Shown here in pieces: positions 1 through 64,000 of a stretch of DNA of 64,000 nucleotides (its first letter is position 1; each line of letters begins with the position of its first letter). This DNA is from Flammeovirga sp. SJP92. GTDB lineage: Bacteria > Bacteroidota > Bacteroidia > Cytophagales > Flammeovirgaceae. The notes beneath the pieces were generated by a model, which saw only the letters and a list, made by a program, of their open reading frames with translations, was not told where the DNA came from and did not search any database. Position numbers and translations under genes: made by a program. The stretch covers positions 62,001 through 126,000 of the forward strand of contig NZ_LQAQ01000018.1 in NCBI RefSeq assembly GCF_001583495.1, written 5' to 3'.

Positions 1-903
1 TCAAAACAGCCATGGGACGATGCAGTCACCTTGGTACTTACTTATGCAGAAATTCCTTATGATGTGATTTTCGATGATGAAGTGATGGCAGACCTACTAC
101 CCAAGTACGACTGGCTTCACTTACATCACGAAGATTTTACGGGCCAATATGGTAAATTTTATGCCACTTATGGTAGAGAGGAGTGGTATATGGAAGCTCA
201 AAGACAGTTTGAGGCTTCAGCGAAAAGACATGGTTTTGAAAAGGTTTCCCAGCTGAAAGCTGGAGTGGTTAAGAAAATTAGAGATTTCTGTGCGGGTGGT
301 GGATTCTTGTTTGCCATGTGTTCTGCAACTGACACATATGATATAGCGTTAGCAGCTGATGGGGTGGATATCTGCGATTATATGTATGATGGTGATGGTG
401 TAGATACTCATGTCCATGAAAAATTGAATTACAATAACACTTTTGCTTTTAAAGATTTCAAATTAAAATTAGACCCTTATCAATATGAATATTCAGAGAT
501 TGACAACCAATCTTATGAAAGAGGATTGAGAGAAGAAAACGACTACTTTGAATTATTCGCCTTTTCTGCAAAATGGGATCCTGTTCCTACCATGTTAACA
601 CAAAATCATGAACGTCTTATCAAGGGTTTTATGGGACAGACCACTGCTTTCAAGAAGCGTTTAATAAAAAATGATGTCATTATTCTGGGCGAAGCTGAAT
701 CGGCAAAAGAGGCTCGATATATACATGGAACTTACGGCAAAGGCACTTGGACATTTTACGGTGGACATGACCCTGAAGATTACAGACATTTTGTAGGCGA
801 AGAACCTACAGATTTAAACCTCCATCCCAATTCTCCAGGTTACCGTTTGATTTTGAATAATATATTATTCCCTGCCGCAAAGAAAAAGAAACAAAAAACA
901 TGA
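1..903 (+). CDS. Asparagine synthetase B-like protein, 3' part
   Basis: The frame is open from base 1, so the gene enters the window already in progress and its true start lies outside. The visible 300 residues match, from memory, a Bacteroidota family usually labelled asparagine synthetase B although it is not the classical glutamine-dependent enzyme. Typical family segments are present: LHHEDFTGQYGKFYA, KKIRDFCAGGGFLFAMCSAT, a DGDGVD stretch and a C-terminal GTYGKGTWTFYGGHDPEDY. The G-rich AGGGF and MCSATD segments suggest a glutamine-amidotransferase-like or flavodoxin-like fold, but the activity is not established. The protein ends in a lysine-rich tail (KKKKQ). A strong hairpin with a T run follows the stop codon. 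The annotation name is customary; the real function is unknown. Confidence 0.8.
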   Translation, partial: SKQPWDDAVTLVLTYAEIPYDVIFDDEVMADLLPKYDWLHLHHEDFTGQYGKFYATYGREEWYMEAQRQFEASAKRHGFEKVSQLKAGVVKKIRDFCAGGGFLFAMCSATDTYDIALAADGVDICDYMYDGDGVDTHVHEKLNYNNTFAFKDFKLKLDPYQYEYSEIDNQSYERGLREENDYFELFAFSAKWDPVPTMLTQNHERLIKGFMGQTTAFKKRLIKNDVIILGEAESAKEARYIHGTYGKGTWTFYGGHDPEDYRHFVGEEPTDLNLHPNSPGYRLILNNILFPAAKKKKQKT

Positions 904-932
904 TATTCAACTATCTATGATTCAACCTATCC

Positions 933-967
933 GGTCATCCTAATTTTATAATTGGGATGGCTTTTTT
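933..967 (+). terminator. Rho-independent terminator
   Basis: A hairpin of about 12 bp (with G-U pairs) around a TTAT loop is followed by seven T residues, 30 nt after the preceding stop codon. It ends the upstream gene and touches the 3' end of the convergent GxxExxY gene. Confidence 0.8.
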
Positions 968-1347
968 TAGTTTTTCACTCTGTTATATATTCTCTTAAAC
1001 TCTAAACTTCTTCCACCAAAGTTGATCAATAAACCTGTCGGAACATTATAGGCTTCACAATAGTTTTTAGCTTGAGCTAAATGTACATCTTCTAACATTT
1101 TCACAGCTTTCAATTCAACCATCACATTACCTACATTAAAATCTACTCTCCTCTTACCTACATGCACTCCTTCATAATAAATATCCATTTCCATCTCCCT
1201 TTGGAAAGGTATTCCTTGTCTTTCTAATTCTATTGCTAGTGATCGCTGGTAGATGACTTCTTGAAATCCATTGCCTAATACTCGGTGTACTTTCATAGCA
1301 CAGCTTATTATTCTACCTGTCAGGTCGTTGTTGTTGAAGTTACTCAT
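967..1347 (-). CDS. GxxExxY protein
   Basis: This 126-residue protein carries the signature GFQEVIY (G-x-x-E-x-x-Y) near residue 30, followed by conserved family segments (YQRSLAIELERQGI, VDFNVGNVMVELKAVKML, LINFGGRSLEFKR). The E-L-K triad and the VDF-x-VELK layout resemble a PD-(D/E)xK nuclease core: D and E-x-K are both visible. The role of the family is unknown; it is scattered through genomes and often sits beside short repeats. Here a 36-bp inverted repeat lies just upstream of the start. It is convergent with the gene at the window start. The ATG at 1347 gives a full-length family member. Confidence 0.9.
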   Translation of the reverse strand: MSNFNNNDLTGRIISCAMKVHRVLGNGFQEVIYQRSLAIELERQGIPFQREMEMDIYYEGVHVGKRRVDFNVGNVMVELKAVKMLEDVHLAQAKNYCEAYNVPTGLLINFGGRSLEFKRIYNRVKN

Positions 1348-1396
1348 AGTTAGAATCGTTAAACGTTATTTTCTACTTACTACTCCAATTCCTGTA

Positions 1397-1573
1397 CCAG
1401 GATTTTTTAGGATTATAGGATTTACAGGATTTCTTTTGGCTTTTCAAGCTAATCTGGACATAAATGATTTACAGGCTCTTTTTTGAGATAAAAATAAAAT
1501 CCAAATGGAAAGAGAATATTGAAATCCCGAACAAACAAAATCCTGCAAATCCTATAATCCTAAAAAATCCTGG
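1397..1573. repeat. Inverted repeat of the AATCCTGTAAATCCT type
   Basis: Two 36-nt arms (1397-1432 and 1538-1573) are reverse complements with a single mismatch, separated by 105 nt. Each arm is itself built from short TCCT-containing units (AATCCTGyAAATCCTATAAT then CCTAAAAAATCCTGG). The pair fills the spacer between the GxxExxY start and the DUF5686 stop. It may be a mobile or recombination-related element linked with GxxExxY genes, or a strong hairpin; no transposase is present. Confidence 0.85.
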
Positions 1574-1587
1574 CTCAAAATCCCAGC

Positions 1588-4065
1588 TTAGAACTCCGGC
1601 GTAATAGCAAACATCACCCCATATTTCCTTGACGCATCTTCCTGGTAAGTAGCTCTGTATAAAAACATAACTTTCAGCATTCTGAAAATATTTTCTACTC
1701 CCCCACCTACTTCTACATAAGGTTTGGAAGGGTCTAAACTCTTGAAGCTTGCTTCATCACGATCCCATGGATTCACATTGGCAGCTAAGTTGGCATCGGA
1801 AACTCCTCCCCATAGTAGGTTAGCGATGCCAAATGCTTTAATATTCATTTTCTTCACTATAGGTATCCTATTGATAAAAAGTCCTTCAAAATGATGGAAC
1901 ATTCTAAGACCTACATATCTATCACTCATAAACTCTCCAAAATCCATAAGATTATAAGATGTTCTGTTATAAATATATTTTAGGTTATTTCCTCTATGTA
2001 CAAATAGCAACGGAAAAGGAACTGTTGAGGGAGTCCAACCTGAGGATACTACATAATCCATTCGGCCTAAGGCTCCAATTTTGAAACGGTGGCTCATTAA
2101 TAATTCTAATTTATGATAGCTATCTGTAGCATCAAATAGTGTAGGTAGACCTCGTTTATAAGAAAGAGTGATGGTTGGAAATTTCCCATTAGCGGCTATA
2201 TATCGATTAAGATGACGGCTTGAAACGTATCTTTTTCCAAAATCAAAAATAATGGAACCTGCCAACTCTGATGTAGTAATTTGTGAAAAAGCTAAAGTGT
2301 CCGTTAACTCAGTAGTGAAGTAATTCTCATCTTTATAAGTGAAACTACCTCTAAGTTGAATACCTTCTGCAACATATGAGCTCGCAATTACATTGACCTC
2401 ATCCAAGTAATAAGGATTTGTAAATGTACCCCAAGCTTGAGAAATCCATAGATAGGGATCTTGGCCAGGGAAGGTGATTCCTGCCCCTAAGCGTTGAAGG
2501 GAATGTTGTGCACGAGCATATAAAAAGGTCCAATTTTCATGATTGAGAATGTACTTTCCCATCACTCCCCATTTCCATTCCTGATCATTGGTACCATAAG
2601 CAACATATCCACCGCCTATTAGATTTGGGTTCCATTGTGTATTAGTCAATCCACCAAACTGCATTCGATTACCCTCCACATTATTTTGAGCATACAATAC
2701 TGTCAATGGCCCAAAATCAAAACCTCCTGCCCTGTAGTAACCTGTTACTCCAATATCAATCACCTTGGCAGTAGCTTTGACGGCTGGCATTTGCTTTACA
2801 GTATCCAACATGGCATATATTGTTGTATCTGTAGGTTGAGAATGCAACAAAGAATCTTCTGATGGAAAGGTATTTTTAGTATTGATATCTACCAAAAATT
2901 TTGTCCAATCTTTATTCAACTTACCTCCCACCCACATTTTGATGTTTTGTTGATAAGGAAACCAAATTTTGGAAGTGTCAATAGCCGCCAACTTTTGATC
3001 CACCGTAATGCTATCAATAAAGTTGATGGGAGAAGCTCGTCCGATTTCTGCTTTGACTTTTTTCACTGCAAAACCTTTATTTTCATCCGTAACCCAAAGT
3101 GTACCGCCAAAAGTCATATCGTTTTGGCGTCTTGGAACAAAGTCAATCCTATAGCACCAATCTCCATCCACTTTCTCATAAGTCACTAATTCAAAATCAT
3201 AATAATTTTTGAAAGTCGGATTCAATGGAGATGAAAAGTCTTTTGCTAAAAACCTCAACCACTGCTGATAGAAGTTGACTGTAGTTTTTTCATTATCTAA
3301 ACCTTGTCTGAATTGATTTTCAAACTCTGGCCCTAAGAAAGCTTCCTTATAATAAGATTGCTCCCTATCCTCTGCCCTTTGCGAAGCATGATAAGTTACT
3401 GTTTGTTCAGATGTTGAAGAATAAACAGGAATATTAGGCATTCCATCTTGGTTTATGGACAAAGTATCAATTTCCTCCATTCTTCGAATGGCTTCTTTCA
3501 CTAATTTTTGATTGAGAAATCTTTCATTTGTATCAGTGATGTATACATTTGTTCTTATGGAGGATTGATAGTTGAAATCTTTGTTGCCGTGGAAGTTATG
3601 GTCTGGAGAATTTTTCATGGCCAACCGAATGATTTCCCATGCTGGATTTTCATACCCTTTTCTTCCTACCACAACTTCTTGAAGTTTTTTTACGTCTTTG
3701 TGTAATCTAATGACATTGATTTCAGTAAATGACAATGAATCTACAGCGATAGATTGAGAGGTATAACCTAAACATGAAACATGAATAGTATCAGATGAAT
3801 TGACATATGGCAGAATAAATTCTCCATCAATTGAGGAAGTTGTCCCTTGAGAAATATGACTTAAAGTAAAATGTACATATCCAACTGGCAGTAATGTGTT
3901 TGCGTCAATTACTTTTCCTTTCAATTCATATTGATCTTGAGCACTAGCCTGATTTAGAATAAAATACCCTAAGAGAAAAGCAAAAAAATAGGATTTAGAC
4001 AGTATCGTTTCCCGGGTATGAGTATTTAACAAAAAAAACAAATTATTATTTTTTGATTCGAACAA
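1588..4065 (-). CDS. DUF5686 and carboxypeptidase-regulatory-like domain outer-membrane protein
   Basis: The 825-residue protein starts with a hydrophobic signal segment ending at QASAQ near residue 43. A CarboxypepD_reg-like beta-sandwich follows (about residues 48-135: LKGKVIDANTLLPVGYVHFT, SSIDGEFILPY). The rest is a DUF5686 domain with a predicted C-terminal beta-barrel ending in aromatic-rich strands (GVMFAITPEF). This architecture is common in Bacteroidota outer membranes and its role is unknown. No ATG precedes the signal peptide in frame; TTG at 4065 is the likeliest start but other TTG codons just downstream are possible. A MITE-like element lies directly upstream. Confidence 0.88.
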   Translation of the reverse strand: MFESKNNNLFFLLNTHTRETILSKSYFFAFLLGYFILNQASAQDQYELKGKVIDANTLLPVGYVHFTLSHISQGTTSSIDGEFILPYVNSSDTIHVSCLGYTSQSIAVDSLSFTEINVIRLHKDVKKLQEVVVGRKGYENPAWEIIRLAMKNSPDHNFHGNKDFNYQSSIRTNVYITDTNERFLNQKLVKEAIRRMEEIDTLSINQDGMPNIPVYSSTSEQTVTYHASQRAEDREQSYYKEAFLGPEFENQFRQGLDNEKTTVNFYQQWLRFLAKDFSSPLNPTFKNYYDFELVTYEKVDGDWCYRIDFVPRRQNDMTFGGTLWVTDENKGFAVKKVKAEIGRASPINFIDSITVDQKLAAIDTSKIWFPYQQNIKMWVGGKLNKDWTKFLVDINTKNTFPSEDSLLHSQPTDTTIYAMLDTVKQMPAVKATAKVIDIGVTGYYRAGGFDFGPLTVLYAQNNVEGNRMQFGGLTNTQWNPNLIGGGYVAYGTNDQEWKWGVMGKYILNHENWTFLYARAQHSLQRLGAGITFPGQDPYLWISQAWGTFTNPYYLDEVNVIASSYVAEGIQLRGSFTYKDENYFTTELTDTLAFSQITTSELAGSIIFDFGKRYVSSRHLNRYIAANGKFPTITLSYKRGLPTLFDATDSYHKLELLMSHRFKIGALGRMDYVVSSGWTPSTVPFPLLFVHRGNNLKYIYNRTSYNLMDFGEFMSDRYVGLRMFHHFEGLFINRIPIVKKMNIKAFGIANLLWGGVSDANLAANVNPWDRDEASFKSLDPSKPYVEVGGGVENIFRMLKVMFLYRATYQEDASRKYGVMFAITPEF

Positions 4066-4146
4066 TAATACAAGTTAATTTATTTTTAATGTTCTTTCTT
4101 ATGAGGAAGAAAAATATCTTGAATAACAGGTCAAAAAAAATCCTTC

Positions 4147-4308
4147 AGAGCATGTTTGGGATATATATTTTAGAAGTAAAAATTCGCCCTTTTGGGTTTG
4201 TGGGAAATTAATTTCAGAGAAAATAGTGATTCTATAGTTGATGAAATTAATAAACTCACGTTCTGAAAGGGTGGATTTTTACTAAAAAAGATGTTCCAAA
4301 CATGCTCT
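4147..4308. mobile_element. MITE-like 160-bp inverted-repeat element
   Basis: The ends are inverted repeats (AGAGCATGTTTGG at 4147 and its complement ending at 4308). A second pair of complementary blocks lies inside at nearly equal distance from each end (4175-4193 and 4265-4283, sharing AGTAAAAATyCrCCCTTT). The element has no ORF and sits in the spacer between the DUF5686 gene and the sulfatase gene. The nested symmetry fits a non-autonomous transposon; no clear target-site duplication is visible and there is no second copy in the window. Confidence 0.6.
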
Positions 4309-4347
4309 TATACATCATTCTTCAATACCTGAAGGAGTACCTTCAAC

Positions 4348-5724
4348 TTAAATAGACTTTCTATTCTCTGGTTTTCCTAACCATCTATTATCAGGTAATT
4401 TACTATCCCAGGAGTGGAACTCATTCAGTAACTCATCATAAATTTTCTTTTCAATTTCCTTCAAATCCATCGTTTCATTTGGATCAGTGGATAAATTAAA
4501 TAATTGAACACCTAATTCCTTTTCCCTTGTATTAAATGTGATTTTATAATCATCTTTACGTAATGCAAAATCTTTATCTCTTCTAAAAAACAGATGTTTA
4601 TGAGGTCTGCCTTCACTTTCTCCAGTGAGATAGGGAATTAAATTCACACCATCAAAATCATGTTGTGCATTATTACTCTCAACACCTAGTAAATGACTGA
4701 TTGTAGGTAAAATATCAAAAGTACTCACCGGATAATTATATGAAGCCCCTTTGGCTAATTTTGAAGGCCAGCTTATGATGTAAGGAACTCTAATACCTCC
4801 TTCATATGTATCACCTTTCCATCCTCTTAGTCCTCCCGTTCTTGACATTCTTCCCTCTTCACTTCTTGGAGAACCATTATCTGAAATGAATACGATAATA
4901 GTATTGTCATACACTCCTTTCTCCTTTAATGCTTCGATTATTTTACCAATTCCATCATCCATTGCCAGCGTCATACCTGCAAAAAGTTTACGCTCTTCTT
5001 CTTCAATATGCTCTAGTCGATCAAGGTATTTTTGAGGTACTTGCCAAGGATAATGTACGGCATTATAAGAGACCAAAGTAAAAAATGGATTAGCACTATT
5101 TTTATCTATAAAATTCACTACTTCCTCTGTAAATACCTCAGTGGTATATCCTTCATAATCCACCATTTCTTTATTTCTAAAGATTGGCCAGAAATCCCTG
5201 TTCTTAGTAAATTCTTTACTCGCCTTATAGTAATCATGAGAGCCATTTAAAAAACCATAAAACTCATCAAATCCTCTTGCATTAGGTCTAAGATGTTCAT
5301 CCAACCCCAAATGCCACTTTCCTACAAGCTGAGTAGTATAACCTTGTTTTTTTAGGATTTCAGCCATCATTGGCTGATCCACTGGAATACCTAAGTTGTT
5401 CAACTCCCCTGTCACCCAACGTTCCTCTGGAATATTTTCACCATAACCAAAACGCTGTTGGTAAACTCCCGTCATTAAACCTGATCTAGAGGGGCCACAA
5501 ACAGATGCCGTCACATAAGCTTGGCTAAATTGGACTCCTGATGAAGCCAAATGATCAATATTAGGTGTTCGGATGTCTTTCGCTCCTAGATACCCTGCAT
5601 CTCCCATTCCCATATCATCTGCAACAATCAAGACGATGTTTGGTTTTCTTTCCTCTGAAACAGGATGTTTTACACTACAAGAAAAATGTAATACAGTAAT
5701 TAGTAAGTAAAAATAGTTTCTCAT
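4348..5724 (-). CDS. Type I sulfatase (arylsulfatase family), lipoprotein
   Basis: A 458-residue sulfatase of the alkaline-phosphatase superfamily. The metal-binding start PNIVLIVADDMG (residues 28-39) and the active-site signature C76-G-P-S-R, in which the Cys is converted to formylglycine, are both intact. Further family motifs are GKWHLG and FISDNGSPR. A short hydrophobic N-terminus ending in FSC16 suggests a lipoprotein exported to the periplasm or surface. The substrate cannot be told from sequence; marine relatives act on sulfated algal polysaccharides, which fits the GH16 enzyme elsewhere in the window. The gene stands alone, and formylglycine formation would need a maturase encoded elsewhere. 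Confidence 0.92.
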   Translation of the reverse strand: MRNYFYLLITVLHFSCSVKHPVSEERKPNIVLIVADDMGMGDAGYLGAKDIRTPNIDHLASSGVQFSQAYVTASVCGPSRSGLMTGVYQQRFGYGENIPEERWVTGELNNLGIPVDQPMMAEILKKQGYTTQLVGKWHLGLDEHLRPNARGFDEFYGFLNGSHDYYKASKEFTKNRDFWPIFRNKEMVDYEGYTTEVFTEEVVNFIDKNSANPFFTLVSYNAVHYPWQVPQKYLDRLEHIEEEERKLFAGMTLAMDDGIGKIIEALKEKGVYDNTIIVFISDNGSPRSEEGRMSRTGGLRGWKGDTYEGGIRVPYIISWPSKLAKGASYNYPVSTFDILPTISHLLGVESNNAQHDFDGVNLIPYLTGESEGRPHKHLFFRRDKDFALRKDDYKITFNTREKELGVQLFNLSTDPNETMDLKEIEKKIYDELLNEFHSWDSKLPDNRWLGKPENRKSI

Positions 5725-5887
5725 TCTATATTGGTTTTATTTTAAGCAATTTCAAATAGAATGATTTCATTAAAAAATAATCAACTACTACAACACCTTA
5801 TCACTTGAAAGAACGACACATTCAATGTTGATTATTAATATATTAAAAACTAAAAAGTACTACACTACATCATCTACAAAAACATAA

Positions 5888-5908
5888 TGATGTGATAAAA
5901 ACACATCA
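5888..5908. other. Perfect 7-bp-arm palindrome in the sulfatase upstream region
   Basis: TGATGTG-N7-CACATCA lies between the sulfatase start and the M20 peptidase stop. It could be an operator for the sulfatase gene or a weak minus-strand terminator for the peptidase (TTATGTTTTT follows on that strand). Confidence 0.4.
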
Positions 5909-5996
5909 TCAATAAGTTGATTACGCTTTAGATAAAAGCTTATCCAACTCACTTAAAGAAATTGAATAAGCTTATCAATAAATAGAATCAATAATT

Positions 5997-7490
5997 TTAG
6001 TTTGTGGTATTTTTGATTAATTGCTGATAGAAACGAATTGAATTTTCAAACTCCACCACTCCGATTCTCTCATTCTCACCATGAATTGTATCAAGGTTTT
6101 CTTTATTTAAATGGAAAGGACAGAAACGTAAAACATTTTGTGAAATTTGAGAGTAATGTCTAGAATCTGAAGCGGCAATCATGATGTAAGGAGATACAAC
6201 AATGTCACCAAATGTCTCTTTTATAGATTGATCTAACAGTTTAAAAGAATCAGAATAGGCGTCTGAAATTGGTGCTGCTTCTGATTTATTGAGTATTCTT
6301 AATTTAACTCTTTCATTATTGACTTTCTCTTTAATGGAATTGAAAACATAATCTACTGTTTCACCTGGAAGAATTCTAATATTCAATACCGCATGTGCTT
6401 TCTTGGGAAGTACATTGCTTTTCATACCAGCACTTATAATAGTCGGGGCGATTGTTGTTCTTACCAAAGCATTTGAAGAAGGTGATTTTTCATACACCGA
6501 CATCAGTACGGGTTCTAATAAAGCTGAATTAGCAAATACTGTTTTCAAGCCAAAAGGCATTTCTGGCCCCACAAAATCAATAAAATCTTTCAAAGGAGGC
6601 GAGATATAAGAAGGAAAAGGATTATTGACCACGTCATTTACCGCTTTTGTCAATACACTAATTGCACTTTCAGTTTTAGGCATGGAAGCATGTCCTCCTT
6701 CAATGTCTGTTGACAGTTCTACCGTTAAAAATCCTTTTTCTGTAGTCCCCACCAAAGCCACATCTTTTTCCATTCCAGGTACTAAGCCTTGCGTGATATA
6801 ACCACCTTCATCCAGCACAAATTCTGCTTCAATACCTTGCTGTTTGAGGTAATGTGCCATTGAACTAGCTCCATGTGTACCATTGATTTCTTCATCATGA
6901 CCAAATGCCATATAGATGGTTCTTTTAGGTTTGAAACCTGATTTCATCAGCGACTGTACTGCTTCCAAAATTCCAATCACTCCCACTTTATCATCAATTG
7001 CTCCTCTCCCCCATATTACTCCATCCTTTATAGCACCACTGAAAGGAGGATATTTCCATTCTGCTATATTCTCTTCTAGAGCAGGCACCACGTCAAAGTG
7101 CGACATCAATACAATAGGCTTTAAAGAAGCATCACTACCTTCCCATTTTATCAAATAAGAATAAGTACCAAAAAGGTGATATTCAGAGTTACTGAAAACT
7201 GTCGGGTACGTATACTGAAGGTAATTTCTAAACTTGACAAACTCTGATGAATCAATCAAATCAGGATCATCATAAGAGACCGTTTTGATTTGTATTGCTT
7301 CTGAAAGATGATATTTAGCAGAGTCGCTTACATATCCAGAATCTAATCTTGAAATTTTTGATTGGCGGGAATCAAATAAAAACAAATTTCCAAAAATATA
7401 AAGAGAGGCAATAGTTATAGTGCCTGATAAAATTCCTACAAAACGCTTCATAGAAAGGGAGAGTTTGAGATGTAAAGAGTTTGTATTCAT
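5997..7490 (-). CDS. M20 family metallopeptidase, membrane anchored
   Basis: The protein has the M20 (carboxypeptidase PM20D1-like) signature series: MSHFDVVPA (first metal-ligand His), the IWGRGAIDDKVG bridging Asp, GHDEEINGTHGA (catalytic Glu pair) and a late ASDSRHYS metal-ligand His. A single hydrophobic segment near the N-terminus (IASLYIFGNLFLF) suggests anchoring or export. It likely hydrolyses peptides or N-acyl amino acids. I chose the ATG at 7490; the frame extends to a GTG at 7547, and another ATG at 7451 (MKRFVGIL) sits right before the hydrophobic segment and is a good alternative. It lies downstream of the kinase gene on the same strand. Confidence 0.85.
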   Translation of the reverse strand: MNTNSLHLKLSLSMKRFVGILSGTITIASLYIFGNLFLFDSRQSKISRLDSGYVSDSAKYHLSEAIQIKTVSYDDPDLIDSSEFVKFRNYLQYTYPTVFSNSEYHLFGTYSYLIKWEGSDASLKPIVLMSHFDVVPALEENIAEWKYPPFSGAIKDGVIWGRGAIDDKVGVIGILEAVQSLMKSGFKPKRTIYMAFGHDEEINGTHGASSMAHYLKQQGIEAEFVLDEGGYITQGLVPGMEKDVALVGTTEKGFLTVELSTDIEGGHASMPKTESAISVLTKAVNDVVNNPFPSYISPPLKDFIDFVGPEMPFGLKTVFANSALLEPVLMSVYEKSPSSNALVRTTIAPTIISAGMKSNVLPKKAHAVLNIRILPGETVDYVFNSIKEKVNNERVKLRILNKSEAAPISDAYSDSFKLLDQSIKETFGDIVVSPYIMIAASDSRHYSQISQNVLRFCPFHLNKENLDTIHGENERIGVVEFENSIRFYQQLIKNTTN

Positions 7491-7594
7491 TATTTCTAAT
7501 GAATAACTATTACTAAATACAAATGTGAAACTCTTGGTTAGCTCCACACTTTGCTTCAGTAATTAATTTATTAAGACTTCTTTACTACTCCAAA

Positions 7595-8887
7595 CTAAGC
7601 CTTCACTTTTCTGGATTTTATTGAAAATATATGCTGTTTTTGTTGATATGAATATTGTATTTCCAAATTTGAAACTTTGCATATTTTACTGACCAATGCC
7701 AAGCCTAAACCTAAAGACTGACTTGAAGTTGATCCTTTCACAAAGCGTTTAAAAATCTGATCTTCTGAAATGATAAGAGGAGCTCCATAATTACTGATTT
7801 TTAATTCAGTTTTTGAAGATTGTATCACAATTGGACCTTCAGTAGCACCATACCTGATGGCATTTTTTAGTAAATTCTTCAGTACTATATCAAAAAGATA
7901 AGGATCAATTTGAAACTTAAGTTCATCAGTTAATTTCTTTTCTATTTTCAAGTTTTTCAACTCTGCCAGTTCTTCAATGGCTTCTACCTGCTTTTCTATT
8001 TCAGTTTTTGTGTCAATCTCTTTGACATCCGTAAACTCACCATTTTCAATTTTAGTGATCAAATTAAGAGTAGTTCCAATTCTGGAAATATGGTTAGCTT
8101 CGTCATAGATTGTCTTGATAGTTCTAGCGTCTTCCTCTTCCAATTTCTCAGAGATCATTAGTGCTTCTGACTTATTTCTAATGATAGCCAAAGGCGTCTG
8201 CATTTCATGGGCTATATCTTCAGTGTATTCCTTTAGGTGGTTATAATCCGCATCAATTCTTTCCACCATTTTACTGAACAAGTCCTGCATTTCAACAAAC
8301 TCAGTAGTGTTAGTTTCCACTTTTTCCAATTGTTTATCACCCCCAACTTTGTAAAGTTGCATTTGCTCCAAAATCCTTTTAAAAGGCTGTAAGAAATAGC
8401 CCGAAAGCATAGCATTAGAAAGTACAATCAGAATTGTCAAAACGATGAAAGAAGGTATAATCAGCTCATAAATATCATCACGGAAATAATAATAATTTTG
8501 AACCTCCCTATTCATTTCTACACGGTAAAGTTTTTCATTAGAAGTGATCAGGACAATTTTTTTACGATGGAGAAGGTTTCTGTCCAATTCATCATGATAA
8601 ACGGTAACATCTTCCACTATAGGGAATTCTTTTTTATTACATCTTTTTGATACAACATCAATAGCAGTCACAGAACGTCCAATCAAAGAATCTGGAGGTG
8701 TACCTTCATCCAAGTGATATTTTACTTTTCGTTCTATCCACGAAAATCTTCTGTTTAAATCTGAATCTATAAATTCATCAGCTTCAGAAGTTAAAAATTG
8801 AGCATACGCCAAAAATACACCCAATGTAAAAAGGAGGTAGAAAAATGTAATTCTTGATAATAAATTAAAGGTCCTTTTCTTGGCCAT
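7595..8887 (-). CDS. Sensor histidine kinase
   Basis: A 430-residue membrane kinase. Two transmembrane helices (about residues 12-30 and 140-165) bracket a periplasmic domain of roughly 110 residues. The HisKA box YTEDIAHEMQTPLAIIRNKS carries the phospho-accepting His, and the HATPase_c domain has the N box (LKNLLKNAIRYG) and a GLGLALV glycine box. The gene is 16 nt downstream of the response regulator and behind a TonB-type receptor gene, so the pair may regulate that receptor. The signal is unknown. Confidence 0.93.
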   Translation of the reverse strand: MAKKRTFNLLSRITFFYLLFTLGVFLAYAQFLTSEADEFIDSDLNRRFSWIERKVKYHLDEGTPPDSLIGRSVTAIDVVSKRCNKKEFPIVEDVTVYHDELDRNLLHRKKIVLITSNEKLYRVEMNREVQNYYYFRDDIYELIIPSFIVLTILIVLSNAMLSGYFLQPFKRILEQMQLYKVGGDKQLEKVETNTTEFVEMQDLFSKMVERIDADYNHLKEYTEDIAHEMQTPLAIIRNKSEALMISEKLEEEDARTIKTIYDEANHISRIGTTLNLITKIENGEFTDVKEIDTKTEIEKQVEAIEELAELKNLKIEKKLTDELKFQIDPYLFDIVLKNLLKNAIRYGATEGPIVIQSSKTELKISNYGAPLIISEDQIFKRFVKGSTSSQSLGLGLALVSKICKVSNLEIQYSYQQKQHIFSIKSRKVKA

Positions 8888-8903
8888 ATCGTCACAATTC
8901 TAA

Positions 8904-9584
8904 TTAAACAGTAGTAGTAAATTTGTACCCCATACCATATACAGATTTTATTCTGTCTACTCCTCCATTTTTTTGAAGTTTTTTTCTTAGGTTTTTGATA
9001 TGTGAGTAAATAAAATCGAAGCTGTCTGCCTGATCTATATGATCTCCCCAAAGGTGTTCTGCAATATTTTCTTTGGTCAGCATTTTGTCTTTATTGTAAA
9101 GAAAATAAACCAACAGGTCATATTCTTTTTTTGTCAACTCAATTTCCTCTTCTTTGATAAAAACACTTTTAGAAAGAATATCCACTTTCAATTCTCCAAT
9201 TTCAATGGTATTACTTCCTTTGAACTTTTTTCTTCTGAAAAGAGAACGAACTCTAGCAATCAGTTCTGCCATATGGAAAGGCTTGGTTATGTAATCATCC
9301 GCCCCCAACTCCAAACCATGTACTTTATCATCAACACTATCTCTTGCTGTGACAATAAGCACTCCAGTATTTGGGTCCACTTGTTTGATTAGTTTAACAA
9401 TTTCAAGCCCATTTCCATCAGGTAAACCGAGGTCTACGACTAGAATATCATACTCGTAAACCCCGATTTTCTCTTTGGCTTGAGAAAGTGTATCTACATG
9501 CTCAATGTTGATTTTCTGATCCTTAAGGGCTGTAGTTACATCATTTGCTAATTCTTTATTATCTTCTATTAATAATAACTTCAT
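8904..9584 (-). CDS. OmpR-family response regulator
   Basis: 226 residues with an N-terminal receiver domain (acidic pocket IEDN, phosphorylated Asp in DILVVDLGLPDG, Lys in DDYITKPF) and a C-terminal winged-helix DNA-binding domain (ELTKKEYDLLVYFLYNKDK, VYGMGYKF). It is the cognate partner of the kinase encoded 16 nt downstream. A purine-rich AGGAGG stretch lies just before the start, which is unusual in this genome and gives a clear start. The outer-membrane receptor gene ends 52 nt upstream. Confidence 0.95.
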   Translation of the reverse strand: MKLLLIEDNKELANDVTTALKDQKINIEHVDTLSQAKEKIGVYEYDILVVDLGLPDGNGLEIVKLIKQVDPNTGVLIVTARDSVDDKVHGLELGADDYITKPFHMAELIARVRSLFRRKKFKGSNTIEIGELKVDILSKSVFIKEEEIELTKKEYDLLVYFLYNKDKMLTKENIAEHLWGDHIDQADSFDFIYSHIKNLRKKLQKNGGVDRIKSVYGMGYKFTTTV

Positions 9585-9636
9585 GAATTGTCCTCCTTAA
9601 TTTCGGCAAGAAAGATAGTAAAATACCTTCTAACTT

Positions 9637-12087
9637 CTAGAAATCATCCATTCCTCCTCCTTCACCACGGCCACTTCTTGAAGGCTTGAAATTATTCAAT
9701 CTATACGTTAAAGTAGCAGTGAAAACATGAGGATATCTAAAGTCTTCTGTAAGGTTGTAGAAGCCTACGCCTGATGAATGACTCACACGACGAGCTGTAC
9801 CTAATACATCATTCATAGAAGCTGTTAATGTCAATTTCTTTTTCATTAAGTTTTGCTTCACTGCCATAGTCATCATAAAGAAGCCTTCATTTCTACCCTG
9901 AGCCGTTACTGTCTCACCTGTATATCTATTATTGATTTGAATCTGTGTATTTTTAGATACTCTAAATGTATTATTGAATCGGCTACTCCATGTTATATTT
10001 TGGCGGTCAAAATTTTGTCCTTCCAATTCACCTTCTACTCTGTAATCATACAAGTTGCCCATCAAATCCATTGTCCACCATTTAAATGGCTGGTAGTTCA
10101 AAGACACTTCAGTACCTAAAGCATAATCCGTTCCCACGTTAGCATAAGTATGCATGATAACATTTATATCATCAGGCCAAACGGTTTGCACTCTTTCAAT
10201 CTTGTTGTGTGTCATTCTGTAATAAGCATCCACAGAAAGAGTAACGTTTTCACTAATGTTTTTCAAGTAACTAAAATCAAATGAATCAATGTTTTCCGGC
10301 AATAAACCTGGATTACCTCTACGAACATTAAAAGCATCTTGCCATGTAACAAACGGCTCTAAATACCAACCTCTAGGACGTTCGATTCTTCTTGAATAAC
10401 TTAACATCAACTGATCGTCTTTAGGCAGATTATAAGATAAGTGTACAGTTGGGAATAAATTCCATTGATCTACTGGAAACTCTTCATCAGAACCCTCTAC
10501 TTCAATATTACGGCCAGTATATTCCGCTCTCACACCACCTTGATAACCAAACTTACCCACTTTACCAGAATAAATACCGTATAGTGAATGGATCGTCTGT
10601 GTATAATTTGTAATATAACTGTAATCAGGCTGGAACTCGTACTCGCCAGTAGTAGTGTTGTAATTGTACACTTCATTGATATCTTCTGCTTGATTCCAAC
10701 GTGTCTGCCACCCTGCTTCTATCTTGTCTTTAACACCTACAGGCAATACATAATCAATTTTTGCTCTGAGTCTACCTCCTGGTCCTACCTCAGACGATCG
10801 CTGTCCGCTTGATGGTCTTTCTGCAACACTGCCATCACTATAAATAGGATATAATTCATTCAATGAACCTTCAGTCATATCACGTCCACCATAGTCTACT
10901 TGGGCGTCAAAAGTATGACCTTTTTTAGCAAACTTATGCTGGTAAGCAATATTAGCATTGTAATACAGACCACCTCTATTCCAATCTTCCCTAGAGATAT
11001 ATCTACTCTCATTAATTGGCTCGTCAACACCTCCAATTCTCTGATACTCGTAGAAATTAGCATCCATACCACCATACATTTTGAACTCTCCAACCTTACC
11101 TGAAATTTTCAAGAAGTCTTTCTCAGAAAGGTAAAATTCAACTCCTGCTTGAGCACCATACATTTCAAAAGTACGCTCTCTATCTCCTTCTGAAATAATA
11201 TAAGAAGTTGTATCACCATTGGTTGTAATTCGTTCAGAATTGTAAGTACCAGGACCTGGGCGTTTGTTGTAATTCGCTCCCACATAGAAGCTGTATTTTT
11301 TTCTTTTAAAGTTTAACAGGAAATCTCCACCTAAGCGGCCGTACATACCACCTGTGGCATTAAATACACCACTAACTCCTTCTAATTTATTTTTCTTTGT
11401 GATAATGTTGATAATTCCGGCTGTGCCGTCTGGGTCGTATTTAGCAGAAGGGTTAGTAATCAATTCTATGTTTTCGATTGTTGAAGCTGGGATTTGTTGT
11501 AATGCTTCAGAAGCATCTAATACCGAAGGTCTGCCATCAATAAGTACTGTAAAACCAGAACTACCTCTTAGACTTACATTACCATCACCATCAACATTGA
11601 TGGATGGAATATTTTCAAGTATGTCTACAGCGGTACCCGATAAGGCTGCAAACTGTGTTCCCACATTGACAATTTTCTTATCAATGTCATAAGAAACAGT
11701 ACTTTGCGTACCCACTACCTCAACGGCATCCAACACTTCGGCATCAGTGCTTAAAGTAATCACACCTAAATTCTTTTTAAGGTTGGGTTTTCTTACTGCT
11801 ACATTTTCAATAACAGTTTTTTGGAATCCTATAAAAGTAACCTCTACAGTATAGTTTCCTTCTTCAATATTTTTGATTGTGAAAATACCATCAGCAGCAG
11901 TAACAGTACCTCCAACTAAAGTATGAGTGGTTTGCTCAAAAATAGAAACCGTGGCATATTCCACAGCAACATTTGAATCTCCATCAGTCACCTTGCCTGA
12001 GATCACGCCAGGCTTCAGCGGGTCATTTGCGAAAGTTTGAAACGCGATTGATAGAAGTGTTAATAGTATGTATGCTTTTTTCAACAT
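9637..12087 (-). CDS. TonB-dependent receptor-like outer membrane beta-barrel protein
   Basis: 816 residues: signal peptide, CarboxypepD_reg-like domain (about 28-115: VISGKVTDGDSNVAVEYATV), plug domain (about 125-235, with LRGSSGFTVLIDGRPSVLDA and GTAGIINIITKK), and an outer_membrane_beta-barrel family domain to the end. The C-terminus is a Gly/Arg-rich tail (SGRGEGGGMDDF) instead of the usual terminal aromatic residue. This group belongs to receptors whose substrate is generally unknown. A TATGTTTG promoter element precedes it. A two-component system follows on the same strand. Confidence 0.93.
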   Translation of the reverse strand: MLKKAYILLTLLSIAFQTFANDPLKPGVISGKVTDGDSNVAVEYATVSIFEQTTHTLVGGTVTAADGIFTIKNIEEGNYTVEVTFIGFQKTVIENVAVRKPNLKKNLGVITLSTDAEVLDAVEVVGTQSTVSYDIDKKIVNVGTQFAALSGTAVDILENIPSINVDGDGNVSLRGSSGFTVLIDGRPSVLDASEALQQIPASTIENIELITNPSAKYDPDGTAGIINIITKKNKLEGVSGVFNATGGMYGRLGGDFLLNFKRKKYSFYVGANYNKRPGPGTYNSERITTNGDTTSYIISEGDRERTFEMYGAQAGVEFYLSEKDFLKISGKVGEFKMYGGMDANFYEYQRIGGVDEPINESRYISREDWNRGGLYYNANIAYQHKFAKKGHTFDAQVDYGGRDMTEGSLNELYPIYSDGSVAERPSSGQRSSEVGPGGRLRAKIDYVLPVGVKDKIEAGWQTRWNQAEDINEVYNYNTTTGEYEFQPDYSYITNYTQTIHSLYGIYSGKVGKFGYQGGVRAEYTGRNIEVEGSDEEFPVDQWNLFPTVHLSYNLPKDDQLMLSYSRRIERPRGWYLEPFVTWQDAFNVRRGNPGLLPENIDSFDFSYLKNISENVTLSVDAYYRMTHNKIERVQTVWPDDINVIMHTYANVGTDYALGTEVSLNYQPFKWWTMDLMGNLYDYRVEGELEGQNFDRQNITWSSRFNNTFRVSKNTQIQINNRYTGETVTAQGRNEGFFMMTMAVKQNLMKKKLTLTASMNDVLGTARRVSHSSGVGFYNLTEDFRYPHVFTATLTYRLNNFKPSRSGRGEGGGMDDF

Positions 12088-12114
12088 GAATTGATAGAAT
12101 TTATAAGTTCGTTA

Positions 12115-12122
12115 CAAACATA
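12115..12122 (-). promoter_or_regulatory. Bacteroidota -7 promoter element of the receptor gene
   Basis: TATGTTTG on the minus strand matches TAnnTTTG, 28 nt upstream of the receptor start. No convincing -33 TTG is seen at the usual distance. Confidence 0.5.
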
Positions 12123-12248
12123 TTCAGCAAATCTGTTTGAAATCTGTAGAAATATGGATTGACTAAGATTTTTCAAAAAAATGATCTGAATTATGTTTTT
12201 TCATATGTACACAACCCGCATGAAATGAAAAAGTTTGATAATAATTCC

Positions 12249-12277
12249 TTGAATTTTCTTTCAAATTTCTATATTTG
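12249..12277 (+). promoter_or_regulatory. Promoter of the SAM riboswitch-metK operon
   Basis: TTG at 12249-12251 and TATATTTG at 12270-12277 are separated by 18 nt, a full match to the Bacteroidota consensus TTG-N17-23-TAnnTTTG. The riboswitch begins 11 nt downstream, as expected for a transcript start just before it. Confidence 0.8.
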
Positions 12278-12287
12278 CATCACTATA

Positions 12288-12393
12288 CTTATCAAGAAAG
12301 ATAGAGGGACTGGGCCCTATGATGTCTTAGCAACCTGCGCTCCCCATAGCAAGGTGCTAACTCCCAGCTCGAAGGTGTTCGGGAATAGATGAG
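12288..12393 (+). promoter_or_regulatory. SAM-I (S-box) riboswitch
   Basis: The conserved S-box blocks occur in order: CTTATCAAGA at the 5' side of P1, GAGGGACTGGGCCCTATGA, TTAGCAACC, CAAGGTGCTAA-CTCCC, and the closing AGATGAG that pairs back to the 5' CTTATC. This RNA binds S-adenosylmethionine and lowers expression when SAM is plentiful. It heads the operon of an unknown lipoprotein gene and metK. A short stem-loop with a T-rich tail (12421-12442) follows and may be the terminator of the expression platform. Confidence 0.95.
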
Positions 12394-12420
12394 TTTATCT
12401 CCAAAATGACATGATGGTAT

Positions 12421-12442
12421 AAAGCGAAAAGCTTTCTTTTTC
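12421..12442 (+). terminator. Candidate terminator of the riboswitch expression platform
   Basis: AAAGC-GAAAA-GCTTT followed by CTTTTTC, 28 nt after the aptamer. It is short (5 bp), so its role as the SAM-controlled terminator is inferred. Confidence 0.45.
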
Positions 12443-12489
12443 GGTAGGTGAAACTAAATTAATGATAAAAGAATATTTTTTGTTTTAGA

Positions 12490-13152
12490 TTGAAAATCAG
12501 AATACTAACACTTTGTTCTTTATTGTTCTTGACAAGCTGTTTTGAGTTGCATGAACAGTTGCAAGTCATGAAAGACGGAAAAGGAGATTATTCCTTTATT
12601 TTCGACTTTTCAAAAAGTAAAGAACTCTTTGATATTATTTCTGCTTATACTACTCCCGAAGGAGAAACTATATTTCAAGCAAATAAATTCAAAAAGCCTT
12701 TATCCTTGATTAGTGACGATTTGAACACCATTCCGGGAATCTACAATTGTAAAGAAATTTTAGACTCTACGTTTTGGAAAATCGGTATTCAATTCACTTT
12801 TGTTGATGTTAATGCTCTTAATGTCGCCCTTTCCAAAATTGATGGAAAAGAAGATGTTGAGTATTTGGTCATGAAAAGAAAAAAGGCGGAGTGGACACAA
12901 AACATTGACTGGAGGACAATCATTACTAAAAACCTCCCTACTTCTACAGAAGCCAAAAATGCCATGCTTGATGCTATTGACACCGCTCATTATGCATATA
13001 AATGGCAATTAAATAGAGAAATTAAGACGCTGAAGTCTTATGACATAGATCAAATAGGCTCTACAGGAGTACTATTTAAAGGTACTATTCCGGATGATGA
13101 ACACTATAAATACATCACCCAATGGAATATTAAATTTAAGAAAGAAAAATAA
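12490..13152 (+). CDS. SAM-riboswitch-controlled lipoprotein of unknown function
   Basis: 220 residues with a lipoprotein signal ([13 protein letters not shown], Cys near residue 17) followed by an extracytoplasmic domain I do not recognise. Early acidic/aromatic pattern: [22 protein letters not shown]. The only start that keeps the signal peptide is TTG at 12490; the next ATG would remove it. The gene lies between the SAM-I riboswitch and metK and ends 8 nt before metK, so it is in the same SAM-repressed transcript. That placement hints at a link with methionine or SAM supply, but no domain supports a specific role. Confidence 0.85.
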
Positions 13153-13160
13153 CGATAATA

Positions 13161-14444
13161 ATGACATATTTATTCACATCCGAGTCCGTTTCTGAAGGAC
13201 ATCCAGATAAAATTGCTGATCAGATCTCTGATTCAATCCTTGATGCTATGTTAAAACAAGATCCTAAGTCTCGTGTTGCATGTGAGACAATGGTGACAAC
13301 AGGTTTAGCAGTCATTGCAGGTGAAGTTACTACAAAAGCATATGTTGAAATTCCTGACGTTGTAAGAGATACAATTGAAAAAATTGGTTATGACAAAGAA
13401 GATTATTCTTTCGCTGCTCACTCATGCGGTGTACAAGTAGCCCTTCACAGTCAGTCTCCTGATATTGCTCAAGGTGTAAACATTGGAGAGGGTGTTGATA
13501 AAGAACAAGGTGCTGGTGACCAAGGTATGATGTTCGGTTATGCTACTAAAGAAACAAAAGAGTTCATGCCAATGGCATTGGCTTTCTCTCATGCTTTAGT
13601 GAAGCGTTTGGCTGAAATCCGTAAGAATCACACAGACCTAATCGGTTACTTACGTCCTGATGCTAAGGCACAAGTAACAATTGAATATAATGAAGACAAT
13701 ACTCCAAAAAGAGTACACACCATCGTGGTTTCTACTCAACACGATGAGTTCCCTGGTATTTCAGATGACGAAGCTTTAGCTCAAATTGCTAGAGACGTGA
13801 AAGAGCATGTAATCAGTGCTGTTATTCCTTCTGAGTTGATTGACGATGAAACAATCTTCCACATCAACCCAACAGGTAAATTCGTTATTGGTGGTCCTCA
13901 CGGTGATGCTGGTCTAACAGGTCGTAAAATCATTGTAGATACTTACGGAGGTAAAGGTGCCCACGGTGGCGGTGCCTTCTCAGGTAAAGATCCTTCAAAG
14001 GTAGACCGTTCTGCTGCATATGCTTCAAGACATATCGCAAAGAACTTAGTAGCAGCAGGTGTTGCAGATGAAGTATTAGTTCAAGTTGCTTACGCGATTG
14101 GTGTTTCTACTCCAGTTTCATTGAACGTAACAACTTACGGAACTTCAAATGTAGACCTTACGGATGCTGAAATTTCTAAAGTAGTTGAGGGTATTTTTGA
14201 TATGCGCCCAAGTGCAATTGTAGAACGTTTAGGTTTAACGAACCCAATCTTCACTCCTACTGCCGCTTACGGTCACATGGGACAAGCACCTTACACTGAT
14301 ACTGTAGAAGTAAACCGTACAGAAATTGTAGAAGATGGTGACAAAACAATCAGCACTGTTATTAAAGAGCAAAAAGAAGTTGAATTCTTCACTTGGGAGA
14401 AATTAGATTACGTAGATCAAATCAAGTCTGCTTTTAATCTATAA
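13161..14444 (+). CDS. metK: S-adenosylmethionine synthetase
   Basis: 427 residues, the longer form common in Bacteroidota. It makes SAM from methionine and ATP in the cytosol. All hallmarks are present: [20 protein letters not shown] at the N-terminus, [12 protein letters not shown], the [20 protein letters not shown] loop, and [19 protein letters not shown]. Codon use and the riboswitch ahead of the operon fit a highly expressed housekeeping gene under SAM feedback. It is followed by a strong terminator. Confidence 0.99.
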
Positions 14445-14486
14445 TTAAGATTTCAAGTATTTTTATAGAAAAAGTTTTTTTTCTGA

Positions 14487-14525
14487 GTCCTTGTTGGTAG
14501 CTTCACTAACAAGGACTTTTTTTTT
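14487..14525 (+). terminator. Rho-independent terminator after metK
   Basis: GTCCTTGTT and AACAAGGAC form a perfect 9-bp stem with a 10-11-nt loop, followed by a run of nine T. It ends the metK operon just before the patatin gene. Confidence 0.92.
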
Positions 14526-14530
14526 ACTAT

Positions 14531-16939
14531 ATGAAACTCATAAAGCATCTTTTTTTCTGTATTTTCTTATTCACTCTTTTCACCTCAAATAGCTATTGTC
14601 AATCAGTAACTGACGAAAGTGCGTTTCCTGAAAACAATAAAAAAAGAAAATCGGTGGGCCTCGTTCTGAGTGGCGGTGGAGCAAAAGGTATTGCACACGT
14701 TGGTGTTATTAAAGTTTTAGAAGAAAACGGAATACCCATAGATTATATTACTGGCACTTCCATGGGAGCGATTGTTGGGGGCTTTTACGCCGCTGGATAC
14801 ACAAGTGGAGAAATTGAAGGTTTCATTCGTGACCCTGATTTCCAAGCCTGGGTATCAGGACAAATTGACCCTGATGATGAGTTTTACTTTGGAAGACAAG
14901 AAAGAGGTGCGGAATGGATTAACTTCAACATTGAACTCGATTCTAATTACGCAGTTTCTTGGGACCCTACCATCATTAAAGATGCCTCACTGAACTTCGC
15001 TTTTTCGGCTCGTCTTTATAAAGCTTCTTATGAGGCTAATTTTAACTTTGACAGTCTTAGCACTCCTTTCAGATGTATAGGAAGTGATATTTTTGAGCGA
15101 AAGGCCGTTACCATCAAAGAAGGTCAATTAGAGAGAGCAATTCGTGCTTCTATGGCAGTACCATTGGTTTTTAAACCCATCAAGGTCAATGATAAATACC
15201 TCTATGATGGCGGTGTTTATAACAACTTGCCTGTGGATGTCATGAAAAGAGACTTCAATCCAGATATGGTTATAGTAGTCAATTTAGGAGCCCATGATAT
15301 GCTAGAGGAATATCCTTATGATAATGACGAAGAATTGGTAAAAGGTAATGTGCTTCGATACATTGTCATGAACAATACCTATCCGGAAGAAGACATTGAT
15401 CTTACAAAAGATGTTTACCTTGGCGTGCCTGTAGATGATTATTCAGCCGCTGATTTTACGCCTGTTGATTCATTATTAAGCATAGGGTATGAATTCACTT
15501 CTACTAAAATTGATGAAATAAAGAAGATTTACGGTGACGACCAACCGAGGGTTTCTCCTAAGAAAAGTAATTATGACAATCTCTTTTCTCCCGATTTAAA
15601 AGAAATCAAATTTGTAGAACTGAGTAATGATTTATCTTTCAATCAAAGGTTGTTTGTAAGAAATATTGTTAAGCCTCAAAGAAGAAAAAGCACATCCATC
15701 AATGGACTTCTCGACGGATACAATATGCTGATTTCCAACAACTACTTCAGTAATATTGACGCTTATTTTTATTATGATTCTTTAGACCTGGACCCTAGAT
15801 TACATATCGATGTAACTCCAAACAAAAAACTTCGTGTAGGTGTTGGAGGTAATATTGCCTCTAGAAATATAGGACAAGCCTATGTGAGCGGTCAGTTCAG
15901 TATTTTCACTCAATCACTCAATACTTTCAAAGTCAATGCTTTTGCAGGTGCTTTTTACAATTCCTTCAAAGCTGAGCTTGAGACAATGTTTGCCAAGCAC
16001 ATTCCTTTTTCAATCAGTGGGGAGTTTTTATTGAACAGATGGAATTATGCTAATGCTCAGGAATTGATTTTTGAACAAAGAGATAAGCTGAATTTGCTTA
16101 GAAGAGATAATTATGCTGGATTGAACACCGCCTTTGCAACAGGTAGAAAAAGTAAATTGACTGCTTTTGGCGGCTATACTTTTAATGAAGATAAATATGA
16201 TCAAGTATTGGTCATCACAGACTCTACACTTGATCAAGCTATTCCGGTAGATTTGGTAGGTAATGAACGGCTAAACGGGTGGCTATTTGGATTAAAATGG
16301 GAATCCAATACGCTCAATGCAAAAACATTCCCTACAAAAGGTAGATATTTTAAACTTTCTGCCAAGCAAATTATCGCAGAGAATCGTTTTAGTATGACAT
16401 TGAATTCTGTGATTGATGAAAAATGGAATAGAGACTGGTACACACTTCAAGCAGAATATGAACAATATTTCCCTATGAAAATCTTCACTATAGGAGTAAA
16501 AGGACACGCCGCTTACTCCAATTACGAAGAATCTATCACCATCTCCACTTCACTGGCCAATGCTATGGCTTATTACCCTTTATTGGATTCTAGATCTTTC
16601 TTTATTGATGCCTTTCGATCTCCAAAGTTTTTAGCTGGTGGCGTAAAAATTATCCGTCATTTATGGTCTGAGAACTTCAATATCCAATTAGAGGGACATG
16701 CATTTCATTCTACTGTAAAATATGAAAGAGGGGAAACACCACTTTTCCCTCGTGTTGTCAATAAAAGTTTCTGGGATTTTAATGACCTGGACTACGCCTT
16801 GGCTGGTTCCTTAGTGTATGAAAGTCCTATTGGGCCATTCAGTTTATCTGTAAATCACTATAATTCTGAAGATCATAACTTCATGGTTTTATTCAACCTA
16901 GGTATCCTACTCTACAATAAAAAGATGATGGAAGAATAA
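14531..16939 (+). CDS. Patatin-like phospholipase with C-terminal beta-barrel (PlpD/type Vd-like)
   Basis: 802 residues. A signal peptide (cleavage near SYCQ24) is followed by a patatin domain (about 40-330): oxyanion-hole GGGAKG (residues 48-53), nucleophile motif G75-T-S77-M-G and a catalytic Asp in YDGGVYNN. A POTRA-like stretch (about 350-430) leads into a C-terminal surface-antigen/Omp85-like barrel with many aromatic strands, ending LFNLGILLYNKKMMEE. The layout resembles Pseudomonas PlpD, in which the barrel translocates or displays the lipase. Hydrolysis of phospholipids at the outer membrane is likely; the substrate is unknown. Confidence 0.92.
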   Translation: MKLIKHLFFCIFLFTLFTSNSYCQSVTDESAFPENNKKRKSVGLVLSGGGAKGIAHVGVIKVLEENGIPIDYITGTSMGAIVGGFYAAGYTSGEIEGFIRDPDFQAWVSGQIDPDDEFYFGRQERGAEWINFNIELDSNYAVSWDPTIIKDASLNFAFSARLYKASYEANFNFDSLSTPFRCIGSDIFERKAVTIKEGQLERAIRASMAVPLVFKPIKVNDKYLYDGGVYNNLPVDVMKRDFNPDMVIVVNLGAHDMLEEYPYDNDEELVKGNVLRYIVMNNTYPEEDIDLTKDVYLGVPVDDYSAADFTPVDSLLSIGYEFTSTKIDEIKKIYGDDQPRVSPKKSNYDNLFSPDLKEIKFVELSNDLSFNQRLFVRNIVKPQRRKSTSINGLLDGYNMLISNNYFSNIDAYFYYDSLDLDPRLHIDVTPNKKLRVGVGGNIASRNIGQAYVSGQFSIFTQSLNTFKVNAFAGAFYNSFKAELETMFAKHIPFSISGEFLLNRWNYANAQELIFEQRDKLNLLRRDNYAGLNTAFATGRKSKLTAFGGYTFNEDKYDQVLVITDSTLDQAIPVDLVGNERLNGWLFGLKWESNTLNAKTFPTKGRYFKLSAKQIIAENRFSMTLNSVIDEKWNRDWYTLQAEYEQYFPMKIFTIGVKGHAAYSNYEESITISTSLANAMAYYPLLDSRSFFIDAFRSPKFLAGGVKIIRHLWSENFNIQLEGHAFHSTVKYERGETPLFPRVVNKSFWDFNDLDYALAGSLVYESPIGPFSLSVNHYNSEDHNFMVLFNLGILLYNKKMMEE

Positions 16940-16959
16940 TTTGTTCAGAATGATGAATG

Positions 16960-17006
16960 AAGAAGCCACTTTTATAGAGTTAATTCCATAAAAGTGGCTT
17001 CTTTAT
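16960..17006. terminator. Bidirectional terminator
   Basis: AGAAGCCACTTTTA pairs with TAAAAGTGGCTTCT around a 13-nt loop, with a T-rich stretch on the right. It lies between the convergent patatin and 7TM-DISM genes and can serve both. Confidence 0.88.
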
Positions 17007-17028
17007 TTATTCTTTTCTTGACAATGAT

Positions 17029-18909
17029 TTAATCCTTCAAAATCAATTCCTCCCAGCCTTTGTGCTTTAATTTCTCTTTCGAGCCCAACTCTTCTGTTTT
17101 GATTTGCATGGTCTCTTTAATTTTCTTTGAGAATTTCCAGCAGGTATTTTGTCTCATTTCTAAGATTTCTGAGAGTTTTGTAGAAGAAATATCTCCATCT
17201 TTAGCAAAGACAATAAACACCATATAAAACGCTTTTTGAATTGGGAAATGCAGTCTATGGAATAATGTCCCTGCCGTTACAGACTCATTATAATTACATT
17301 TTTTACACCTTCTGCTATTCACTCCCGCTCCTTTAGCATAAGTATCATTGCCACATTTTTTACATTGGAATCCATTCTTCCATTTTATTTCTTCCAAATA
17401 GGCATAACAACTTTCATCTGAAGGAAACATTTTTTCAAATTCATCAAAAGTCACTTCCTGCATCAATACTCTGGCAGACTCAAGTTGCTCAACATCCTCG
17501 TGCAGTTGCTCATTTTCTACCTTAAGTTGTGCATTCATCTCCTGAATTTGCTTTCTATGTTCATTCAACTGATCATTGACCCATTGCAATTCATCATTTT
17601 TGAGGGCAATGATCTCCTTTTGCTTTTCAATTTCTTCCGTTCTTTCTTGAACTTTATCTTCAATTATTTTTTCTCTGATCTGTAAATTTTTGATCAATTG
17701 TCCCTGTGCCTGCTCTTTCTCTTCTTTAAGGATTTTAAAACGTTGGAATTGCCCCAAAGTCATAAAAAGTCCTGTCAATAATAAACCTACATTATAAGAA
17801 TAGACAACGACAATGGCATGTGATATAAAGATTTCATAAGCACGAAGCACTTGCAGACAAAGTCCTATTATGATAACCAAATACCCCAAAAAGAAGTAAG
17901 TCACCTTTACTTCTGACCTTTTTATATCCAAAAGCATATAGAATAAAATGATCATAAAAGGCACCAAGAAAGTAGGCAACTGCCACAGACTATCATTAAA
18001 AGATTTGAAAACTATAAAGTAGAAAGTGTTTAAGAGCGTGATTCCCCAAATTGTAACATAGGTCTTGAATGATTTTGTTCTAATTTTCAATACACTCACA
18101 CTCAACGCCACAATAGACAGCATACTCAAAGTAGAAGAATAACGCATCAGAATATAATTCCAATGTGGATGATTGGCAAAAAGGTACTGTGCCGCCAAAT
18201 TATCTTCAGAAAGGTCTACACAAATACTCGCTAATAAAAATGCCGTAAGCAATAAAATATCTTTATCCTTGAGCGTAAGCAACAAAAGTACTGTCGCTAA
18301 AATTAGACAAATCAAAATTCCATAATTCGAACCTAAAAGCATGTACTCAGTAATGGAATAAGAAAATAAATTATGTGCTCGACTAAGTTTATAAAACAGA
18401 ACATTGTTGAACTCACTATTGTATTTCAAGAAAACCGTAACCACCTCATCATCACCCGACTCTATACCAGTAATAGGAAAAATGATATTTTTGTGTTTAA
18501 ATTTTCTTTTACTGAAATCATGATCATAACCTGCAGTTTCAGCATAAATCACGGGTTTTTTACCTACTTGTACATAAGCTTTCACACTGCCTACATGGCT
18601 GTCGGGCACCTCAAAAAACCATTGATCCATACCTAGAGGTTTACCTTGAATCTGAAGTTTCACCCAGTAGCTTTTCACTCCTTTTGAAAACAACACCATG
18701 TCTTTTTGTGGTGTTTGAAAATGATTGTCTGGGTCTGTCAGGATATCAGATATCTCAATATTGTTATCAGGATCTTCTAACAAAAGAATCTTTGACGAAG
18801 GAATAAATACCTCATCCTTAAAAAAAGGAATTTCTACTGGAACTAGATTTTGGCCAAAGGTATTGGTAGTTAGAAAAAATGATAAAAAGATAAGTAAATA
18901 ATTATTCAT
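17029..18909 (-). CDS. 7TM-DISM receptor fused to an IS1595-type zinc-ribbon/HTH domain
   Basis: 626 residues. Order: signal peptide (1-19); an extracytoplasmic 7TMR-DISMED2-like beta-sandwich (about 30-165: SYWVKLQIQGK, QWFFEVPD); seven hydrophobic helices (about 185-395); a long charged coiled coil (about 395-480); then, from residue 499, a domain matching the N-terminal part of IS1595-family transposases. That part has a zinc ribbon (C516-x2-C519 and C535-x2-C538) followed by the SVTAGTLFHRLHFPIQKAFY helix region and an HTH-like KLSEILEMRQNTCWKFSKKI. The catalytic DDE (ISXO2) domain is absent, so this looks like a domesticated DNA-binding output domain on a membrane receptor. It stands alone between two terminators. 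Confidence 0.9.
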   Translation of the reverse strand: MNNYLLIFLSFFLTTNTFGQNLVPVEIPFFKDEVFIPSSKILLLEDPDNNIEISDILTDPDNHFQTPQKDMVLFSKGVKSYWVKLQIQGKPLGMDQWFFEVPDSHVGSVKAYVQVGKKPVIYAETAGYDHDFSKRKFKHKNIIFPITGIESGDDEVVTVFLKYNSEFNNVLFYKLSRAHNLFSYSITEYMLLGSNYGILICLILATVLLLLTLKDKDILLLTAFLLASICVDLSEDNLAAQYLFANHPHWNYILMRYSSTLSMLSIVALSVSVLKIRTKSFKTYVTIWGITLLNTFYFIVFKSFNDSLWQLPTFLVPFMIILFYMLLDIKRSEVKVTYFFLGYLVIIIGLCLQVLRAYEIFISHAIVVVYSYNVGLLLTGLFMTLGQFQRFKILKEEKEQAQGQLIKNLQIREKIIEDKVQERTEEIEKQKEIIALKNDELQWVNDQLNEHRKQIQEMNAQLKVENEQLHEDVEQLESARVLMQEVTFDEFEKMFPSDESCYAYLEEIKWKNGFQCKKCGNDTYAKGAGVNSRRCKKCNYNESVTAGTLFHRLHFPIQKAFYMVFIVFAKDGDISSTKLSEILEMRQNTCWKFSKKIKETMQIKTEELGSKEKLKHKGWEELILKD

Positions 18910-19074
18910 AAGTAATTATAACGAAACGCTGTTAGTAGAAGCACCAACCATTCCGAATTGAATTGGCACAAATAAAGTAAGTAATACAAAACTCTTTCTA
19001 TAAGCTAGAATTACTTCAATGAGTAAATGTATAAATAATTTCTATTTATTTAAATGATACCTTACCTTTTAAAC

Positions 19075-19112
19075 AAAAAAATAGCCACAGAACGCATTCC
19101 ATGGCTATTTTT
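19075..19112 (-). terminator. Rho-independent terminator after the IscA-type gene
   Basis: AAAAAATAGCCA and TGGCTATTTTTT form a 12-bp stem around a 14-nt loop, giving a T tract on the minus strand 19 nt after the gene. Confidence 0.88.
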
Positions 19113-19130
19113 TGTTTTAAGTGATTTTTC

Positions 19131-19457
19131 TTAAATGGAAAAACTCTCTCCACAACCACAAGTTCTACTTGCGTTAGGATTTACAAATTGAAAGCCTCTT
19201 CCATTCAGTCCATCAGAAAAATCTAATGTAGTACCTGCTAGGTATAATAAGCTTTTCTTATCTACATAGATTTTCACACCTTTATCTTCAAAGATATCAT
19301 CAGTATCTTTTACTTCTGCATCGAACGTTAAGTCGTACATCAAACCAGAACATCCTCCTCCTTTTACAGAAACTCGAACATTTTGATCATCGCCTCGACC
19401 TTCTTGTTCTCTTAAGTCAATAATGCGCTTTGCTGCTGCATCTGTTACATCTATCAT
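19131..19457 (-). CDS. HesB/IscA-family iron-sulfur cluster assembly accessory protein
   Basis: 108 residues, standard family length. The three cluster-binding cysteines of A-type carriers are present: VKGGGCSGL near residue 36 and the C-terminal TCGCGESF pair. The protein accepts or passes Fe-S clusters to apo-enzymes in the cytosol. IscA, SufA and ErpA cannot be told apart from sequence alone. The gene has its own promoter inside the end of the upstream M3 peptidase gene and its own terminator. Confidence 0.95.
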   Translation of the reverse strand: MIDVTDAAAKRIIDLREQEGRGDDQNVRVSVKGGGCSGLMYDLTFDAEVKDTDDIFEDKGVKIYVDKKSLLYLAGTTLDFSDGLNGRGFQFVNPNASRTCGCGESFSI

Positions 19458-19516
19458 AACTATATAATTAAGAAAGGATAACCTTTTATTTGTTCAAACA
19501 ATTTTTGTGAATAAAA

Positions 19517-19544
19517 CAAAGGTACTACTTTTTTATTAGTTCAA
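19517..19544 (-). promoter_or_regulatory. Promoter of the IscA-type gene
   Basis: On the minus strand TTG (19544-19542) and TACCTTTG (19524-19517) are 17 nt apart, matching the Bacteroidota consensus. The -33 part overlaps the last codons of the M3 peptidase gene. Confidence 0.7.
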
Positions 19545-21575
19545 CAACCCAGCTCTTCTAAGAAGGGCGTCTACCTTTGGTTCCTCTCCTCTAAAACGCT
19601 TATAAAGCTCCATTGGATCTTCAATACCGCCTCTTGAGAGTATGTTATCTTTAAAGCTGCTTGCCGTGTTTTTGTCAAAGATTCCTTTTTCTTTGAATAA
19701 TTCAAACGCGTCAGCATCTAAAACTTCAGCCCATTTGTAAGAATAGTAACCGGCCGCATAACCGCCTTGGAAAATATGAGAAAATGCCACACTCATATTC
19801 ACACCGTCTACCTTTGGCAATGCCTCAATTGAAGTTGGCTCCATTGCCATCTCCTCAAATTGACTTACATCTGCTACTTTTCCATCATGCAATTGATGAT
19901 AAGACATGTCCAACAAACCAAAACTCACTTGTCTTAAGGTTTGATAACCTTCCAAGAAAGTTGAGGAAGCCTTGATCTTATCAATCATTTCTTGAGGAAT
20001 CTTCTCTCCTGTTTCGTAGTGACTTGCAAAGAGATCTAATGCCTCTTTCTCATAACACCAGTTTTCTAACACTTGTGAAGGTAATTCCACAAAATCCCAA
20101 TACACAGAAGTACCTGTTAGGCTTTCGTACTTTCCTTCCGCCAACATGCCATGCAAAGCGTGCCCAAACTCATGGAATAAAGTAGTGACTTCATTAAATG
20201 TCAATAATGATGGTTTTGTTTCTGTTGGTTTTGTAAAATTACAAACAATGGAAACATGAGGTCTTTTTTCCTCTCCATTATAAATTGACTGTCCTCTGAA
20301 AGAAGTCATCCATGCACCGCCTCTTTTTCCTGCTCTTGGGAAGAAATCAGCATAGAAAACCGCAATATGTCTTCCTTTACCATCTTTCACTTCATAAGTC
20401 ATGACGTCTTCATGATACTTATCGATGTCCGTTCTAGCCTCGAAATGTAAATCATAAAGTTTTGAAGATACCTCAAAAACGCCATTCAATACATTTTCCA
20501 ATTTGAAATAAGGCTTCAATGCTTCATCATCAATAGCATATCTTTCCTTCTTCAATTTTTCAGACCAGAAGCCCCAATCCCAACGCTGCACTTCTTCTGC
20601 ACCGTTTTCCTTTGCATAGTTAACTACATCCTCTACCTCTTTGTTTGCGGCAGGATGTGCTTTTTGCTCTAAATCGGTTAAAAAGTCAACAACAGCCTTC
20701 GGTGAGGGGGCCATTCTCTTCTCCAAGACATAATCTGCATAGTTATCAAAACCTAATAATTTTGCTTTTTCATTTCTATACTGAACAATTTCTTTTACGA
20801 TTTTTTGATTATCATTATCACCCCCATCAAAACATCTCGTTCCGAACGCAGTGAATAAATCTTTTCTTAATGTTCTATTTTCAGCATAAGTCATAAAAGG
20901 AATATAACTTGGATACTGCAATGTGAATTGCCACTTCCCTTCTTTGCCAGCTTCTTTGGCAGTCATTGCCGCTCCTTCTATCACAGCTTCTGGTAAACCC
21001 GCCAAATCTTCTTCCTTATCAATTACCAATTCATAAGCATTGGTAGCCGCCAAGACGTGCTCACCAAATGTCAAAGAAAGCTTAGATAATTTTAGATCAA
21101 CCTCTCTTAATTTCTCTTTATCCTCAGCATTTAATGCTGCTCCATTTAGAGAAAAATCTTTGTATGTTTTTTCTAGCAGTCTAGCATCTTCTACATCAAG
21201 GTTTAATGTATCTTTTTGCTCATAAACTGCTTTTACTCTTTCAAACAGTTTTTCATTTAATAAAATATCATTTTGAAGTGAGCTTAATTTTGGAGAAACC
21301 TCTTGTGCAATTTTCTGAATCTCATCATTGGTCTCAGCTGAATTCAGATTAAAAAATATACTGCTTATTTGCCCCAATGTGTCTGAGCAGTGTTCTAACG
21401 CAACAACACTGTTCTCAAAAGTGGGTGCATCTGTATTATTTTCTAATGCCTTTATATTTTCCTTCGCTTCTGCAATAGCGGCATCAAAAGCGGGAATAAA
21501 ATGTTCTTCTTTGATTGTTGAAAATGGTGCTGTTCCAAATGGGCCTGTAAAATTTCCTAATAGTGGATTGCTCAT
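19536..21575 (-). CDS. M3 family oligopeptidase (Dcp/oligopeptidase A-like)
   Basis: 679 residues, the usual length for M3A peptidases. The zinc motif HEFGHALHG lies around residue 467 with the downstream Glu helix (LPSQVLENWCYEKEAL). The N-terminus (MSNPLLGNFTGPFGTAPF, HFIPAFDAAIAEAKENI) lacks a signal peptide and is typical of the cytosolic enzymes that finish degradation of short peptides. C-terminal family segments FSHIFQGGYAAGYYSYKWAE and GGIEDPMELYKRFRG are intact. It is preceded by the terminator of the YqgE gene, so it has a separate transcript. Confidence 0.95.
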   Translation of the reverse strand: MSNPLLGNFTGPFGTAPFSTIKEEHFIPAFDAAIAEAKENIKALENNTDAPTFENSVVALEHCSDTLGQISSIFFNLNSAETNDEIQKIAQEVSPKLSSLQNDILLNEKLFERVKAVYEQKDTLNLDVEDARLLEKTYKDFSLNGAALNAEDKEKLREVDLKLSKLSLTFGEHVLAATNAYELVIDKEEDLAGLPEAVIEGAAMTAKEAGKEGKWQFTLQYPSYIPFMTYAENRTLRKDLFTAFGTRCFDGGDNDNQKIVKEIVQYRNEKAKLLGFDNYADYVLEKRMAPSPKAVVDFLTDLEQKAHPAANKEVEDVVNYAKENGAEEVQRWDWGFWSEKLKKERYAIDDEALKPYFKLENVLNGVFEVSSKLYDLHFEARTDIDKYHEDVMTYEVKDGKGRHIAVFYADFFPRAGKRGGAWMTSFRGQSIYNGEEKRPHVSIVCNFTKPTETKPSLLTFNEVTTLFHEFGHALHGMLAEGKYESLTGTSVYWDFVELPSQVLENWCYEKEALDLFASHYETGEKIPQEMIDKIKASSTFLEGYQTLRQVSFGLLDMSYHQLHDGKVADVSQFEEMAMEPTSIEALPKVDGVNMSVAFSHIFQGGYAAGYYSYKWAEVLDADAFELFKEKGIFDKNTASSFKDNILSRGGIEDPMELYKRFRGEEPKVDALLRRAGLLN

Positions 21576-21595
21576 GTAAGTATTATTTTTTGTTC

Positions 21596-21637
21596 AAAAA
21601 GATAGCCTTTAGCGTTAATAAAATCACTAAAGGCTAT
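21596..21637 (-). terminator. Rho-independent terminator after the YqgE/AlgH gene
   Basis: ATAGCCTTTAG and CTAAAGGCTAT form a perfect 11-bp stem with a 14-nt loop; CTTTTT follows on the minus strand. Confidence 0.88.
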
Positions 21638-21665
21638 ACAATATCGTATGATCTATATTAAAAAT

Positions 21666-22238
21666 CTAATTCATTCTAATATTCTTTGCGGCGTTGGCAA
21701 ATACTTTATATTTCCCACCCATTTCAATGAGCGTATTTTTCCAGATTTCATCAACGGGTTCATCAAGGATGTGATTTAATCTTGCATTTGAAACTACCCA
21801 TGAATCTTCCTTCAACTCACCGCGAAGCTGTTGGTTTTCCCAGCCTGCATATCCCATAAAGAACCTGCAATTGCTTTCATTTAAAATACCATTTGTATTG
21901 AGTTCCTGAATCTCCTCATAATCTCCCCCCCAGTAAATACCGTCTTTTAGAGGAACTGCGTTTGTGATATCTTTGAATTTATGAATATAATGCAATGTGT
22001 CTTGTTCAACCGGACCACCAACATAAATTGGACTATCAATAGCTAGGCGTGATTCCACCTCCTCAATAGTGACCATTGAGGGCTTGTTGAGAATCAAACC
22101 AAATGATCCTTTTTGTTCGTCATGTTCGCATATTAAAATCACAGCACGCTCGAAATTGCGATCCTTCATGTAAGGTTCAGAAAGCAGTAAATCTCCGTTT
22201 TCGATAGGACGTTGTCCAAAGTTGATAGTAAAATCCAT
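21666..22238 (-). CDS. YqgE/AlgH family protein
   Basis: 190 residues with the family signatures GDLLLSEPYMKDRNFERAVI near the N-terminus, GSFGLILNKPS, PIYVGGPVEQDTLHYIH, the WGGDYEEI segment and FMGYAGWENQQLRGEL. The biochemical function of the family is unsettled; in Pseudomonas AlgH affects alginate and other regulons. The ATG at 22238 matches the usual MDFTINFGQRP start; the frame runs two codons further to a TTG. Confidence 0.95.
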   Translation of the reverse strand: MDFTINFGQRPIENGDLLLSEPYMKDRNFERAVILICEHDEQKGSFGLILNKPSMVTIEEVESRLAIDSPIYVGGPVEQDTLHYIHKFKDITNAVPLKDGIYWGGDYEEIQELNTNGILNESNCRFFMGYAGWENQQLRGELKEDSWVVSNARLNHILDEPVDEIWKNTLIEMGGKYKVFANAAKNIRMN

Positions 22239-22652
22239 AGTCAAAAGGGGGCTAATTCAAAGTCATCTATATTTCTTTAGAAAGTTAATAAGTTTCGGTG
22301 GAAAACTATTCGTTCCTTAATTTCAAAATATCATCTAGAAAAGCAAAATGTATTTACATTAAATTGGAATAATACCACGTAATTCACAGAAAATCACTAA
22401 AAATAATAATTCATATTTTTCAAAAAGGTTCATTTTTAATTGATTTTTTTAAGAAATTTTAAAACTACTAAAGAGAAGCTGTACAGAAATAACTTTTTAT
22501 TGTCTTTTTTTGTTTAATGCATAGCTCAGATTGATAAACAGTTTAAGGTTGACATTTGTTTGTGCATCTTTTGAACGAAAATCCGAGCAAATGTATAAAA
22601 ATGTAACAAAGTGGTTGTAACTTCGCACTTCGAATCGCAGAAATAAAAAAGT
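22239..22652. other. Spacer between divergent YqgE and helicase genes
   Basis: About 410 nt, very AT-rich. It must hold the promoters of both genes, but no exact TAnnTTTG element is seen; TAACTTCG about 36 nt before the helicase start is a one-base variant. No ORF, repeat or RNA is evident. Confidence 0.5.
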
Positions 22653-24890
22653 ATGGATTATTTAGAAGGATTAAACCCGCCACAGCGAGAAGCTGTTGTA
22701 AATATGGAAGGCCCAATGATGATTATTGCTGGTGCCGGATCTGGTAAGACAAGAGTTTTGACCTATAAAATTGCACACCTGATTGCCAACGGTGTTGAAC
22801 CTTTCCAAATCTTATCTCTTACTTTTACCAACAAAGCATCAAGAGAGATGCGTGAACGTATTGTAGAAGCTGTTGGTGATGAAGCTAAAAACCTATGGAT
22901 GGGTACATTCCACTCTGTTTTTGCTAAAATTTTACGTTTTGAAGCTGACAAATTAGGATATCAATCCAACTTCACTATTTATGATTCTGAGGATGCAAAA
23001 TCAGTAATCAAAAGTGTCGTAAAAGATTTCCGCTTGGATGATAAACTTTATAAGCCAAGTGTGGTATTAAGTAGGATTTCTGCGGCTAAAAATGACCTGA
23101 TTTCTTGGAGAGCCTATGAAGGAAATAATGACAGGAGACTGGAAGATGAAGCGACAGGCAGACCTAAAATCTTTGAAATTTACAAGGAATATGCGATCCG
23201 TTGTTTCAGAGCCAATGCCATGGATTTTGACGATTTACTTTTCAATACCAATGTCCTTTTCCATCAGCATCTTGATGTTCTCAATAAGTATCAGCATAAG
23301 TTTAAATATGTACTGATTGATGAGTTTCAAGACACGAACATTTCTCAGTATTATATCACAAGAAAACTAGCAGCAAAGAATAGAAATATTTGTGTAGTGG
23401 GTGATGACGCTCAATCTATTTATGCTTTCAGAGGAGCCAATATTCAAAACATCTTGAATTTTGAAAAGGATTATCCTGAACTGAAAGTCATCAAACTAGA
23501 GCAGAATTACCGTTCTACACAAACCATTGTAGAAGCGGCCAACTCTGTGATCAAGCATAATACGAATCAGCTTGAAAAGAATACTTTCACACAGAATGCC
23601 ATTGGTGAACGTATAGAAGTCATCCGTTCTGCTACAGATTTAGATGAAGCAAAAGCTGTGGCCCAAAGTATTCAAACAGCAATGATGAGAGATCATATTC
23701 CTGCACAGGACATTGCTATTTTATATAGAACCAACTCTCAATCAAGAGCTCTAGAGGAAGCCTTGGTAAAACTGAGTATCAAAGCTCAGATTTTTGGAGG
23801 TCTTTCTTTCTATCAGAGAAAGGAAATCAAGGATATGGTGGCTTACTTAAAGTTTGTGACTAATCCAAAGGATGAAGAAGCTTTCAAAAGAGTAATCAAT
23901 TATCCAAAAAGAGGAATCGGTCCTACTACGGTCAACAACCTATTTGTAAAAGCAGCTGAAAATAAGCTAGGTATTTGGGATGTTGTAGCCAATGTAAGAC
24001 GCTTTTTTGGCGGTAGAGTAGCTACACAAGTGGAGAACTTTGCCAATATGATCAAGGTATTCCAAATGCAGATGGAATCTAAAAATGCCTTTGAATTAGC
24101 TTCTTTTATAGCCAAAGGGTCTGGTATTTTAAAGGAACTTTATGACGATAAAACAGTAGAAGGTAAAAACCGATACGACAACCTTCAAGAACTTCTCAAC
24201 GGTATTCAAGGCTTCACGGATGATCCTGAGAAGGAAGATAAAAGTTTGACGAACTACTTGGAAGAAATTTCGTTAATCACTTCTGCTGAAAAAGAAGATA
24301 TGTCTGATGCCATCACTTTGATGACCATCCACATGTCTAAAGGTCTGGAGTTTGATTATGTTTTCCTTGTGGGTATGGAAGAAAATCTTTTCCCATCACA
24401 AATGATGCTGGAAACACGAGCAGATTTAGAAGAGGAACGCCGACTGTTTTATGTAGCCATTACAAGAGCTAAAATCAAGTTGTTTATGACTTATGCTTTG
24501 CAACGCTACCGTTTCGGTAAATCTATAATGTGTGACCCAAGCCGATTCATTGACGAAATTGCACCTCAATACATCAGTATGAAAAGAAGCAGTATCAATG
24601 ATGATTTAGGTCCTGGCAATGTTCCTGGCTTCTCCAATTACAGATCACTCCGTCAAGCACCGTCCAACTTCACAAAAAAAGTAGTTGCACCAAAAGACGA
24701 CCGTCCATTTGTACCATCAAAAGCAGATGAAATCAAAGAGGGTCTCACAGTAAGGCATATGAAATTTGGTGATGGTGTTGTGGAAAAAGTTGCAGAAGAA
24801 GGTTTGGACCGCAGAGCTACCATTGAGTTTGAAGAAGTAGGTAAAAAGACATTGATCCTCACTTTTGCCAAATTGATGATCCTAGAATAG
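22653..24890 (+). CDS. pcrA: UvrD/PcrA-type ATP-dependent DNA helicase
   Basis: 745 residues, a superfamily 1A 3'-5' helicase of DNA repair and replication. Motifs in order: Q motif LNPPQREAV, Walker A AGAGSGKT (residues 27-34), motif Ia SLTFTNKAS, Walker B LIDEFQDTN, motif III GDDAQSIYAFRGA, motif IV QNYRSTQ, motif V MTIHMSKGLEFDYVFLVGM and motif VI RRLFYVAITRAK. The C-terminal 40 residues (VRHMKFGDGVVEKV) form the tudor-like RNA-polymerase-interacting tail typical of PcrA/UvrD. Whether uvrD or pcrA is the better name is a matter of convention. Confidence 0.96.
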   Translation: MDYLEGLNPPQREAVVNMEGPMMIIAGAGSGKTRVLTYKIAHLIANGVEPFQILSLTFTNKASREMRERIVEAVGDEAKNLWMGTFHSVFAKILRFEADKLGYQSNFTIYDSEDAKSVIKSVVKDFRLDDKLYKPSVVLSRISAAKNDLISWRAYEGNNDRRLEDEATGRPKIFEIYKEYAIRCFRANAMDFDDLLFNTNVLFHQHLDVLNKYQHKFKYVLIDEFQDTNISQYYITRKLAAKNRNICVVGDDAQSIYAFRGANIQNILNFEKDYPELKVIKLEQNYRSTQTIVEAANSVIKHNTNQLEKNTFTQNAIGERIEVIRSATDLDEAKAVAQSIQTAMMRDHIPAQDIAILYRTNSQSRALEEALVKLSIKAQIFGGLSFYQRKEIKDMVAYLKFVTNPKDEEAFKRVINYPKRGIGPTTVNNLFVKAAENKLGIWDVVANVRRFFGGRVATQVENFANMIKVFQMQMESKNAFELASFIAKGSGILKELYDDKTVEGKNRYDNLQELLNGIQGFTDDPEKEDKSLTNYLEEISLITSAEKEDMSDAITLMTIHMSKGLEFDYVFLVGMEENLFPSQMMLETRADLEEERRLFYVAITRAKIKLFMTYALQRYRFGKSIMCDPSRFIDEIAPQYISMKRSSINDDLGPGNVPGFSNYRSLRQAPSNFTKKVVAPKDDRPFVPSKADEIKEGLTVRHMKFGDGVVEKVAEEGLDRRATIEFEEVGKKTLILTFAKLMILE

Positions 24891-25068
24891 CAATTACTAC
24901 ATCCGTAAAGCACCAAAGCTAAATGCGTTTCTTTTAAGTATAAATGCCGTCACACCTATCAATAGTCAACCTCTTGATCGTTTTACAAAGACAGCAATTG
25001 CAAAAAATACTAAGAAATAGCATTAGTAAATTATGTTTTGGTACTTATATAAAAGCATAGCTATCTTT

Positions 25069-25110
25069 AAGTCTTCTAATAGTTCAACTCGTTCTATTAG
25101 AAGACTTTTG
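25069..25110 (+). terminator. Rho-independent terminator
   Basis: AAGTCTTCTAATAG and CTATTAGAAGACTT form a perfect 14-bp stem with an 11-nt loop and a short T tail, 178 nt after the helicase stop and 65 nt before the next gene. Confidence 0.75.
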
Positions 25111-25174
25111 AGTTATAAGACAAAATGTATTTTTATCAAGTACTTATTTTTGATTCATCTACTATCAAACATAT

Positions 25175-26272
25175 ATGAAATACTTTTTTTTATTAATCGC
25201 ATTGATCACTTGTACTTCACCTTTTATACAAGGGCAAGACATTAAGGCTCCACCCTACTTTTTGGAATTCATGGAAAAAAATCCCAAAAAGTTTCACATG
25301 ACATATCATGATACAGAGGGAAAGCTGATCAAATGGAACGACGAACAACTTTCTAATGTCAATGGGCTCGTCTATTGGCTTTTTGCGTTGGAATATGTTA
25401 GGCAAGTAGAAAATAATAACTTTTCAGCTACAGAAAGAGTGCCTTTGGAAGATGTAACTCGTTTTGATGCATCCAGTAACAAGATGAAAGTATGGAACGA
25501 TTACTTGAATCAAACCAGAAAATTGCTGAACAAAAAAGTGAGAATGAGAGAAATTGTCAGTGGTATTATCAATTTTGGTAATGACGCCAATGGTGATTAT
25601 ATGATCTCAAGACTAGGATTAGACTCTGTGATGTCATCTGTTCAAACTTTTCAAATGTATAACACCACCGCACTTTTCCCTTTTTCTTCAGCAAACATTT
25701 ACATTCACAACCCGTATCAGATTCCACATCAAGAATTTGTCAACGAAATAAAAAGTGAAAATGTAAATGAATTCAGGAAACATACCTATGCCTTGTTTGA
25801 TACTCTAGTAAATGACTCATTAGGTTTAAAAACAGATTCTTTTGAGTTTGTTCCTGGCAAGCATAAAGAATATGCGATTCTCTTGTCTGATAGAATGCCA
25901 CTTGGGCTCGTTTCTGATTTCAATATTCTGATGCAGAAGATCAACGAAAGGTCTTTCTTCAAAGGAGGTATGGAAAAAGAGTGGTACAAAACTGTAGAAG
26001 AACCGCTGATGGCTTCCAAAATCATGCAGGAACGCTATAAACACTGTGGAAGGCTCGTTTACTCTACTGTCAACACGGTAGTGATCTCAATGTATGCCAC
26101 TTTTCAGAATGGTAAAAAAGCACACCTTACAGCTACATTTGAAGACTTAACTGAAACAGAACATATTGATCTGGCCCTGTCGATCAATGATTTTGGTTTT
26201 TCACTTTTAGAAAACCCTGAGTATTTAAAGAAGGTACAGGATAAGGTCAACCTCATAAGAATGAAAAAATAA
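25175..26272 (+). CDS. Beta-lactamase-fold protein, probably without serine-hydrolase activity
   Basis: 365 residues with a signal peptide (cleavage near IQGQ). The layout recalls class A beta-lactamase-like serine hydrolases: a helical region with a stretch like the SDN loop (NFGNDANGDYMISRLG, about residue 130), a following LGLDSV helix, and C-terminal strands (VVISMYATFQNGKKAHLTATF). The nucleophile motif SxxK is not found where expected; LSNVNGLVYW near residue 60 gives SxxN. It may be a non-catalytic or modified relative. Its TAA stop overlaps the ATG of the next gene (TAATG), so it is translationally coupled to the reductase. Confidence 0.6.
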   Translation: MKYFFLLIALITCTSPFIQGQDIKAPPYFLEFMEKNPKKFHMTYHDTEGKLIKWNDEQLSNVNGLVYWLFALEYVRQVENNNFSATERVPLEDVTRFDASSNKMKVWNDYLNQTRKLLNKKVRMREIVSGIINFGNDANGDYMISRLGLDSVMSSVQTFQMYNTTALFPFSSANIYIHNPYQIPHQEFVNEIKSENVNEFRKHTYALFDTLVNDSLGLKTDSFEFVPGKHKEYAILLSDRMPLGLVSDFNILMQKINERSFFKGGMEKEWYKTVEEPLMASKIMQERYKHCGRLVYSTVNTVVISMYATFQNGKKAHLTATFEDLTETEHIDLALSINDFGFSLLENPEYLKKVQDKVNLIRMKK

Positions 26273-27258
26273 TGGAACAAAAAATATACGATTCACTGAT
26301 TGTTGGTGGCGGTCCTATTGGTATGGCTTGCGGTATTGCTGCTAAAAAAAGAGACCTCTCACACATCATCATCGAGAAAGGATGTCTGGTCAATTCACTT
26401 TATAACTATCCTGTGAATATGACCTTCTTTTCTACTTCTGAAAAGCTGGAAATTGGTGATACTCCATTTGTTTCTCACAATCACAGACCTGTAAGAAGAG
26501 AAGCATTAGAATATTACAGGAGGGTACAGACTCTTTGGGATTTGAATGTTCATTTATTTGAAGAAGTAGTTGGTATAAAAGCTATTCAAATTGACGGAAA
26601 ACGAGTATATGAAGTTACCACTAGCAAAACGTCTTACAAAGCCTATAGCATCACTATTGCGACAGGTTTTTATGATATTCCCAACCTGATGAATGTTGAA
26701 GGAGAGTCTCTTCCCAAAGTAAAACATTATTATGACGATCCACACCTGTATGCATTTACTGACGTGGCTGTCATTGGAGGGGCAAACTCAGCTATAGATG
26801 CGGCATTAGAAACTTACAGAAAAGGAGCTAGAGTAACTTTGATTATCCGTGAAGATGAAATAAATGACAGAGTGAAGTATTGGGTAAAACCTGATATTGA
26901 AAATAGAATTAAAGAAGGCAGTATTCAGTGCTATTTTGAAAGTGAAGTAGAAGAAATCAAAGAGAAGTCAATAGTGATCAAATCAAAGGGAACTGAAATT
27001 GAAATTCCAAATGACTTTGTACTGGCTATGACTGGCTATCAGCCCAACTTTGATTTTCTTTCTAAAATGGGCATTGCCCTAGCGAATGATGAGCTTAAGA
27101 CTCCTTCTTATAATGATGAGACGCACGAATCTAATATCGAGAATGTTTTTCTTGCTGGAGTGGTATGCGGAGGCATGAAAACCAATACATGGTTTATTGA
27201 AAATTCCAGAGTTCATGCTGATATAATTTATGACACACTTAAAGAAAGAATTAAATAA
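26272..27258 (+). CDS. ypdA: YpdA family putative bacillithiol disulfide reductase
   Basis: 328 residues, a flavoprotein of the thioredoxin-reductase-like fold without the CxxC pair. FAD motif VGGGPIGMACGIAA at the N-terminus and NADPH motif VIGGANSAIDAAL in the middle, with NYPVNMTFFSTSEKLEIGD and a C-terminal NVFLAGVVCGGMKTNTWFIE characteristic of YpdA/Bdr. It reduces bacillithiol disulfide with NADPH in Bacillus and Staphylococcus. Many Bacteroidota make bacillithiol, which fits. The start overlaps the upstream stop by one base, and the SDR gene starts immediately after the stop. Confidence 0.93.
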   Translation: MEQKIYDSLIVGGGPIGMACGIAAKKRDLSHIIIEKGCLVNSLYNYPVNMTFFSTSEKLEIGDTPFVSHNHRPVRREALEYYRRVQTLWDLNVHLFEEVVGIKAIQIDGKRVYEVTTSKTSYKAYSITIATGFYDIPNLMNVEGESLPKVKHYYDDPHLYAFTDVAVIGGANSAIDAALETYRKGARVTLIIREDEINDRVKYWVKPDIENRIKEGSIQCYFESEVEEIKEKSIVIKSKGTEIEIPNDFVLAMTGYQPNFDFLSKMGIALANDELKTPSYNDETHESNIENVFLAGVVCGGMKTNTWFIENSRVHADIIYDTLKERIK

Positions 27259-27969
27259 ATGAGTACAATTTTTATTACAGGTACTAGCAAAGGTTTGGGA
27301 AAAGGCTTTGCCGAGTATTTTGTACAACAAGGCCATCATGTTTTAGGATTCAGCAGAAGTGAAGACACTACACTTTCGGCTTCTCCCAACTTCAAGCATC
27401 ACAGTATCGACTTACAGGATTTAACTGCCATTGAAAGTACCGTTGAGAAATCATTAGAAAGTGTAGAAGAATTGGACTTGGTTATTCTTAATGCTGGAGT
27501 ACTTGGAGACATCAAAACAATGATGGACAGCGACATTTCCAGCATGCAGAATGTTATGGATGTGAATTTATGGGGAAATAAAGTCATTTTGGATACTTTG
27601 TTGAAAAAAGGAATCAAGGTGAAGCAAGTCGTAGGAATTTCTTCCGGTGCATCTATCAACGGCAATAAAGGATGGTCAGGGTATTCCATTTCTAAAGCAG
27701 CATTTAATATGATGATTAAACTTTATGCTGCTGAACATCAAGACACACATTTCACAGCATTAGCTCCAGGCTTAATAGACACTGGTATGCAAGACTATTT
27801 ATGTGGAGAAGTGAATCATGAAGACTTCCCTAGTATTCAGAGGTTACAAGATGCAAGAGGTACGCAGGCAATGCCCAACGGCACTGAAGCAGGCAAGACT
27901 ATTGCACAATTGATCCCATCACTTTTGAATACGCCTAACGGAAGCTACCAAGACGTTAGAAAACTGTAA
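27259..27969 (+). CDS. Short-chain dehydrogenase/reductase
   Basis: 236 residues with the Rossmann motif TGTSKGLG (residues 7-14), an NAG motif (ILNAGVLG) and the catalytic Ser and YSISK. The substrate is unknown. It starts directly after the ypdA stop and ends the three-gene operon, which closes with a terminator. A redox role together with the reductase is plausible but only inferred from position. Confidence 0.92.
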   Translation: MSTIFITGTSKGLGKGFAEYFVQQGHHVLGFSRSEDTTLSASPNFKHHSIDLQDLTAIESTVEKSLESVEELDLVILNAGVLGDIKTMMDSDISSMQNVMDVNLWGNKVILDTLLKKGIKVKQVVGISSGASINGNKGWSGYSISKAAFNMMIKLYAAEHQDTHFTALAPGLIDTGMQDYLCGEVNHEDFPSIQRLQDARGTQAMPNGTEAGKTIAQLIPSLLNTPNGSYQDVRKL

Positions 27970-27973
27970 ACAA

Positions 27974-28005
27974 AGGCCATAATATAACATTATGGCTGTT
28001 TTTTT
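27974..28005 (+). terminator. Rho-independent terminator
   Basis: AGGCCATAAT and ATTATGGCT pair around a 5-nt loop and are followed by GTTTTTTT, directly after the SDR stop. Confidence 0.88.
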
Positions 28006-28021
28006 AAAGCGTATATAAACA

Positions 28022-28049
28022 TAAAAAAAAGGCTCGTAAAACAAGCCTT
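28022..28049 (-). terminator. Rho-independent terminator after the tRNA-like gene
   Basis: On the minus strand AAGGCT-N9-AGCCTT is followed by a run of T. It lies 39 nt beyond the tRNA-like 3' end, suggesting that the tRNA-like gene is transcribed as a unit. Confidence 0.75.
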
Positions 28050-28087
28050 CTTTTTCGCTATTTCTCATTGCTACTTTCTACTATGAG

Positions 28088-28163
28088 AACGAAATATGGG
28101 AATCGAACCCACGTCCTTGACTTAATAAATTAAGTCCTGCTCTGACCACTGAGCTAAATTCGT
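28088..28163 (-). tRNA. tRNA-like gene with an aberrant anticodon arm
   Basis: The minus strand folds as a tRNA: a 7-bp acceptor stem (ACGAATT with ATTTCGT, one U-U mismatch), TA at positions 8-9, a canonical D arm (GCTC-AGTGGTCA-GAGC) and a canonical T arm (GTGGG-TTCGATT-CCCAT). The anticodon arm is abnormal: GACTTAATTTATTAAGTC is a perfect 18-nt palindrome, giving a 5-bp stem with an 8-nt loop or a 6-bp stem with a 6-nt loop. No standard anticodon can be assigned; UUA or UAU could be read after a U33. No CCA is encoded. It may be a pseudogene, a specialised tRNA or an odd decoding tRNA. It has its own terminator. Confidence 0.6.
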
Positions 28164-28563
28164 TGATTTTAAAAGTATTTTTTGGTCTTAGCCTTAATTG
28201 GTTAATACAATAATACAAACTAGAATTACTTATTTCTAGTCTTTTCCAATCCTCATTTGCTAACAAAATTAAATAGACACTGGTAATAAATTCAAACCTC
28301 TATTTTTCAGCATCTTAATCAATTAAACAATAGTTGTAAAAAATACTTAATATTTTCTACACAATCTTAATAGATTCAAATAGCAGCTGATGAATATAAA
28401 TTCACTTGTATTTCAACCGATGGAAGACTGATTTTTTGAGGTTTCAAAAAATGTAGAGGTAGAGATTTATCTTTTCTACATGGGCAAATCATTCAACCTC
28501 TTCAGTTACGGAGGTGAGCTTCTAAATTCGAGAAAATTTAGTTCAAGCAAACTTCATTAATCT
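28164..28563. other. Spacer upstream of tRNA-like gene and thioredoxin-fold gene
   Basis: About 400 nt, AT-rich. It should contain the promoter of the tRNA-like gene (minus) and of the next gene (plus), but no exact TAnnTTTG match was found. A 26-codon frame from 28480 has no support. Nothing else is recognised. Confidence 0.4.
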
Positions 28564-29748
28564 ATGAAACTAATTACAATCACTCTGCTCCTTTCCTTGA
28601 TGAGCACAATTTCGTATTCTCAAAAAAAAATCAAAGACGATGTCATCATTACTTATAAAGCATTTTTTGAGGAAGAAGTCCCTTTCATCAAAAAACAAGA
28701 GTTCAGAGGTTACTTTGATGAGAAAGTAATCTATTTCAATAAATCAAAATTTGTCCATAAAGTAATTTATCAAAATCCTAAAGCCTCTATCTATTCTGTA
28801 ATCACCCAAAAAGACTTCGATGAACAGAAAAAATATGTTCTTTATAAATACAGAGGTACTAACAAAGGAGAAGGATACTATATGCCTTTTAAGAAGCCCT
28901 CCAAAATGGCTCGTAAAATTGAAGGAGAAACAAAAGAAATTGCAGGTTATGAATGTCAGAAATACGAAGTCTACATCAAAGGAGAAAAGAAATACCTGTA
29001 TACAACAGATGCTTTTGGTATAAAATACACGGCTAATTATGATATTGAAGGACAACAGTTCATCATGGAACAGCCTATGTATTCAAAACGTTTTGGGTAT
29101 TACAAATTTCAAGCTGATACAGTCATCATACATAAATTAGAAGAAAAGGATTACAGTTTGAAAGATTATAGAATTTTTTCGAAAGAGGAATTCGATGAGC
29201 ACAGAAATTATATAAAAGAAGAAGCTCATCAAGCAAATGAAAAGGCCAACATGGAATTGATTGGAAACAAGGCTTATGATTTTACATTGAAAACAATTGA
29301 TGGACAAAAAATAAACACCAAAGCACTAAAGGGAAAAGTGATTGTCTACAACTTTTGGTTCGTAAAACAAAAGAACATTGATAAAGAGGTAAAAAAACTT
29401 AATCAATTGTATGAAAAATATATGAATAATACTGATGTTATCTTTGTAGCTATTACCATTGCTGACATTTATAAAATTAAAAATTTCCAAAAAAAGTATC
29501 CTTTCTATTACCATCAAATTGATGATGGAAGATACTTGTGTGAGAAATTTAATGTAAAGCTGTACCCGACCAATATTGTGGTAGACAAAGAGGGTAATTA
29601 TTTTAATTATACACTAGGTTATAAGCATGATTTAGTAGAACGGCTTTCCTACAGTATTGATGAGGCACTTCAAAAAGAATACATATCAGAATCTGACAGT
29701 GATAAAACGAAAAAACATAAAAGGAAGCGAAAAAACAAAGAAATCTAG
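28564..29748 (+). CDS. Two-domain thioredoxin-fold protein without CxxC
   Basis: 394 residues: signal peptide (cleavage near ISYSQ), an N-terminal domain resembling DUF4412/GLPGLI-type beta-rich domains (about 25-200: KAFFEEEVPF, EIAGYECQKYEVYIKGEKK), then a TlpA/AhpC-like thioredoxin fold (about 235-375: GNKAYDFTLKTIDGQ, KGKVIVYNFW, cis-Pro segment KLYPTNIVVDKEG). Where TlpA proteins have WASWCGPC, this one has W265-FVKQKNI, so both active-site cysteines are replaced (Gln269 and Ile272). It is unlikely to be a disulfide reductase; a binding or scaffold role is more likely. The tail is very basic (KKHKRKRKNKE). Confidence 0.78.
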   Translation: MKLITITLLLSLMSTISYSQKKIKDDVIITYKAFFEEEVPFIKKQEFRGYFDEKVIYFNKSKFVHKVIYQNPKASIYSVITQKDFDEQKKYVLYKYRGTNKGEGYYMPFKKPSKMARKIEGETKEIAGYECQKYEVYIKGEKKYLYTTDAFGIKYTANYDIEGQQFIMEQPMYSKRFGYYKFQADTVIIHKLEEKDYSLKDYRIFSKEEFDEHRNYIKEEAHQANEKANMELIGNKAYDFTLKTIDGQKINTKALKGKVIVYNFWFVKQKNIDKEVKKLNQLYEKYMNNTDVIFVAITIADIYKIKNFQKKYPFYYHQIDDGRYLCEKFNVKLYPTNIVVDKEGNYFNYTLGYKHDLVERLSYSIDEALQKEYISESDSDKTKKHKRKRKNKEI

Positions 29749-29752
29749 TCTA

Positions 29753-29794
29753 CTGAGCCCCTTGAAAGCATTATTCATCGGGCTCATTTCTTTT
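29753..29794 (+). terminator. Rho-independent terminator
   Basis: ACTGAGCCC and GGGCTCAT pair around a loop of about 19 nt, followed by TTTCTTTT, directly after the preceding gene. Confidence 0.7.
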
Positions 29795-30153
29795 GTAATC
29801 AACACTCATTTCAGCATCAAGAAGTGAAGATTGAAATGCGTTTTTTAAATCAATACTAATATTTGTATTTCGATAAATATAATATAACATTAAGGAATCA
29901 AAAAAATTATTCTTTTTCGAAACAAACAAAAAATAAGTAATTATTGGAGAATTAAAATAAGATTTGTTAAATACTAAATAAAATGTAAAACATTACTTTT
30001 ATTTGCAGTAATCAATGTTACTTTTAACATATTGGTTTTTAGTTTTTAATTATACCTATTTAAGCTACTGATAAAAGAATAATATACTTTTTAGTTATGC
30101 TCTAAGTAGATTATAAAAAAGGTAGTATTAACTTCTTATCGAAAGAATATAAT
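29795..30153. other. AT-rich leader of the two-component operon
   Basis: About 360 nt with no ORF. It is extremely AT-rich and likely holds the promoter of the histidine kinase gene; near matches to TAnnTTTG occur but none is exact. Confidence 0.4.
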
Positions 30154-31797
30154 ATGGCAAAAAGAAGGCTCATTACAATAATAACCTTAATGTGTATTGC
30201 GATGTTCGGATTAGCGGCGCTCCAATATTATTGGATCAAAGAAGCTATTCAGGAACGCAAAAGCCACTTTGAACAAGAAGTTGGTGAGCTTCTCACAAAT
30301 GTAGTCAAGCGACTTGAACAACAAGAAGTTCTACAAGTAACCAAAAGATATTTGGACGATATTTCTGTGACTAACAGTGATATCAATGTTAGGTATGACT
30401 CCGCTAAACAGGAAGCCTACTGGACTAGTAAACAGAACATTAAAATCTCTCAAACGATAAGTTCTGATAAACTAGCCAAACAGGGCATAGCCTATAAAGT
30501 ACAGGAAAAGGCAGAAATCAAGAAATCGGGAACAGCCACAAAAACGATGCTTTCTACAATTGAAGGCTCCAAATATGGCATGGACGATTCTACCAATCAG
30601 ACCAAAGTAGTCAGCAATATTACTTCGGATTCTACTGCCCGCAAGAGACTGGACATAGCCATGGACTTGATCATGAAAAAGACCGACCTGGTGAATCAGG
30701 TGGTCAGCGAGATGATTTTGGCAGAAAACACTATGTTGCAAGACCGTGTAAACTTTGAGATGCTGGACTCATTACTCTCTCAGGAGATTGAGAATAAAGG
30801 ACTCAAAACGGTTTATGATTTTGCGGTTTTACAAAGAGAAGGTGACCGAGAGACGGTCATTATGAGTAGTAATGTGGAAAGAAATCCTAAAATTATTAAG
30901 AGTGCTTATCATGTAACTCTTTTTCCAAAGGATGTTTTTGATAATTCTAACACTTTATTTCTAGAATTTCCTCAGGAAAACAAGTTTTTGATCAGCAAAA
31001 TGAGGTTTGTGCTCTTCTCCTCTTTAGGATTTATTTTGTTAACACTTCTTACTTTCATATTTGCTGCTAAAACTATAATTGACCAGAAACGTATTTCAGA
31101 AATAACAAACGATTTCATTAGTAATATGACGCATGAGTTGAAAACCCCTATATCAACCGTGGCGTTGGCGACAGAGGCCTTGATGGACCCCGATGTTCAG
31201 AAGATGCCAAGTATAACAGGTCGCTATCTCAGTGTTATAAAAGATGAAAATCAACGTTTAAGCAGACAAGTGGAAAGAGTTCTGCAAATTGCTAGAATAG
31301 AACGTGGTGATTTGAAACTCCGAAACGTGGATGTAAACATGAATAAAATAATGCAGGTTGCTTACGAGAACACCTTGATCAAGATTGAGGACCGCGGAGG
31401 AAAATTATCCTTCAATTGGGCAGCCGGTGAGGTAAATGTTAAAGGGGATGAGTTACATTTATCTAATATTATTTTTAACTTGTTAGATAATGCTAATAAA
31501 TACTCTCCGGAGGCACCAAAAATTGACCTTTCTGCGATTCGAAAGAAAGAAATGCTGGAAATTCATATAAAAGATGAAGGTCAGGGAATTCCGAGAGAAC
31601 ATATTAGTAAGATTTTTGATAAATTTTACAGAGTGCCAACAGGCAACGTTCACAATGTAAAAGGTTTTGGTTTAGGCCTTAGCTATGTCAAAAATATTGT
31701 CGAAGCCCATAAAGGCAGCATTCGCTGTAAGAGTGAGCTAGGCAAAGGAAGTGAATTTATTATACAACTACCAATATCTGAAAATGGACAAGATTAA
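30154..31797 (+). CDS. Sensor histidine kinase (RprX-like)
   Basis: 547 residues. TM1 lies at about residues 6-26 and TM2 at about 285-308, bracketing a large periplasmic sensor domain of about 255 residues. HisKA box SNMTHELKTPISTVALA, N box IIFNLLDNANKYS, DEGQGIP and GFGLGLSYV glycine boxes are intact. The gene overlaps the response regulator gene by 14 nt. The pair resembles Bacteroides RprX/RprY, a conserved Bacteroidota system of unclear signal. The long sensor domain has no recognised fold. Confidence 0.94.
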   Translation: MAKRRLITIITLMCIAMFGLAALQYYWIKEAIQERKSHFEQEVGELLTNVVKRLEQQEVLQVTKRYLDDISVTNSDINVRYDSAKQEAYWTSKQNIKISQTISSDKLAKQGIAYKVQEKAEIKKSGTATKTMLSTIEGSKYGMDDSTNQTKVVSNITSDSTARKRLDIAMDLIMKKTDLVNQVVSEMILAENTMLQDRVNFEMLDSLLSQEIENKGLKTVYDFAVLQREGDRETVIMSSNVERNPKIIKSAYHVTLFPKDVFDNSNTLFLEFPQENKFLISKMRFVLFSSLGFILLTLLTFIFAAKTIIDQKRISEITNDFISNMTHELKTPISTVALATEALMDPDVQKMPSITGRYLSVIKDENQRLSRQVERVLQIARIERGDLKLRNVDVNMNKIMQVAYENTLIKIEDRGGKLSFNWAAGEVNVKGDELHLSNIIFNLLDNANKYSPEAPKIDLSAIRKKEMLEIHIKDEGQGIPREHISKIFDKFYRVPTGNVHNVKGFGLGLSYVKNIVEAHKGSIRCKSELGKGSEFIIQLPISENGQD

Positions 31798-32491
31798 AAT
31801 TTTACTTGCGGAGGATGATCCAAACTTAGGAATGTTACTTACTGAGTATTTAGAAGTTAAAAACTTTGATGTAACACGTACTCAAGATGGTGAGGAAGCG
31901 TTAAGAGCCTACCAAGATGGTGATCATGACTTATGTATCTTCGACGTAATGATGCCTAAAATGGATGGTTATACTCTTGCAGAGCGTATCCGTAAATCAG
32001 ATGTAGATATTCCAATATTTTTCCTTACAGCAAAATCAATGAAAGAAGATACGCTAAGAGGATTTGAAGTGGGTGCTGATGATTATATCACTAAGCCATT
32101 TAGTATGGAAGAGCTTTTAGCTCGTATCACATCGATCTTAAGAAGAACGAAGAGCAAGACAGATTCAAAAGAAAAACAAACTATTTTCGAGATTGGTAAG
32201 TTTACTTTTGACTTTAATGCTCAAATGTTGAAATACAACGAAGACGGTCATGAGCAACGCCTTACTTCAAAGGAATCTGCTTTATTGCGTCTTTTAGCTA
32301 TCCATAAAAACGAAATTATGGACAGATCTTTAGCATTAAAGAAGATTTGGTTAGATGACAACTACTTCAACTCAAGAAGTATGGACGTATATATTACGAA
32401 GCTTAGAAAATTCTTAAAGCCAGACGACAATTTACGTATTGTAAACGTTCACGGTCAAGGATTCAAGTTAGTAGAATTAGGTGCTGAGTAG
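31784..32491 (+). CDS. OmpR-family response regulator (RprY-like)
   Basis: 235 residues: receiver domain (ILLAEDDPNLG, phosphorylation site LCIFDVMMPKMDGY, DDYITKPF) and winged-helix output domain (LTSKESALLRLLAIHKNEIM, NVHGQGFKLVE). I chose the ATG at 31784, inside the end of the kinase gene, because it gives the usual MDKIKILLAEDD start; the frame extends upstream to a TTG. It closes the operon with a strong terminator. Confidence 0.95.
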   Translation: MDKIKILLAEDDPNLGMLLTEYLEVKNFDVTRTQDGEEALRAYQDGDHDLCIFDVMMPKMDGYTLAERIRKSDVDIPIFFLTAKSMKEDTLRGFEVGADDYITKPFSMEELLARITSILRRTKSKTDSKEKQTIFEIGKFTFDFNAQMLKYNEDGHEQRLTSKESALLRLLAIHKNEIMDRSLALKKIWLDDNYFNSRSMDVYITKLRKFLKPDDNLRIVNVHGQGFKLVELGAE

Positions 32492-32512
32492 TCCACACCA
32501 AAAAATATATTG

Positions 32513-32541
32513 AAAGCCTCCATTTTTTGGAGGCTTTTTTT
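32513..32541 (+). terminator. Rho-independent terminator
   Basis: AAAGCCTCCA and TGGAGGCTTT form a 10-bp stem with a short T loop, followed by a T run. It ends the two-component operon and can act for the convergent lipoprotein gene as well. Confidence 0.92.
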
Positions 32542-32544
32542 GTT

Positions 32545-32976
32545 TTAATATTTATATAAGATCCCTCCTTCATACTCTTGAATATTCAACTGCACTTGAT
32601 CTCCACCTACTTGTAGATTTGAAATATCGAATGAAAGTTCTTTAGTAATATACGCTTCACACGACTCTGGATTTTTCATGGATAATCTCAAGTTTCTTTG
32701 AGGAGGAAATGATTCTAAGATGACCTCTTGATCTATTAATTTTACTTCCCATGAATCGCCACTACACCCACTAGCACTAAAGTTGATCAATAAACAATTT
32801 CCTTCAATTTCTACTTTATTGATTTTTACATAATCAGAGGGTGCATTCGTATATTCTTCAGCACTAACCACAGTCACTAAATCACAATCCGTAGGTGTTA
32901 CATTATTAGAAGTTGTGCTTTTAGAACAACTAAACAATGTAAAGCAGATAAAAGCAACGATGAATAAGTCTTTCAT
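32545..32976 (-). CDS. Small lipoprotein of unknown function
   Basis: 143 residues with lipobox LFSC16, then a Ser/Thr-rich linker and a compact domain with three cysteine-containing conserved stretches (IEGNCLLINFSASGCSGDSW, ESFPPQRNLRLSMKN, ESCEAYITKELSFDI). Similar lipoproteins occur in Flavobacteriia and Cytophagia, with no known function. It stands alone on the minus strand. Confidence 0.85.
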   Translation of the reverse strand: MKDLFIVAFICFTLFSCSKSTTSNNVTPTDCDLVTVVSAEEYTNAPSDYVKINKVEIEGNCLLINFSASGCSGDSWEVKLIDQEVILESFPPQRNLRLSMKNPESCEAYITKELSFDISNLQVGGDQVQLNIQEYEGGILYKY

Positions 32977-33206
32977 TTTTTATTGATTTTTTAATTTAAT
33001 GTTCTTTAAGAGAAAATAGATTTCATGATAGAACAATGACTATTTATCTATTGCAATTCTAAAACCAACTTATTCCTTTATAAATTTTGTTTCAAATATG
33101 CTATAATTAGAGTATGGGTATATTTTCACCACCCACACTTTTATAAAACCTCTTATGTTGTTCCTTTTAAACTTATTACTAATTCATTTTTCCTTATTCT
33201 AAAGGT

Positions 33207-33668
33207 CTATTTTTTGAGTACTTGGATATTATTCTTATAAGTAGATAGACATGATAGATCAAAATTAATATTAGTTGTTTCATTTCCATTTTGAATCATT
33301 TCTTTCGCTTCTATTAACTCCAATGTTTCTAAGCCAACTAATAAAAAATATCCACTCTTACCTTCTTTATCAGATAGTTTTATATTCATATAGTATGGAA
33401 TCAACTCTTTGGAATGATACCATGAAGCTGTAATCTTTATTTCAAGATTTTCATGTTCTGCTATGTAGCTACTCATGCACTTAGGCAATGTTACTTCAGT
33501 ATCTTTAATTCTAATTTTCTTTGCATCAAGATCAAACTTTGCTGGTAAAAATTGATCAGGTAAACCCACTATATTTCCTTTATCATCAACTTTTAAAAGT
33601 GTGTCTTCATGAGCGATAGTTAAACTATTCACTAATAGAAAAAGGAAAATTATCATTGTTTTTCTCAT
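33207..33668 (-). CDS. Exported hypothetical protein
   Basis: 153 residues with a signal peptide ending near TIAHED. The mature part is mostly beta, with one lone Cys pair (PKCMSSYI and LSCLSTY). I do not recognise the family. The start at 33668 (MRKTMIIFLF) was chosen because it begins the signal peptide; the frame continues upstream to 33716. It follows the isochorismatase-type gene by about 50 nt on the same strand and may be cotranscribed. Confidence 0.65.
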   Translation of the reverse strand: MRKTMIIFLFLLVNSLTIAHEDTLLKVDDKGNIVGLPDQFLPAKFDLDAKKIRIKDTEVTLPKCMSSYIAEHENLEIKITASWYHSKELIPYYMNIKLSDKEGKSGYFLLVGLETLELIEAKEMIQNGNETTNINFDLSCLSTYKNNIQVLKK

Positions 33669-33717
33669 TTGAAATAAGTTTGCTTTTTTTTTAAAAAATA
33701 AAGAGAGGAAAATCAAA

Positions 33718-34257
33718 TTATTTGATCAAAGATAAAATTTCTTTAAACTCTTCTCTCTGCGAAGTTCTCATGAGTTCATAAAGACACATTTCAACATTGG
33801 TAATTCCTACCCCTGCCCTTTCGAACTTTCGTAATGCGACATCAATATTTTCTTTTTTTCTTGAAGAAATTGCATCTGCCACAACCTCCACTGTGTAGTT
33901 TTTCCCAATCAATCCCATCACTGTCTGATACACACAAATATGAGCTTCGATACCACAAATAATCCAGTTTTGCTTATTGAGTTCTTTTATCTTATTTTCT
34001 ACTTCCTTTTCAGCCATAGCATTAAAACAAAACTTTCCGATAGGTGCATTGTCAATAATATGCTCTGCTATTTCTTCTATTGTACTTCCTAACCCATCAG
34101 GGTTCTGTTCCAACCAGACTACTGGAATATCCAAAATCTGACACCCTTTCAAAAGGTTTTTAATATTCTTAATAGTAGCCTCACTCTCATGTACTTTTCT
34201 TGCTAGGTTACCTTGTACATCAACTAAAATTAATCCTGTATATTCTACGTTTAGCAT
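33718..34257 (-). CDS. Isochorismatase family cysteine hydrolase
   Basis: 179 residues. The catalytic triad of the family is visible: Asp in GLILVDVQGNL near residue 13, a Lys in the middle of the domain, and the Cys in CGIEAHICVYQT around residue 108. WLEQNPDGLGSTIEEI and DAISSRKKENIDVAL are further family segments. Members hydrolyse amides such as nicotinamide or act on isochorismate; the substrate here is open. Confidence 0.9.
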   Translation of the reverse strand: MLNVEYTGLILVDVQGNLARKVHESEATIKNIKNLLKGCQILDIPVVWLEQNPDGLGSTIEEIAEHIIDNAPIGKFCFNAMAEKEVENKIKELNKQNWIICGIEAHICVYQTVMGLIGKNYTVEVVADAISSRKKENIDVALRKFERAGVGITNVEMCLYELMRTSQREEFKEILSLIK

Positions 34258-34365
34258 ATTCTACCTTTTTGTCCTTGAGTTTAAAAATAAAAGTTCTTAG
34301 CACTTTTCACTAAAGTCAATTTAAAGAATTCTTTGGTTGACTACAATAATTCATTTGAAGGAATA

Positions 34366-35412
34366 TTATTTGATGGCATGCCCAAACCTCACTATACAAT
34401 GCCACAGGTATTTCAACATCTGTAAGTTTTTATGGTCAACGTCAAGTTCCTTGGCAATTTTCCCTAATAAGTAAGCATTCAATTTTCCGCTTTTCTCCAA
34501 CTTTTTAGCATAAACGGGTACTTCAGGGCCCCTAAAATTATTTGGGAAGGCTGAAACCTCTAATTCCAACCCTGAGTTCCAAATCAACTCAATGTTATAC
34601 TTCTCGCATAATTTCTTGAAGAAAAATTCTATTTCTGTGCCTTTATAAGAGAGGTCTGCTATTACTTTCTCTACATCTCTCTCCAACGAAATATCTCCAT
34701 GAACCTGAGTTTCTATATAAAAATCAAGGTTTTTTGAAGCAGGCCTCAATGCAAGTGAGTTTGAAAACTGTGATAGTTTTTCATTAATGAGATTTAGAAA
34801 GTCTTGTACACTTAAGTTCCTTTCTCCTAAAGTCATTTCTCTTGTAAATAAATCTTTGAGAATGGCAGAATGAATCAATTCAAAATGTTCAATTGTTCCA
34901 ATCTCTTTTGGAGAATCATAAGTATCACCGTAGGTAAAAGTTGACCTGTTTTTCACCTCTGATTTCAATAAAAAATAGCAGGAACCAAACCTTGGTGAAG
35001 GTCCATCATTAGTCATCGTTAAGTTTAATGCTCCATACTTAGGACGTTCTAATGGAGATGCTGAGTGATACGCCCCTTTAAAAACTATATTCTCCCAATC
35101 ATCACGCCCACCACCTGTAAAAGCAGAAACGCTCCCTGCGGAGATCTTAGTTTCATATTGGTTTTTATAAATTCCAGATTGAACCATCCCCTCAATGACA
35201 TTCATTTCTCCTGAAAAAATACGATCTGGATGAAAATGCAGGGCGATCGGGGCCTTTTCTCTCACATTATTGATATATGCTTGGTAACTATCTTTTGGAA
35301 GATTGGACTGATATAAAATCATCTCAATGTTGTCTATAGATTTTTCTTTTTGGGTATTGATATATTCTAAGACATTTTTAATGGCTAAGGCTTGTGACTT
35401 GGTTAACTTCAT
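34366..35412 (-). CDS. DUF3626 domain-containing protein
   Basis: 348 residues covering the whole DUF3626 domain, with the hallmark ALHFHPDR near residue 60, SAGSVSAFTGGGRDDWE, RPKYGALNL and GPSPRFGSCYFLL. The conserved His/Asp/Arg pattern suggests an enzyme, possibly of ADP-ribosyltransferase-like fold, but this is not established. It is a single gene with no obvious partner, between two unrelated enzymes. No signal peptide. Confidence 0.9.
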   Translation of the reverse strand: MKLTKSQALAIKNVLEYINTQKEKSIDNIEMILYQSNLPKDSYQAYINNVREKAPIALHFHPDRIFSGEMNVIEGMVQSGIYKNQYETKISAGSVSAFTGGGRDDWENIVFKGAYHSASPLERPKYGALNLTMTNDGPSPRFGSCYFLLKSEVKNRSTFTYGDTYDSPKEIGTIEHFELIHSAILKDLFTREMTLGERNLSVQDFLNLINEKLSQFSNSLALRPASKNLDFYIETQVHGDISLERDVEKVIADLSYKGTEIEFFFKKLCEKYNIELIWNSGLELEVSAFPNNFRGPEVPVYAKKLEKSGKLNAYLLGKIAKELDVDHKNLQMLKYLWHCIVRFGHAIK

Positions 35413-35515
35413 ATTATCATTTTCAATTGAATGCCAATGAAATTACAGATTATCAATCTTTTCACAAAGGTTCTTCCAAAGTAGTAGGTAAATAGCGACT
35501 GGATCTTTATTCAGA

Positions 35516-35562
35516 TAAAAAAAATAGACCTCTTTTAAAAGTATATTAAAAAAGGTCTATTA
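35516..35562 (-). terminator. Rho-independent terminator after the Old Yellow Enzyme gene
   Basis: On the minus strand AATAGACCTTTTT pairs with AAAAGAGGTCTATT and is followed by a run of T. Confidence 0.85.
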
Positions 35563-35582
35563 TGCAATATATAATTTATTGA

Positions 35583-36683
35583 TTACTTCTGATACACAGA
35601 ATAATCCGTGTAACCTTCAGCTCCTCCACCATAGAATGAACTTGAGTTTTCAGCCGAAACTTCTGTTAGAGGATAGTTATTTTTAAAGCGTTCTACTAGG
35701 TCAGGATTAACAATATAAGGTCTACCAAAAGCGACCATATCCGCCCATCCTTTTTCGATCATTTGGTTAGCATCTTCTTTGTTGTAATTACCACAAAGAA
35801 TGATAGGATTAGAATAAATCTCTCGAATTTTGTCTCTGTAGGTATCCGGTACTTTTACAAAGTTTGCCACATTTTCAGAAAAGTGTAAGTAAGCAAGATG
35901 CAATGGTTGTAATTTCTCCATAAGGTACAGTGCCGTTTCGGGCATGTCTACATCATAACTGTCTCCCTCACCTAAGAACGGTGAGATTCTAAGCCCCACT
36001 TTATCTGCACCTATTGCATTGACTAGAAGTTCTACTGTTTCCATAGTAAAACGGATTCTATTTTCAACACTTCCACCATAATTGTCATTTCTATGGTTGG
36101 TATCTTTTCTTAAAAATTGATCAAAAAGGTATCCATGTGCACCGTGTATTTCTACTCCATCAAAACCCGCTTCTATGGCATTTTGAGAGGCGATGAGAAA
36201 ATCATTTTTTGTTCGTTCGATATCTTCCAAAGTCATTGCTTTAGGCATATCGGTTTCTACCATACCAAAAGTACCATCTCCTAATGAGGCGTAAACTTTA
36301 TCTGGAATCTTTGTAGCTGAAGGAGCTAAAGGTGTCACTCCACCTGTTGTGCTTTTTGTTGCTCTTCGACCTACATGCCATAACTGAATGAAGATCTTAC
36401 CTCCTTTTTCATGAACCGCTGTAGTTACTTTTTTCCAAGCTTCTATTTGTTCTTGTGTATAAATACCCGGCGTCATTGCATAGCCTCTTGCTTCTTCTGA
36501 GACGGGCACACCTTCAGTAATTATCAATCCAGCGCTTGCTCTTTGTGAATAATATAAAGGTGCTAAATCAGTAACCACTTCACCTTCTTTTGATCTAGCT
36601 CTTGTCATTGGAGCCATTGCAATTCTGTTTGTGGTCTTAAAACCTTTGTATTCAAACGGTGAGAATATCATATCTGTTTTCAT
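35583..36683 (-). CDS. Alkene reductase, Old Yellow Enzyme family (NemA-like)
   Basis: 366 residues, an FMN-dependent NAD(P)H ene-reductase. FMN and active-site motifs: RIAMAPMTRAR, QLWHVGRRA, EIHGAHGYLFDQFLR, the NYGGSVENR signature and FGRPYIVNPDLVER near the end. It reduces activated C=C bonds or nitro groups of electrophiles. It lies downstream of an SDR gene and an AraC regulator gene on the same strand, forming a probable electrophile or aldehyde detoxification cluster. Confidence 0.96.
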   Translation of the reverse strand: MKTDMIFSPFEYKGFKTTNRIAMAPMTRARSKEGEVVTDLAPLYYSQRASAGLIITEGVPVSEEARGYAMTPGIYTQEQIEAWKKVTTAVHEKGGKIFIQLWHVGRRATKSTTGGVTPLAPSATKIPDKVYASLGDGTFGMVETDMPKAMTLEDIERTKNDFLIASQNAIEAGFDGVEIHGAHGYLFDQFLRKDTNHRNDNYGGSVENRIRFTMETVELLVNAIGADKVGLRISPFLGEGDSYDVDMPETALYLMEKLQPLHLAYLHFSENVANFVKVPDTYRDKIREIYSNPIILCGNYNKEDANQMIEKGWADMVAFGRPYIVNPDLVERFKNNYPLTEVSAENSSSFYGGGAEGYTDYSVYQK

Positions 36684-36850
36684 TATTTTTTCTGAGTTGA
36701 TGTTTAGTTGAATAATTGATTTGTTAGATTAAGAGCACAATTGAAACATCTCATTTAGTAAAAAAATATATTTCATACATGCCCTAAAAAGAAGTCATTC
36801 ATGTGTAACTAAAATATCAGATTGATGTTTTATGTTGGCTGACACCAGTA

Positions 36851-37594
36851 CTACATGGCAATACTCATTCCTCCTTCTACAGGAAGAATCACACCTGTAA
36901 TTGAACTTGCCGCTTTTGAAGCGAGGAATCGTAATATTGCTGCAATTTCTTCTGGTTCTGCTATTCTTTTCAATGGAACAGCATTTACGATTTCAGCCAT
37001 TGCTTCTTTTGTATTTGTACTCATCATAGGTGTTCTTACCGGCCCTGGAGCAATTGCATTTACTCTCACATTATACTTTGCATAATCTACTGCTAACTGA
37101 CGAGTCAAAGCATTCAGTCCTCCTTTTGACATACTATAGGCCGCATGATTCGGAACGCCAATGATGCCCGTTGCAGATGAAGTATTTACAATCGCCGCAC
37201 GTTCTTTTTGTTTTAATTGAGGGAGTAAATGTTTCGCCGACAGCCAACTTCCTTTTAGGTTGACATCCATCAGTTTATCCCAAAGTTCTACGCTTAGTGT
37301 TTCTGCATTATCCTCCAACATACTATATCCAGCAATATTGATCAGTACATCAGCCCCACCTTTTTTCTCGGCTAATTTGGCAACACTCTCCCAAGTAGCT
37401 TCTTTACTAACATCTCCTTCTATAGAATCAAAACTGCCTAATTCATGCTTCACCTCCTCCGCTGTTTTTTCAGAACTTGCCAAATCAACGCCAATAACTT
37501 TTGCTCCTTCACTTATAAATAGCTTTACTGTTGAGGCTCCAATACCTGATGCTGAACCACTCAATACGATTACTTTATTTTCGAACTCTTTCAT
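36851..37594 (-). CDS. Short-chain dehydrogenase/reductase
   Basis: 247 residues, a classical SDR: cofactor motif SGSASGIGAS, NIAG, catalytic Ser-Tyr-Lys (NTSSATG and YSMSKGGL) and the PGPVRTPM segment. It ends in a typical ITGVILPVEGGMS tail. Substrate unknown. Its promoter (TACCTTTG) lies 93 nt upstream, between it and the AraC regulator gene. Confidence 0.94.
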   Translation of the reverse strand: MKEFENKVIVLSGSASGIGASTVKLFISEGAKVIGVDLASSEKTAEEVKHELGSFDSIEGDVSKEATWESVAKLAEKKGGADVLINIAGYSMLEDNAETLSVELWDKLMDVNLKGSWLSAKHLLPQLKQKERAAIVNTSSATGIIGVPNHAAYSMSKGGLNALTRQLAVDYAKYNVRVNAIAPGPVRTPMMSTNTKEAMAEIVNAVPLKRIAEPEEIAAILRFLASKAASSITGVILPVEGGMSIAM

Positions 37595-37686
37595 CTTAGG
37601 ATAATTTTATTTCTTAACATAAAACACAGATGATCAGACAGCATCAATGATTATTTACTATCGATTTAATTTGTGTTTCTATGTGA

Positions 37687-37714
37687 CAAAGGTAGGTTGA
37701 TGAAAATAGTTCAA
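37687..37714 (-). promoter_or_regulatory. Promoter of the SDR gene
   Basis: On the minus strand TTTG is followed after 17 nt by TACCTTTG (37694-37687), matching the Bacteroidota consensus. Confidence 0.65.
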
Positions 37715-37756
37715 ATCTTTGATTTCAAAGCAGGAATGTCAGATTTCAAAGTATCG

Positions 37757-38668
37757 TTATTTTTTCCGGTAAGCTATTGGTGTCAAGCCTGTATTTTTCT
37801 TAAAAAATGCCCCGAAATGACTTGGGGAATCGAAGTAAAGACTGTAGGCAATTTCTTTTGCACTGCTACTGGTTTGAGATAATGCGGCCTTGGCTAACTT
37901 CAGAATATGATTGTGGATATAGTTTAAAGCAGTTTGACCAGTAATAGATTTTACTACAGCATTCAGGTGATTGGGATGGATATTTAAGATTTCTGCATAG
38001 TAGGCAGGAGAATGTAAGTTAGCCTTTTCGTCCACTTCAGCATCAGGATAAAAACTACTTTCAACCAAAGTTTCAAATCGCGATAAGTGGGCTAAATCCG
38101 CTTTTTGTATGCTGTTATTGATTTTGTCTTTGTCCTTACTCTTGTTGAAAACTCTCTTGACCTGATTTAAAAGAAGCAACACATATATTTCAATAAAACT
38201 GATCTTATCTTCCCTTTCATTTGTATATTCCTCTTTTATTTTCTCGTAAATATTTAAAATCTCAGGTAGTTCATCTTTATCTATTTCAAAAGGGACTGCC
38301 TGATCTATTTTTAAGAAAGGGTAATCATCCAGCAACTTCTCAAAGCGGTAAGAAGAAGTCAAAAAGTCTTGTGAGAATAGGACATAGTACCCTTCCCAAT
38401 CAGGTGAATGATCCCAAGAAATAATTTGAAAAGGTGAATTAAAAAAAATAGAAATACCTTCAGGCAGTTCTGTACTATGCCCTAAATGAGTTTGCCCTTT
38501 CCCTTCTATTCTCAAGCCTATAAAATAAAATTCATGTCTGAAAGGGTGCATTTTTGTTTTCACCTTTCCCATATTTTCTTCAAAACTTTTTATATCAAAA
38601 TGCGGGTGATCAGGTTCCGAAAGACCTATGGCTTTATAATATTCTGATATGGTTTTGAAGTGTTTCAT
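37757..38668 (-). CDS. AraC-family transcriptional regulator
   Basis: 303 residues. The N-terminal half is a cupin-like sensing domain (PFRHEFYFIGLRIEGKG, FFNSPFQIISWDH). The C-terminal 100 residues hold two HTH motifs (SPAYYAEILNIHPNHLNAVV and SAKEIAYSLYFDSPSHFGAF) and the family ending FKKNTGLTPIAYRKK. It lies upstream of the SDR and ene-reductase genes on the same strand and is the likely regulator of that cluster. Confidence 0.94.
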   Translation of the reverse strand: MKHFKTISEYYKAIGLSEPDHPHFDIKSFEENMGKVKTKMHPFRHEFYFIGLRIEGKGQTHLGHSTELPEGISIFFNSPFQIISWDHSPDWEGYYVLFSQDFLTSSYRFEKLLDDYPFLKIDQAVPFEIDKDELPEILNIYEKIKEEYTNEREDKISFIEIYVLLLLNQVKRVFNKSKDKDKINNSIQKADLAHLSRFETLVESSFYPDAEVDEKANLHSPAYYAEILNIHPNHLNAVVKSITGQTALNYIHNHILKLAKAALSQTSSSAKEIAYSLYFDSPSHFGAFFKKNTGLTPIAYRKK

Positions 38669-38854
38669 ATTGCTTGAGCAAATTCATTTAGAAGTAAGGT
38701 AAACTGAATGAAAGGATTTCGATTGAATTATGCAGGAAATGACCTTAGAAAAAAGGTTAATTTAATTGATCTGTCTATTCTAACCAAAATGAGTGTTTTG
38801 AATAGTAAATTTAATTTTGAGTACAACTCCATTAAAGCATATTCGAAACATCTC

Positions 38855-39163
38855 TTATTGAAATATCTTTTCAAGAAAATACATAAAGTCAAAAAAAGCG
38901 TCATTAAACCGAAACATCAAAAACAGTAGTAATGGAGGAACTAAAACATCTACTATAGTAAACTTCAATTCAGGAAATTTTAAGTATTTCAAAATAGATA
39001 ATATGATATTTATTAGGATATGGAAACCTGTAATATATATCAGCATCAATATATACGCCATATCCATACCTCCTGTTCGATTAAAAATCCAAATATAAAG
39101 TATCAACATGTACAACATGAAAATTAAAATTTGTCGAATGACTGATTTTAGTATTGGGTTCAT
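38855..39163 (-). CDS. Small membrane protein of unknown function
   Basis: 102 residues with three hydrophobic helices (about 10-28, 36-58, 68-85). No recognised family. It starts 2 nt after the stop of the upstream membrane protein gene, so the two are probably translated together. Weak hydrophobic similarity to many small membrane proteins prevents a functional call. Confidence 0.7.
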   Translation of the reverse strand: MNPILKSVIRQILIFMLYMLILYIWIFNRTGGMDMAYILMLIYITGFHILINIILSILKYLKFPELKFTIVDVLVPPLLLFLMFRFNDAFFDFMYFLEKIFQ

Positions 39164-39165
39164 AA

Positions 39166-39678
39166 CTACGATCTTTTGTTCTTATTTAACTTCCTGTAAA
39201 GAGAAGTGATACTATTAATTGTACTTAAACCAAACAATAGAATTTCAATCATGATGATTAATTCAATTTTATCTTGAAGGAATAGGTGCTCCTTTACATT
39301 TTCTTTATTCTCAGAAAATAAAAACATATTTGCTTGAAGAAAGGAATCCAACATCTGTAAATCATTTTTCATATGAACGATGTTGAATAAAAAGACCAAC
39401 GAGAGTACTCCAAACAAGCCCATTAGATACTTATTGATACTTAGGTTGAAAACATATAAATTAATAAGCAGCACAATGAATACATTTAGAAACAACCCGA
39501 TACTAACTACATATTTTGGTATAAGAAAAATATTGTTGTGGAGTTGAATATCTAGTTGACCATTGTCTAAAAAGTCAAATCCCAGTACATAAATTATAAT
39601 GCCAAAACTTATGCAAAATGCAATCAGTAAATTTTTAATGAAATTCAATTTAGAAGTAGTTTGATGAATAATTTTCAA
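39166..39678 (-). CDS. Membrane protein of unknown function
   Basis: 170 residues with four likely transmembrane helices (about 17-35, 52-76, 80-100, 137-155) and a polar loop (KNDLQMLDSFLQANMFLFSENKENV). I do not recognise it. It pairs with the small membrane protein gene 2 nt downstream. Confidence 0.72.
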   Translation of the reverse strand: MKIIHQTTSKLNFIKNLLIAFCISFGIIIYVLGFDFLDNGQLDIQLHNNIFLIPKYVVSIGLFLNVFIVLLINLYVFNLSINKYLMGLFGVLSLVFLFNIVHMKNDLQMLDSFLQANMFLFSENKENVKEHLFLQDKIELIIMIEILLFGLSTINSITSLYRKLNKNKRS

Positions 39679-39710
39679 GCTTTAATTAATTCATATGTCG
39701 ATTAAAAAAT

Positions 39711-39785
39711 AATAGCCTTTGTAATATTTGGTCTTATATTCGAATATCGAACCAAATATACAACTATATCACTCCTCTGTTCTAG
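39711..39785 (-). pseudogene. Remnant of a DUF6940-like gene end
   Basis: The minus strand resembles the last 25 codons of the intact gene at 41379-41975. GGAGTGATAT, then a stop codon where the intact gene has TGG, a decayed middle, and after a frame change TATAAGACCAAATATTACAAAGGCTAT (Y-K-T-K-Y-Y-K-G-Y against Y-K-T-K-R-Y-K-D-R). The rest of the gene is gone. It points to a past duplication in this island. Confidence 0.55.
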
Positions 39786-39994
39786 GCATGAAGCGACTGA
39801 CCCCTCCGGAACATTGGGAAAACATCAGCACCTTATCATGTGACAGGTTGTCCCATACTAATGGGAAAGCATGCGACCTATTAAGGTTGAACACCGTCAC
39901 ATACTAATATGACAGTGTTCAACCTTAATAGGTTAGCCTGTTTACAACTTCAAATTCACCTATATTACCTATGCTTTGAGTAGATGATACTCCA
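39786..39994. other. Structured spacer
   Basis: About 210 nt, less AT-rich than its surroundings. It holds a 19-bp inverted repeat (39876-39894 and 39915-39933) and a smaller hairpin TCCC-ATACTAAT-GGGA (39851-39866); both loops contain ATACTAAT. No ORF is convincing. Confidence 0.6.
39876..39933. repeat. 19-bp perfect inverted repeat
   Basis: ACCTATTAAGGTTGAACAC and its exact complement flank a 20-nt centre that can itself pair (GTCA/TGAC) around ATACTAAT. No T run follows on either strand, so it is not a standard terminator. Confidence 0.85.
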
Positions 39995-41122
39995 TTATTT
40001 ATTCTGCAATTGAGATATTTTCTTTTCTAGTTCTTCTATTTGAGCTTGTTGAAGCTTATTTTGATGGTTCTGTTCAATTAGGTAAAGTGTCAACTCTTCT
40101 ATTTTTTGAAGAAGTTTTGCATTCATTTTTCCTAAATCTATCCCTTTATTTGCAACTTCAGTTTCACTTGGAATTTCTGGTAAATGACCTTTATCAGAAA
40201 TATATTTTTCTATATTTTCTAAAGATCGAAGATTATAAGTTTCCTCAAATACATAATCTGGCCAGTGTTCAACCAAAGAAACATTTACTTCCTCTGTTAT
40301 TGTTTTACCTGCAACTGCAAGTTTATAACCATGAGTATCTGCAATACCAATCCCTATATTATTACCATCACAAAATAATGCAGAACAATCATTACCCATA
40401 GATGAACCATCTCTATATATTAATTCTACTTCTTCTGCTGTTAAAACCTGATTAAACAACATAAGTTGATCAATACTTCCCTTGAAAAAATAGTCTGCTG
40501 CATTTGGGTGATATCCACCTAATCTTAAAGAGTTAGTATTATCAATAATTGATGCAGTAGAAACACTACTACTACTAACCAATTGACCATTTACGTATAA
40601 ATTCATGAGACCACTTCCAAAAGTTCCAGCATAATGAGTCCAAGTTCCCAATTGAGGAGAAGACTCATAAAATATGGTATTGTCTGCTCCATTATCAATA
40701 TAAAAGGCTACTCGTTCAGCTGTTAAAGTAAAGCCCAAATTATCATCCGCCCCTCCTACTTTATGAAGTACAGCATTTTCATTGGCACTATGACCGGAAT
40801 TACCAGGGTTTGATATTAAAAAATTTGGTTTAACCCAAACTGAAAAAGAAAAATTATTAAGTCCATCTATTAAAACATCTCCAAAATCTACGAATGAGTT
40901 ACTCCCATTAAAAAAGATTGCTTGACTTTCATTTTCAAATCTATCTTTCACAAACGATGGTGCGTTTATCGGGGTACCATTGTTAGAATTAACACTCTCA
41001 TCCATTAACTTTCCATTAAATTCCCAATAACCAATTAACCCTCTTTCAACAACTTGAGCTTCTGTATTAATGATTTTAAAAAAACAAACAATAGTTAAAA
41101 AAGCAAAGTAACACTTAAACAT
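39995..41122 (-). CDS. LamG-like lectin domain protein with tail-fibre-type C-terminus
   Basis: 375 residues: signal peptide (cleavage near TEAQ), a concanavalin A-like/LamG_3 domain (about 26-235: GLIGYWEFNGKLMDES, FSFSVWVKPNF, GTWTHYAGTF, SLRLGGY), then a Bacteroidota tail-fibre-like region (GYKLAVAGKTITEEV, YVFEETYNLRSLENIEKYI, GHLPEIPSETEV, LGKMNAKLLQKIEELTLYLI) and a coiled coil to the end. Such proteins are secreted or surface-linked and bind glycans or assemble as trimers. No T9SS domain is visible. Function unknown. Confidence 0.85.
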   Translation of the reverse strand: MFKCYFAFLTIVCFFKIINTEAQVVERGLIGYWEFNGKLMDESVNSNNGTPINAPSFVKDRFENESQAIFFNGSNSFVDFGDVLIDGLNNFSFSVWVKPNFLISNPGNSGHSANENAVLHKVGGADDNLGFTLTAERVAFYIDNGADNTIFYESSPQLGTWTHYAGTFGSGLMNLYVNGQLVSSSSVSTASIIDNTNSLRLGGYHPNAADYFFKGSIDQLMLFNQVLTAEEVELIYRDGSSMGNDCSALFCDGNNIGIGIADTHGYKLAVAGKTITEEVNVSLVEHWPDYVFEETYNLRSLENIEKYISDKGHLPEIPSETEVANKGIDLGKMNAKLLQKIEELTLYLIEQNHQNKLQQAQIEELEKKISQLQNK

Positions 41123-41378
41123 ATCTCTTAGATTTTATTTTATTGATTTTTATTTACAAGAATAATTTAACTTTAAGTTTCAGGTGTACAAACTTAATAT
41201 TAATACATTTAGTGTCAAACATTTCATATCTATTTTATTAATTGTATCACATATTAATAAATAAAAAAAAACAACTTATAACATAGTACACGCTTAGTGT
41301 TTATTATTATCACAATAAGGTCCAAAAAGCATCTAACTGTTAAATAAAAAACTAGATATCAAAACTTGAATTTATATA

Positions 41379-41975
41379 TCAAGCAAAAAAATGACGGTCT
41401 TTGTAACGTTTGGTCTTATAATATTTAGGTCGAGTATCTAACCTGATATGTAACCATATCACTCCCAGACCAGCAGTGTTTAGCCAAATTTGCTGACCAG
41501 TCTTAAGTTCATTTAATACATGAGCACCAACTTTGTCAAATAATTCTATAATTTGCTCTTGATCTGCCTGTTCCATAAAGGCCCCTAAATGTTTATAGTG
41601 CTCACTTTCACCAATTTTTGCAGGAACAATCAAGCGTGCATTTTTTCCTAAATTATAAAAGGTAGCAACCTTCTCACCATTACAGAAATGCTCCTCAAAA
41701 GCGACTTCATTTGGCATTTTACAATCATAACTTCTTGTTTTTCGAATAACCAATTCATATTCCTTATCAAGATGTTTTTCCATTAAAGGAGGATGCTCCC
41801 AAAAGAAAGAGTTCCCTAGAATAGGCAGTAAATCATTTACATAAAATGCTGTAAATGTGGGGTCCTTTTGCCAAAGTGTAAAAACCTCTTTAAATGATAA
41901 TTTATCTTCTCCCTTCTGAATTTTTAACCTTGCAACATCATCATTTTTTCCTATTTCAATGAATTTATATGTCAT
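41379..41975 (-). CDS. Hypothetical protein, DUF6940-like
   Basis: 198 residues, cytosolic. The family (DUF6940, from memory) is recognised by WEHPPLMEKHLDKEYELVI, an FCNGEKVATFYNLGKNARLI segment and the C-terminal LGVIWLHIRLDTRPKYY. No catalytic signature is known. A decayed copy of its 3' end lies at 39711-39785. The surrounding spacers are structured and its neighbours are unrelated small genes, as in an accessory island. Confidence 0.7.
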   Translation of the reverse strand: MTYKFIEIGKNDDVARLKIQKGEDKLSFKEVFTLWQKDPTFTAFYVNDLLPILGNSFFWEHPPLMEKHLDKEYELVIRKTRSYDCKMPNEVAFEEHFCNGEKVATFYNLGKNARLIVPAKIGESEHYKHLGAFMEQADQEQIIELFDKVGAHVLNELKTGQQIWLNTAGLGVIWLHIRLDTRPKYYKTKRYKDRHFFA

Positions 41976-42152
41976 TAATGTCTATGATTTCTTTTTTACT
42001 ACTTTTAGAATATTTTCGCTGGAAAGTGTTTGCCTACGACCAATGCTGTCTGGCATTTAGGAGGCATAAGGTACAAAATCCAAGATCACCAGGCAATTCA
42101 CTATTCGCTCCGCTCTGATTTATCTTAAAATAGACAATATCTCCTTTCTGGT

Positions 42153-42167
42153 TGATTGCACCGTGCA
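42153..42167. other. Palindrome at the end of the Coq4-motif gene
   Basis: ATTGCAC-C-GTGCAAT lies immediately after the stop codon of the next gene on the minus strand. There is no T run, so a terminator role is uncertain. Confidence 0.45.
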
Positions 42168-42168
42168 A

Positions 42169-42723
42169 TTAAATAAGAATATTGAGTGAGTAAATACCCA
42201 AGCCGATCAACAACAAAGGAAATAGAAAAATCACTTCACTGACTAAGACCCAGAATATAAATTGAAGCCATTGAGAAATTCCCATTTTTGTTGGTTTCTC
42301 TTTTTGGACCAAACTCTTTAGATCTTCCAATTTCATCCTCATAAGATCTGCCTTACTGATCTTCAAGTCAATGACTCCCCTATCACTTAATCCTTTTTTA
42401 TAACCCTCCAATACCGATTTGGGGTGCATCCACATCACGTATCCCATGGCCCATAGACTCAATATCCCTAACAAAAAATACTTCCACATTCCTGTTGCAA
42501 TTTCCCACCCGCAGATAAACCCTTCTCCTTTCCAAGAAGTATCACAGTCATTGAGAATATGTTGTATATCGTGAATATGCAAAGCATCTTTTCTGAATTG
42601 CGGATTAGGCATTGTCAATTGGATTCCGAAGATATTGATCTCAAAAGTATCATCATCTATCCCTCCGTCATCAGGAATTCCATTGGCCCTGTAGAAGTCT
42701 ACTAATAGTTTGTCTAATGTCAT
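42169..42723 (-). CDS. Membrane protein with Coq4-type HDxxHx11E motif
   Basis: 184 residues. A soluble N-terminal half contains H51-D-I-Q-H55 and, exactly 11 residues later, E67: the zinc motif HDxxHx11E that defines Coq4 of ubiquinone synthesis. Two hydrophobic regions follow (about 78-98 and 150-182, the latter probably two helices). The overall length and the C-terminal membrane part differ from Coq4, so it may be a distant Coq4-like metal protein. Bacteroidota use menaquinone, so a ubiquinone role is doubtful. It sits alone in the accessory island. Confidence 0.72.
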   Translation of the reverse strand: MTLDKLLVDFYRANGIPDDGGIDDDTFEINIFGIQLTMPNPQFRKDALHIHDIQHILNDCDTSWKGEGFICGWEIATGMWKYFLLGILSLWAMGYVMWMHPKSVLEGYKKGLSDRGVIDLKISKADLMRMKLEDLKSLVQKEKPTKMGISQWLQFIFWVLVSEVIFLFPLLLIGLGIYSLNILI

Positions 42724-42859
42724 TTTATTGTCAGTTCAGGTTTTAAATGTCAATGAAGAAAATGTATACCAAGACTATTGGTTATGTTTTACCATAAATC
42801 GTTTCACATTATAAAAATAGCTACTGTGATATTCTTGTCCCAAACCTTAAAAGAAGTTT

Positions 42860-43468
42860 CTAGTTACTCGCTAACAAATTAATTTCATTCTTATACCAAT
42901 TCAGTATTTTTTGAAAACTATCAGATGGATATAAACCATACTTTTCTACCCAATTACTATCATTTTCTGCAATTGTTGACGCTGTAGATATAGTCAAAAC
43001 TTTATTTACTTCATTCAAAATTCTTGGATACAATACATTTGAGTTGAATTCAGATCTTGCTGGAGATTTCAATTGAGGTAAGCCTAATTCTATTTTATCA
43101 AAGCAATAAAGAACTAATAAATCTGACAAGTAAAATAGAAATTGAATACCATTATCTTCATAATAATCGTAATAAAGATAACTACCGAATTCTGTAGAAA
43201 ACTGAGGTTGTAAAATCTGATTAAGATAGAATTTCAACTCCCACCATTCATATACCTCCTCATCAATAAAATACTGCTTCACTAATTCTTTAACTTTAGT
43301 TGAGTTAAATAAAAAAGCATCACTTTCTTCCAAAAGTGCATTATAAAATGTGATATAATCTGATTGTAATAATGCTTCATTAGAGTAGAACCACTGAATA
43401 AATACCTCATTATTAAAAGGTTGAAAGAGTATATCTTGAAAGTCAATATGGTTTCTCAGTAAATTCAT
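42860..43468 (-). CDS. Hypothetical protein
   Basis: 202 residues, acidic and rich in aromatic residues, no signal peptide or membrane segment. I do not recognise the family; segments such as DEEVYEWWELKFYLNQIL and FGSYLYYDYYEDNGIQFLFY recall small immunity-type proteins, but this is only an impression. I chose the ATG at 43468; the frame extends to a TTG at 43507. Confidence 0.6.
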   Translation of the reverse strand: MNLLRNHIDFQDILFQPFNNEVFIQWFYSNEALLQSDYITFYNALLEESDAFLFNSTKVKELVKQYFIDEEVYEWWELKFYLNQILQPQFSTEFGSYLYYDYYEDNGIQFLFYLSDLLVLYCFDKIELGLPQLKSPARSEFNSNVLYPRILNEVNKVLTISTASTIAENDSNWVEKYGLYPSDSFQKILNWYKNEINLLASN

Positions 43469-43537
43469 ATTAATTAAAAAGAAATATTTGCCTTGATAAA
43501 TTGTCAATAAATAGACAATATCCCACTACCTCATTTT

Positions 43538-43768
43538 TTAAGCTTCACTCAAAATAGGTTTTTCATCCACTAATTCTGGTTCTGGCATTTTTTCATTGAT
43601 TGGCTTAATAGGTTTGACACAACTGACTACCCAAAAAGCTATGATGATTGTAAAACCCAATAAGACGATAAATGGAAACAGAAAAATAGCTAAAACATCA
43701 AACAGTCTGCTCAATGATTTATGCTCTTCTGCTAATTTTTTTAGTTTGTAAATCTGCTGTATGTACAT
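43538..43768 (-). CDS. Small membrane protein
   Basis: 76 residues with one long hydrophobic segment (about 25-50: LAIFLFPFIVLLGFTIIIAF) and an acidic, proline-rich C-terminus. Unknown function; it is upstream of and in line with the hypothetical gene that follows on the same strand. Confidence 0.5.
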   Translation of the reverse strand: MYIQQIYKLKKLAEEHKSLSRLFDVLAIFLFPFIVLLGFTIIIAFWVVSCVKPIKPINEKMPEPELVDEKPILSEA

Positions 43769-43962
43769 GTAACCAATAATGTTCGCTAATAGAAAAATAG
43801 TTCGTTACACTAAAGTTCAGCATTAAAATTGAATTTATAACATTATTTCTATCAAAAATTGGTTACCAACCTTCAAGACTTCAGATTTGATGAGGTTGGA
43901 TTATCACCTGCCCATCGTTAACTATGGTGCAAGAAACATCTTTTTACTTCTATTCAACCGAT

Positions 43963-43999
43963 AAAAAAGAGACATTTCATGTACTAAAAACGTCTCTTT
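43963..43999 (-). terminator. Rho-independent terminator after the 2H phosphoesterase gene
   Basis: On the minus strand AAAGAGAC-N18-GTCTCTTT is followed by a T run. Confidence 0.85.
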
Positions 44000-44035
44000 C
44001 TGAGTAATAAAAAAATAAGGTGTAGAATAAGGTCA

Positions 44036-44719
44036 CTATTGTAATGGAAATTGGTACAAGCCCTTCACTTTGTCTTTGCGCTGATACCAATCGTTATACA
44101 CCAAATCTATATTCTTTACTTTTACAGTTCCGAAATAGTAATTGCGATACTTTTCTACTAAATCTAGAAACTTGTTCTTTTCTTCAAGCCTTTCCTTCAA
44201 CCTCACTATAGTAGAATGAGCCGTCTGTAATACATACCTTATGTCAAAGGACTGTTCTAAACTTGTAGACTTAAACTCACTCCTCAATCGGTTGCGGATA
44301 TTATTCAAAACATTATCCTTCACAAATCCTTGAAGTAAAATACAAGATGGTGAAGCTGTCAATCCTTTAAAAAGGACATCAAAACTCTCTATTGAATCAA
44401 GGCTTTTCTTTATTGTATTAATGTAATCATCAATAGAAATTTTATCAAGACTAAAGCCATCGTAACATGTAATAATTGACATCACAGTCACGTGAATATC
44501 TGTATCAGGATAAAAATACTGTCGTGGCTCGACTGCTCTAAGCTGAGAAAGAAACCCTTGAATATTTTTTAAAACTAATTCATCAGGCTTTAAAATTAGA
44601 GAGATTCCAAATCTCCTATCATCTTTAGCATCAATCAGTTTATCCAACTGATAATTATCTGTTTTTATTTTAGTTACAGACTCATGGTACAGGTTGTTAT
44701 AAAATTCAATGTTGTTCAT
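44036..44719 (-). CDS. 2H phosphoesterase (2'-5' RNA ligase-like) superfamily protein
   Basis: 227 residues. The two catalytic His motifs of the 2H fold are visible: IHVTVMS near residue 77 and AHSTIVRL near residue 170, spaced as in the family. Members hydrolyse cyclic phosphodiesters such as 2',3'-cyclic ends or ADP-ribose 1'',2''-phosphate, and some act on 2'-5' oligoadenylates. The substrate here is unknown. The gene has its own terminator. Confidence 0.82.
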   Translation of the reverse strand: MNNIEFYNNLYHESVTKIKTDNYQLDKLIDAKDDRRFGISLILKPDELVLKNIQGFLSQLRAVEPRQYFYPDTDIHVTVMSIITCYDGFSLDKISIDDYINTIKKSLDSIESFDVLFKGLTASPSCILLQGFVKDNVLNNIRNRLRSEFKSTSLEQSFDIRYVLQTAHSTIVRLKERLEEKNKFLDLVEKYRNYYFGTVKVKNIDLVYNDWYQRKDKVKGLYQFPLQ

Positions 44720-45023
44720 TTCGTTAAAATGGTTTTGGTAGTTTCATCATTCTTTTATTGGTAAAAATATACTGTTCTTATTAAGCAGTAAAAACATAGT
44801 TTTTCGCATAACAATGTTCTACAGTACAGTTCTAATAAAATAAATATTTCATAGTATTTCAACGAAAAAAACACTTTTAATCACTAATATTACTTAACAC
44901 GTTCTATTTTTAGAGGATATAGATTGACTATTTCTGCAATATATATCCGCCCTACTGCAATATGTGTACTTTACCAAAGAGAACAATGATGAACTTTGTA
45001 ATGTAATCAAAAATAAAATTGTT
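44720..45023. other. Divergent spacer
   Basis: About 300 nt, AT-rich, between the 2H phosphoesterase and alpha/beta hydrolase genes. It must carry both promoters; no exact consensus is visible and no repeat stands out. Confidence 0.4.
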
Positions 45024-45896
45024 ATGCTTTCGAAATTACTATCTAATTCCATTGTTAAAGGCGGTGTTTCCCCAGTGTTTGACCTTCCAAGTGATTATGG
45101 GTTGCCCTATGAAGAAGTCACTTTTAATGCAAAAGACGGTGTACAACTTTCAGGTTGGCTGATCAAAGGTGATTCAGACAAAGTGATCATTCAATCTCAC
45201 TATGGCGTGCAGTCCAGTAGATCTGGCTATACTCCTGAAGGGAAAGGAATGATGAAAATGTGGAAGGAAGATATTGCCTTTCTTAAGCATGTTAAACATC
45301 TTCATGAAAAAGGCTATACAGTCTTGATGTATGATTTCAGAAACCACGGCAACAGTGATGAAGGAACAACGCCTTGGGTCACCTGGGGACCAGAGGAAAG
45401 AAAAGATGTAATTGGAGCAGTAGAATTTATTCGTCATCATAATGATTATAAAGAGGCTCAAATTGGACTTTTGAGTATCTGTATGGGTGCGGCTGCCTCC
45501 ACTTATGCTTTTGGTGATGGTTTACAGAAATTTGACAATATCAAAGCTATGGTGGCTATTCAACCACTTCGCTATCTTGATTTTATCAAAGCTTTAGGGC
45601 TGGATAATTTTGTTGGAAAAGGGGTGACACACCTCAATAATAAAAGAACTGGAATTGCTATGGATGAGGTTTCTTTTATGCCTCATGTAAAAGATATTAC
45701 AGTTCCTACCCTATTGGTACAAAACCAAAATGATGAGTATTTGAATAAACAATCCATAGATGAATATTTTGACGCTTTAGAGGTTGATAAAAAAATGATC
45801 TGGCTGGATTTGGAAAAGAAAAGAGCGGCAGGTTATGATTACCTCACAAAGCATCCGGAAGAACTTTTATTTTGGTTTGATAAATATTTAAAATAG
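45024..45896 (+). CDS. Alpha/beta hydrolase with Cys at the nucleophile elbow
   Basis: 290 residues. The fold is clear: VIIQSHYGVQSS oxyanion strand, VLMYDFRNHGNSDEG, the nucleophile elbow IGLLSICMGAAAS and a late VPTLLVQNQNDEY (acid residue). The elbow reads S-I-C-M-G, so the nucleophile would be Cys, as in dienelactone hydrolases, instead of Ser. I start at the ATG at 45024; the frame runs back to a GTG at 44964. It begins an operon with an SRPBCC protein (6 nt later) and an AraC regulator. Confidence 0.85.
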   Translation: MLSKLLSNSIVKGGVSPVFDLPSDYGLPYEEVTFNAKDGVQLSGWLIKGDSDKVIIQSHYGVQSSRSGYTPEGKGMMKMWKEDIAFLKHVKHLHEKGYTVLMYDFRNHGNSDEGTTPWVTWGPEERKDVIGAVEFIRHHNDYKEAQIGLLSICMGAAASTYAFGDGLQKFDNIKAMVAIQPLRYLDFIKALGLDNFVGKGVTHLNNKRTGIAMDEVSFMPHVKDITVPTLLVQNQNDEYLNKQSIDEYFDALEVDKKMIWLDLEKKRAAGYDYLTKHPEELLFWFDKYLK

Positions 45897-45902
45897 CATA
45901 AA

Positions 45903-46400
45903 ATGACCCTACCCAATTCCAAATGGTTAATTTCCACTTTTGTCTTTTTCCTACTTCTAGCTTTTATTTATATGATTGGTAAAAAATCTGTTAGTACTCA
46001 TGTACAAATCAATACTTCTCCTGAGAAAGTATGGGAAACGTTGTTCAATGCTGAAAATGTAAAAAAATGGAATAAGGTTTTGATCCCTATAAAAGGAGAT
46101 TTACAGGAAGGCAATGTCATCAATTATGATTTTTACCAAGATGAAAACGGTAAGTCATCAAGGATTAATGCAACTGTTGAGGAAATCGTTCATCAAAAAA
46201 TGATTCAACAAAAAGGTGGAGTTCCACTGGTATTGACCTTCAATCATCAGTACCTCATCGAGCCTTCTCCTTCTGGTACTACAGTTAGAATTCATGAAGA
46301 ATATAGAGGAGTGATGGTACCGTTTTGGAACCCTGCGCCTGTAGAAAAAGCCTATGAGCGTTTATTGCATCAACTAAAAAACTTTATTGAAAATGAGTGA
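45903..46400 (+). CDS. SRPBCC family protein, membrane anchored
   Basis: 165 residues: an N-terminal hydrophobic helix (about 9-24) and an SRPBCC ligand-binding domain (VQINTSPEKVWETLFNAENVKKW, IHEEYRGVMVPF). It starts 6 nt after the hydrolase stop and overlaps the regulator start by 8 nt. Such domains bind hydrophobic molecules; the ligand is unknown. Confidence 0.86.
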   Translation: MTLPNSKWLISTFVFFLLLAFIYMIGKKSVSTHVQINTSPEKVWETLFNAENVKKWNKVLIPIKGDLQEGNVINYDFYQDENGKSSRINATVEEIVHQKMIQQKGGVPLVLTFNHQYLIEPSPSGTTVRIHEEYRGVMVPFWNPAPVEKAYERLLHQLKNFIENE

Positions 46401-47301
46401 AGTAATTCGTATTACTGAAGTAAGTCAAATTCATCAATTTTTAGGTTTGGACAGCCCTAAACATCCTTTAATCACTGTGCTTCCCATTGATGAACGTATG
46501 GTGACTGCCAATTATGGAGATCTCACTTTTTTGATGGATTTATATCAAATCAGTTTGAAAAAAGGGATAGAAGGTTGTATTTCTTATGGTCGAAACTCTT
46601 ATGACTTCCAAGATGGGACTATGGTCTTTACCAAACCCAATCAAAGTATGAAATTTTCTACACAAGAAAACTTTGAGAATGTTTCTGGCTGGACCGTTAT
46701 TTTTCATCCTGACTTAGTGAGAAAATCAGAGCTTGGAAAAGTAATTAATAACTATGATTTTTTTGCTTATGCAATTTATGAAGCATTGCATATTTCTAAT
46801 GAAGAGCAAAAAGTACTCAGTGAAATTGTTGAAAAAATACAAAGAGAGTATGAATACATTATTGACCGCCATAGTCAAGAATTGATAGTTTCTAATATAA
46901 AGCTTTTGTTAGACTATTGCACCCGTTATTACGACAGGCAGTTTTATACCCGTACTAATTTGAATAAAGATTTTGTAGTACAATTTGAAGCTTGCCTTAA
47001 GTCCTATTATGACAATGAAAAACAACTAGAACTTGGTGTTCCTACTGTAAAATATTTTGGTGAAGAATTGAATATGTCATCTCATTATTTGAGTGATTTA
47101 CTGAAGAAAGAAACGGGAAGTTCAGCACAAGAACATATTTACAACTTCTTGATGGACCTTGCCAAAACAAGGCTATTAGGTTCAAAAGAAGCAGTAAGTC
47201 AAATTGCATATGGATTGGGCTTTGAATACCCCAATCACTTTAGTAAACTTTTTAAATCAAAGATTGGGATGTCACCTGTGGAATATAGAAAAGAGGCATA
47301 G
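46393..47301 (+). CDS. AraC-family transcriptional regulator
   Basis: 302 residues with an N-terminal sensing domain and two C-terminal HTH motifs (VKYFGEELNMSSHYLSDLLKK, AVSQIAYGLGFEYPNHFSKL), ending FKSKIGMSPVEYRKEA. The ATG at 46393 overlaps the SRPBCC stop, and the frame extends two codons to a TTG. As the last gene of the hydrolase operon it probably controls that operon. Confidence 0.93.
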   Translation: MSEVIRITEVSQIHQFLGLDSPKHPLITVLPIDERMVTANYGDLTFLMDLYQISLKKGIEGCISYGRNSYDFQDGTMVFTKPNQSMKFSTQENFENVSGWTVIFHPDLVRKSELGKVINNYDFFAYAIYEALHISNEEQKVLSEIVEKIQREYEYIIDRHSQELIVSNIKLLLDYCTRYYDRQFYTRTNLNKDFVVQFEACLKSYYDNEKQLELGVPTVKYFGEELNMSSHYLSDLLKKETGSSAQEHIYNFLMDLAKTRLLGSKEAVSQIAYGLGFEYPNHFSKLFKSKIGMSPVEYRKEA

Positions 47302-47309
47302 CTCTACAA

Positions 47310-48104
47310 TTACTTTCCCAATTTTAATATACGTATTGCTCCTTGGATAACCACTACGAAAACTATAGTTCCAACGATAAGGTCAGGTTTATTTGATTCC
47401 AACCAATAGACAAGTAAACCTGCCAATATAACACCTCCGTTTATAATCACATCATTGGAAGTGAAAATCATACTCGCTTGCATATGAGCCTCTTCTTTAT
47501 TCTTTGACTTCTGTAGAAGATACAGACATAAGCCATTTGCCACTAATGCAAATAAAGAAACTGTGATCATAGTTGAAAAATCAGGCATTTGTTCATTCAA
47601 AATAAAACGTCTGATCACCTCTATAAAACCGGCCAAGGCAAGGAAAATCTGAAAGTAACCTGAAATAACTGCAACTCTTTTCTTCTTTGTTATTGTTTTC
47701 CCAACTGCCAGAAGACTAATTCCATAAACCAACGCATCGGCAAGCATATCTAAACTATCAGCCACCAGTCCCATCGAGTGAGAAATCAAGCCAGTAGTAA
47801 TTTCTATGATGAAAAATGTGAAATTGATCACCAATACCATCCAAAGTAATCTCTTTTGATTACTTTCTTCTTCAAAATCAACTTCCTCTATTTGCACTGT
47901 ACTTTGTTGATGTCCTCCTAAATTTAAATCTATTATTGCTTCTTCAATCGATTCTAAACTCCCATTATGATAAACCGTAAGCTGTCTATTGGGTATATCA
48001 AAATCTAAGTTTTTAATCTCTAAAATCCCATCCAATTTCATTCGGATTAGCGTCTCCTCTGATGGACAGTCCATTTGTTCAATTTTAAATATTGTCTTTT
48101 CCAT
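47310..48104 (-). CDS. Cation diffusion facilitator with N-terminal metal-binding domain
   Basis: 264 residues. The N-terminal 70 residues form an HMA-like fold with a shortened motif MDCPSEE (single Cys). A CDF transporter follows with about six helices; DSLDMLADALVYG in TM2 and SNDVIINGGV in TM5 hold the Asp residues of the transport site. It exports divalent metal ions. It sits 60 nt downstream of a Fur-family regulator gene on the same strand, with a palindromic operator candidate between them. Confidence 0.9.
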   Translation of the reverse strand: MEKTIFKIEQMDCPSEETLIRMKLDGILEIKNLDFDIPNRQLTVYHNGSLESIEEAIIDLNLGGHQQSTVQIEEVDFEEESNQKRLLWMVLVINFTFFIIEITTGLISHSMGLVADSLDMLADALVYGISLLAVGKTITKKKRVAVISGYFQIFLALAGFIEVIRRFILNEQMPDFSTMITVSLFALVANGLCLYLLQKSKNKEEAHMQASMIFTSNDVIINGGVILAGLLVYWLESNKPDLIVGTIVFVVVIQGAIRILKLGK

Positions 48105-48125
48105 ACTTTGTGATTTTGTATATTA

Positions 48126-48133
48126 CAAAGGTA
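48126..48133 (-). promoter_or_regulatory. -7 promoter element of the CDF gene
   Basis: TACCTTTG on the minus strand matches TAnnTTTG, 22 nt upstream of the CDF start. No -33 TTG lies at the standard distance; a palindrome occupies that position. Confidence 0.6.
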
Positions 48134-48144
48134 GGTTCAAGACA

Positions 48145-48161
48145 GTGCAACTCGATTGCAA
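48145..48161. promoter_or_regulatory. Palindromic operator candidate for the Fur-family regulator
   Basis: TTGCAA-TCGAG-TTGCAC on the minus strand is an interrupted palindrome (arms TGCAA/TTGCA). It lies 11 nt upstream of the CDF -7 element, where a bound repressor would block RNA polymerase. Fur and Zur sites share this kind of TTGCAA-type symmetry in some bacteria; the assignment is inferred. Confidence 0.5.
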
Positions 48162-48164
48162 AGT

Positions 48165-48575
48165 TTACTTATTGCATTGATCACAAAGGCCTTTTATGAC
48201 CATATTAGCATCCGTCATTTTGAAGTTTTTGGGAAGTATTATGGATGGAATAGGGTGATCCATCAAACAAAATGTTTTTTCACAAGAAGTACAGTAGAAA
48301 TGATAATGCAGATCTTCTAATTCACAATTACACCCTTCAGCACATACGGCGTATTTGGTCATACCTGTACCATCATTGATACTGTGAATTAATTTGTACT
48401 CTTCGAAGGATTTCAAAGACCTGAAAATAGAACTTCGATCCATATGCAAAAGTCCTATTTCCATCTCTTTCAAGGATAAAGCTTTATCTTGTTCCAAAAG
48501 AAATTCTAATAGGTTTAATCTAACAGCAGTGGGTTTCACACCTTTTAATGCTAATATATCTTCAGCTTTACGCAT
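48165..48575 (-). CDS. Fur-family metal-responsive repressor
   Basis: 136 residues with a winged-helix N-terminal half (VKPTAVRLNLLEFLLEQ, SSIFRSLKSFEE) and a metal-binding C-terminal half: HYHFYCTSCEKTFCLMDHP and a closing C-x2-C (LCDQCNK), plus an extra cysteine pair CAEGCNC. The cysteine-rich pattern suggests a structural zinc and a Zur-like sensor. Its position ahead of the CDF exporter suggests control of metal efflux. Confidence 0.9.
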   Translation of the reverse strand: MRKAEDILALKGVKPTAVRLNLLEFLLEQDKALSLKEMEIGLLHMDRSSIFRSLKSFEEYKLIHSINDGTGMTKYAVCAEGCNCELEDLHYHFYCTSCEKTFCLMDHPIPSIILPKNFKMTDANMVIKGLCDQCNK

Positions 48576-48654
48576 TCAAACTCTAATTTTAATGGAAGAA
48601 GTTGAGTTTCAAATTTGGCGTTTTTGATAGTGAATCACAATATTAGTCTGCTTA

Positions 48655-48705
48655 AAAAATAAATCCTGAGTAGAAATTTGCACTACAAATATCAAACTCA
48701 GGATT
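48655..48705 (-). terminator. Rho-independent terminator after the GH16 gene
   Basis: On the minus strand AATCCTGAGT pairs with ACTCAGGATT around a 24-nt loop that is itself partly complementary, followed by TATTTTTTA. Confidence 0.8.
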
Positions 48706-48760
48706 CTATGACTGACGAAGGTCTTCTTTAAGAATATGACAACTTCATGAAGAAGTAAGT

Positions 48761-50953
48761 TTATTTTTTAATAAAACGCGTGGTATATACTTCATCTCCA
48801 GTTGTAACTTTCAATAAATAGGTACCTAAGGCTAATTCAGCGACTTTAATCTCAGTAACTGTTTCTCCTTTTTTAGGTGTGACCAACTTCAATAGTCTTC
48901 CACTTACATTTAGAATTTCAATTTTCTGAATTTCACTTCGCTTATCCTCCAGGGTCATATTTAATGTTCCTTCCACAGGATTAGGGAACACTTTTAATAC
49001 CGTATCTTTCGCTTCAATCAGGTCAGTGCTTGTTACACCTTCTGTTACTTTGATATTTTCAATCTGATCTGTCACTTTTTCAAAACTACCGTTTTCAGGT
49101 GTAAATTCTATAGTGATTTTGTAATCATCAGCAGGAGGTAGATCAGTATCTATTTTTAGCGTTCTAGTCAAAGTACGTTGACCAATACGCTCAATACGTG
49201 TTTCATTGGCCATCACAGCGTTGTTTTTATCTAACAATTCGATTTTCAACGTACCATTCTCATACGTTCCGTAAGAAAACTCTATATCAACTTCTGTGGC
49301 ATCTCCTTTGATTTCAGTCGGCACAGTCAAAAGTTTGATGGCTGGCTCAATTGCTTCTTCCACATTGAAGTAAATAACAGGTTCTACAGACACCGCTTCA
49401 GGATCTCTCCAATCATACCCTTGACGATGCATATATACTTTATAAAAATAATTTGCCCCGATTGTAGCCGGAGAATTTGTTCTCACATTGATGGTCGCTA
49501 CGCTATTTCCTGCTTCTACATCAAGGTTACCACTTCCAAACCAGCTTCCATCAGGTTTTCTAATTTCAATATTGATCTTACAAGGTTCATCAGCTTCATA
49601 TTTCACATTAATTGGGTAAGTGGTCTCACCAGGTAATAATGAAGTAGGAATACCTTCACTCCACAACTTCTTCTGCAATGGCTTCTCTACCACATCAAAT
49701 AATGTTGAAGTAGTTTTCAATACATTATCTCCTTCTTTGATCTCATAAACCACTTTATAATCCGTGCCAATGACTAACTCTTCAACTAAATCAAATTCTG
49801 TGAAAATTGATTTTACACCTTGTGCAACATCATACGTTTTTTCTGCCAATACATTATTAGTAGGGTCATATAATGTTACTTTCACTGTTCTAGCAGTAGA
49901 TGCAGAATAAATTAAAGTAGTAGAAAATTGGCGAGAAGGATAAGCAGTAATCGTTTCCTCATAACCTTTGATATTATCCGTAGAATTATTAAATAATGCT
50001 TCATCAATATCTACTAGCTTCCAAACTCTTACCCAATCATACATTACAGCACGTTGTGCCTTTGTTCTGAAATCATCCTCAAACATCCACTCTTCTGGCT
50101 TTGGATTGGTTGCATTTTTCTCATCATCATCTCCCCAGTTATAGGTTTCCATTACAATAATTACCGGCATCGGTAAAAAATAGTCACGTGTTGGAGTGAT
50201 TGTACCAAAATATTTGTCATCGTTATAGAACATAGCCGTATTAGCATCTTTCCACCACATACCCACTGTATTCCATCCCAATGGTTCAGCCAGTCCAGGA
50301 GCTTTTACACCACTGTTAGTAGATTCAAATGGTAAACGTTCACATGAACCGTTCGCATCACTGAATGGTTTTGAATGGGAATTTACATGCTGAATATTAT
50401 TGAAAGAACCATCACCGTGTTCATTAAACGGGCCAGTATAACCCATATTTTCAATGATATCCAACTCTGTTGCATACTTTGTATTACAGTCATCAGAAGT
50501 TGTTCCTCTAGAATTCATAAAAACACCAGAACCCATTGGGAAATCTGAAGGTTTCACACGTACTTCAAAGTAGCCATAAGTCTGTAATACTTTGGTGTCC
50601 ATACCTCCTCCGGCAAAATAATAATCTTTACCATTACCACGTGGAAAACGCTCGTCTTCATAATACCACATGGGATTCATGCTCATATAATAATTGTCTG
50701 AGTTGGGATCTTTAACAGGCTCTAAGATTCTTTTGTCAAATGCAGCCGTTCTTCCCCAAGAGTCTGCTTTGTCAAACAATCTCCATTTATCGGTATTAGG
50801 GCTGTTGGCATCAAATTCATCACTCATTTCATGATTCAAAACCCAAACTTTACCTGCAGGAGGATCTGGAGGGTCTGCCATAAGCATGGCTGGAGTGAAA
50901 AATATCAATAAAAATAAGTAAGTAATTCTTTTCAAAAAAGTAGTTGTTTGCAT
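48761..50953 (-). CDS. Secreted GH16 family glycoside hydrolase with T9SS sorting domain
   Basis: 730 residues: signal peptide (cleavage near LMADP), GH16 catalytic domain (about 35-315) with the signature E163-L-D165-I-I-E168 (nucleophile and acid/base), three Ig-like beta-sandwich repeats (about 325-640), and a C-terminal type IX secretion domain (VFPNPVEGTLNM, ending TTGDEVYTTRFIKK). GH16 enzymes with this context in marine Bacteroidota cut agarose, porphyran, carrageenan or laminarin; the EFDANSPNTDKW and YFEVRVKPSDFPMGSGVF segments point to the agarase/porphyranase side, but the exact substrate is not settled. Confidence 0.93.
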   Translation of the reverse strand: MQTTTFLKRITYLFLLIFFTPAMLMADPPDPPAGKVWVLNHEMSDEFDANSPNTDKWRLFDKADSWGRTAAFDKRILEPVKDPNSDNYYMSMNPMWYYEDERFPRGNGKDYYFAGGGMDTKVLQTYGYFEVRVKPSDFPMGSGVFMNSRGTTSDDCNTKYATELDIIENMGYTGPFNEHGDGSFNNIQHVNSHSKPFSDANGSCERLPFESTNSGVKAPGLAEPLGWNTVGMWWKDANTAMFYNDDKYFGTITPTRDYFLPMPVIIVMETYNWGDDDEKNATNPKPEEWMFEDDFRTKAQRAVMYDWVRVWKLVDIDEALFNNSTDNIKGYEETITAYPSRQFSTTLIYSASTARTVKVTLYDPTNNVLAEKTYDVAQGVKSIFTEFDLVEELVIGTDYKVVYEIKEGDNVLKTTSTLFDVVEKPLQKKLWSEGIPTSLLPGETTYPINVKYEADEPCKINIEIRKPDGSWFGSGNLDVEAGNSVATINVRTNSPATIGANYFYKVYMHRQGYDWRDPEAVSVEPVIYFNVEEAIEPAIKLLTVPTEIKGDATEVDIEFSYGTYENGTLKIELLDKNNAVMANETRIERIGQRTLTRTLKIDTDLPPADDYKITIEFTPENGSFEKVTDQIENIKVTEGVTSTDLIEAKDTVLKVFPNPVEGTLNMTLEDKRSEIQKIEILNVSGRLLKLVTPKKGETVTEIKVAELALGTYLLKVTTGDEVYTTRFIKK

Positions 50954-51199
50954 GGTTCCAAGTATTTGTTTTACATTTCTTGTTCTGTAATACTAATCAA
51001 CTTTACGATTTTACAATACCAATAATTTATATCAAATACACCTACTACTAAGTTTAAACCCGCATATTCCTAGATTTTTTTTCTTTTAAATTAATTTACT
51101 TTTCCCATTGCTTCATAAGCAATTTCAATTCTTATTGAAGATAACATGCAATACAATTTAATCTAACAACTCTCTTTATCAATGGTATGTAACAAAATA

Positions 51200-51589
51200 T
51201 TACAACTCAGCTAAGAGTTCTTGATCCACTTCAGGGTTGTTTTTAATGTGTACTTTTAAATCTGCAATCGATTTATCTGCTATTAATTCAGAGCCACTAT
51301 TTTCAATTCTATTCAGCATTATGATCCCCATAAAGGATGGCTTATATAGAAGAGATTGATACAATTGCTCCTCATAATCCAAAGTTTCCAAACCATGTAA
51401 TATTGACCAAAACACACCTTCCCCATCGCTTTTATTATATTTTTCAAAAAGGTTAAATAGAACATTTATTCCAACTTCAGGCTTATCCAAAGTCCATAAT
51501 TGATCAATAAGATCATCTAGTTCAAGCCAATTCCCATCTTTAGGGTGAAAAGATTTTATGGAAGAAATAATTTCAAGAGAATTCTTCAT
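51200..51589 (-). CDS. Hypothetical protein, Imm30-like
   Basis: 129 residues, acidic, cytosolic, built of helical repeats. The VFWSILHGLETLDYEEQL segment recalls immunity protein family Imm30 (from memory, weak). No toxin gene is adjacent, so it could be an orphan immunity gene. Otherwise unknown. Confidence 0.55.
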   Translation of the reverse strand: MKNSLEIISSIKSFHPKDGNWLELDDLIDQLWTLDKPEVGINVLFNLFEKYNKSDGEGVFWSILHGLETLDYEEQLYQSLLYKPSFMGIIMLNRIENSGSELIADKSIADLKVHIKNNPEVDQELLAEL

Positions 51590-51893
51590 TTTAATTGGTA
51601 ATTTGAGTGGTTTAAGTACTAAGGCAAAAATAAATCATAGTTAATTCTAATTTATTTTTTGTGAGTTCAACGCTAAAAAACGTATTAATAGTGGTTCTAT
51701 TAAAAGTTTTTTGAAGGAAGTAATCGCAACACAATAAATAGAATTAGTATTAGATAATTTTGAATTTGTACTTATATCTTTTATTTCAGCTTAATCATAA
51801 ACTTAATGTAAAGTGGTACTTTTGATAAGATAATAGCCTTGAGTTACAAAAGAAATAATAACCTACTTTTAGTAATACTAAATATAAAAACAG
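51590..51893. other. Spacer with a possible promoter
   Basis: About 300 nt, AT-rich. TAATTTTG at 51755-51762 matches TAnnTTTG for the downstream DUF2834 gene, 131 nt before its start, but has no TTG at the right distance upstream. Nothing else is recognised. Confidence 0.35.
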
Positions 51894-52211
51894 ATGAAAA
51901 TTTCAATTATTTACTTCTTTCTATTTATTCTTGGAACAATTGTTCCCTATTACGAATTGATTGATTTTCTCTTCACTAATGGATTTAATTTTCATCTATT
52001 TTTTGAACAGCTACTAATGACAAATATCAGCCGTTTTTTTGCTTATGATGTGATTATTTCAGCTGTAGTCTTGATCGTTTTCATCCTACATCGAAGGACT
52101 AATGTTCAATATTATGGATTAGCAATTCTAGCCACTTTTTTCATTGGCGTGTCAGCAGGATTGCCTTTGTTTTTATATTTAAAAGAAAAGGATAAACAGA
52201 TATTGAAGTAA
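51894..52211 (+). CDS. DUF2834 domain-containing membrane protein
   Basis: 105 residues with three hydrophobic helices. The family pattern is clear: NGFNFHLFFEQLLMTNISRFFAYDVIISAVV followed by HRRTNV and a VSAGLPLFLYLKEKDK ending. The function of this small membrane family is unknown. Confidence 0.85.
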   Translation: MKISIIYFFLFILGTIVPYYELIDFLFTNGFNFHLFFEQLLMTNISRFFAYDVIISAVVLIVFILHRRTNVQYYGLAILATFFIGVSAGLPLFLYLKEKDKQILK

Positions 52212-52244
52212 CACTTTTTATATTGTTTATTTAATGTTAATTTT

Positions 52245-52279
52245 GAAAAAGAGTAGTACATAAAACATATGCACTACTC
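52245..52279 (-). terminator. Rho-independent terminator after the repeat lipoprotein gene
   Basis: On the minus strand GAGTAGT-N15-ACTACTC is followed by TTTTTC. Confidence 0.7.
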
Positions 52280-52319
52280 GGAATAAAATCAATTAGAAAT
52301 TGAGAGGTTCCAATTAAGA

Positions 52320-52577
52320 CTAAAGCCTGTCGTTTAAGTTTGCATCATAATATGATTCTACTTCTTCCGGTGCATTAGGGTCATCTTTGGTATCCTTTTT
52401 AGAGTCAATCTCAGTTGGTGCATTCGGATCATCTCCAGTATCTTTTTTTGATTCTACTTCTTCCGGTGCATTAGGGTCCCCTTCAGGATATAAATTACTC
52501 TCTATAAAACTATTACATGCGAACATGATAACACAAAGGCTTACTAAAACGATTACTTTTAAAGATGAAGTTTTCAT
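52320..52577 (-). CDS. Small lipoprotein with three 16-residue acidic repeats
   Basis: 85 residues: lipoprotein signal (IMFAC21) and then three tandem copies of a 16-residue unit based on DPNAPEEVESKKDTGD. The repeats are rich in Asp, Glu and Pro, probably disordered and possibly calcium-binding, and face outward from the membrane. The coding DNA has a 48-bp period. Its first codons overlap, on the opposite strand, the possible N-terminus of the divergent TPR-HTH gene. Function unknown. Confidence 0.72.
   Translation of the reverse strand: MKTSSLKVIVLVSLCVIMFACNSFIESNLYPEGDPNAPEEVESKKDTGDDPNAPTEIDSKKDTKDDPNAPEEVESYYDANLNDRL
52354..52497. repeat. Three tandem 48-bp repeats inside the lipoprotein gene
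   Basis: Units start at 52354, 52402 and 52450. Units 1 and 3 share an identical 29-nt stretch (52354-52382 and 52450-52478); unit 2 is diverged. Recent expansion or gene conversion is likely. Confidence 0.85.
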
Positions 52578-54174
52578 AATAAATAAAATTTTAAGATTAA
52601 GAATATGTTTAGTTATACTAATAATATTCCTTCCATGGGCTAGTAAGGCTAAAACCTCAACTAACTACGATAGTTTATTAGTATTAGCAGAAGGATTCAG
52701 GAAAAAAGATATCAATACATCTATTGAGTCATATAAGGAGGTTTTTCACAGTAATACTAATGAAAGTAATAAGGCTTTTTCGGCTTTGTCTATAGCTTAT
52801 TTGTATGAAAAAGAACTTTTTAACAATGATAGTGCTCTTTACTATTTGAATTACTCATTATCTCATCAAACTGATGATAGGAATGTATTAATCAATTCAT
52901 ATTTTTTAGCTGTGCAAATTTATGGAATAGTTGGAAATATAGATTCTGTAGATTTTTACCTTGACAAGATAAAAAATAAGAAAAAAAGTACTCCTTATGA
53001 AAAGTTTTATAGTAACCATAAGTCGCATTACCTCTTTCTCCAAACTAAATACCTTGAGGCTATTAATGAATTGAAAGAAATTCCAATTGATCAAATGTCT
53101 AACGTTTTAGTTCACAACTTATTATTATATTATTATAAAGGAGGGCAATTGTATGTCGATAAAATACTTAATCAAAGACCTTTCCATTATCTATTTCACT
53201 ATCCTTTAGGATTAATAGAGTTAGAAAAAGAAGAATACTCAAAAGCTCTTGATCACTTTGAAGACTACTTCTCTGCTGTATTTAAAAGCCTTTCAAAGGA
53301 TAAAATAGACAGATTTGAAATTTATAAACAGTTCAAACTGTCACGTTCAATGTATGCTTCTGCAATTTGCCACCAAAAAATGGAGAATATTGACAAGGCT
53401 TTAAGTACTCTAGAAGTGTCTTTATATCACCTTTCTAAAACTGAAATCTCTCAAGATATCCGATACAAAGTTTTCAAGAGTATGGTTCTTACAAAGAAAG
53501 CCGAGTTACTGCACCTCCAAAAAAATGAAAATGCAATTGATTACATTAATATGGCATATGAAGTATTGGAGAATTATGATGAAAACGTCAGTGGTGTTAA
53601 ATATGAGCGAATCAATATCTCGGCCATGGAAGCTAAAATCTTAGAAGAAGAAGATCTTATTGATAAGTCTATTTTAATGATCACAAAATTTTTAGAGAAT
53701 GACAGTCCTAACAAATGTAGAACTGAGGAAGGCATTTTTTTTAGAGATAATTTCTGTAGAACCAGGAATGAGTTACAGGTCATGAAAGCGGGAATTATTT
53801 CTTCTAATGCCAATAATAAATATTATTACCTCTTCTTATTTATATCTATTGGAACAGTGTTTCTCGGTCTAAAGAAAATCATTCATAAAAATGTAAATAC
53901 TGAAGAAGAAGTTGAAAAAATAACTACTAATGAAACAGTACTTACAAAAGAAAAAACTACTGTAGATATTCGAAAAATTATTGGATCAGATTACCAACTG
54001 AATAAAGTCCTTCCACTTTATTTAGAATATGAAAAGTATGCTGTTGTAGCTTTAGAATTAAATACTTCAGAAAGTAATATTAAGTACCATATGAGGGAAC
54101 TTCGATTAAAAAATAAAGTAAATACTAATTATGATTTACTCAACCTGATTAAACAAAGTGAACTTTATAATTAG
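52525..54174 (+). CDS. TPR-repeat membrane regulator with C-terminal HTH
   Basis: About 550 residues: a hydrophobic N-terminal helix, a long helical TPR-like region (about 45-440), one transmembrane helix (KYYYLFLFISIGTVFLGL), a charged linker and a C-terminal LuxR-like HTH (YEKYAVVALELNTSESNIKYHMREL). Such TPR-TM-HTH proteins are typical Bacteroidota regulators. Start uncertain: ATG at 52525 gives an N-terminus antisense to the lipoprotein gene; an ATT at 52588 would give a clean signal peptide (ILRLRICLVILIIFLPW). The partner signal is unknown. Confidence 0.8.
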   Translation: MITQRLTKTITFKDEVFIINKILRLRICLVILIIFLPWASKAKTSTNYDSLLVLAEGFRKKDINTSIESYKEVFHSNTNESNKAFSALSIAYLYEKELFNNDSALYYLNYSLSHQTDDRNVLINSYFLAVQIYGIVGNIDSVDFYLDKIKNKKKSTPYEKFYSNHKSHYLFLQTKYLEAINELKEIPIDQMSNVLVHNLLLYYYKGGQLYVDKILNQRPFHYLFHYPLGLIELEKEEYSKALDHFEDYFSAVFKSLSKDKIDRFEIYKQFKLSRSMYASAICHQKMENIDKALSTLEVSLYHLSKTEISQDIRYKVFKSMVLTKKAELLHLQKNENAIDYINMAYEVLENYDENVSGVKYERINISAMEAKILEEEDLIDKSILMITKFLENDSPNKCRTEEGIFFRDNFCRTRNELQVMKAGIISSNANNKYYYLFLFISIGTVFLGLKKIIHKNVNTEEEVEKITTNETVLTKEKTTVDIRKIIGSDYQLNKVLPLYLEYEKYAVVALELNTSESNIKYHMRELRLKNKVNTNYDLLNLIKQSELYN

Positions 54175-54201
54175 AATTAAAAATCAAACAAAAATATAAA
54201 T

Positions 54202-54233
54202 AGCTTTTGGCCTTACAAGTCAAAGGCTTTTTT
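54202..54233 (+). terminator. Rho-independent terminator after the TPR-HTH gene
   Basis: AGCTTTTG-N11-CAAAGGCT followed by TTTTTT, 30 nt after the stop. Confidence 0.8.
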
Positions 54234-54359
54234 ATTGAATAAGGTTTCAACACAATTTTCTTTAAAAAAAGATTAAAAAAACACTTTTTATTAAGTGATA
54301 ACAACCCTACCAATTAAAAAACAACAAACTTACTATCAGTAATTTAAAATCTGAAAATT

Positions 54360-54580
54360 TCAAACTAACCAAGGTTAGGACTAATCCCAACCAACGTTAG
54401 GAAGGTTGTATGGTGGCAAAGTAAAGAAAAGCGGTCAATATAGTAGAATGTGGGTTTTGCCTTATTGTATGACGTCTTTTATTAAAATACGATAAGACAA
54501 AAACTTTAACATTGTTGTGTAGTGATACACGACTTACTTTACTAGTCACTATGCTCCTGCCTTATGGGCGGGAGTATTTT
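54360..54580 (+). ncRNA. Candidate structured non-coding RNA
   Basis: This part of a 760-nt gene-free gap is less AT-rich and full of pairing. GGCAAA (54434 region) can close with TTTGCC about 40 nt later. GTTGTGTA-GTGA-TACACGAC (54514-54533) is an 8-bp stem capped by a GNRA tetraloop. CTCCTGCC-TTAT-GGGCGGGAG (54554-54574) is followed by TATTTTATT and looks like a terminator. Two near-identical units CCAAnGTTAGGA occur near the start. It does not match an RNA family I know. Confidence 0.35.
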
Positions 54581-54934
54581 ATTCATCTTGAAAGAATTAA
54601 AACTAATCTCAATATAAGAACTAACGAATGTTGATTTATCCTACAGGAAATCACATATATCACACGTAACTTTCCTCATTATACTACATCTATTCTTAGA
54701 AAAGAGTTTCATCTATGGAAGATGTAAAGCAAATTATTTTGTTAGTTAAAACGGTAGCTAAGAGCTTAAATCAACCTTAGCTTTCTTAAAGCCTTCAGAT
54801 GATTTTTTTGATACATAATGGAATAAGATTAGCTTTTTATGATGAATGGCGTAGCGATAAAAATAGAGATAAAAAAACACCCACTCCAATAACATGAAGC
54901 GGGTGATCATAATTACAAATCAATAAATAATCAA
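54581..54934. other. Gene-free stretch
   Basis: About 350 nt between the candidate RNA and the phosphatase stop. AT-rich, with no ORF, repeat or clear terminator recognised. Confidence 0.4.
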
Positions 54935-56596
54935 TTACAGTTCTACTCCTACAATTAGAACGTCATCTGTTTGTGCGTTATCTCCTTTCCATTTATCAAA
55001 GACGCCTTCAAGGACTTTCTTTTGTTTTTCCATAGGATAATTCATCGTTCTGTTTAATGACTCAATCAAGCGATTCTGCATAAACTTACTATTTGAATTC
55101 CCACCGAATTGATCTTGAAAACCGTCTGATGACAGATATAATCTATCACCACCTTGATAATTGATGGTTTGAGTCTCAAAACTCTTTTTAATATTTTTAG
55201 TAGAATAACCGATCGTTGATTTTGAACCGGCTACCTTTTTGATTTCATTATCTGCTCCCACAAAATAAAACGGCCTTTTAGCACCACTAAATTCTATGAT
55301 TCGTTGATCTTCATTGATCACAACCAAACCTAAATCCATACCGTCATACACCTTATGCGTGTTTCTTAAGTTCAATAATGAATACAACTCCATATCCAAT
55401 AGATTAAGTACATCATTTGGTGATTTGATCTGCTGGTTTACAATAATATCATTGAGCAGAAGGTTACCGATGATAGTCATAAACGCCGCTGAAACACCGT
55501 GACCTGTACAGTCTGCTACAATCAAGAAACGTAGTGACCCTGCTTTGTAATACCAGTAGAAATCACCGGAAATAATATCTTTTGGCTTATTTAAGATGAA
55601 ACCGTCTTTGAAATCATCTAATATTTCTTGTCTATACCCTAAGATTGAGTGTTGAAGTTTCGTGGCATAGGTAATGCTTTCTGTTACTTTTTGGCTAGCT
55701 GAGGCTAACAAATCATTTTGCAGTTTCAACTCATTACTTTGAGCCAAAATCTCTTCATTCTTATCTTGAATTTCTCTAGTTCTTTCATTGATTTTAAGCT
55801 CTAGCTCTTTATTCAAGTTCACTTGAAGCTCATGATTTTTCTCTAGTTGCTCATAAAGCTCCTTCTCCACTGATTCTTTTTTCTCTTCTGAAGCCAACAA
55901 ATTATCATGTGCCTCACGAAGTGCCAAACCTCTGTTGATTGTCTCTCTAAGGTATTTATCTACAGCGGTTACTGCTGGCCTGAAGATGAAGAATGCTTCC
56001 AAGAAGATTGAAAGTAATGTGATCCCTAAAAGAATCATCTCAATCAATTTAACTTGTTGTATTCTTGCTGTTGATTCATGATCATATTGGAAGGTAATGG
56101 TGTTCATTTGTTTCAAAAATGATCCTTCATTTCTTAAGATCTGCGAGACAAATGAATCTATAATATAAGCTTCTTTGGCTAGTAAAATACTTTGAGAAGC
56201 TTCATACATCTCATCAAAATTTTGAGCTATATCCTCAAACATTTGTTTGATAGTAGCACTGTTTTCTCCCTGAAGTTCCATTTCTGGCAAACGGTCTCTC
56301 AAACCATGGTGAGAGGAAGACCAAAGTTCTACAATAGTAGAAAATTCTTTTTGAATTTCCTTAAATTCCACTTGGTTATCAGCTCTTTCCAACTGTAGTG
56401 CTAACTTACTGATTTTTTGACTCAGCATTCTTTGACGACCAGAAATGTTAATTACACGAGCATCTTTTTCTTGCTTATTCAATACTGATCTGATCACGAT
56501 CTGACTAGCAATACTAAGTAATGCAATGATAGAAAGGGCAATGACATAAGATGCCGTAAATCTTTTCTTCGGATTTTTTAATAGATACTTGTTCAT
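54935..56596 (-). CDS. SpoIIE-type protein phosphatase with PilJ/NarX-like P-box sensor
   Basis: 553 residues. TM1 (about 15-36) is followed by INISGRQRMLSQ (49-60), the P-box-type motif of PilJ and NarX/NarQ four-helix sensors, then a helical periplasmic domain and TM2 (about 185-207). A long coiled coil (about 225-305) leads to a SpoIIE/PP2C phosphatase (about 330-553: KDIISGDFYWYY, IVADCTGHGVSAAFM, LYLSSDGFQDQFGG, TDDVLIVGV). Such proteins act on anti-sigma-factor antagonists. The gene follows the nitrate-type ABC operon on the same strand, separated by a terminator, so nitrate sensing is an attractive inference. Confidence 0.9.
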   Translation of the reverse strand: MNKYLLKNPKKRFTASYVIALSIIALLSIASQIVIRSVLNKQEKDARVINISGRQRMLSQKISKLALQLERADNQVEFKEIQKEFSTIVELWSSSHHGLRDRLPEMELQGENSATIKQMFEDIAQNFDEMYEASQSILLAKEAYIIDSFVSQILRNEGSFLKQMNTITFQYDHESTARIQQVKLIEMILLGITLLSIFLEAFFIFRPAVTAVDKYLRETINRGLALREAHDNLLASEEKKESVEKELYEQLEKNHELQVNLNKELELKINERTREIQDKNEEILAQSNELKLQNDLLASASQKVTESITYATKLQHSILGYRQEILDDFKDGFILNKPKDIISGDFYWYYKAGSLRFLIVADCTGHGVSAAFMTIIGNLLLNDIIVNQQIKSPNDVLNLLDMELYSLLNLRNTHKVYDGMDLGLVVINEDQRIIEFSGAKRPFYFVGADNEIKKVAGSKSTIGYSTKNIKKSFETQTINYQGGDRLYLSSDGFQDQFGGNSNSKFMQNRLIESLNRTMNYPMEKQKKVLEGVFDKWKGDNAQTDDVLIVGVEL

Positions 56597-56687
56597 AGTC
56601 TAGTATTGTAGTCGTGAGATTGCTTTTTCAGTAAAATGTTTAATCGGTTCTATGAAAGTAGTATTTTTCATTATACATACTAAAAGG

Positions 56688-56725
56688 AAAAAGATATTGC
56701 TCTTGTGCATTTTACACAAGAGCAA
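56688..56725 (-). terminator. Rho-independent terminator of the nrt operon
   Basis: On the minus strand TTGCTCTTGTG pairs perfectly with CACAAGAGCAA around a 7-nt loop, followed by TATCTTTTT, just after nrtD. Confidence 0.9.
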
Positions 56726-56732
56726 AAACTTT

Positions 56733-57551
56733 CTAGTGATTTAAGAAATCCATCAAATACCCTCTATATTGATAATAATCAGGGTGCTCTAGGATATCTA
56801 CTCTATTACGTGGTCTTTCAAATGGGATTCTCAATTCATCACCAATTTTTGCGAAAGGTCCACTTGTCATCATAATTACTCTATCAGCAAGGAAGATTGA
56901 TTCGTCCACGTCGTGAGTGACCATAATGGCAGTAATTTGTTCTTTTTGCCAAACTTCAAGAAGTACGTCCTGCAATTCACCTCTTGTCAGTGAATCCAGC
57001 ATACCGAAAGGTTCATCAAGCAGTAATACTTTTGGTTTTAAAGCAAAACCTCTAGCAATACCAACCCTTTGCTGCATACCTTGCGACAACTCTGAAGCTC
57101 TTTTATTGAAATCATTTCCTAAGCCTACTTTGTCTAAGTAGTACTTACAAATGTCTTGTTTTTGTTTTTTAGTAGCATGAGGGAATACCTGCTTCACCCC
57201 GATCATTACGTTTTGTAATGCTGTCATCCAAGGGAATAAACTTGGCGACTGGAATACTACTGCTCTATCAGGTCCTGCACCTCTCACTTCATCACCGTCT
57301 ACATACACAGCACCTTTACTGATTTCATTCAGACCTGCGATCATCGTCAACAACGTTGACTTACCACATCCTGAATGGCCGATTATCGAGATAAATTCAC
57401 CTTTTTTGATGGTTAATTGTAGATCTGATAATACTGTATAATCGCCTTTAGGAGTAGGATATATTTTAGCAATATCCTTACAAACCAACATATCTGGTCT
57501 TGTATCCTCTATAATTTCCGGCTTTAAAATATCTTTTGCAATAACGCTCAT
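56733..57551 (-). CDS. nrtD: Nitrate-type ABC transporter ATPase
   Basis: 272 residues, an ABC ATPase of the nitrate/sulfonate/taurine group: Walker A GHSGCGKST, signature LSQGMQQRVGIAR, Walker B VLLLDEPFGMLD and the switch His in MVTHDVDESI. The C-terminus IPFERPRNRVDILEHPDYY is typical of NrtD. It is the last gene of the operon porin-nrtA-nrtB-nrtC-nrtD and energises import with the other ATPase. Confidence 0.92.
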   Translation of the reverse strand: MSVIAKDILKPEIIEDTRPDMLVCKDIAKIYPTPKGDYTVLSDLQLTIKKGEFISIIGHSGCGKSTLLTMIAGLNEISKGAVYVDGDEVRGAGPDRAVVFQSPSLFPWMTALQNVMIGVKQVFPHATKKQKQDICKYYLDKVGLGNDFNKRASELSQGMQQRVGIARGFALKPKVLLLDEPFGMLDSLTRGELQDVLLEVWQKEQITAIMVTHDVDESIFLADRVIMMTSGPFAKIGDELRIPFERPRNRVDILEHPDYYQYRGYLMDFLNH

Positions 57552-57597
57552 CTTCTTAATAATTTAGATTGTACATGAATTAGAAAATGTTGTTGAT

Positions 57598-58482
57598 CTA
57601 GAAATACTCCAGTTTTTCCTTTTTCTTTCTAAGTCCCCATTTGATACGCCCTGGCATCACTGGTTTTAAATCTGGCAACTCATATTGAGTTGTTTTCTGG
57701 CTTGACCTTGAAGCTCCTACAGCAATCAAGTATTCCAGAATCTCGTTTCTTAAGTGTTTGTAAGTATCGTTTTTGTTGATCTCTGCAATCACTCTCGGAC
57801 GAGCAAGATCTACCTTGAAATTAGGACCAAGTGTTGCCTCAGGACCTGGATTTAATGGTATGATTCTATCTGCCATTACAATCCCTTCATCCACATCGTT
57901 TGTAATCAGAAGACAAGTTTTTCTATCCTCACCCCATATGTTGACAATCTCTTCTTGAAGCGTTCCCCTTGTCAAAGCATCCAATGCACTCAATGGCTCA
58001 TCCATCAATAACATTTTTGGATTCATAGCTAAGGCTCTTGCTACAGATACCCTCTGACGCATACCACCAGAAAGTTCCGAAGGTAATTTGTCAATGGCGT
58101 GAGAGAGATGTACCATACCTACGTATTTCTCTATCATCTCTTTCTTTTCATTTTTAGAAGCAGATGGATACACCTCATCAATCGCCAATTTAATATTCTG
58201 CGCCACAGTCAACCATGGCAGCAATGAGTAATTTTGGAAGACTACTCCCCTGTCAGGACCAGGGCCAGTGATTGGTTTTCCTTGTAGAAGCACCTCTCCC
58301 TCATCAGGAAATTCCAATCCGTTGATCAGGTTGATTAAGGTTGTTTTTCCACTACCGGTAAAACCTACGATGGCCACAAACTCACCTTCCTCAATCGTTA
58401 AGTTGATATCTTTTAAGACTTCTACTCTATCTTTTCCGGTTCCGTAAGCCTTGCTTACGTTTTTCAATTCTAAGTACGCCAT
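57598..58482 (-). CDS. nrtC: Nitrate-type ABC transporter ATPase
   Basis: 294 residues: Walker [10 protein letters not shown], signature [13 protein letters not shown], Walker [13 protein letters not shown]. The switch position reads [11 protein letters not shown], so the canonical His is replaced by Asn, as in NrtC-type subunits. It lacks the C-terminal solute-binding domain fused to cyanobacterial NrtC and ends in a basic tail. It pairs with the second ATPase 46 nt downstream. Confidence 0.9.
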
Positions 58483-58487
58483 AGGAA

Positions 58488-59570
58488 TTACTTGTTAAAT
58501 GACATCATTTTTTGAACTACCATCATGATTCTATCTAACATAAAACCAATCATACCGATCACGAACATGGCTACGATGATCTTCGCGTTTGAATCACTTG
58601 CTCCGTTTTGGAATTCTTCCCAAACAAATGAACCTAAACCTGGCGACTGTGCTAATAATTCAATCGCAATCAATACCATCCATGCTACTGAAAGTGTAAT
58701 TCTCAAACCTGTGAAAATCATTGGAAGTGACGATGGCAATACTACTTTGAAAATGTTTTGACCGATGCTAAGTTTCAATACTTTAGCAACGTTTACGAAG
58801 TCTTTATCTACCGTAGAAACACCCATACTTGTGTTGACAAGTGTTGCCCACATTGAACATAAACCTACTGAGATAAATGAAATCATAAACGATTTATCCA
58901 TATCCGAGTCAGACATTACTGTCTTCACGATCATAAATACTAATAATAACCATACTACTGGCGATACTGGCTTCAAAATCTGAATTAACCAGTTAAATGA
59001 AGTTCTTAAGGTTGTGCTCAGACCGATTACAATACCGATAGGAATAGCAATAAATGCTGCTAATAAAAATCCTGCGAATACTGTTTTCAAACTTGTTTTG
59101 ATCTGATCTACAAATGAAGGTCTACCTGTATAAGTAATTGGGTCTTGACCTTTTGCAATTCTTTTTTCGTTTGTTTTAGCTACTTTTAAATCAAATGCAT
59201 CTTTCTTCGCTGAGATAATCTTGTGATCTGCTAATAATGAAAGGTATGCATCCCACACTTTTGCCGGAGATGGCAATGTGTTTGGCTGACAGCTTACATC
59301 ACCTGATATAATACAGTTTTGCATTTCTAATGCTCCAGCATCACCTCTTTCTGCTCTTGCTTTCTCAATCTTTGCTGTTGCCTCTTTGCTGAATAGATAA
59401 GTTGCACCTGCGTGCCAGATACCGATAAATAATAAAATTGATAAAAGTGGATAGATATAAGACTTTAACAACGCTTGTACATTTTTCTGTACTTCCTCGC
59501 CTTTGATGACGCTAATCCATGGTGCTAGAAAAGCTTGGATTCCGGTTAATTGCAGTATTCTCTCTTTCAT
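58488..59570 (-). CDS. nrtB: Nitrate-type ABC transporter permease
   Basis: 360 residues with six helices and the permease EAA-like loop (about 260-285). Between the first helix and the core (about residues 65-150) there is an extra polar stretch with two cysteines ([20 protein letters not shown]) and a charged section, absent from short NrtB proteins. It forms the membrane channel of the nitrate/nitrite importer. It starts only 5 nt before the nrtC gene and follows nrtA after a structured 150-nt gap. Confidence 0.92.
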
Positions 59571-59647
59571 GATAGTATTATTCTTTTAGTTCCTTTTGTA
59601 ATTGATTATTATAATTATGTCAGTTTAGTAGAAGTAGAATAGATGAT

Positions 59648-59694
59648 AAGGGCGATGCAGTACTACATGTAGGTGTAAGTCCTGCACCTCCCTT
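59648..59694 (-). other. Intercistronic hairpin between nrtA and nrtB
   Basis: AAGGG/CCCTT and TGCAG/CTGCA form a nested stem around a 21-nt centre that includes the palindrome CTACATGTAG. No T run follows. It may stabilise the nrtA part of the mRNA or tune the ratio of binding protein to permease. Confidence 0.55.
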
Positions 59695-59720
59695 GTACAA
59701 TCTAACTTGAAGAATGATTA

Positions 59721-61121
59721 TTACATTGCTTCGTCTTTATTACCTATTTCGAAGCTATTGATGTAACCTAGTGGGTCTTTACCATCAAATAGTTTTCCAT
59801 CGATAAAATCTTTTGTTGGAGCTTTGTATCCATCAGTTTGAGGAATGTCAGACTTAGATAAGTGACCTTCTTCTACTAATAGGTTAGCTGCTTTTAACCA
59901 GATATCAGGTCTGTAGATATCTTTGATCGTTTCGTCATACCATCCTTTAGCTTTAGCTGTTGGAATTTGACCCCATCTTCTCATTTGAGTTAAGAACCAC
60001 ACACCATCTGAATAGAATGGGTAAGTTGCATGATGACGGAAGAATACGTTGAAGTCAGGCATTGAACGCTTGTCACCTTTCTCAAATTCGAAAGTACCTG
60101 TCATTGAGTTAGCGATTACTACTGAATCAGCACCTACGTATTCTGGCATTGATAAGATACCAACAGCTTTTGCTCTGTTTCCTGGCTCATCTAACCACTT
60201 ACCTGCTCTAATTAATGCTTTTGTTACTGCTACTGAAGTATTAGGATATTTCTCAGTAAATTCTTTTGTCATTACGAATACTTTTTCTGGGTTGTTTTTC
60301 CAGATATCGTAGTTTGTAGTCACAGGAACACCAATTCCTTTAAATACCGCTTGCTGGTTCCAAGGCTCACCTACACAGTAACCGTAGATAGTACCTGCTT
60401 CTAAAGTTGCTGGCATTTGCGGTGGAGGAGTTACTGACAATAATACGTCTGCATCTACTTGACCTTGAATGTTCTCTTTAGTATACATACCTGGGTGAAC
60501 ACCTGCTGCTGCTAACCAGTAACGAATTTCATAGTTGTGCGTAGAAACTGGGAATACCATACCCATTTTGAAAGCTTTACCGTCGTTTTTGTACTCTTTG
60601 ATTACTGGTACTAAAGCGTCAGCTTTGATTGGGTGAACTGGTTTACCATCTTTCATTGGTACATTCGGCTTCATTTTAGACCAAACATCGTTTGATACTG
60701 TGATACCGTTACCGTTCAAGTCCATTGAGAATGAAGTCACTAAGTCTGCTTGACGACCAAATCCAGCTCCTGCTGCGATTGGCTGACCTGCCAACATGTG
60801 AGAACCATCTAATTCACCATCAATCACACGGTCCAATACGTTTTTCCAGTTTGATTGTGCTTCGATAGTTACGAATAACCCTTCGTCTTCGAAATATCCT
60901 AACTCTTTAGCGATTGCTAAAGGAGCCATATCTGTTAACTTGATGAAACCGAAAGTCAATTGTGGCTTTTCAATTTCTAATTGATTTGTTGATGATTCTT
61001 CTGCTGTTACAGTTACAGAATTTTGAGTTTCTGATGAAGATTTTGCACCACTGCAGTTGAATAACATCCCTGCAAGCGATAACGCTACAAGCGATGAGAT
61101 GAATGAGTTGAACTTTTTCAT
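59721..61121 (-). CDS. nrtA: Nitrate-type ABC transporter substrate-binding lipoprotein
   Basis: 466 residues, CmpA/NrtA family. Lipobox LFNC23 followed by a Ser-rich linker. Family segments: [21 protein letters not shown], the [17 protein letters not shown] anion-site loop, [13 protein letters not shown] and [27 protein letters not shown]. It captures nitrate or nitrite (bicarbonate in the CmpA subgroup) in the periplasm and hands it to NrtB. It lies 21 nt after the outer-membrane porin gene, so the whole pathway is one operon. Confidence 0.93.
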
Positions 61122-61142
61122 GAGTAATAAGATTTTTATTGA

Positions 61143-62420
61143 TTATTTAGATGCCTTTGAAGTAAATAATGTTGGCTTGAATGTAAGCATTACGAATGCC
61201 CAGTTATTGATCAAGTCTTTGTTACCACCTTTTAATGCTACCATGTTGTCTGTAGCGAACATTTGAGAGTAACCAACTACTAATGAAGCGTCTTTACCTA
61301 ATGATTTCGCGTAGATCAAGTCGATTTCAGTACCTAAGTTTGAACCATCTAATTCTGCTGCTGTATCACCTGAAATATATTTCGTTTGCTCAGCCATGAA
61401 TTGGTGCAATTGAACTTTGAATGTACCTTTTGCTACTTTGAAAGCAGTGTTTAAGTAGATGTCCTGTAAACCTACGTTCTTATGAGGGTTACCTACGTAG
61501 AAGTAATCCATGAAACCATTGAATTTGTGGTTAGTACCGTAAGCTGGAGCAAATGAATTGTTCTCATCAGAAGTGATATCATTACCCGATAATACTTGGT
61601 AACCTAAAGTGATTGGAGTAACTTTTGTCTTTAAAGTAAGGTTAAGATCTAGTAAATAAGCATTTACATCAGCCATCCCGAATGTACCTGTTTGGTAGTA
61701 ACCTTCACCTGCTATTGTTAAAGCACCGAAAGACTTGCTACCTACTAAACCTAAAGTTTGTCTTTGAGAAACACTGTCTGAAGTTGCACCGTATTGGTAA
61801 CCGTCATTGAATACTAAAGCTGAAATTTTACCGCTTTCCCAGTCTTTATGTGCCCATAAGTATTGGAAAGACTTGTAACTGTTCACTCCTGAGTAATCGT
61901 TACCTACTAACATACCTGGCTCAAAACCAACTTGGTTGAAAGCAAAACCTGCGTGCACTTTGAATTTTGAAGCTTTATCATCGTAGATAAATAAAGCTGC
62001 ATCGTGTCTTCTACCTTGTTGTGCCCATTCTAATCCACCTAAGAATCTTTGGTTGTCATAAGAGATCATTTGACGACCTACTTTTAAACCAAACTTCTCA
62101 GTGAAGTTGTACTGTGCCCATGCCTCTGAAATATTCGTTAAAGAGTTTGGATCTGTCTTATAAATCTGATTAGTAGAACCCCACACACGAACATCTTGTA
62201 ATGAAATTCTCATTGTAAATTTGTCCGATTTATAGTCAAGGTTTAATCTCGATCTTTGCTCTGTGAAAAATGCCGGCTCCTGAGTATCTGTTCTTAGCTT
62301 CTTAAAACCGTTTCTTAATTCAGAACGTGGTCTTATCTCTGCTGATAATTTGAACTCTTGTGCAGTAGCTTGGAATCCTACACCTAATAGCAATACGATA
62401 GCGTAAATAAACTTTTTCAT
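61143..62420 (-). CDS. Outer-membrane porin, alginate-export-like family
   Basis: 425 residues with a signal peptide (cleavage near ATAQ) and alternating beta strands of a barrel: EIRPRSELRNGFKKL, QRSRLNLDYKSDKFTMRISL, GRQMISYDNQRFLGGLEWAQ. These match the alginate_exp family, whose Bacteroidota members are often general anion porins. As first gene of the nrt operon it probably lets nitrate cross the outer membrane. It has a TATGTTTG promoter element upstream. Confidence 0.86.
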   Translation of the reverse strand: MKKFIYAIVLLLGVGFQATAQEFKLSAEIRPRSELRNGFKKLRTDTQEPAFFTEQRSRLNLDYKSDKFTMRISLQDVRVWGSTNQIYKTDPNSLTNISEAWAQYNFTEKFGLKVGRQMISYDNQRFLGGLEWAQQGRRHDAALFIYDDKASKFKVHAGFAFNQVGFEPGMLVGNDYSGVNSYKSFQYLWAHKDWESGKISALVFNDGYQYGATSDSVSQRQTLGLVGSKSFGALTIAGEGYYQTGTFGMADVNAYLLDLNLTLKTKVTPITLGYQVLSGNDITSDENNSFAPAYGTNHKFNGFMDYFYVGNPHKNVGLQDIYLNTAFKVAKGTFKVQLHQFMAEQTKYISGDTAAELDGSNLGTEIDLIYAKSLGKDASLVVGYSQMFATDNMVALKGGNKDLINNWAFVMLTFKPTLFTSKASK

Positions 62421-62478
62421 TAGCCTTAAGTTTGTTAAACTGATTGAAGTATTTAAGTAATTATACTTAGATTATACG

Positions 62479-62486
62479 CAAACATA
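62479..62486 (-). promoter_or_regulatory. -7 element of the nrt operon promoter
   Basis: TATGTTTG on the minus strand fits TAnnTTTG, 59 nt upstream of the porin start. No clear -33 TTG, so activation by a regulator is possible. Confidence 0.55.
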
Positions 62487-62721
62487 GACCGATCCTTAAA
62501 GAATATAAACGGTATTTTTCATAAAAAAAGATGTTTTTTAAACAAATCAAAAACTGCATTTTAGCAGTTTATATAATTTAAAAAACTGACTTACAGATAT
62601 TTAAACACATTAAGTACAACTACTTAAATAACTAAAGGGTAAAAAAAATACTACTTAATTTTATACTTATTTTTACGTAATCATCGAAAAAATACGCATT
62701 TCACTACTTAAAAATGAAAAC

Positions 62722-62756
62722 AAAAAAAAACTGCTTCAAACATGAAACAGTTTTTC
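62722..62756 (-). terminator. Rho-independent terminator
   Basis: On the minus strand AAAAACTG-N14-CAGTTTTT is followed by a long T run, 35 nt after the 120-residue protein gene. Confidence 0.88.
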
Positions 62757-62790
62757 TAAATACTTTATCTATAATTTTTCTATAATTTTT

Positions 62791-63153
62791 TTATAATGTC
62801 GGTGTAAACTTTCTCATGGACATACGTGCGTCTTGCTGTGCTTGTCTAACCCATTTTTTGAATAATTCCATTTTTCTATTCAAATCTTCAGGTCTTTGTC
62901 CAACTACTGTCTTATACACCACAAGTTCGTTGTGATTGACATCTTCAATCTGAAAGTCTTCTCTAAAACGGTAATTACTTAATAATTCTCTTATAATACT
63001 TTCCGTTCTTTCTCGACTTTCAAAAATGTTATCACTCGATACTTTAAATGCAAAAGTAGCTGCATGAGCAACTCCTTCTTTTACTTTCAAACTCCACTTG
63101 AAATCAAGTTCAAATGGAATTGTATCCAATAATGTCGAATTGAACTGATTCAT
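62791..63153 (-). CDS. Hypothetical protein
   Basis: 120 residues, cytosolic, with no signal peptide. The pattern FELDFKWSLKVKEGVAH and a basic C-terminus (KKWVRQAQQDARMSMRKF) are seen, but I do not recognise the family. It is upstream of the nrt operon on the same strand but is cut off from it by a terminator. Confidence 0.7.
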   Translation of the reverse strand: MNQFNSTLLDTIPFELDFKWSLKVKEGVAHAATFAFKVSSDNIFESRERTESIIRELLSNYRFREDFQIEDVNHNELVVYKTVVGQRPEDLNRKMELFKKWVRQAQQDARMSMRKFTPTL

Positions 63154-63301
63154 TTTATAAGTATTTATGGTATGTGTTTAAGGATATGGTAACACAAAAA
63201 TAAACCATAGGAATTAAGTTCCCTAATAATTTAAACGTAAATTTCACACTTCAGTAAATATTTTAAGAAATTATATTATTTCAATACCACAAGTTCTTCT
63301 T

Positions 63302-63360
63302 AAAACCCTATTCATACTAAAACAATATTTTTTTCATATTGCTTTAGGGTTTTCTTTTTT
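63302..63360 (+). other. Long hairpin before the last gene
   Basis: CTAAAACAATAT and ATATTGCTTTAG (one mismatch) flank a short T-rich loop, inside an outer AAAACCCT/AGGGTTTT pair, followed by CTTTTTT. It has terminator form on the plus strand although no plus-strand gene lies just upstream; it may be a leader attenuator or a relic. Confidence 0.5.
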
Positions 63361-63413
63361 GTTTTGCCCTTCTAATATTGAATAGATAGTTACTACTAAA
63401 AAGATTTACAATC

Positions 63414-64000
63414 ATGAAGACGCAACACAAATTATTAAGTTTACTTATAGGATTAATTGGGATGATACTATTCTTCGCTTTTAATCAAAAGAAGACGATT
63501 GACAACCCTAAACTGATCTATAATAAATATGCTACAGCAAAAGAGATTGGATTAATGGAAGGATTTCCAACGCCAGTTGAAAAACAAGTCAATAAAAAAA
63601 ATGCATTACTCACTCCTCCCTACAACCGCTGGTCTTATTTACATATGAGAGAAATATATCCAACAGCACCCATTAGTGCAGCTGAAAAGACTTATTCTCT
63701 AGAAAAAAACATTGACACTTCTTTTAATCACATCAAAGTATTTCATCCTGAATCAAAAGATTCTATTTCTTGGAACAGCTATTTCCAACAAACATATTCG
63801 GATGCCATTGTAGTTATTAAAGACACAAATATTGTATATGAAAAATATGACAACGGCATGCACCCTGACCAACCACATCAAATGATGTCTGTTACCAAAT
63901 CATTTGGAGGGTTACTTGGCTTGCTAGCTGTTGAAAATAAGCTGATCAAAGAAGACGACTACGTAGTCAACTACGTACCTGAGTTAAAAAAGGCAGGTGC
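63414..64000 (+). CDS. Serine hydrolase (beta-lactamase/NylB-like), 5' part
   Basis: The frame from ATG 63414 is open to the window end (195 codons). An N-terminal hydrophobic helix acts as signal or anchor. The region IVVIKDTNIVYEKYDNGMHP followed by MMSVTKSFGGLLG contains the catalytic S-V-T-K (SxxK) of class C-type serine hydrolases such as 6-aminohexanoate-dimer hydrolase. The rest of the domain lies beyond the window, so substrate and length are unknown. Confidence 0.88.
   Translation, partial: MKTQHKLLSLLIGLIGMILFFAFNQKKTIDNPKLIYNKYATAKEIGLMEGFPTPVEKQVNKKNALLTPPYNRWSYLHMREIYPTAPISAAEKTYSLEKNIDTSFNHIKVFHPESKDSISWNSYFQQTYSDAIVVIKDTNIVYEKYDNGMHPDQPHQMMSVTKSFGGLLGLLAVENKLIKEDDYVVNYVPELKKAG

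What the first reader, a model, noticed from the sequence alone, without database searches (positions are those of the whole stretch)
17029..18909. Membrane receptor with a transposase-derived DNA-binding tail
The sequence shows a DISMED2-7TM sensor, a coiled coil, and then a zinc ribbon (C516, C519, C535, C538) plus the SVTAGT-type helix region that opens IS1595 transposases. The DDE nuclease domain is missing. Known 7TM-DISM proteins end in kinase, cyclase or phosphatase domains; using a domesticated transposase head as output would make this a one-component, membrane-bound regulator or a recruiter of DNA to the membrane. Clean terminators on both sides argue against a chance IS insertion at the gene end.
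Basis: partly seen in the sequence, partly recalled or inferred. Interest (0 to 1): 0.78.

Follow-up and report, generated by a model that had tools for sequence, protein, structure and literature searches.

The report
Sugar receptor with transposase-derived DNA-binding tail
A family of bacterial membrane sensors, often found beside genes for taking up polysaccharides, carries a DNA-binding tail captured from a jumping gene, and a pair of repeated DNA sites lies in front of many of the genes it probably controls.

Summary
The 626-aa protein is a DISMED2 + 7TM receptor, a coiled coil, and the zinc ribbon + HTH head of an IS1595 transposase without the DDE nuclease. It is no chance fusion: in the order, 125 of 291 genomes match the tail (transposases included), and at least 69 show it in a receptor-length frame in that capped listing. 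The zinc cysteines are invariant in 57 of 57 long proteins; the 86 receptor tails form one clade (89.6/98). The tail also sits on Reg_prop sensors.

New: in 44 of 82 non-redundant loci a SusC gene starts within 1 kb downstream on the same strand. Many of these intergenic regions hold two direct repeats 64-67 or 80 bp apart: 25 of 47 held-out regions reach 16 bits, against 0 of 20 other SusC upstreams (stricter control). The window copy is an orphan: its orthologue precedes SusC in 5 of 9 Flammeovirga genomes; in the other four the orthologous SusC lies elsewhere but its promoter keeps both sites.

Best reading: a membrane-bound one-component regulator of a laminarin-type PUL, here acting in trans. 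DNA binding and ligand are untested.

The parts
17029..18909 (-). Full gene: 626-aa receptor with transposase-head tail
   Evidence: a match in a frame over 600 aa in 9 of 9 genomes of the genus, own included
18853..18909 (-). N-terminal hydrophobic segment, probable signal peptide (residues 1-19)
   Evidence: sequence, and helix 2-17 in the model; inference, no signal-peptide program was run
18397..18786 (-). 7TMR-DISMED2 periplasmic sensor, residues 42-171
   Evidence: PF07696, 7.1e-18; the model matches the RetS periplasmic domain 3jyb, E 9e-6
17752..18348 (-). Seven-transmembrane domain, residues 188-386
   Evidence: PF07695, 4e-18
17464..17751 (-). Signalling coiled coil, residues about 387-482
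   Evidence: continuous helix 371-459 in the model; pLDDT falls below 50 at 458-482. Length differences among 46 proteins are all multiples of 7
17290..17424 (-). Zinc ribbon of IS1595 type, residues 496-540 (C516, C519, C535, C538)
   Evidence: PF12760, 1.3e-10; Cys invariant in 57 of 57
17086..17241 (-). HTH-like helices, residues about 557-608
   Evidence: NF033547 positions 3-53; helices 80-92, 99-106 and 110-131 of the tail model, pLDDT 91.5, pTM 0.84
16961..17002 (.). 15-bp perfect inverted repeat, loop 12, between this gene and the convergent patatin-like gene
   Evidence: read directly; not listed by the terminator scan
19076..19114 (.). 12-13-bp inverted repeat, loop 14, between the HesB/ErpA-like gene and this gene
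   Evidence: read directly; not listed by the terminator scan

Best explanation
It is a membrane-bound one-component transcription regulator of a polysaccharide utilization locus (PUL). SHOWN by sequence: a periplasmic DISMED2 domain, 7TM, a coiled coil and an IS1595-type zinc ribbon + HTH in one chain, conserved as a family; SusC within 1 kb downstream in about half of the non-redundant loci; a paired direct repeat between regulator and SusC in many of them; the same pair at the promoter of the orthologous SusC when it is unlinked. INFERRED: the DISMED2 domain binds a beta-glucan (laminarin-type) fragment in the periplasm; the 7TM and the in-register dimeric coiled coil pass the change inward; the two tails of a dimer, or of two dimers, bind the two repeats 64-67 or 79-81 bp apart upstream of SusC and probably activate the operon. 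In the window's species the target (SusC-SusD-PKD-GH3-GH16-GH16 on contig C61) is unlinked, so control is in trans. The DNA-binding part is a transposase head captured once by the receptors and then used as an interchangeable output module.
For: Domains. Family: 14 of 18 genomes of the family match. In the order 125 of 291 match at E <= 1e-8, transposases included; by my count 69 genomes have a frame of 450 aa or more in the capped listing, and 5 others in that. Modularity: Reg_prop + Y_Y_Y + tail, in L049 with SusC 515 bp downstream and SusD after it. One receptor clade: the 86 receptor tails against all transposases and the 9 standalone tails, 89.6/98. Linkage: SusC on the same strand within 1 kb in 44 of 82 clusters, median 273 bp; 2 more at 1-2.5 kb and 2 with a sulfatase next. 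Comparison: of 25 short matches in the same set only L168 has SusC downstream, and L168 is cut at a contig edge. Operator: cross-validated pairs >=16 bits in 25 of 47 regions, 0 of 20 control SusC upstreams, 2.2% of shuffles; spacing peaks at 64-67 and 80. Restricted to G+C below 42%: 25 of 42 regions against 0 of 16 controls with the first-fold matrix, or 2 of 16 taking the best of six matrices. Exactly 80 bp in 5 of 5 linked Flammeovirga genomes. Unlinked SusC promoters in 4 of 4 genomes: 28.3-29.9 bits at spacing 79 with a matrix from the linked genomes, against at most 10.9 in 8 other SusC upstreams of the own genome. Beta-glucan theme: GH16, GH3, PKD, PF10091, GH81. Coiled-coil lengths 29/36/50 and 80/87/94/101.
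Against: 34 of 82 clusters have neither SusC nor a sulfatase directly downstream, and 22 of 47 SusC-linked regions stay under 16 bits. 11 of the 20 controls come from two G+C-rich genomes whose own linked regions also score low (L191 12.4, L194 2.0); in the own genome two other SusC upstreams reach 18.1 and 20.4 with the best of six matrices. No pair upstream of SusC in 10 stretches where the regulator lies inside the operon (best 13.2; SusC start not located in 2 of the 10). No convincing pair near the window gene. No TAnnTTTG promoter box beyond chance, 5 of 33 against 18% of shuffles, so activator and repressor cannot be told apart. The tail model matches no solved structure at E <= 0.001. 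The unlinked promoters are homologous to the linked ones, so part of their likeness is ancestry. Nothing shows DNA or ligand binding directly; T-rich motifs in A+T-rich DNA need care.
Confidence: 0.7

Rival explanations
1. The repeats belong to another PUL regulator or to the promoter itself. The tail is a dimerisation or protein-contact domain that no longer binds DNA, and the receptor acts through a partner.
For: The repeats are not found at every linked locus. Single copies of the Flammeovirga word occur elsewhere in the genomes; in the own genome 2 of 4 exact 15-base sites lie 458 and 575 bp upstream of other SusC genes.
Against: Zinc cysteines and the HTH core are strongly conserved. None of 20 other SusC upstreams reaches 16 bits with the matrix used. 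A pair with the genus spacing also lies between a receptor and a divergent GH81 gene (22.0 bits in G005, 19.9 in G007), though the best chance pair in the 64-kb window scores 19.5. No kinase, receiver or sigma domain among the families matched by 57 scanned members.
Confidence: 0.17
2. The tail tethers PUL DNA to the membrane, so that SusC/SusD and enzymes are transcribed and exported at the membrane; recruitment is the function, with little sensing.
For: A DNA-binding domain held at the membrane and a target operon that encodes exported proteins.
Against: A conserved periplasmic sensor domain and a coiled coil kept in heptad register argue for signal transfer. It is not exclusive of the main reading.
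Confidence: 0.08
3. Chance IS1595 insertion or pseudogene remnant at the end of a receptor gene.
For: By my count the sister genome G004 has 20 matches in short frames (154-190 aa) to a related IS head.
Against: Same fusion in 9 of 9 genus members and across the order; no transposase among the ORFs listed beside it; receptor tails in one clade.
Confidence: 0.01

Closest known systems
7TMR-DISM receptors, including the 7TMR-DISM + ChiS DNA-binding-domain proteins (PMC8092284, section 10 read)
   Same: DISM 7TM followed by a cytoplasmic output; one published architecture carries a C-terminal DNA-binding domain
   Different: Here the output is an IS1595 transposase head; phylum Bacteroidota; linked to SusC and to a paired repeat
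Transmembrane transcription regulators (ToxR/TcpP-type; PMC10269533, start of abstract and passages)
   Same: Sensor, membrane and DNA-binding domain in one protein that would act from the membrane
   Different: Seven helices with the C-terminus inside, long coiled coil, zinc ribbon + HTH of transposase origin. The words zinc and transposase have no occurrence in that paper's main text
Hybrid two-component systems, ECF-sigma/anti-sigma or SusR regulators of PULs (general knowledge; search listing)
   Same: PUL-adjacent regulators; Reg_prop/Y_Y_Y sensors occur in L049, L129 and L141
   Different: No kinase, receiver, AraC, sigma or FecR family among those matched by the 57 scanned proteins
IS1595 transposases (G004 elements, L108, L265 and others)
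   Same: Zinc ribbon and HTH head, 41% identical over 115 aa to the G004 element
   Different: No DDE domain found, no terminal repeats seen, fused to a receptor
ZBED6, a transcription factor from a domesticated DNA transposon in mammals (PMC2780926, search listing only)
   Same: Transposon-derived DNA-binding protein reused as a regulator
   Different: Eukaryotic, hAT-type and soluble (recalled)

Membership tests
7TMR-DISM receptor | PF07695 7TM domain over the gathering score | tested here: met
   66.5 bits against 29; 55 of 57 members at E <= 0.01
7TMR-DISM receptor | Extracellular DISMED1 or DISMED2 domain | tested here: met
   PF07696, 65.3 bits against 22
IS1595 transposase | Zinc ribbon PF12760 | tested here: met
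   41.5 bits against 25.4
IS1595 transposase | DDE_Tnp_IS1595 catalytic domain | tested here: not met
   No hit in the receptor; the same domain is found in L108 and L047
Transmembrane transcription regulator (one-component) | Sensor, transmembrane and DNA-binding domains in one chain, no phosphotransfer domains | tested here: met
   Domain content only
Transmembrane transcription regulator (one-component) | Sequence-specific DNA binding and control of a target gene | not testable with these tools
   Only indirect: paired repeats and linkage
Hybrid two-component system | Histidine kinase, receiver and AraC-type HTH | tested here: not met
   None of these among the families matched by the 57 members
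PUL regulator | Genetically linked to SusC/SusD | tested here: met
   Family: SusC within 1 kb in 44 of 82 clusters. The window copy itself is not linked; orthologues are linked in 5 of 9 genus genomes

The most novel reading that the evidence does not exclude
The captured head still reads a transposon-end-like site. The two operator copies are bound as a pair, as a transposase pairs two ends, so that the receptor dimer holds a small membrane-anchored DNA loop of about six or seven to eight turns that switches the PUL promoter: a transposon synapse turned into a sugar-controlled genetic switch. By eye, the operator core TAARYG resembles a block at the same position in the terminal repeats of ten related IS1595 loci, but a matrix comparison was not significant (p = 0.16).
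Probability: 0.15. Interest if true: 0.92.

Novelty: new variant of a known kind. Interest (0 to 1): 0.76.

Why it matters
PULs are how Bacteroidota eat algal and plant polysaccharides, and their regulators are usually said to be hybrid two-component systems, sigma/anti-sigma pairs or SusR-type proteins (general knowledge). This adds a regulator class that I did not find described, seen in receptor-length form in about a quarter or more of the sampled genomes of one order (at least 69 of 291 in the capped listing, by my count), with a candidate operator and predicted targets, so it is testable at once. It also gives a bacterial case of a transposase DNA-binding head taken up by receptors and then shared between different membrane sensors, with mobile relatives still in a sister species.

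Tried and rejected
Chance IS insertion: rejected. Operator equals the IS terminal repeat: ends of ten related loci were aligned, some of them near-duplicates, with one arm missing for L268 and for G004; of the loci fetched, L271, L273 and L275 gave no clear ends, and L277 and L279 turned out to be receptor fragments; matrix similarity to the operator was not significant (p = 0.16). Operator at PUL-embedded paralogues: none in 10 stretches. Operator near the window gene itself: none convincing. Bacteroidota promoter box (recalled) downstream of the repeats: at chance level. Strict pair pattern across 291 genomes: hits in 23 genomes, of which 3 (G234, G279, G035) lie directly behind a receptor tail; the rest are scattered, including a CRISPR-like array in G051 and a repeat array in G182; by my count of the rows the reversed-pattern control gave 14 hits. 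So the strict pattern alone is not a specific genome scanner. Foldseek of the tail against PDB: nothing at E <= 0.001; weak ribosomal zinc ribbons, NMB0573 and IclR; sequence profile against PDB: best E 0.085, IclR 0.13. Literature: 'Zn_ribbon_IS1595' in no held paper; the listings showed no paper on this architecture by title or start of abstract. Most subscription papers are not held, and the 2003 paper that I recall as defining 7TMR-DISM is not held.

Caveats on counts. The 82 clusters come from 113 long proteins: those among the 80 loci, 35 stretches that I chose from the listing without having looked at their neighbours (some turned out to be near-duplicates loci), five Flammeovirga orthologues fetched on purpose (one, G006, already seen as L094), and loci in hand. 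Five clusters with under 1.5 kb downstream were left out. 'SusC' means a blastp match to an own-genome SusC-type reference, not a Pfam call. The motif set was 57 regions, 47 after removal of near-duplicates. The start word was modelled on the Flammeovirga repeat, so cross-validation is not fully independent for those 4 regions. One search started from random words; its best class was a T-run class (TTTTTTTta.g.aAAA), with .a.TGTTTTTTAaGTG lower. In one search the 43 training regions were also scored, so its 35 of 47 is partly in-sample. The tree supports printed were shifted by re-rooting; re-reads them on unrooted splits and corrects what I had first written: the receptor clade keeps 89.6/98 but does not include the standalone tails, whose place is unresolved (1.1/34).

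Full report
WHAT IS THERE. Pfam gives DISMED2 (residues 42-171, 7.1e-18), DISM_7TM (188-386, 4e-18) and Zn_ribbon_IS1595 (496-540, 1.3e-10); NCBIfam adds positions 3-53 of the IS1595 transposase model right after the ribbon. No DDE domain is found. A model built with an alignment of 46 sequences has mean pLDDT 81, with a continuous helix 371-459 and a tail near 90; the tail alone folds with pLDDT 91.5 and pTM 0.84, including three helices after the ribbon that fit an HTH. The best solved relative of the sensor part is the RetS periplasmic domain (3jyb, E 9e-6).

NOT A ONE-OFF. A search of the own genome with the tail gives this copy, three further receptors of the same kind on other contigs, and two very weak matches (frames). 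All nine genus members have a match in a frame over 600 aa; 14 of 18 genomes of the family have a match. In the order, 125 of 291 sampled genomes match at E <= 1e-8. This includes genomes with transposases only; by my count 103 have a best E below 1e-25, and 69 show a frame of 450 aa or more in the capped listing, with 5 others in the listing. Most listed frames are 600-700 aa. In 395 genomes sampled from the phylum 33 match at E <= 1e-15; outside the order, among the listed places, only G533 and G424 have receptor-length frames. In named genomes (80 loci; frames) the receptor form occurs in Flammeovirga, Flexithrix, Roseivirga, Algoriphagus, Echinicola, Marivirga and many MAGs. Of 57 long proteins, 55 match each DISM domain and 51 the zinc ribbon at E <= 0.01; the four zinc cysteines are invariant in 57 of 57.

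A MODULE. The other two of those 57 (L129, L141), and L049, are Reg_prop + Y_Y_Y sensors, the kind used by hybrid two-component PUL regulators (recalled), joined to the same tail instead of to a kinase. L046 is a 236-aa protein that reads as one membrane segment, coiled coil and tail, divergent from a GH18 + GH19 gene. Prolixibacteraceae and relatives have a standalone tail of about 144 aa. In a maximum-likelihood tree of 102 tails and heads over 135 columns, the 86 receptor tails (79 labelled 7TM by length, 5 Reg_prop-length, L046 and the truncated L168) form a clade against all transposases and the 9 standalone tails (89.6/98); the Reg_prop-length tails fall in two places, L049 with L187, and L129, L141, L183 and L184 together (57/48); whether the standalone tails share the receptors' origin is unresolved (1.1/34). 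The sister species G004 has 20 matches in short frames whose head is 41-42% identical to the tail over 115 aa; the five fetched run into contig ends just after the start of the DDE part. I read this as one capture by the receptors followed by sensor swapping.

COILED COIL. Between conserved anchors, 46 receptors differ in length only by multiples of seven: 29, 36 or 50 residues from K395 to R423, and 80, 87, 94 or 101 from R423 to C516. That is what a dimeric signalling helix that must stay in register would show. It resembles the S-helix described in PMC1592074 (passages seen), which connects sensors to outputs and, at low frequency, to HTH domains.

WHERE IT SITS. Of 113 long proteins, 87 clusters remain at 90% identity, 82 with at least 1.5 kb downstream. 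In 44 of 82 a SusC-type gene starts within 1 kb on the same strand (median distance 273 bp); 2 more have SusC at 1-2.5 kb, 2 have a sulfatase next, 34 have neither. Of 25 short tails and transposases in the same set, some near contig ends, only L168 (cut by a contig edge and probably a truncated receptor) has SusC downstream. SusC genes are not so common as to explain this: 11, 15, 19 and 34 per genome in four genomes outside the genus, at least 36 (the number scored) in Flammeovirga. Two receptors of the own genome lie inside SusC-SusD-lipoprotein-receptor-sulfatase loci.

A CANDIDATE OPERATOR. The regulator-SusC intergenic region of five Flammeovirga genomes holds the same word twice, TTTTTTTAA[A/G]TGATA, exactly 80 bp apart, in otherwise diverged DNA. 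A repeat search found pairs about 64-67 bp apart with a related word in several other genera. EM from random words gave T-run classes of this kind. A matrix trained on the 43 non-Flammeovirga regions reads TGTTTTTta.gcG.aA; its best pair reaches 18 bits in 35 of 47 regions (43 of them the training set) against 3.1% of shuffles. With six-fold cross-validation and spacing fixed to 62-70 or 78-82, 25 of 47 held-out regions reach 16 bits (21 of them outside Flammeovirga), against 0 of 20 upstream regions of other SusC genes (1.05 kb each) and 2.2% of shuffles; at 12 bits it is 30 of 47, 1 of 20 and 11%; the spacing histogram peaks at 64-67 and at 80. Eleven of those 20 controls are G+C-rich, so I repeated the test with 8 further SusC upstreams of the own genome. 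Below 42% G+C, 25 of 42 regions reach 16 bits; of 16 controls, several times longer, none does with the first-fold matrix and 2 do with the best of six matrices. In G005 a paralogous receptor is transcribed divergently from a GH81 + CBM6 gene and a pair 80 bp apart lies between them (22.0 bits); G007 has the same arrangement at 79 bp (19.9 bits), its divergent gene being named by resemblance; the best chance pair in the 64-kb window is 19.5.

THE WINDOW COPY. Gene order around the window gene is conserved with F. pacifica, but there the receptor is followed by SusC-SusD, and in the window by a convergent patatin-like gene. The orthologue has SusC behind it in G003, G005, G006, G007 and G010 and not in the own genome, G004, G008 and G009; the tails of those last three are 97% identical to the window's. 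The own genome holds the orthologous SusC (71-78% identical to three linked ones) on contig C61, with SusD-, PKD-, GH3- and two GH16-like genes named by resemblance, behind a PEPCK-like gene and with no receptor in the 20 kb read. In G004, G008 and G009 the best SusC match likewise lies on another contig, with a GH16 homologue within 10 kb. These four promoters align with the linked ones and keep both sites, 79 bp apart, with small changes: 28.3-29.9 bits in 4 of 4, against at most 10.9 in 8 other SusC upstreams of the own genome, using a matrix from the ten sites of the linked genomes. The simplest reading is that receptor and PUL were separated in this group and the receptor now acts in trans. 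Between the sites a word in the opposite orientation (TACACTTAT; TACGCTTTAT in G005 and G007) is conserved too (by eye).

LIMITS. No binding, ligand or expression was measured. Many family members have no SusC next to them, or no clear pair. The ligand is a guess from neighbouring enzymes: GH16, GH3 and GH81 in Flammeovirga, GH16 in a G266 locus, PF10091 and GH3 in G128; L057 has a pfkB-type kinase instead. Whether the regulator activates or represses is open. Resemblance of the operator core to the inner block of IS1595 ends is visible but not significant.

KNOWN OR NEW. A 7TMR-DISM receptor with a DNA-binding tail is not new in principle (ChiS-domain family, PMC8092284, section 10), and transmembrane regulators are widespread (PMC10269533). 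What I did not find described is the transposase-derived output, its reuse on several sensors, its association with SusC, and the paired site; the paper searches made are listed under Tried and rejected.

Noticed in passing
L131, L135, L140, L143, L148, L150, L153, L156 and others (mostly Prolixibacteraceae): A standalone zinc ribbon + HTH protein of about 144 aa, in several of the loci read followed by a convergent methyltransferase-like gene (name by resemblance); perhaps a second, soluble use of such a head.
   Followed up: partly
L046:3901-4611 (G005:C1), related match G007:C1:948139-948525: A 236-aa form that reads as one membrane segment, coiled coil and tail, divergent from a GH18 + GH19 chitinase gene.
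   Followed up: partly
L057:4938-11000 (G005:C3): A receptor of this family followed by a pfkB-family kinase, a permease-like protein and an ADP-ribosylglycohydrolase instead of SusC; perhaps a nucleoside or ribose signal.
   Followed up: no
L042-L045, L051 (G004): Partial copies of an IS1595-type element at contig ends of one Flammeovirga assembly (20 short-frame matches by my count); left end GGTATCTAAACTTAGATCGCC.
   Followed up: partly
window 19045-19059 (+): A single operator-like word TTTATTTAAATGATA upstream of the receptor gene, on the strand opposite to it; possible autoregulation or chance.
   Followed up: no
G051:C129:10502-11503: A CRISPR-like array with a 66-base period whose repeat matches the operator pattern, apparently by chance.
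   Followed up: no
L213:1512 and 1535 (G000:C93): Two Flammeovirga operator words 23 bp apart, upstream of a 354-aa frame in the own genome.
   Followed up: no
L100:2637-4508 and 4498-6465: Two receptors of this family in tandem, overlapping by 11 bases.
   Followed up: no
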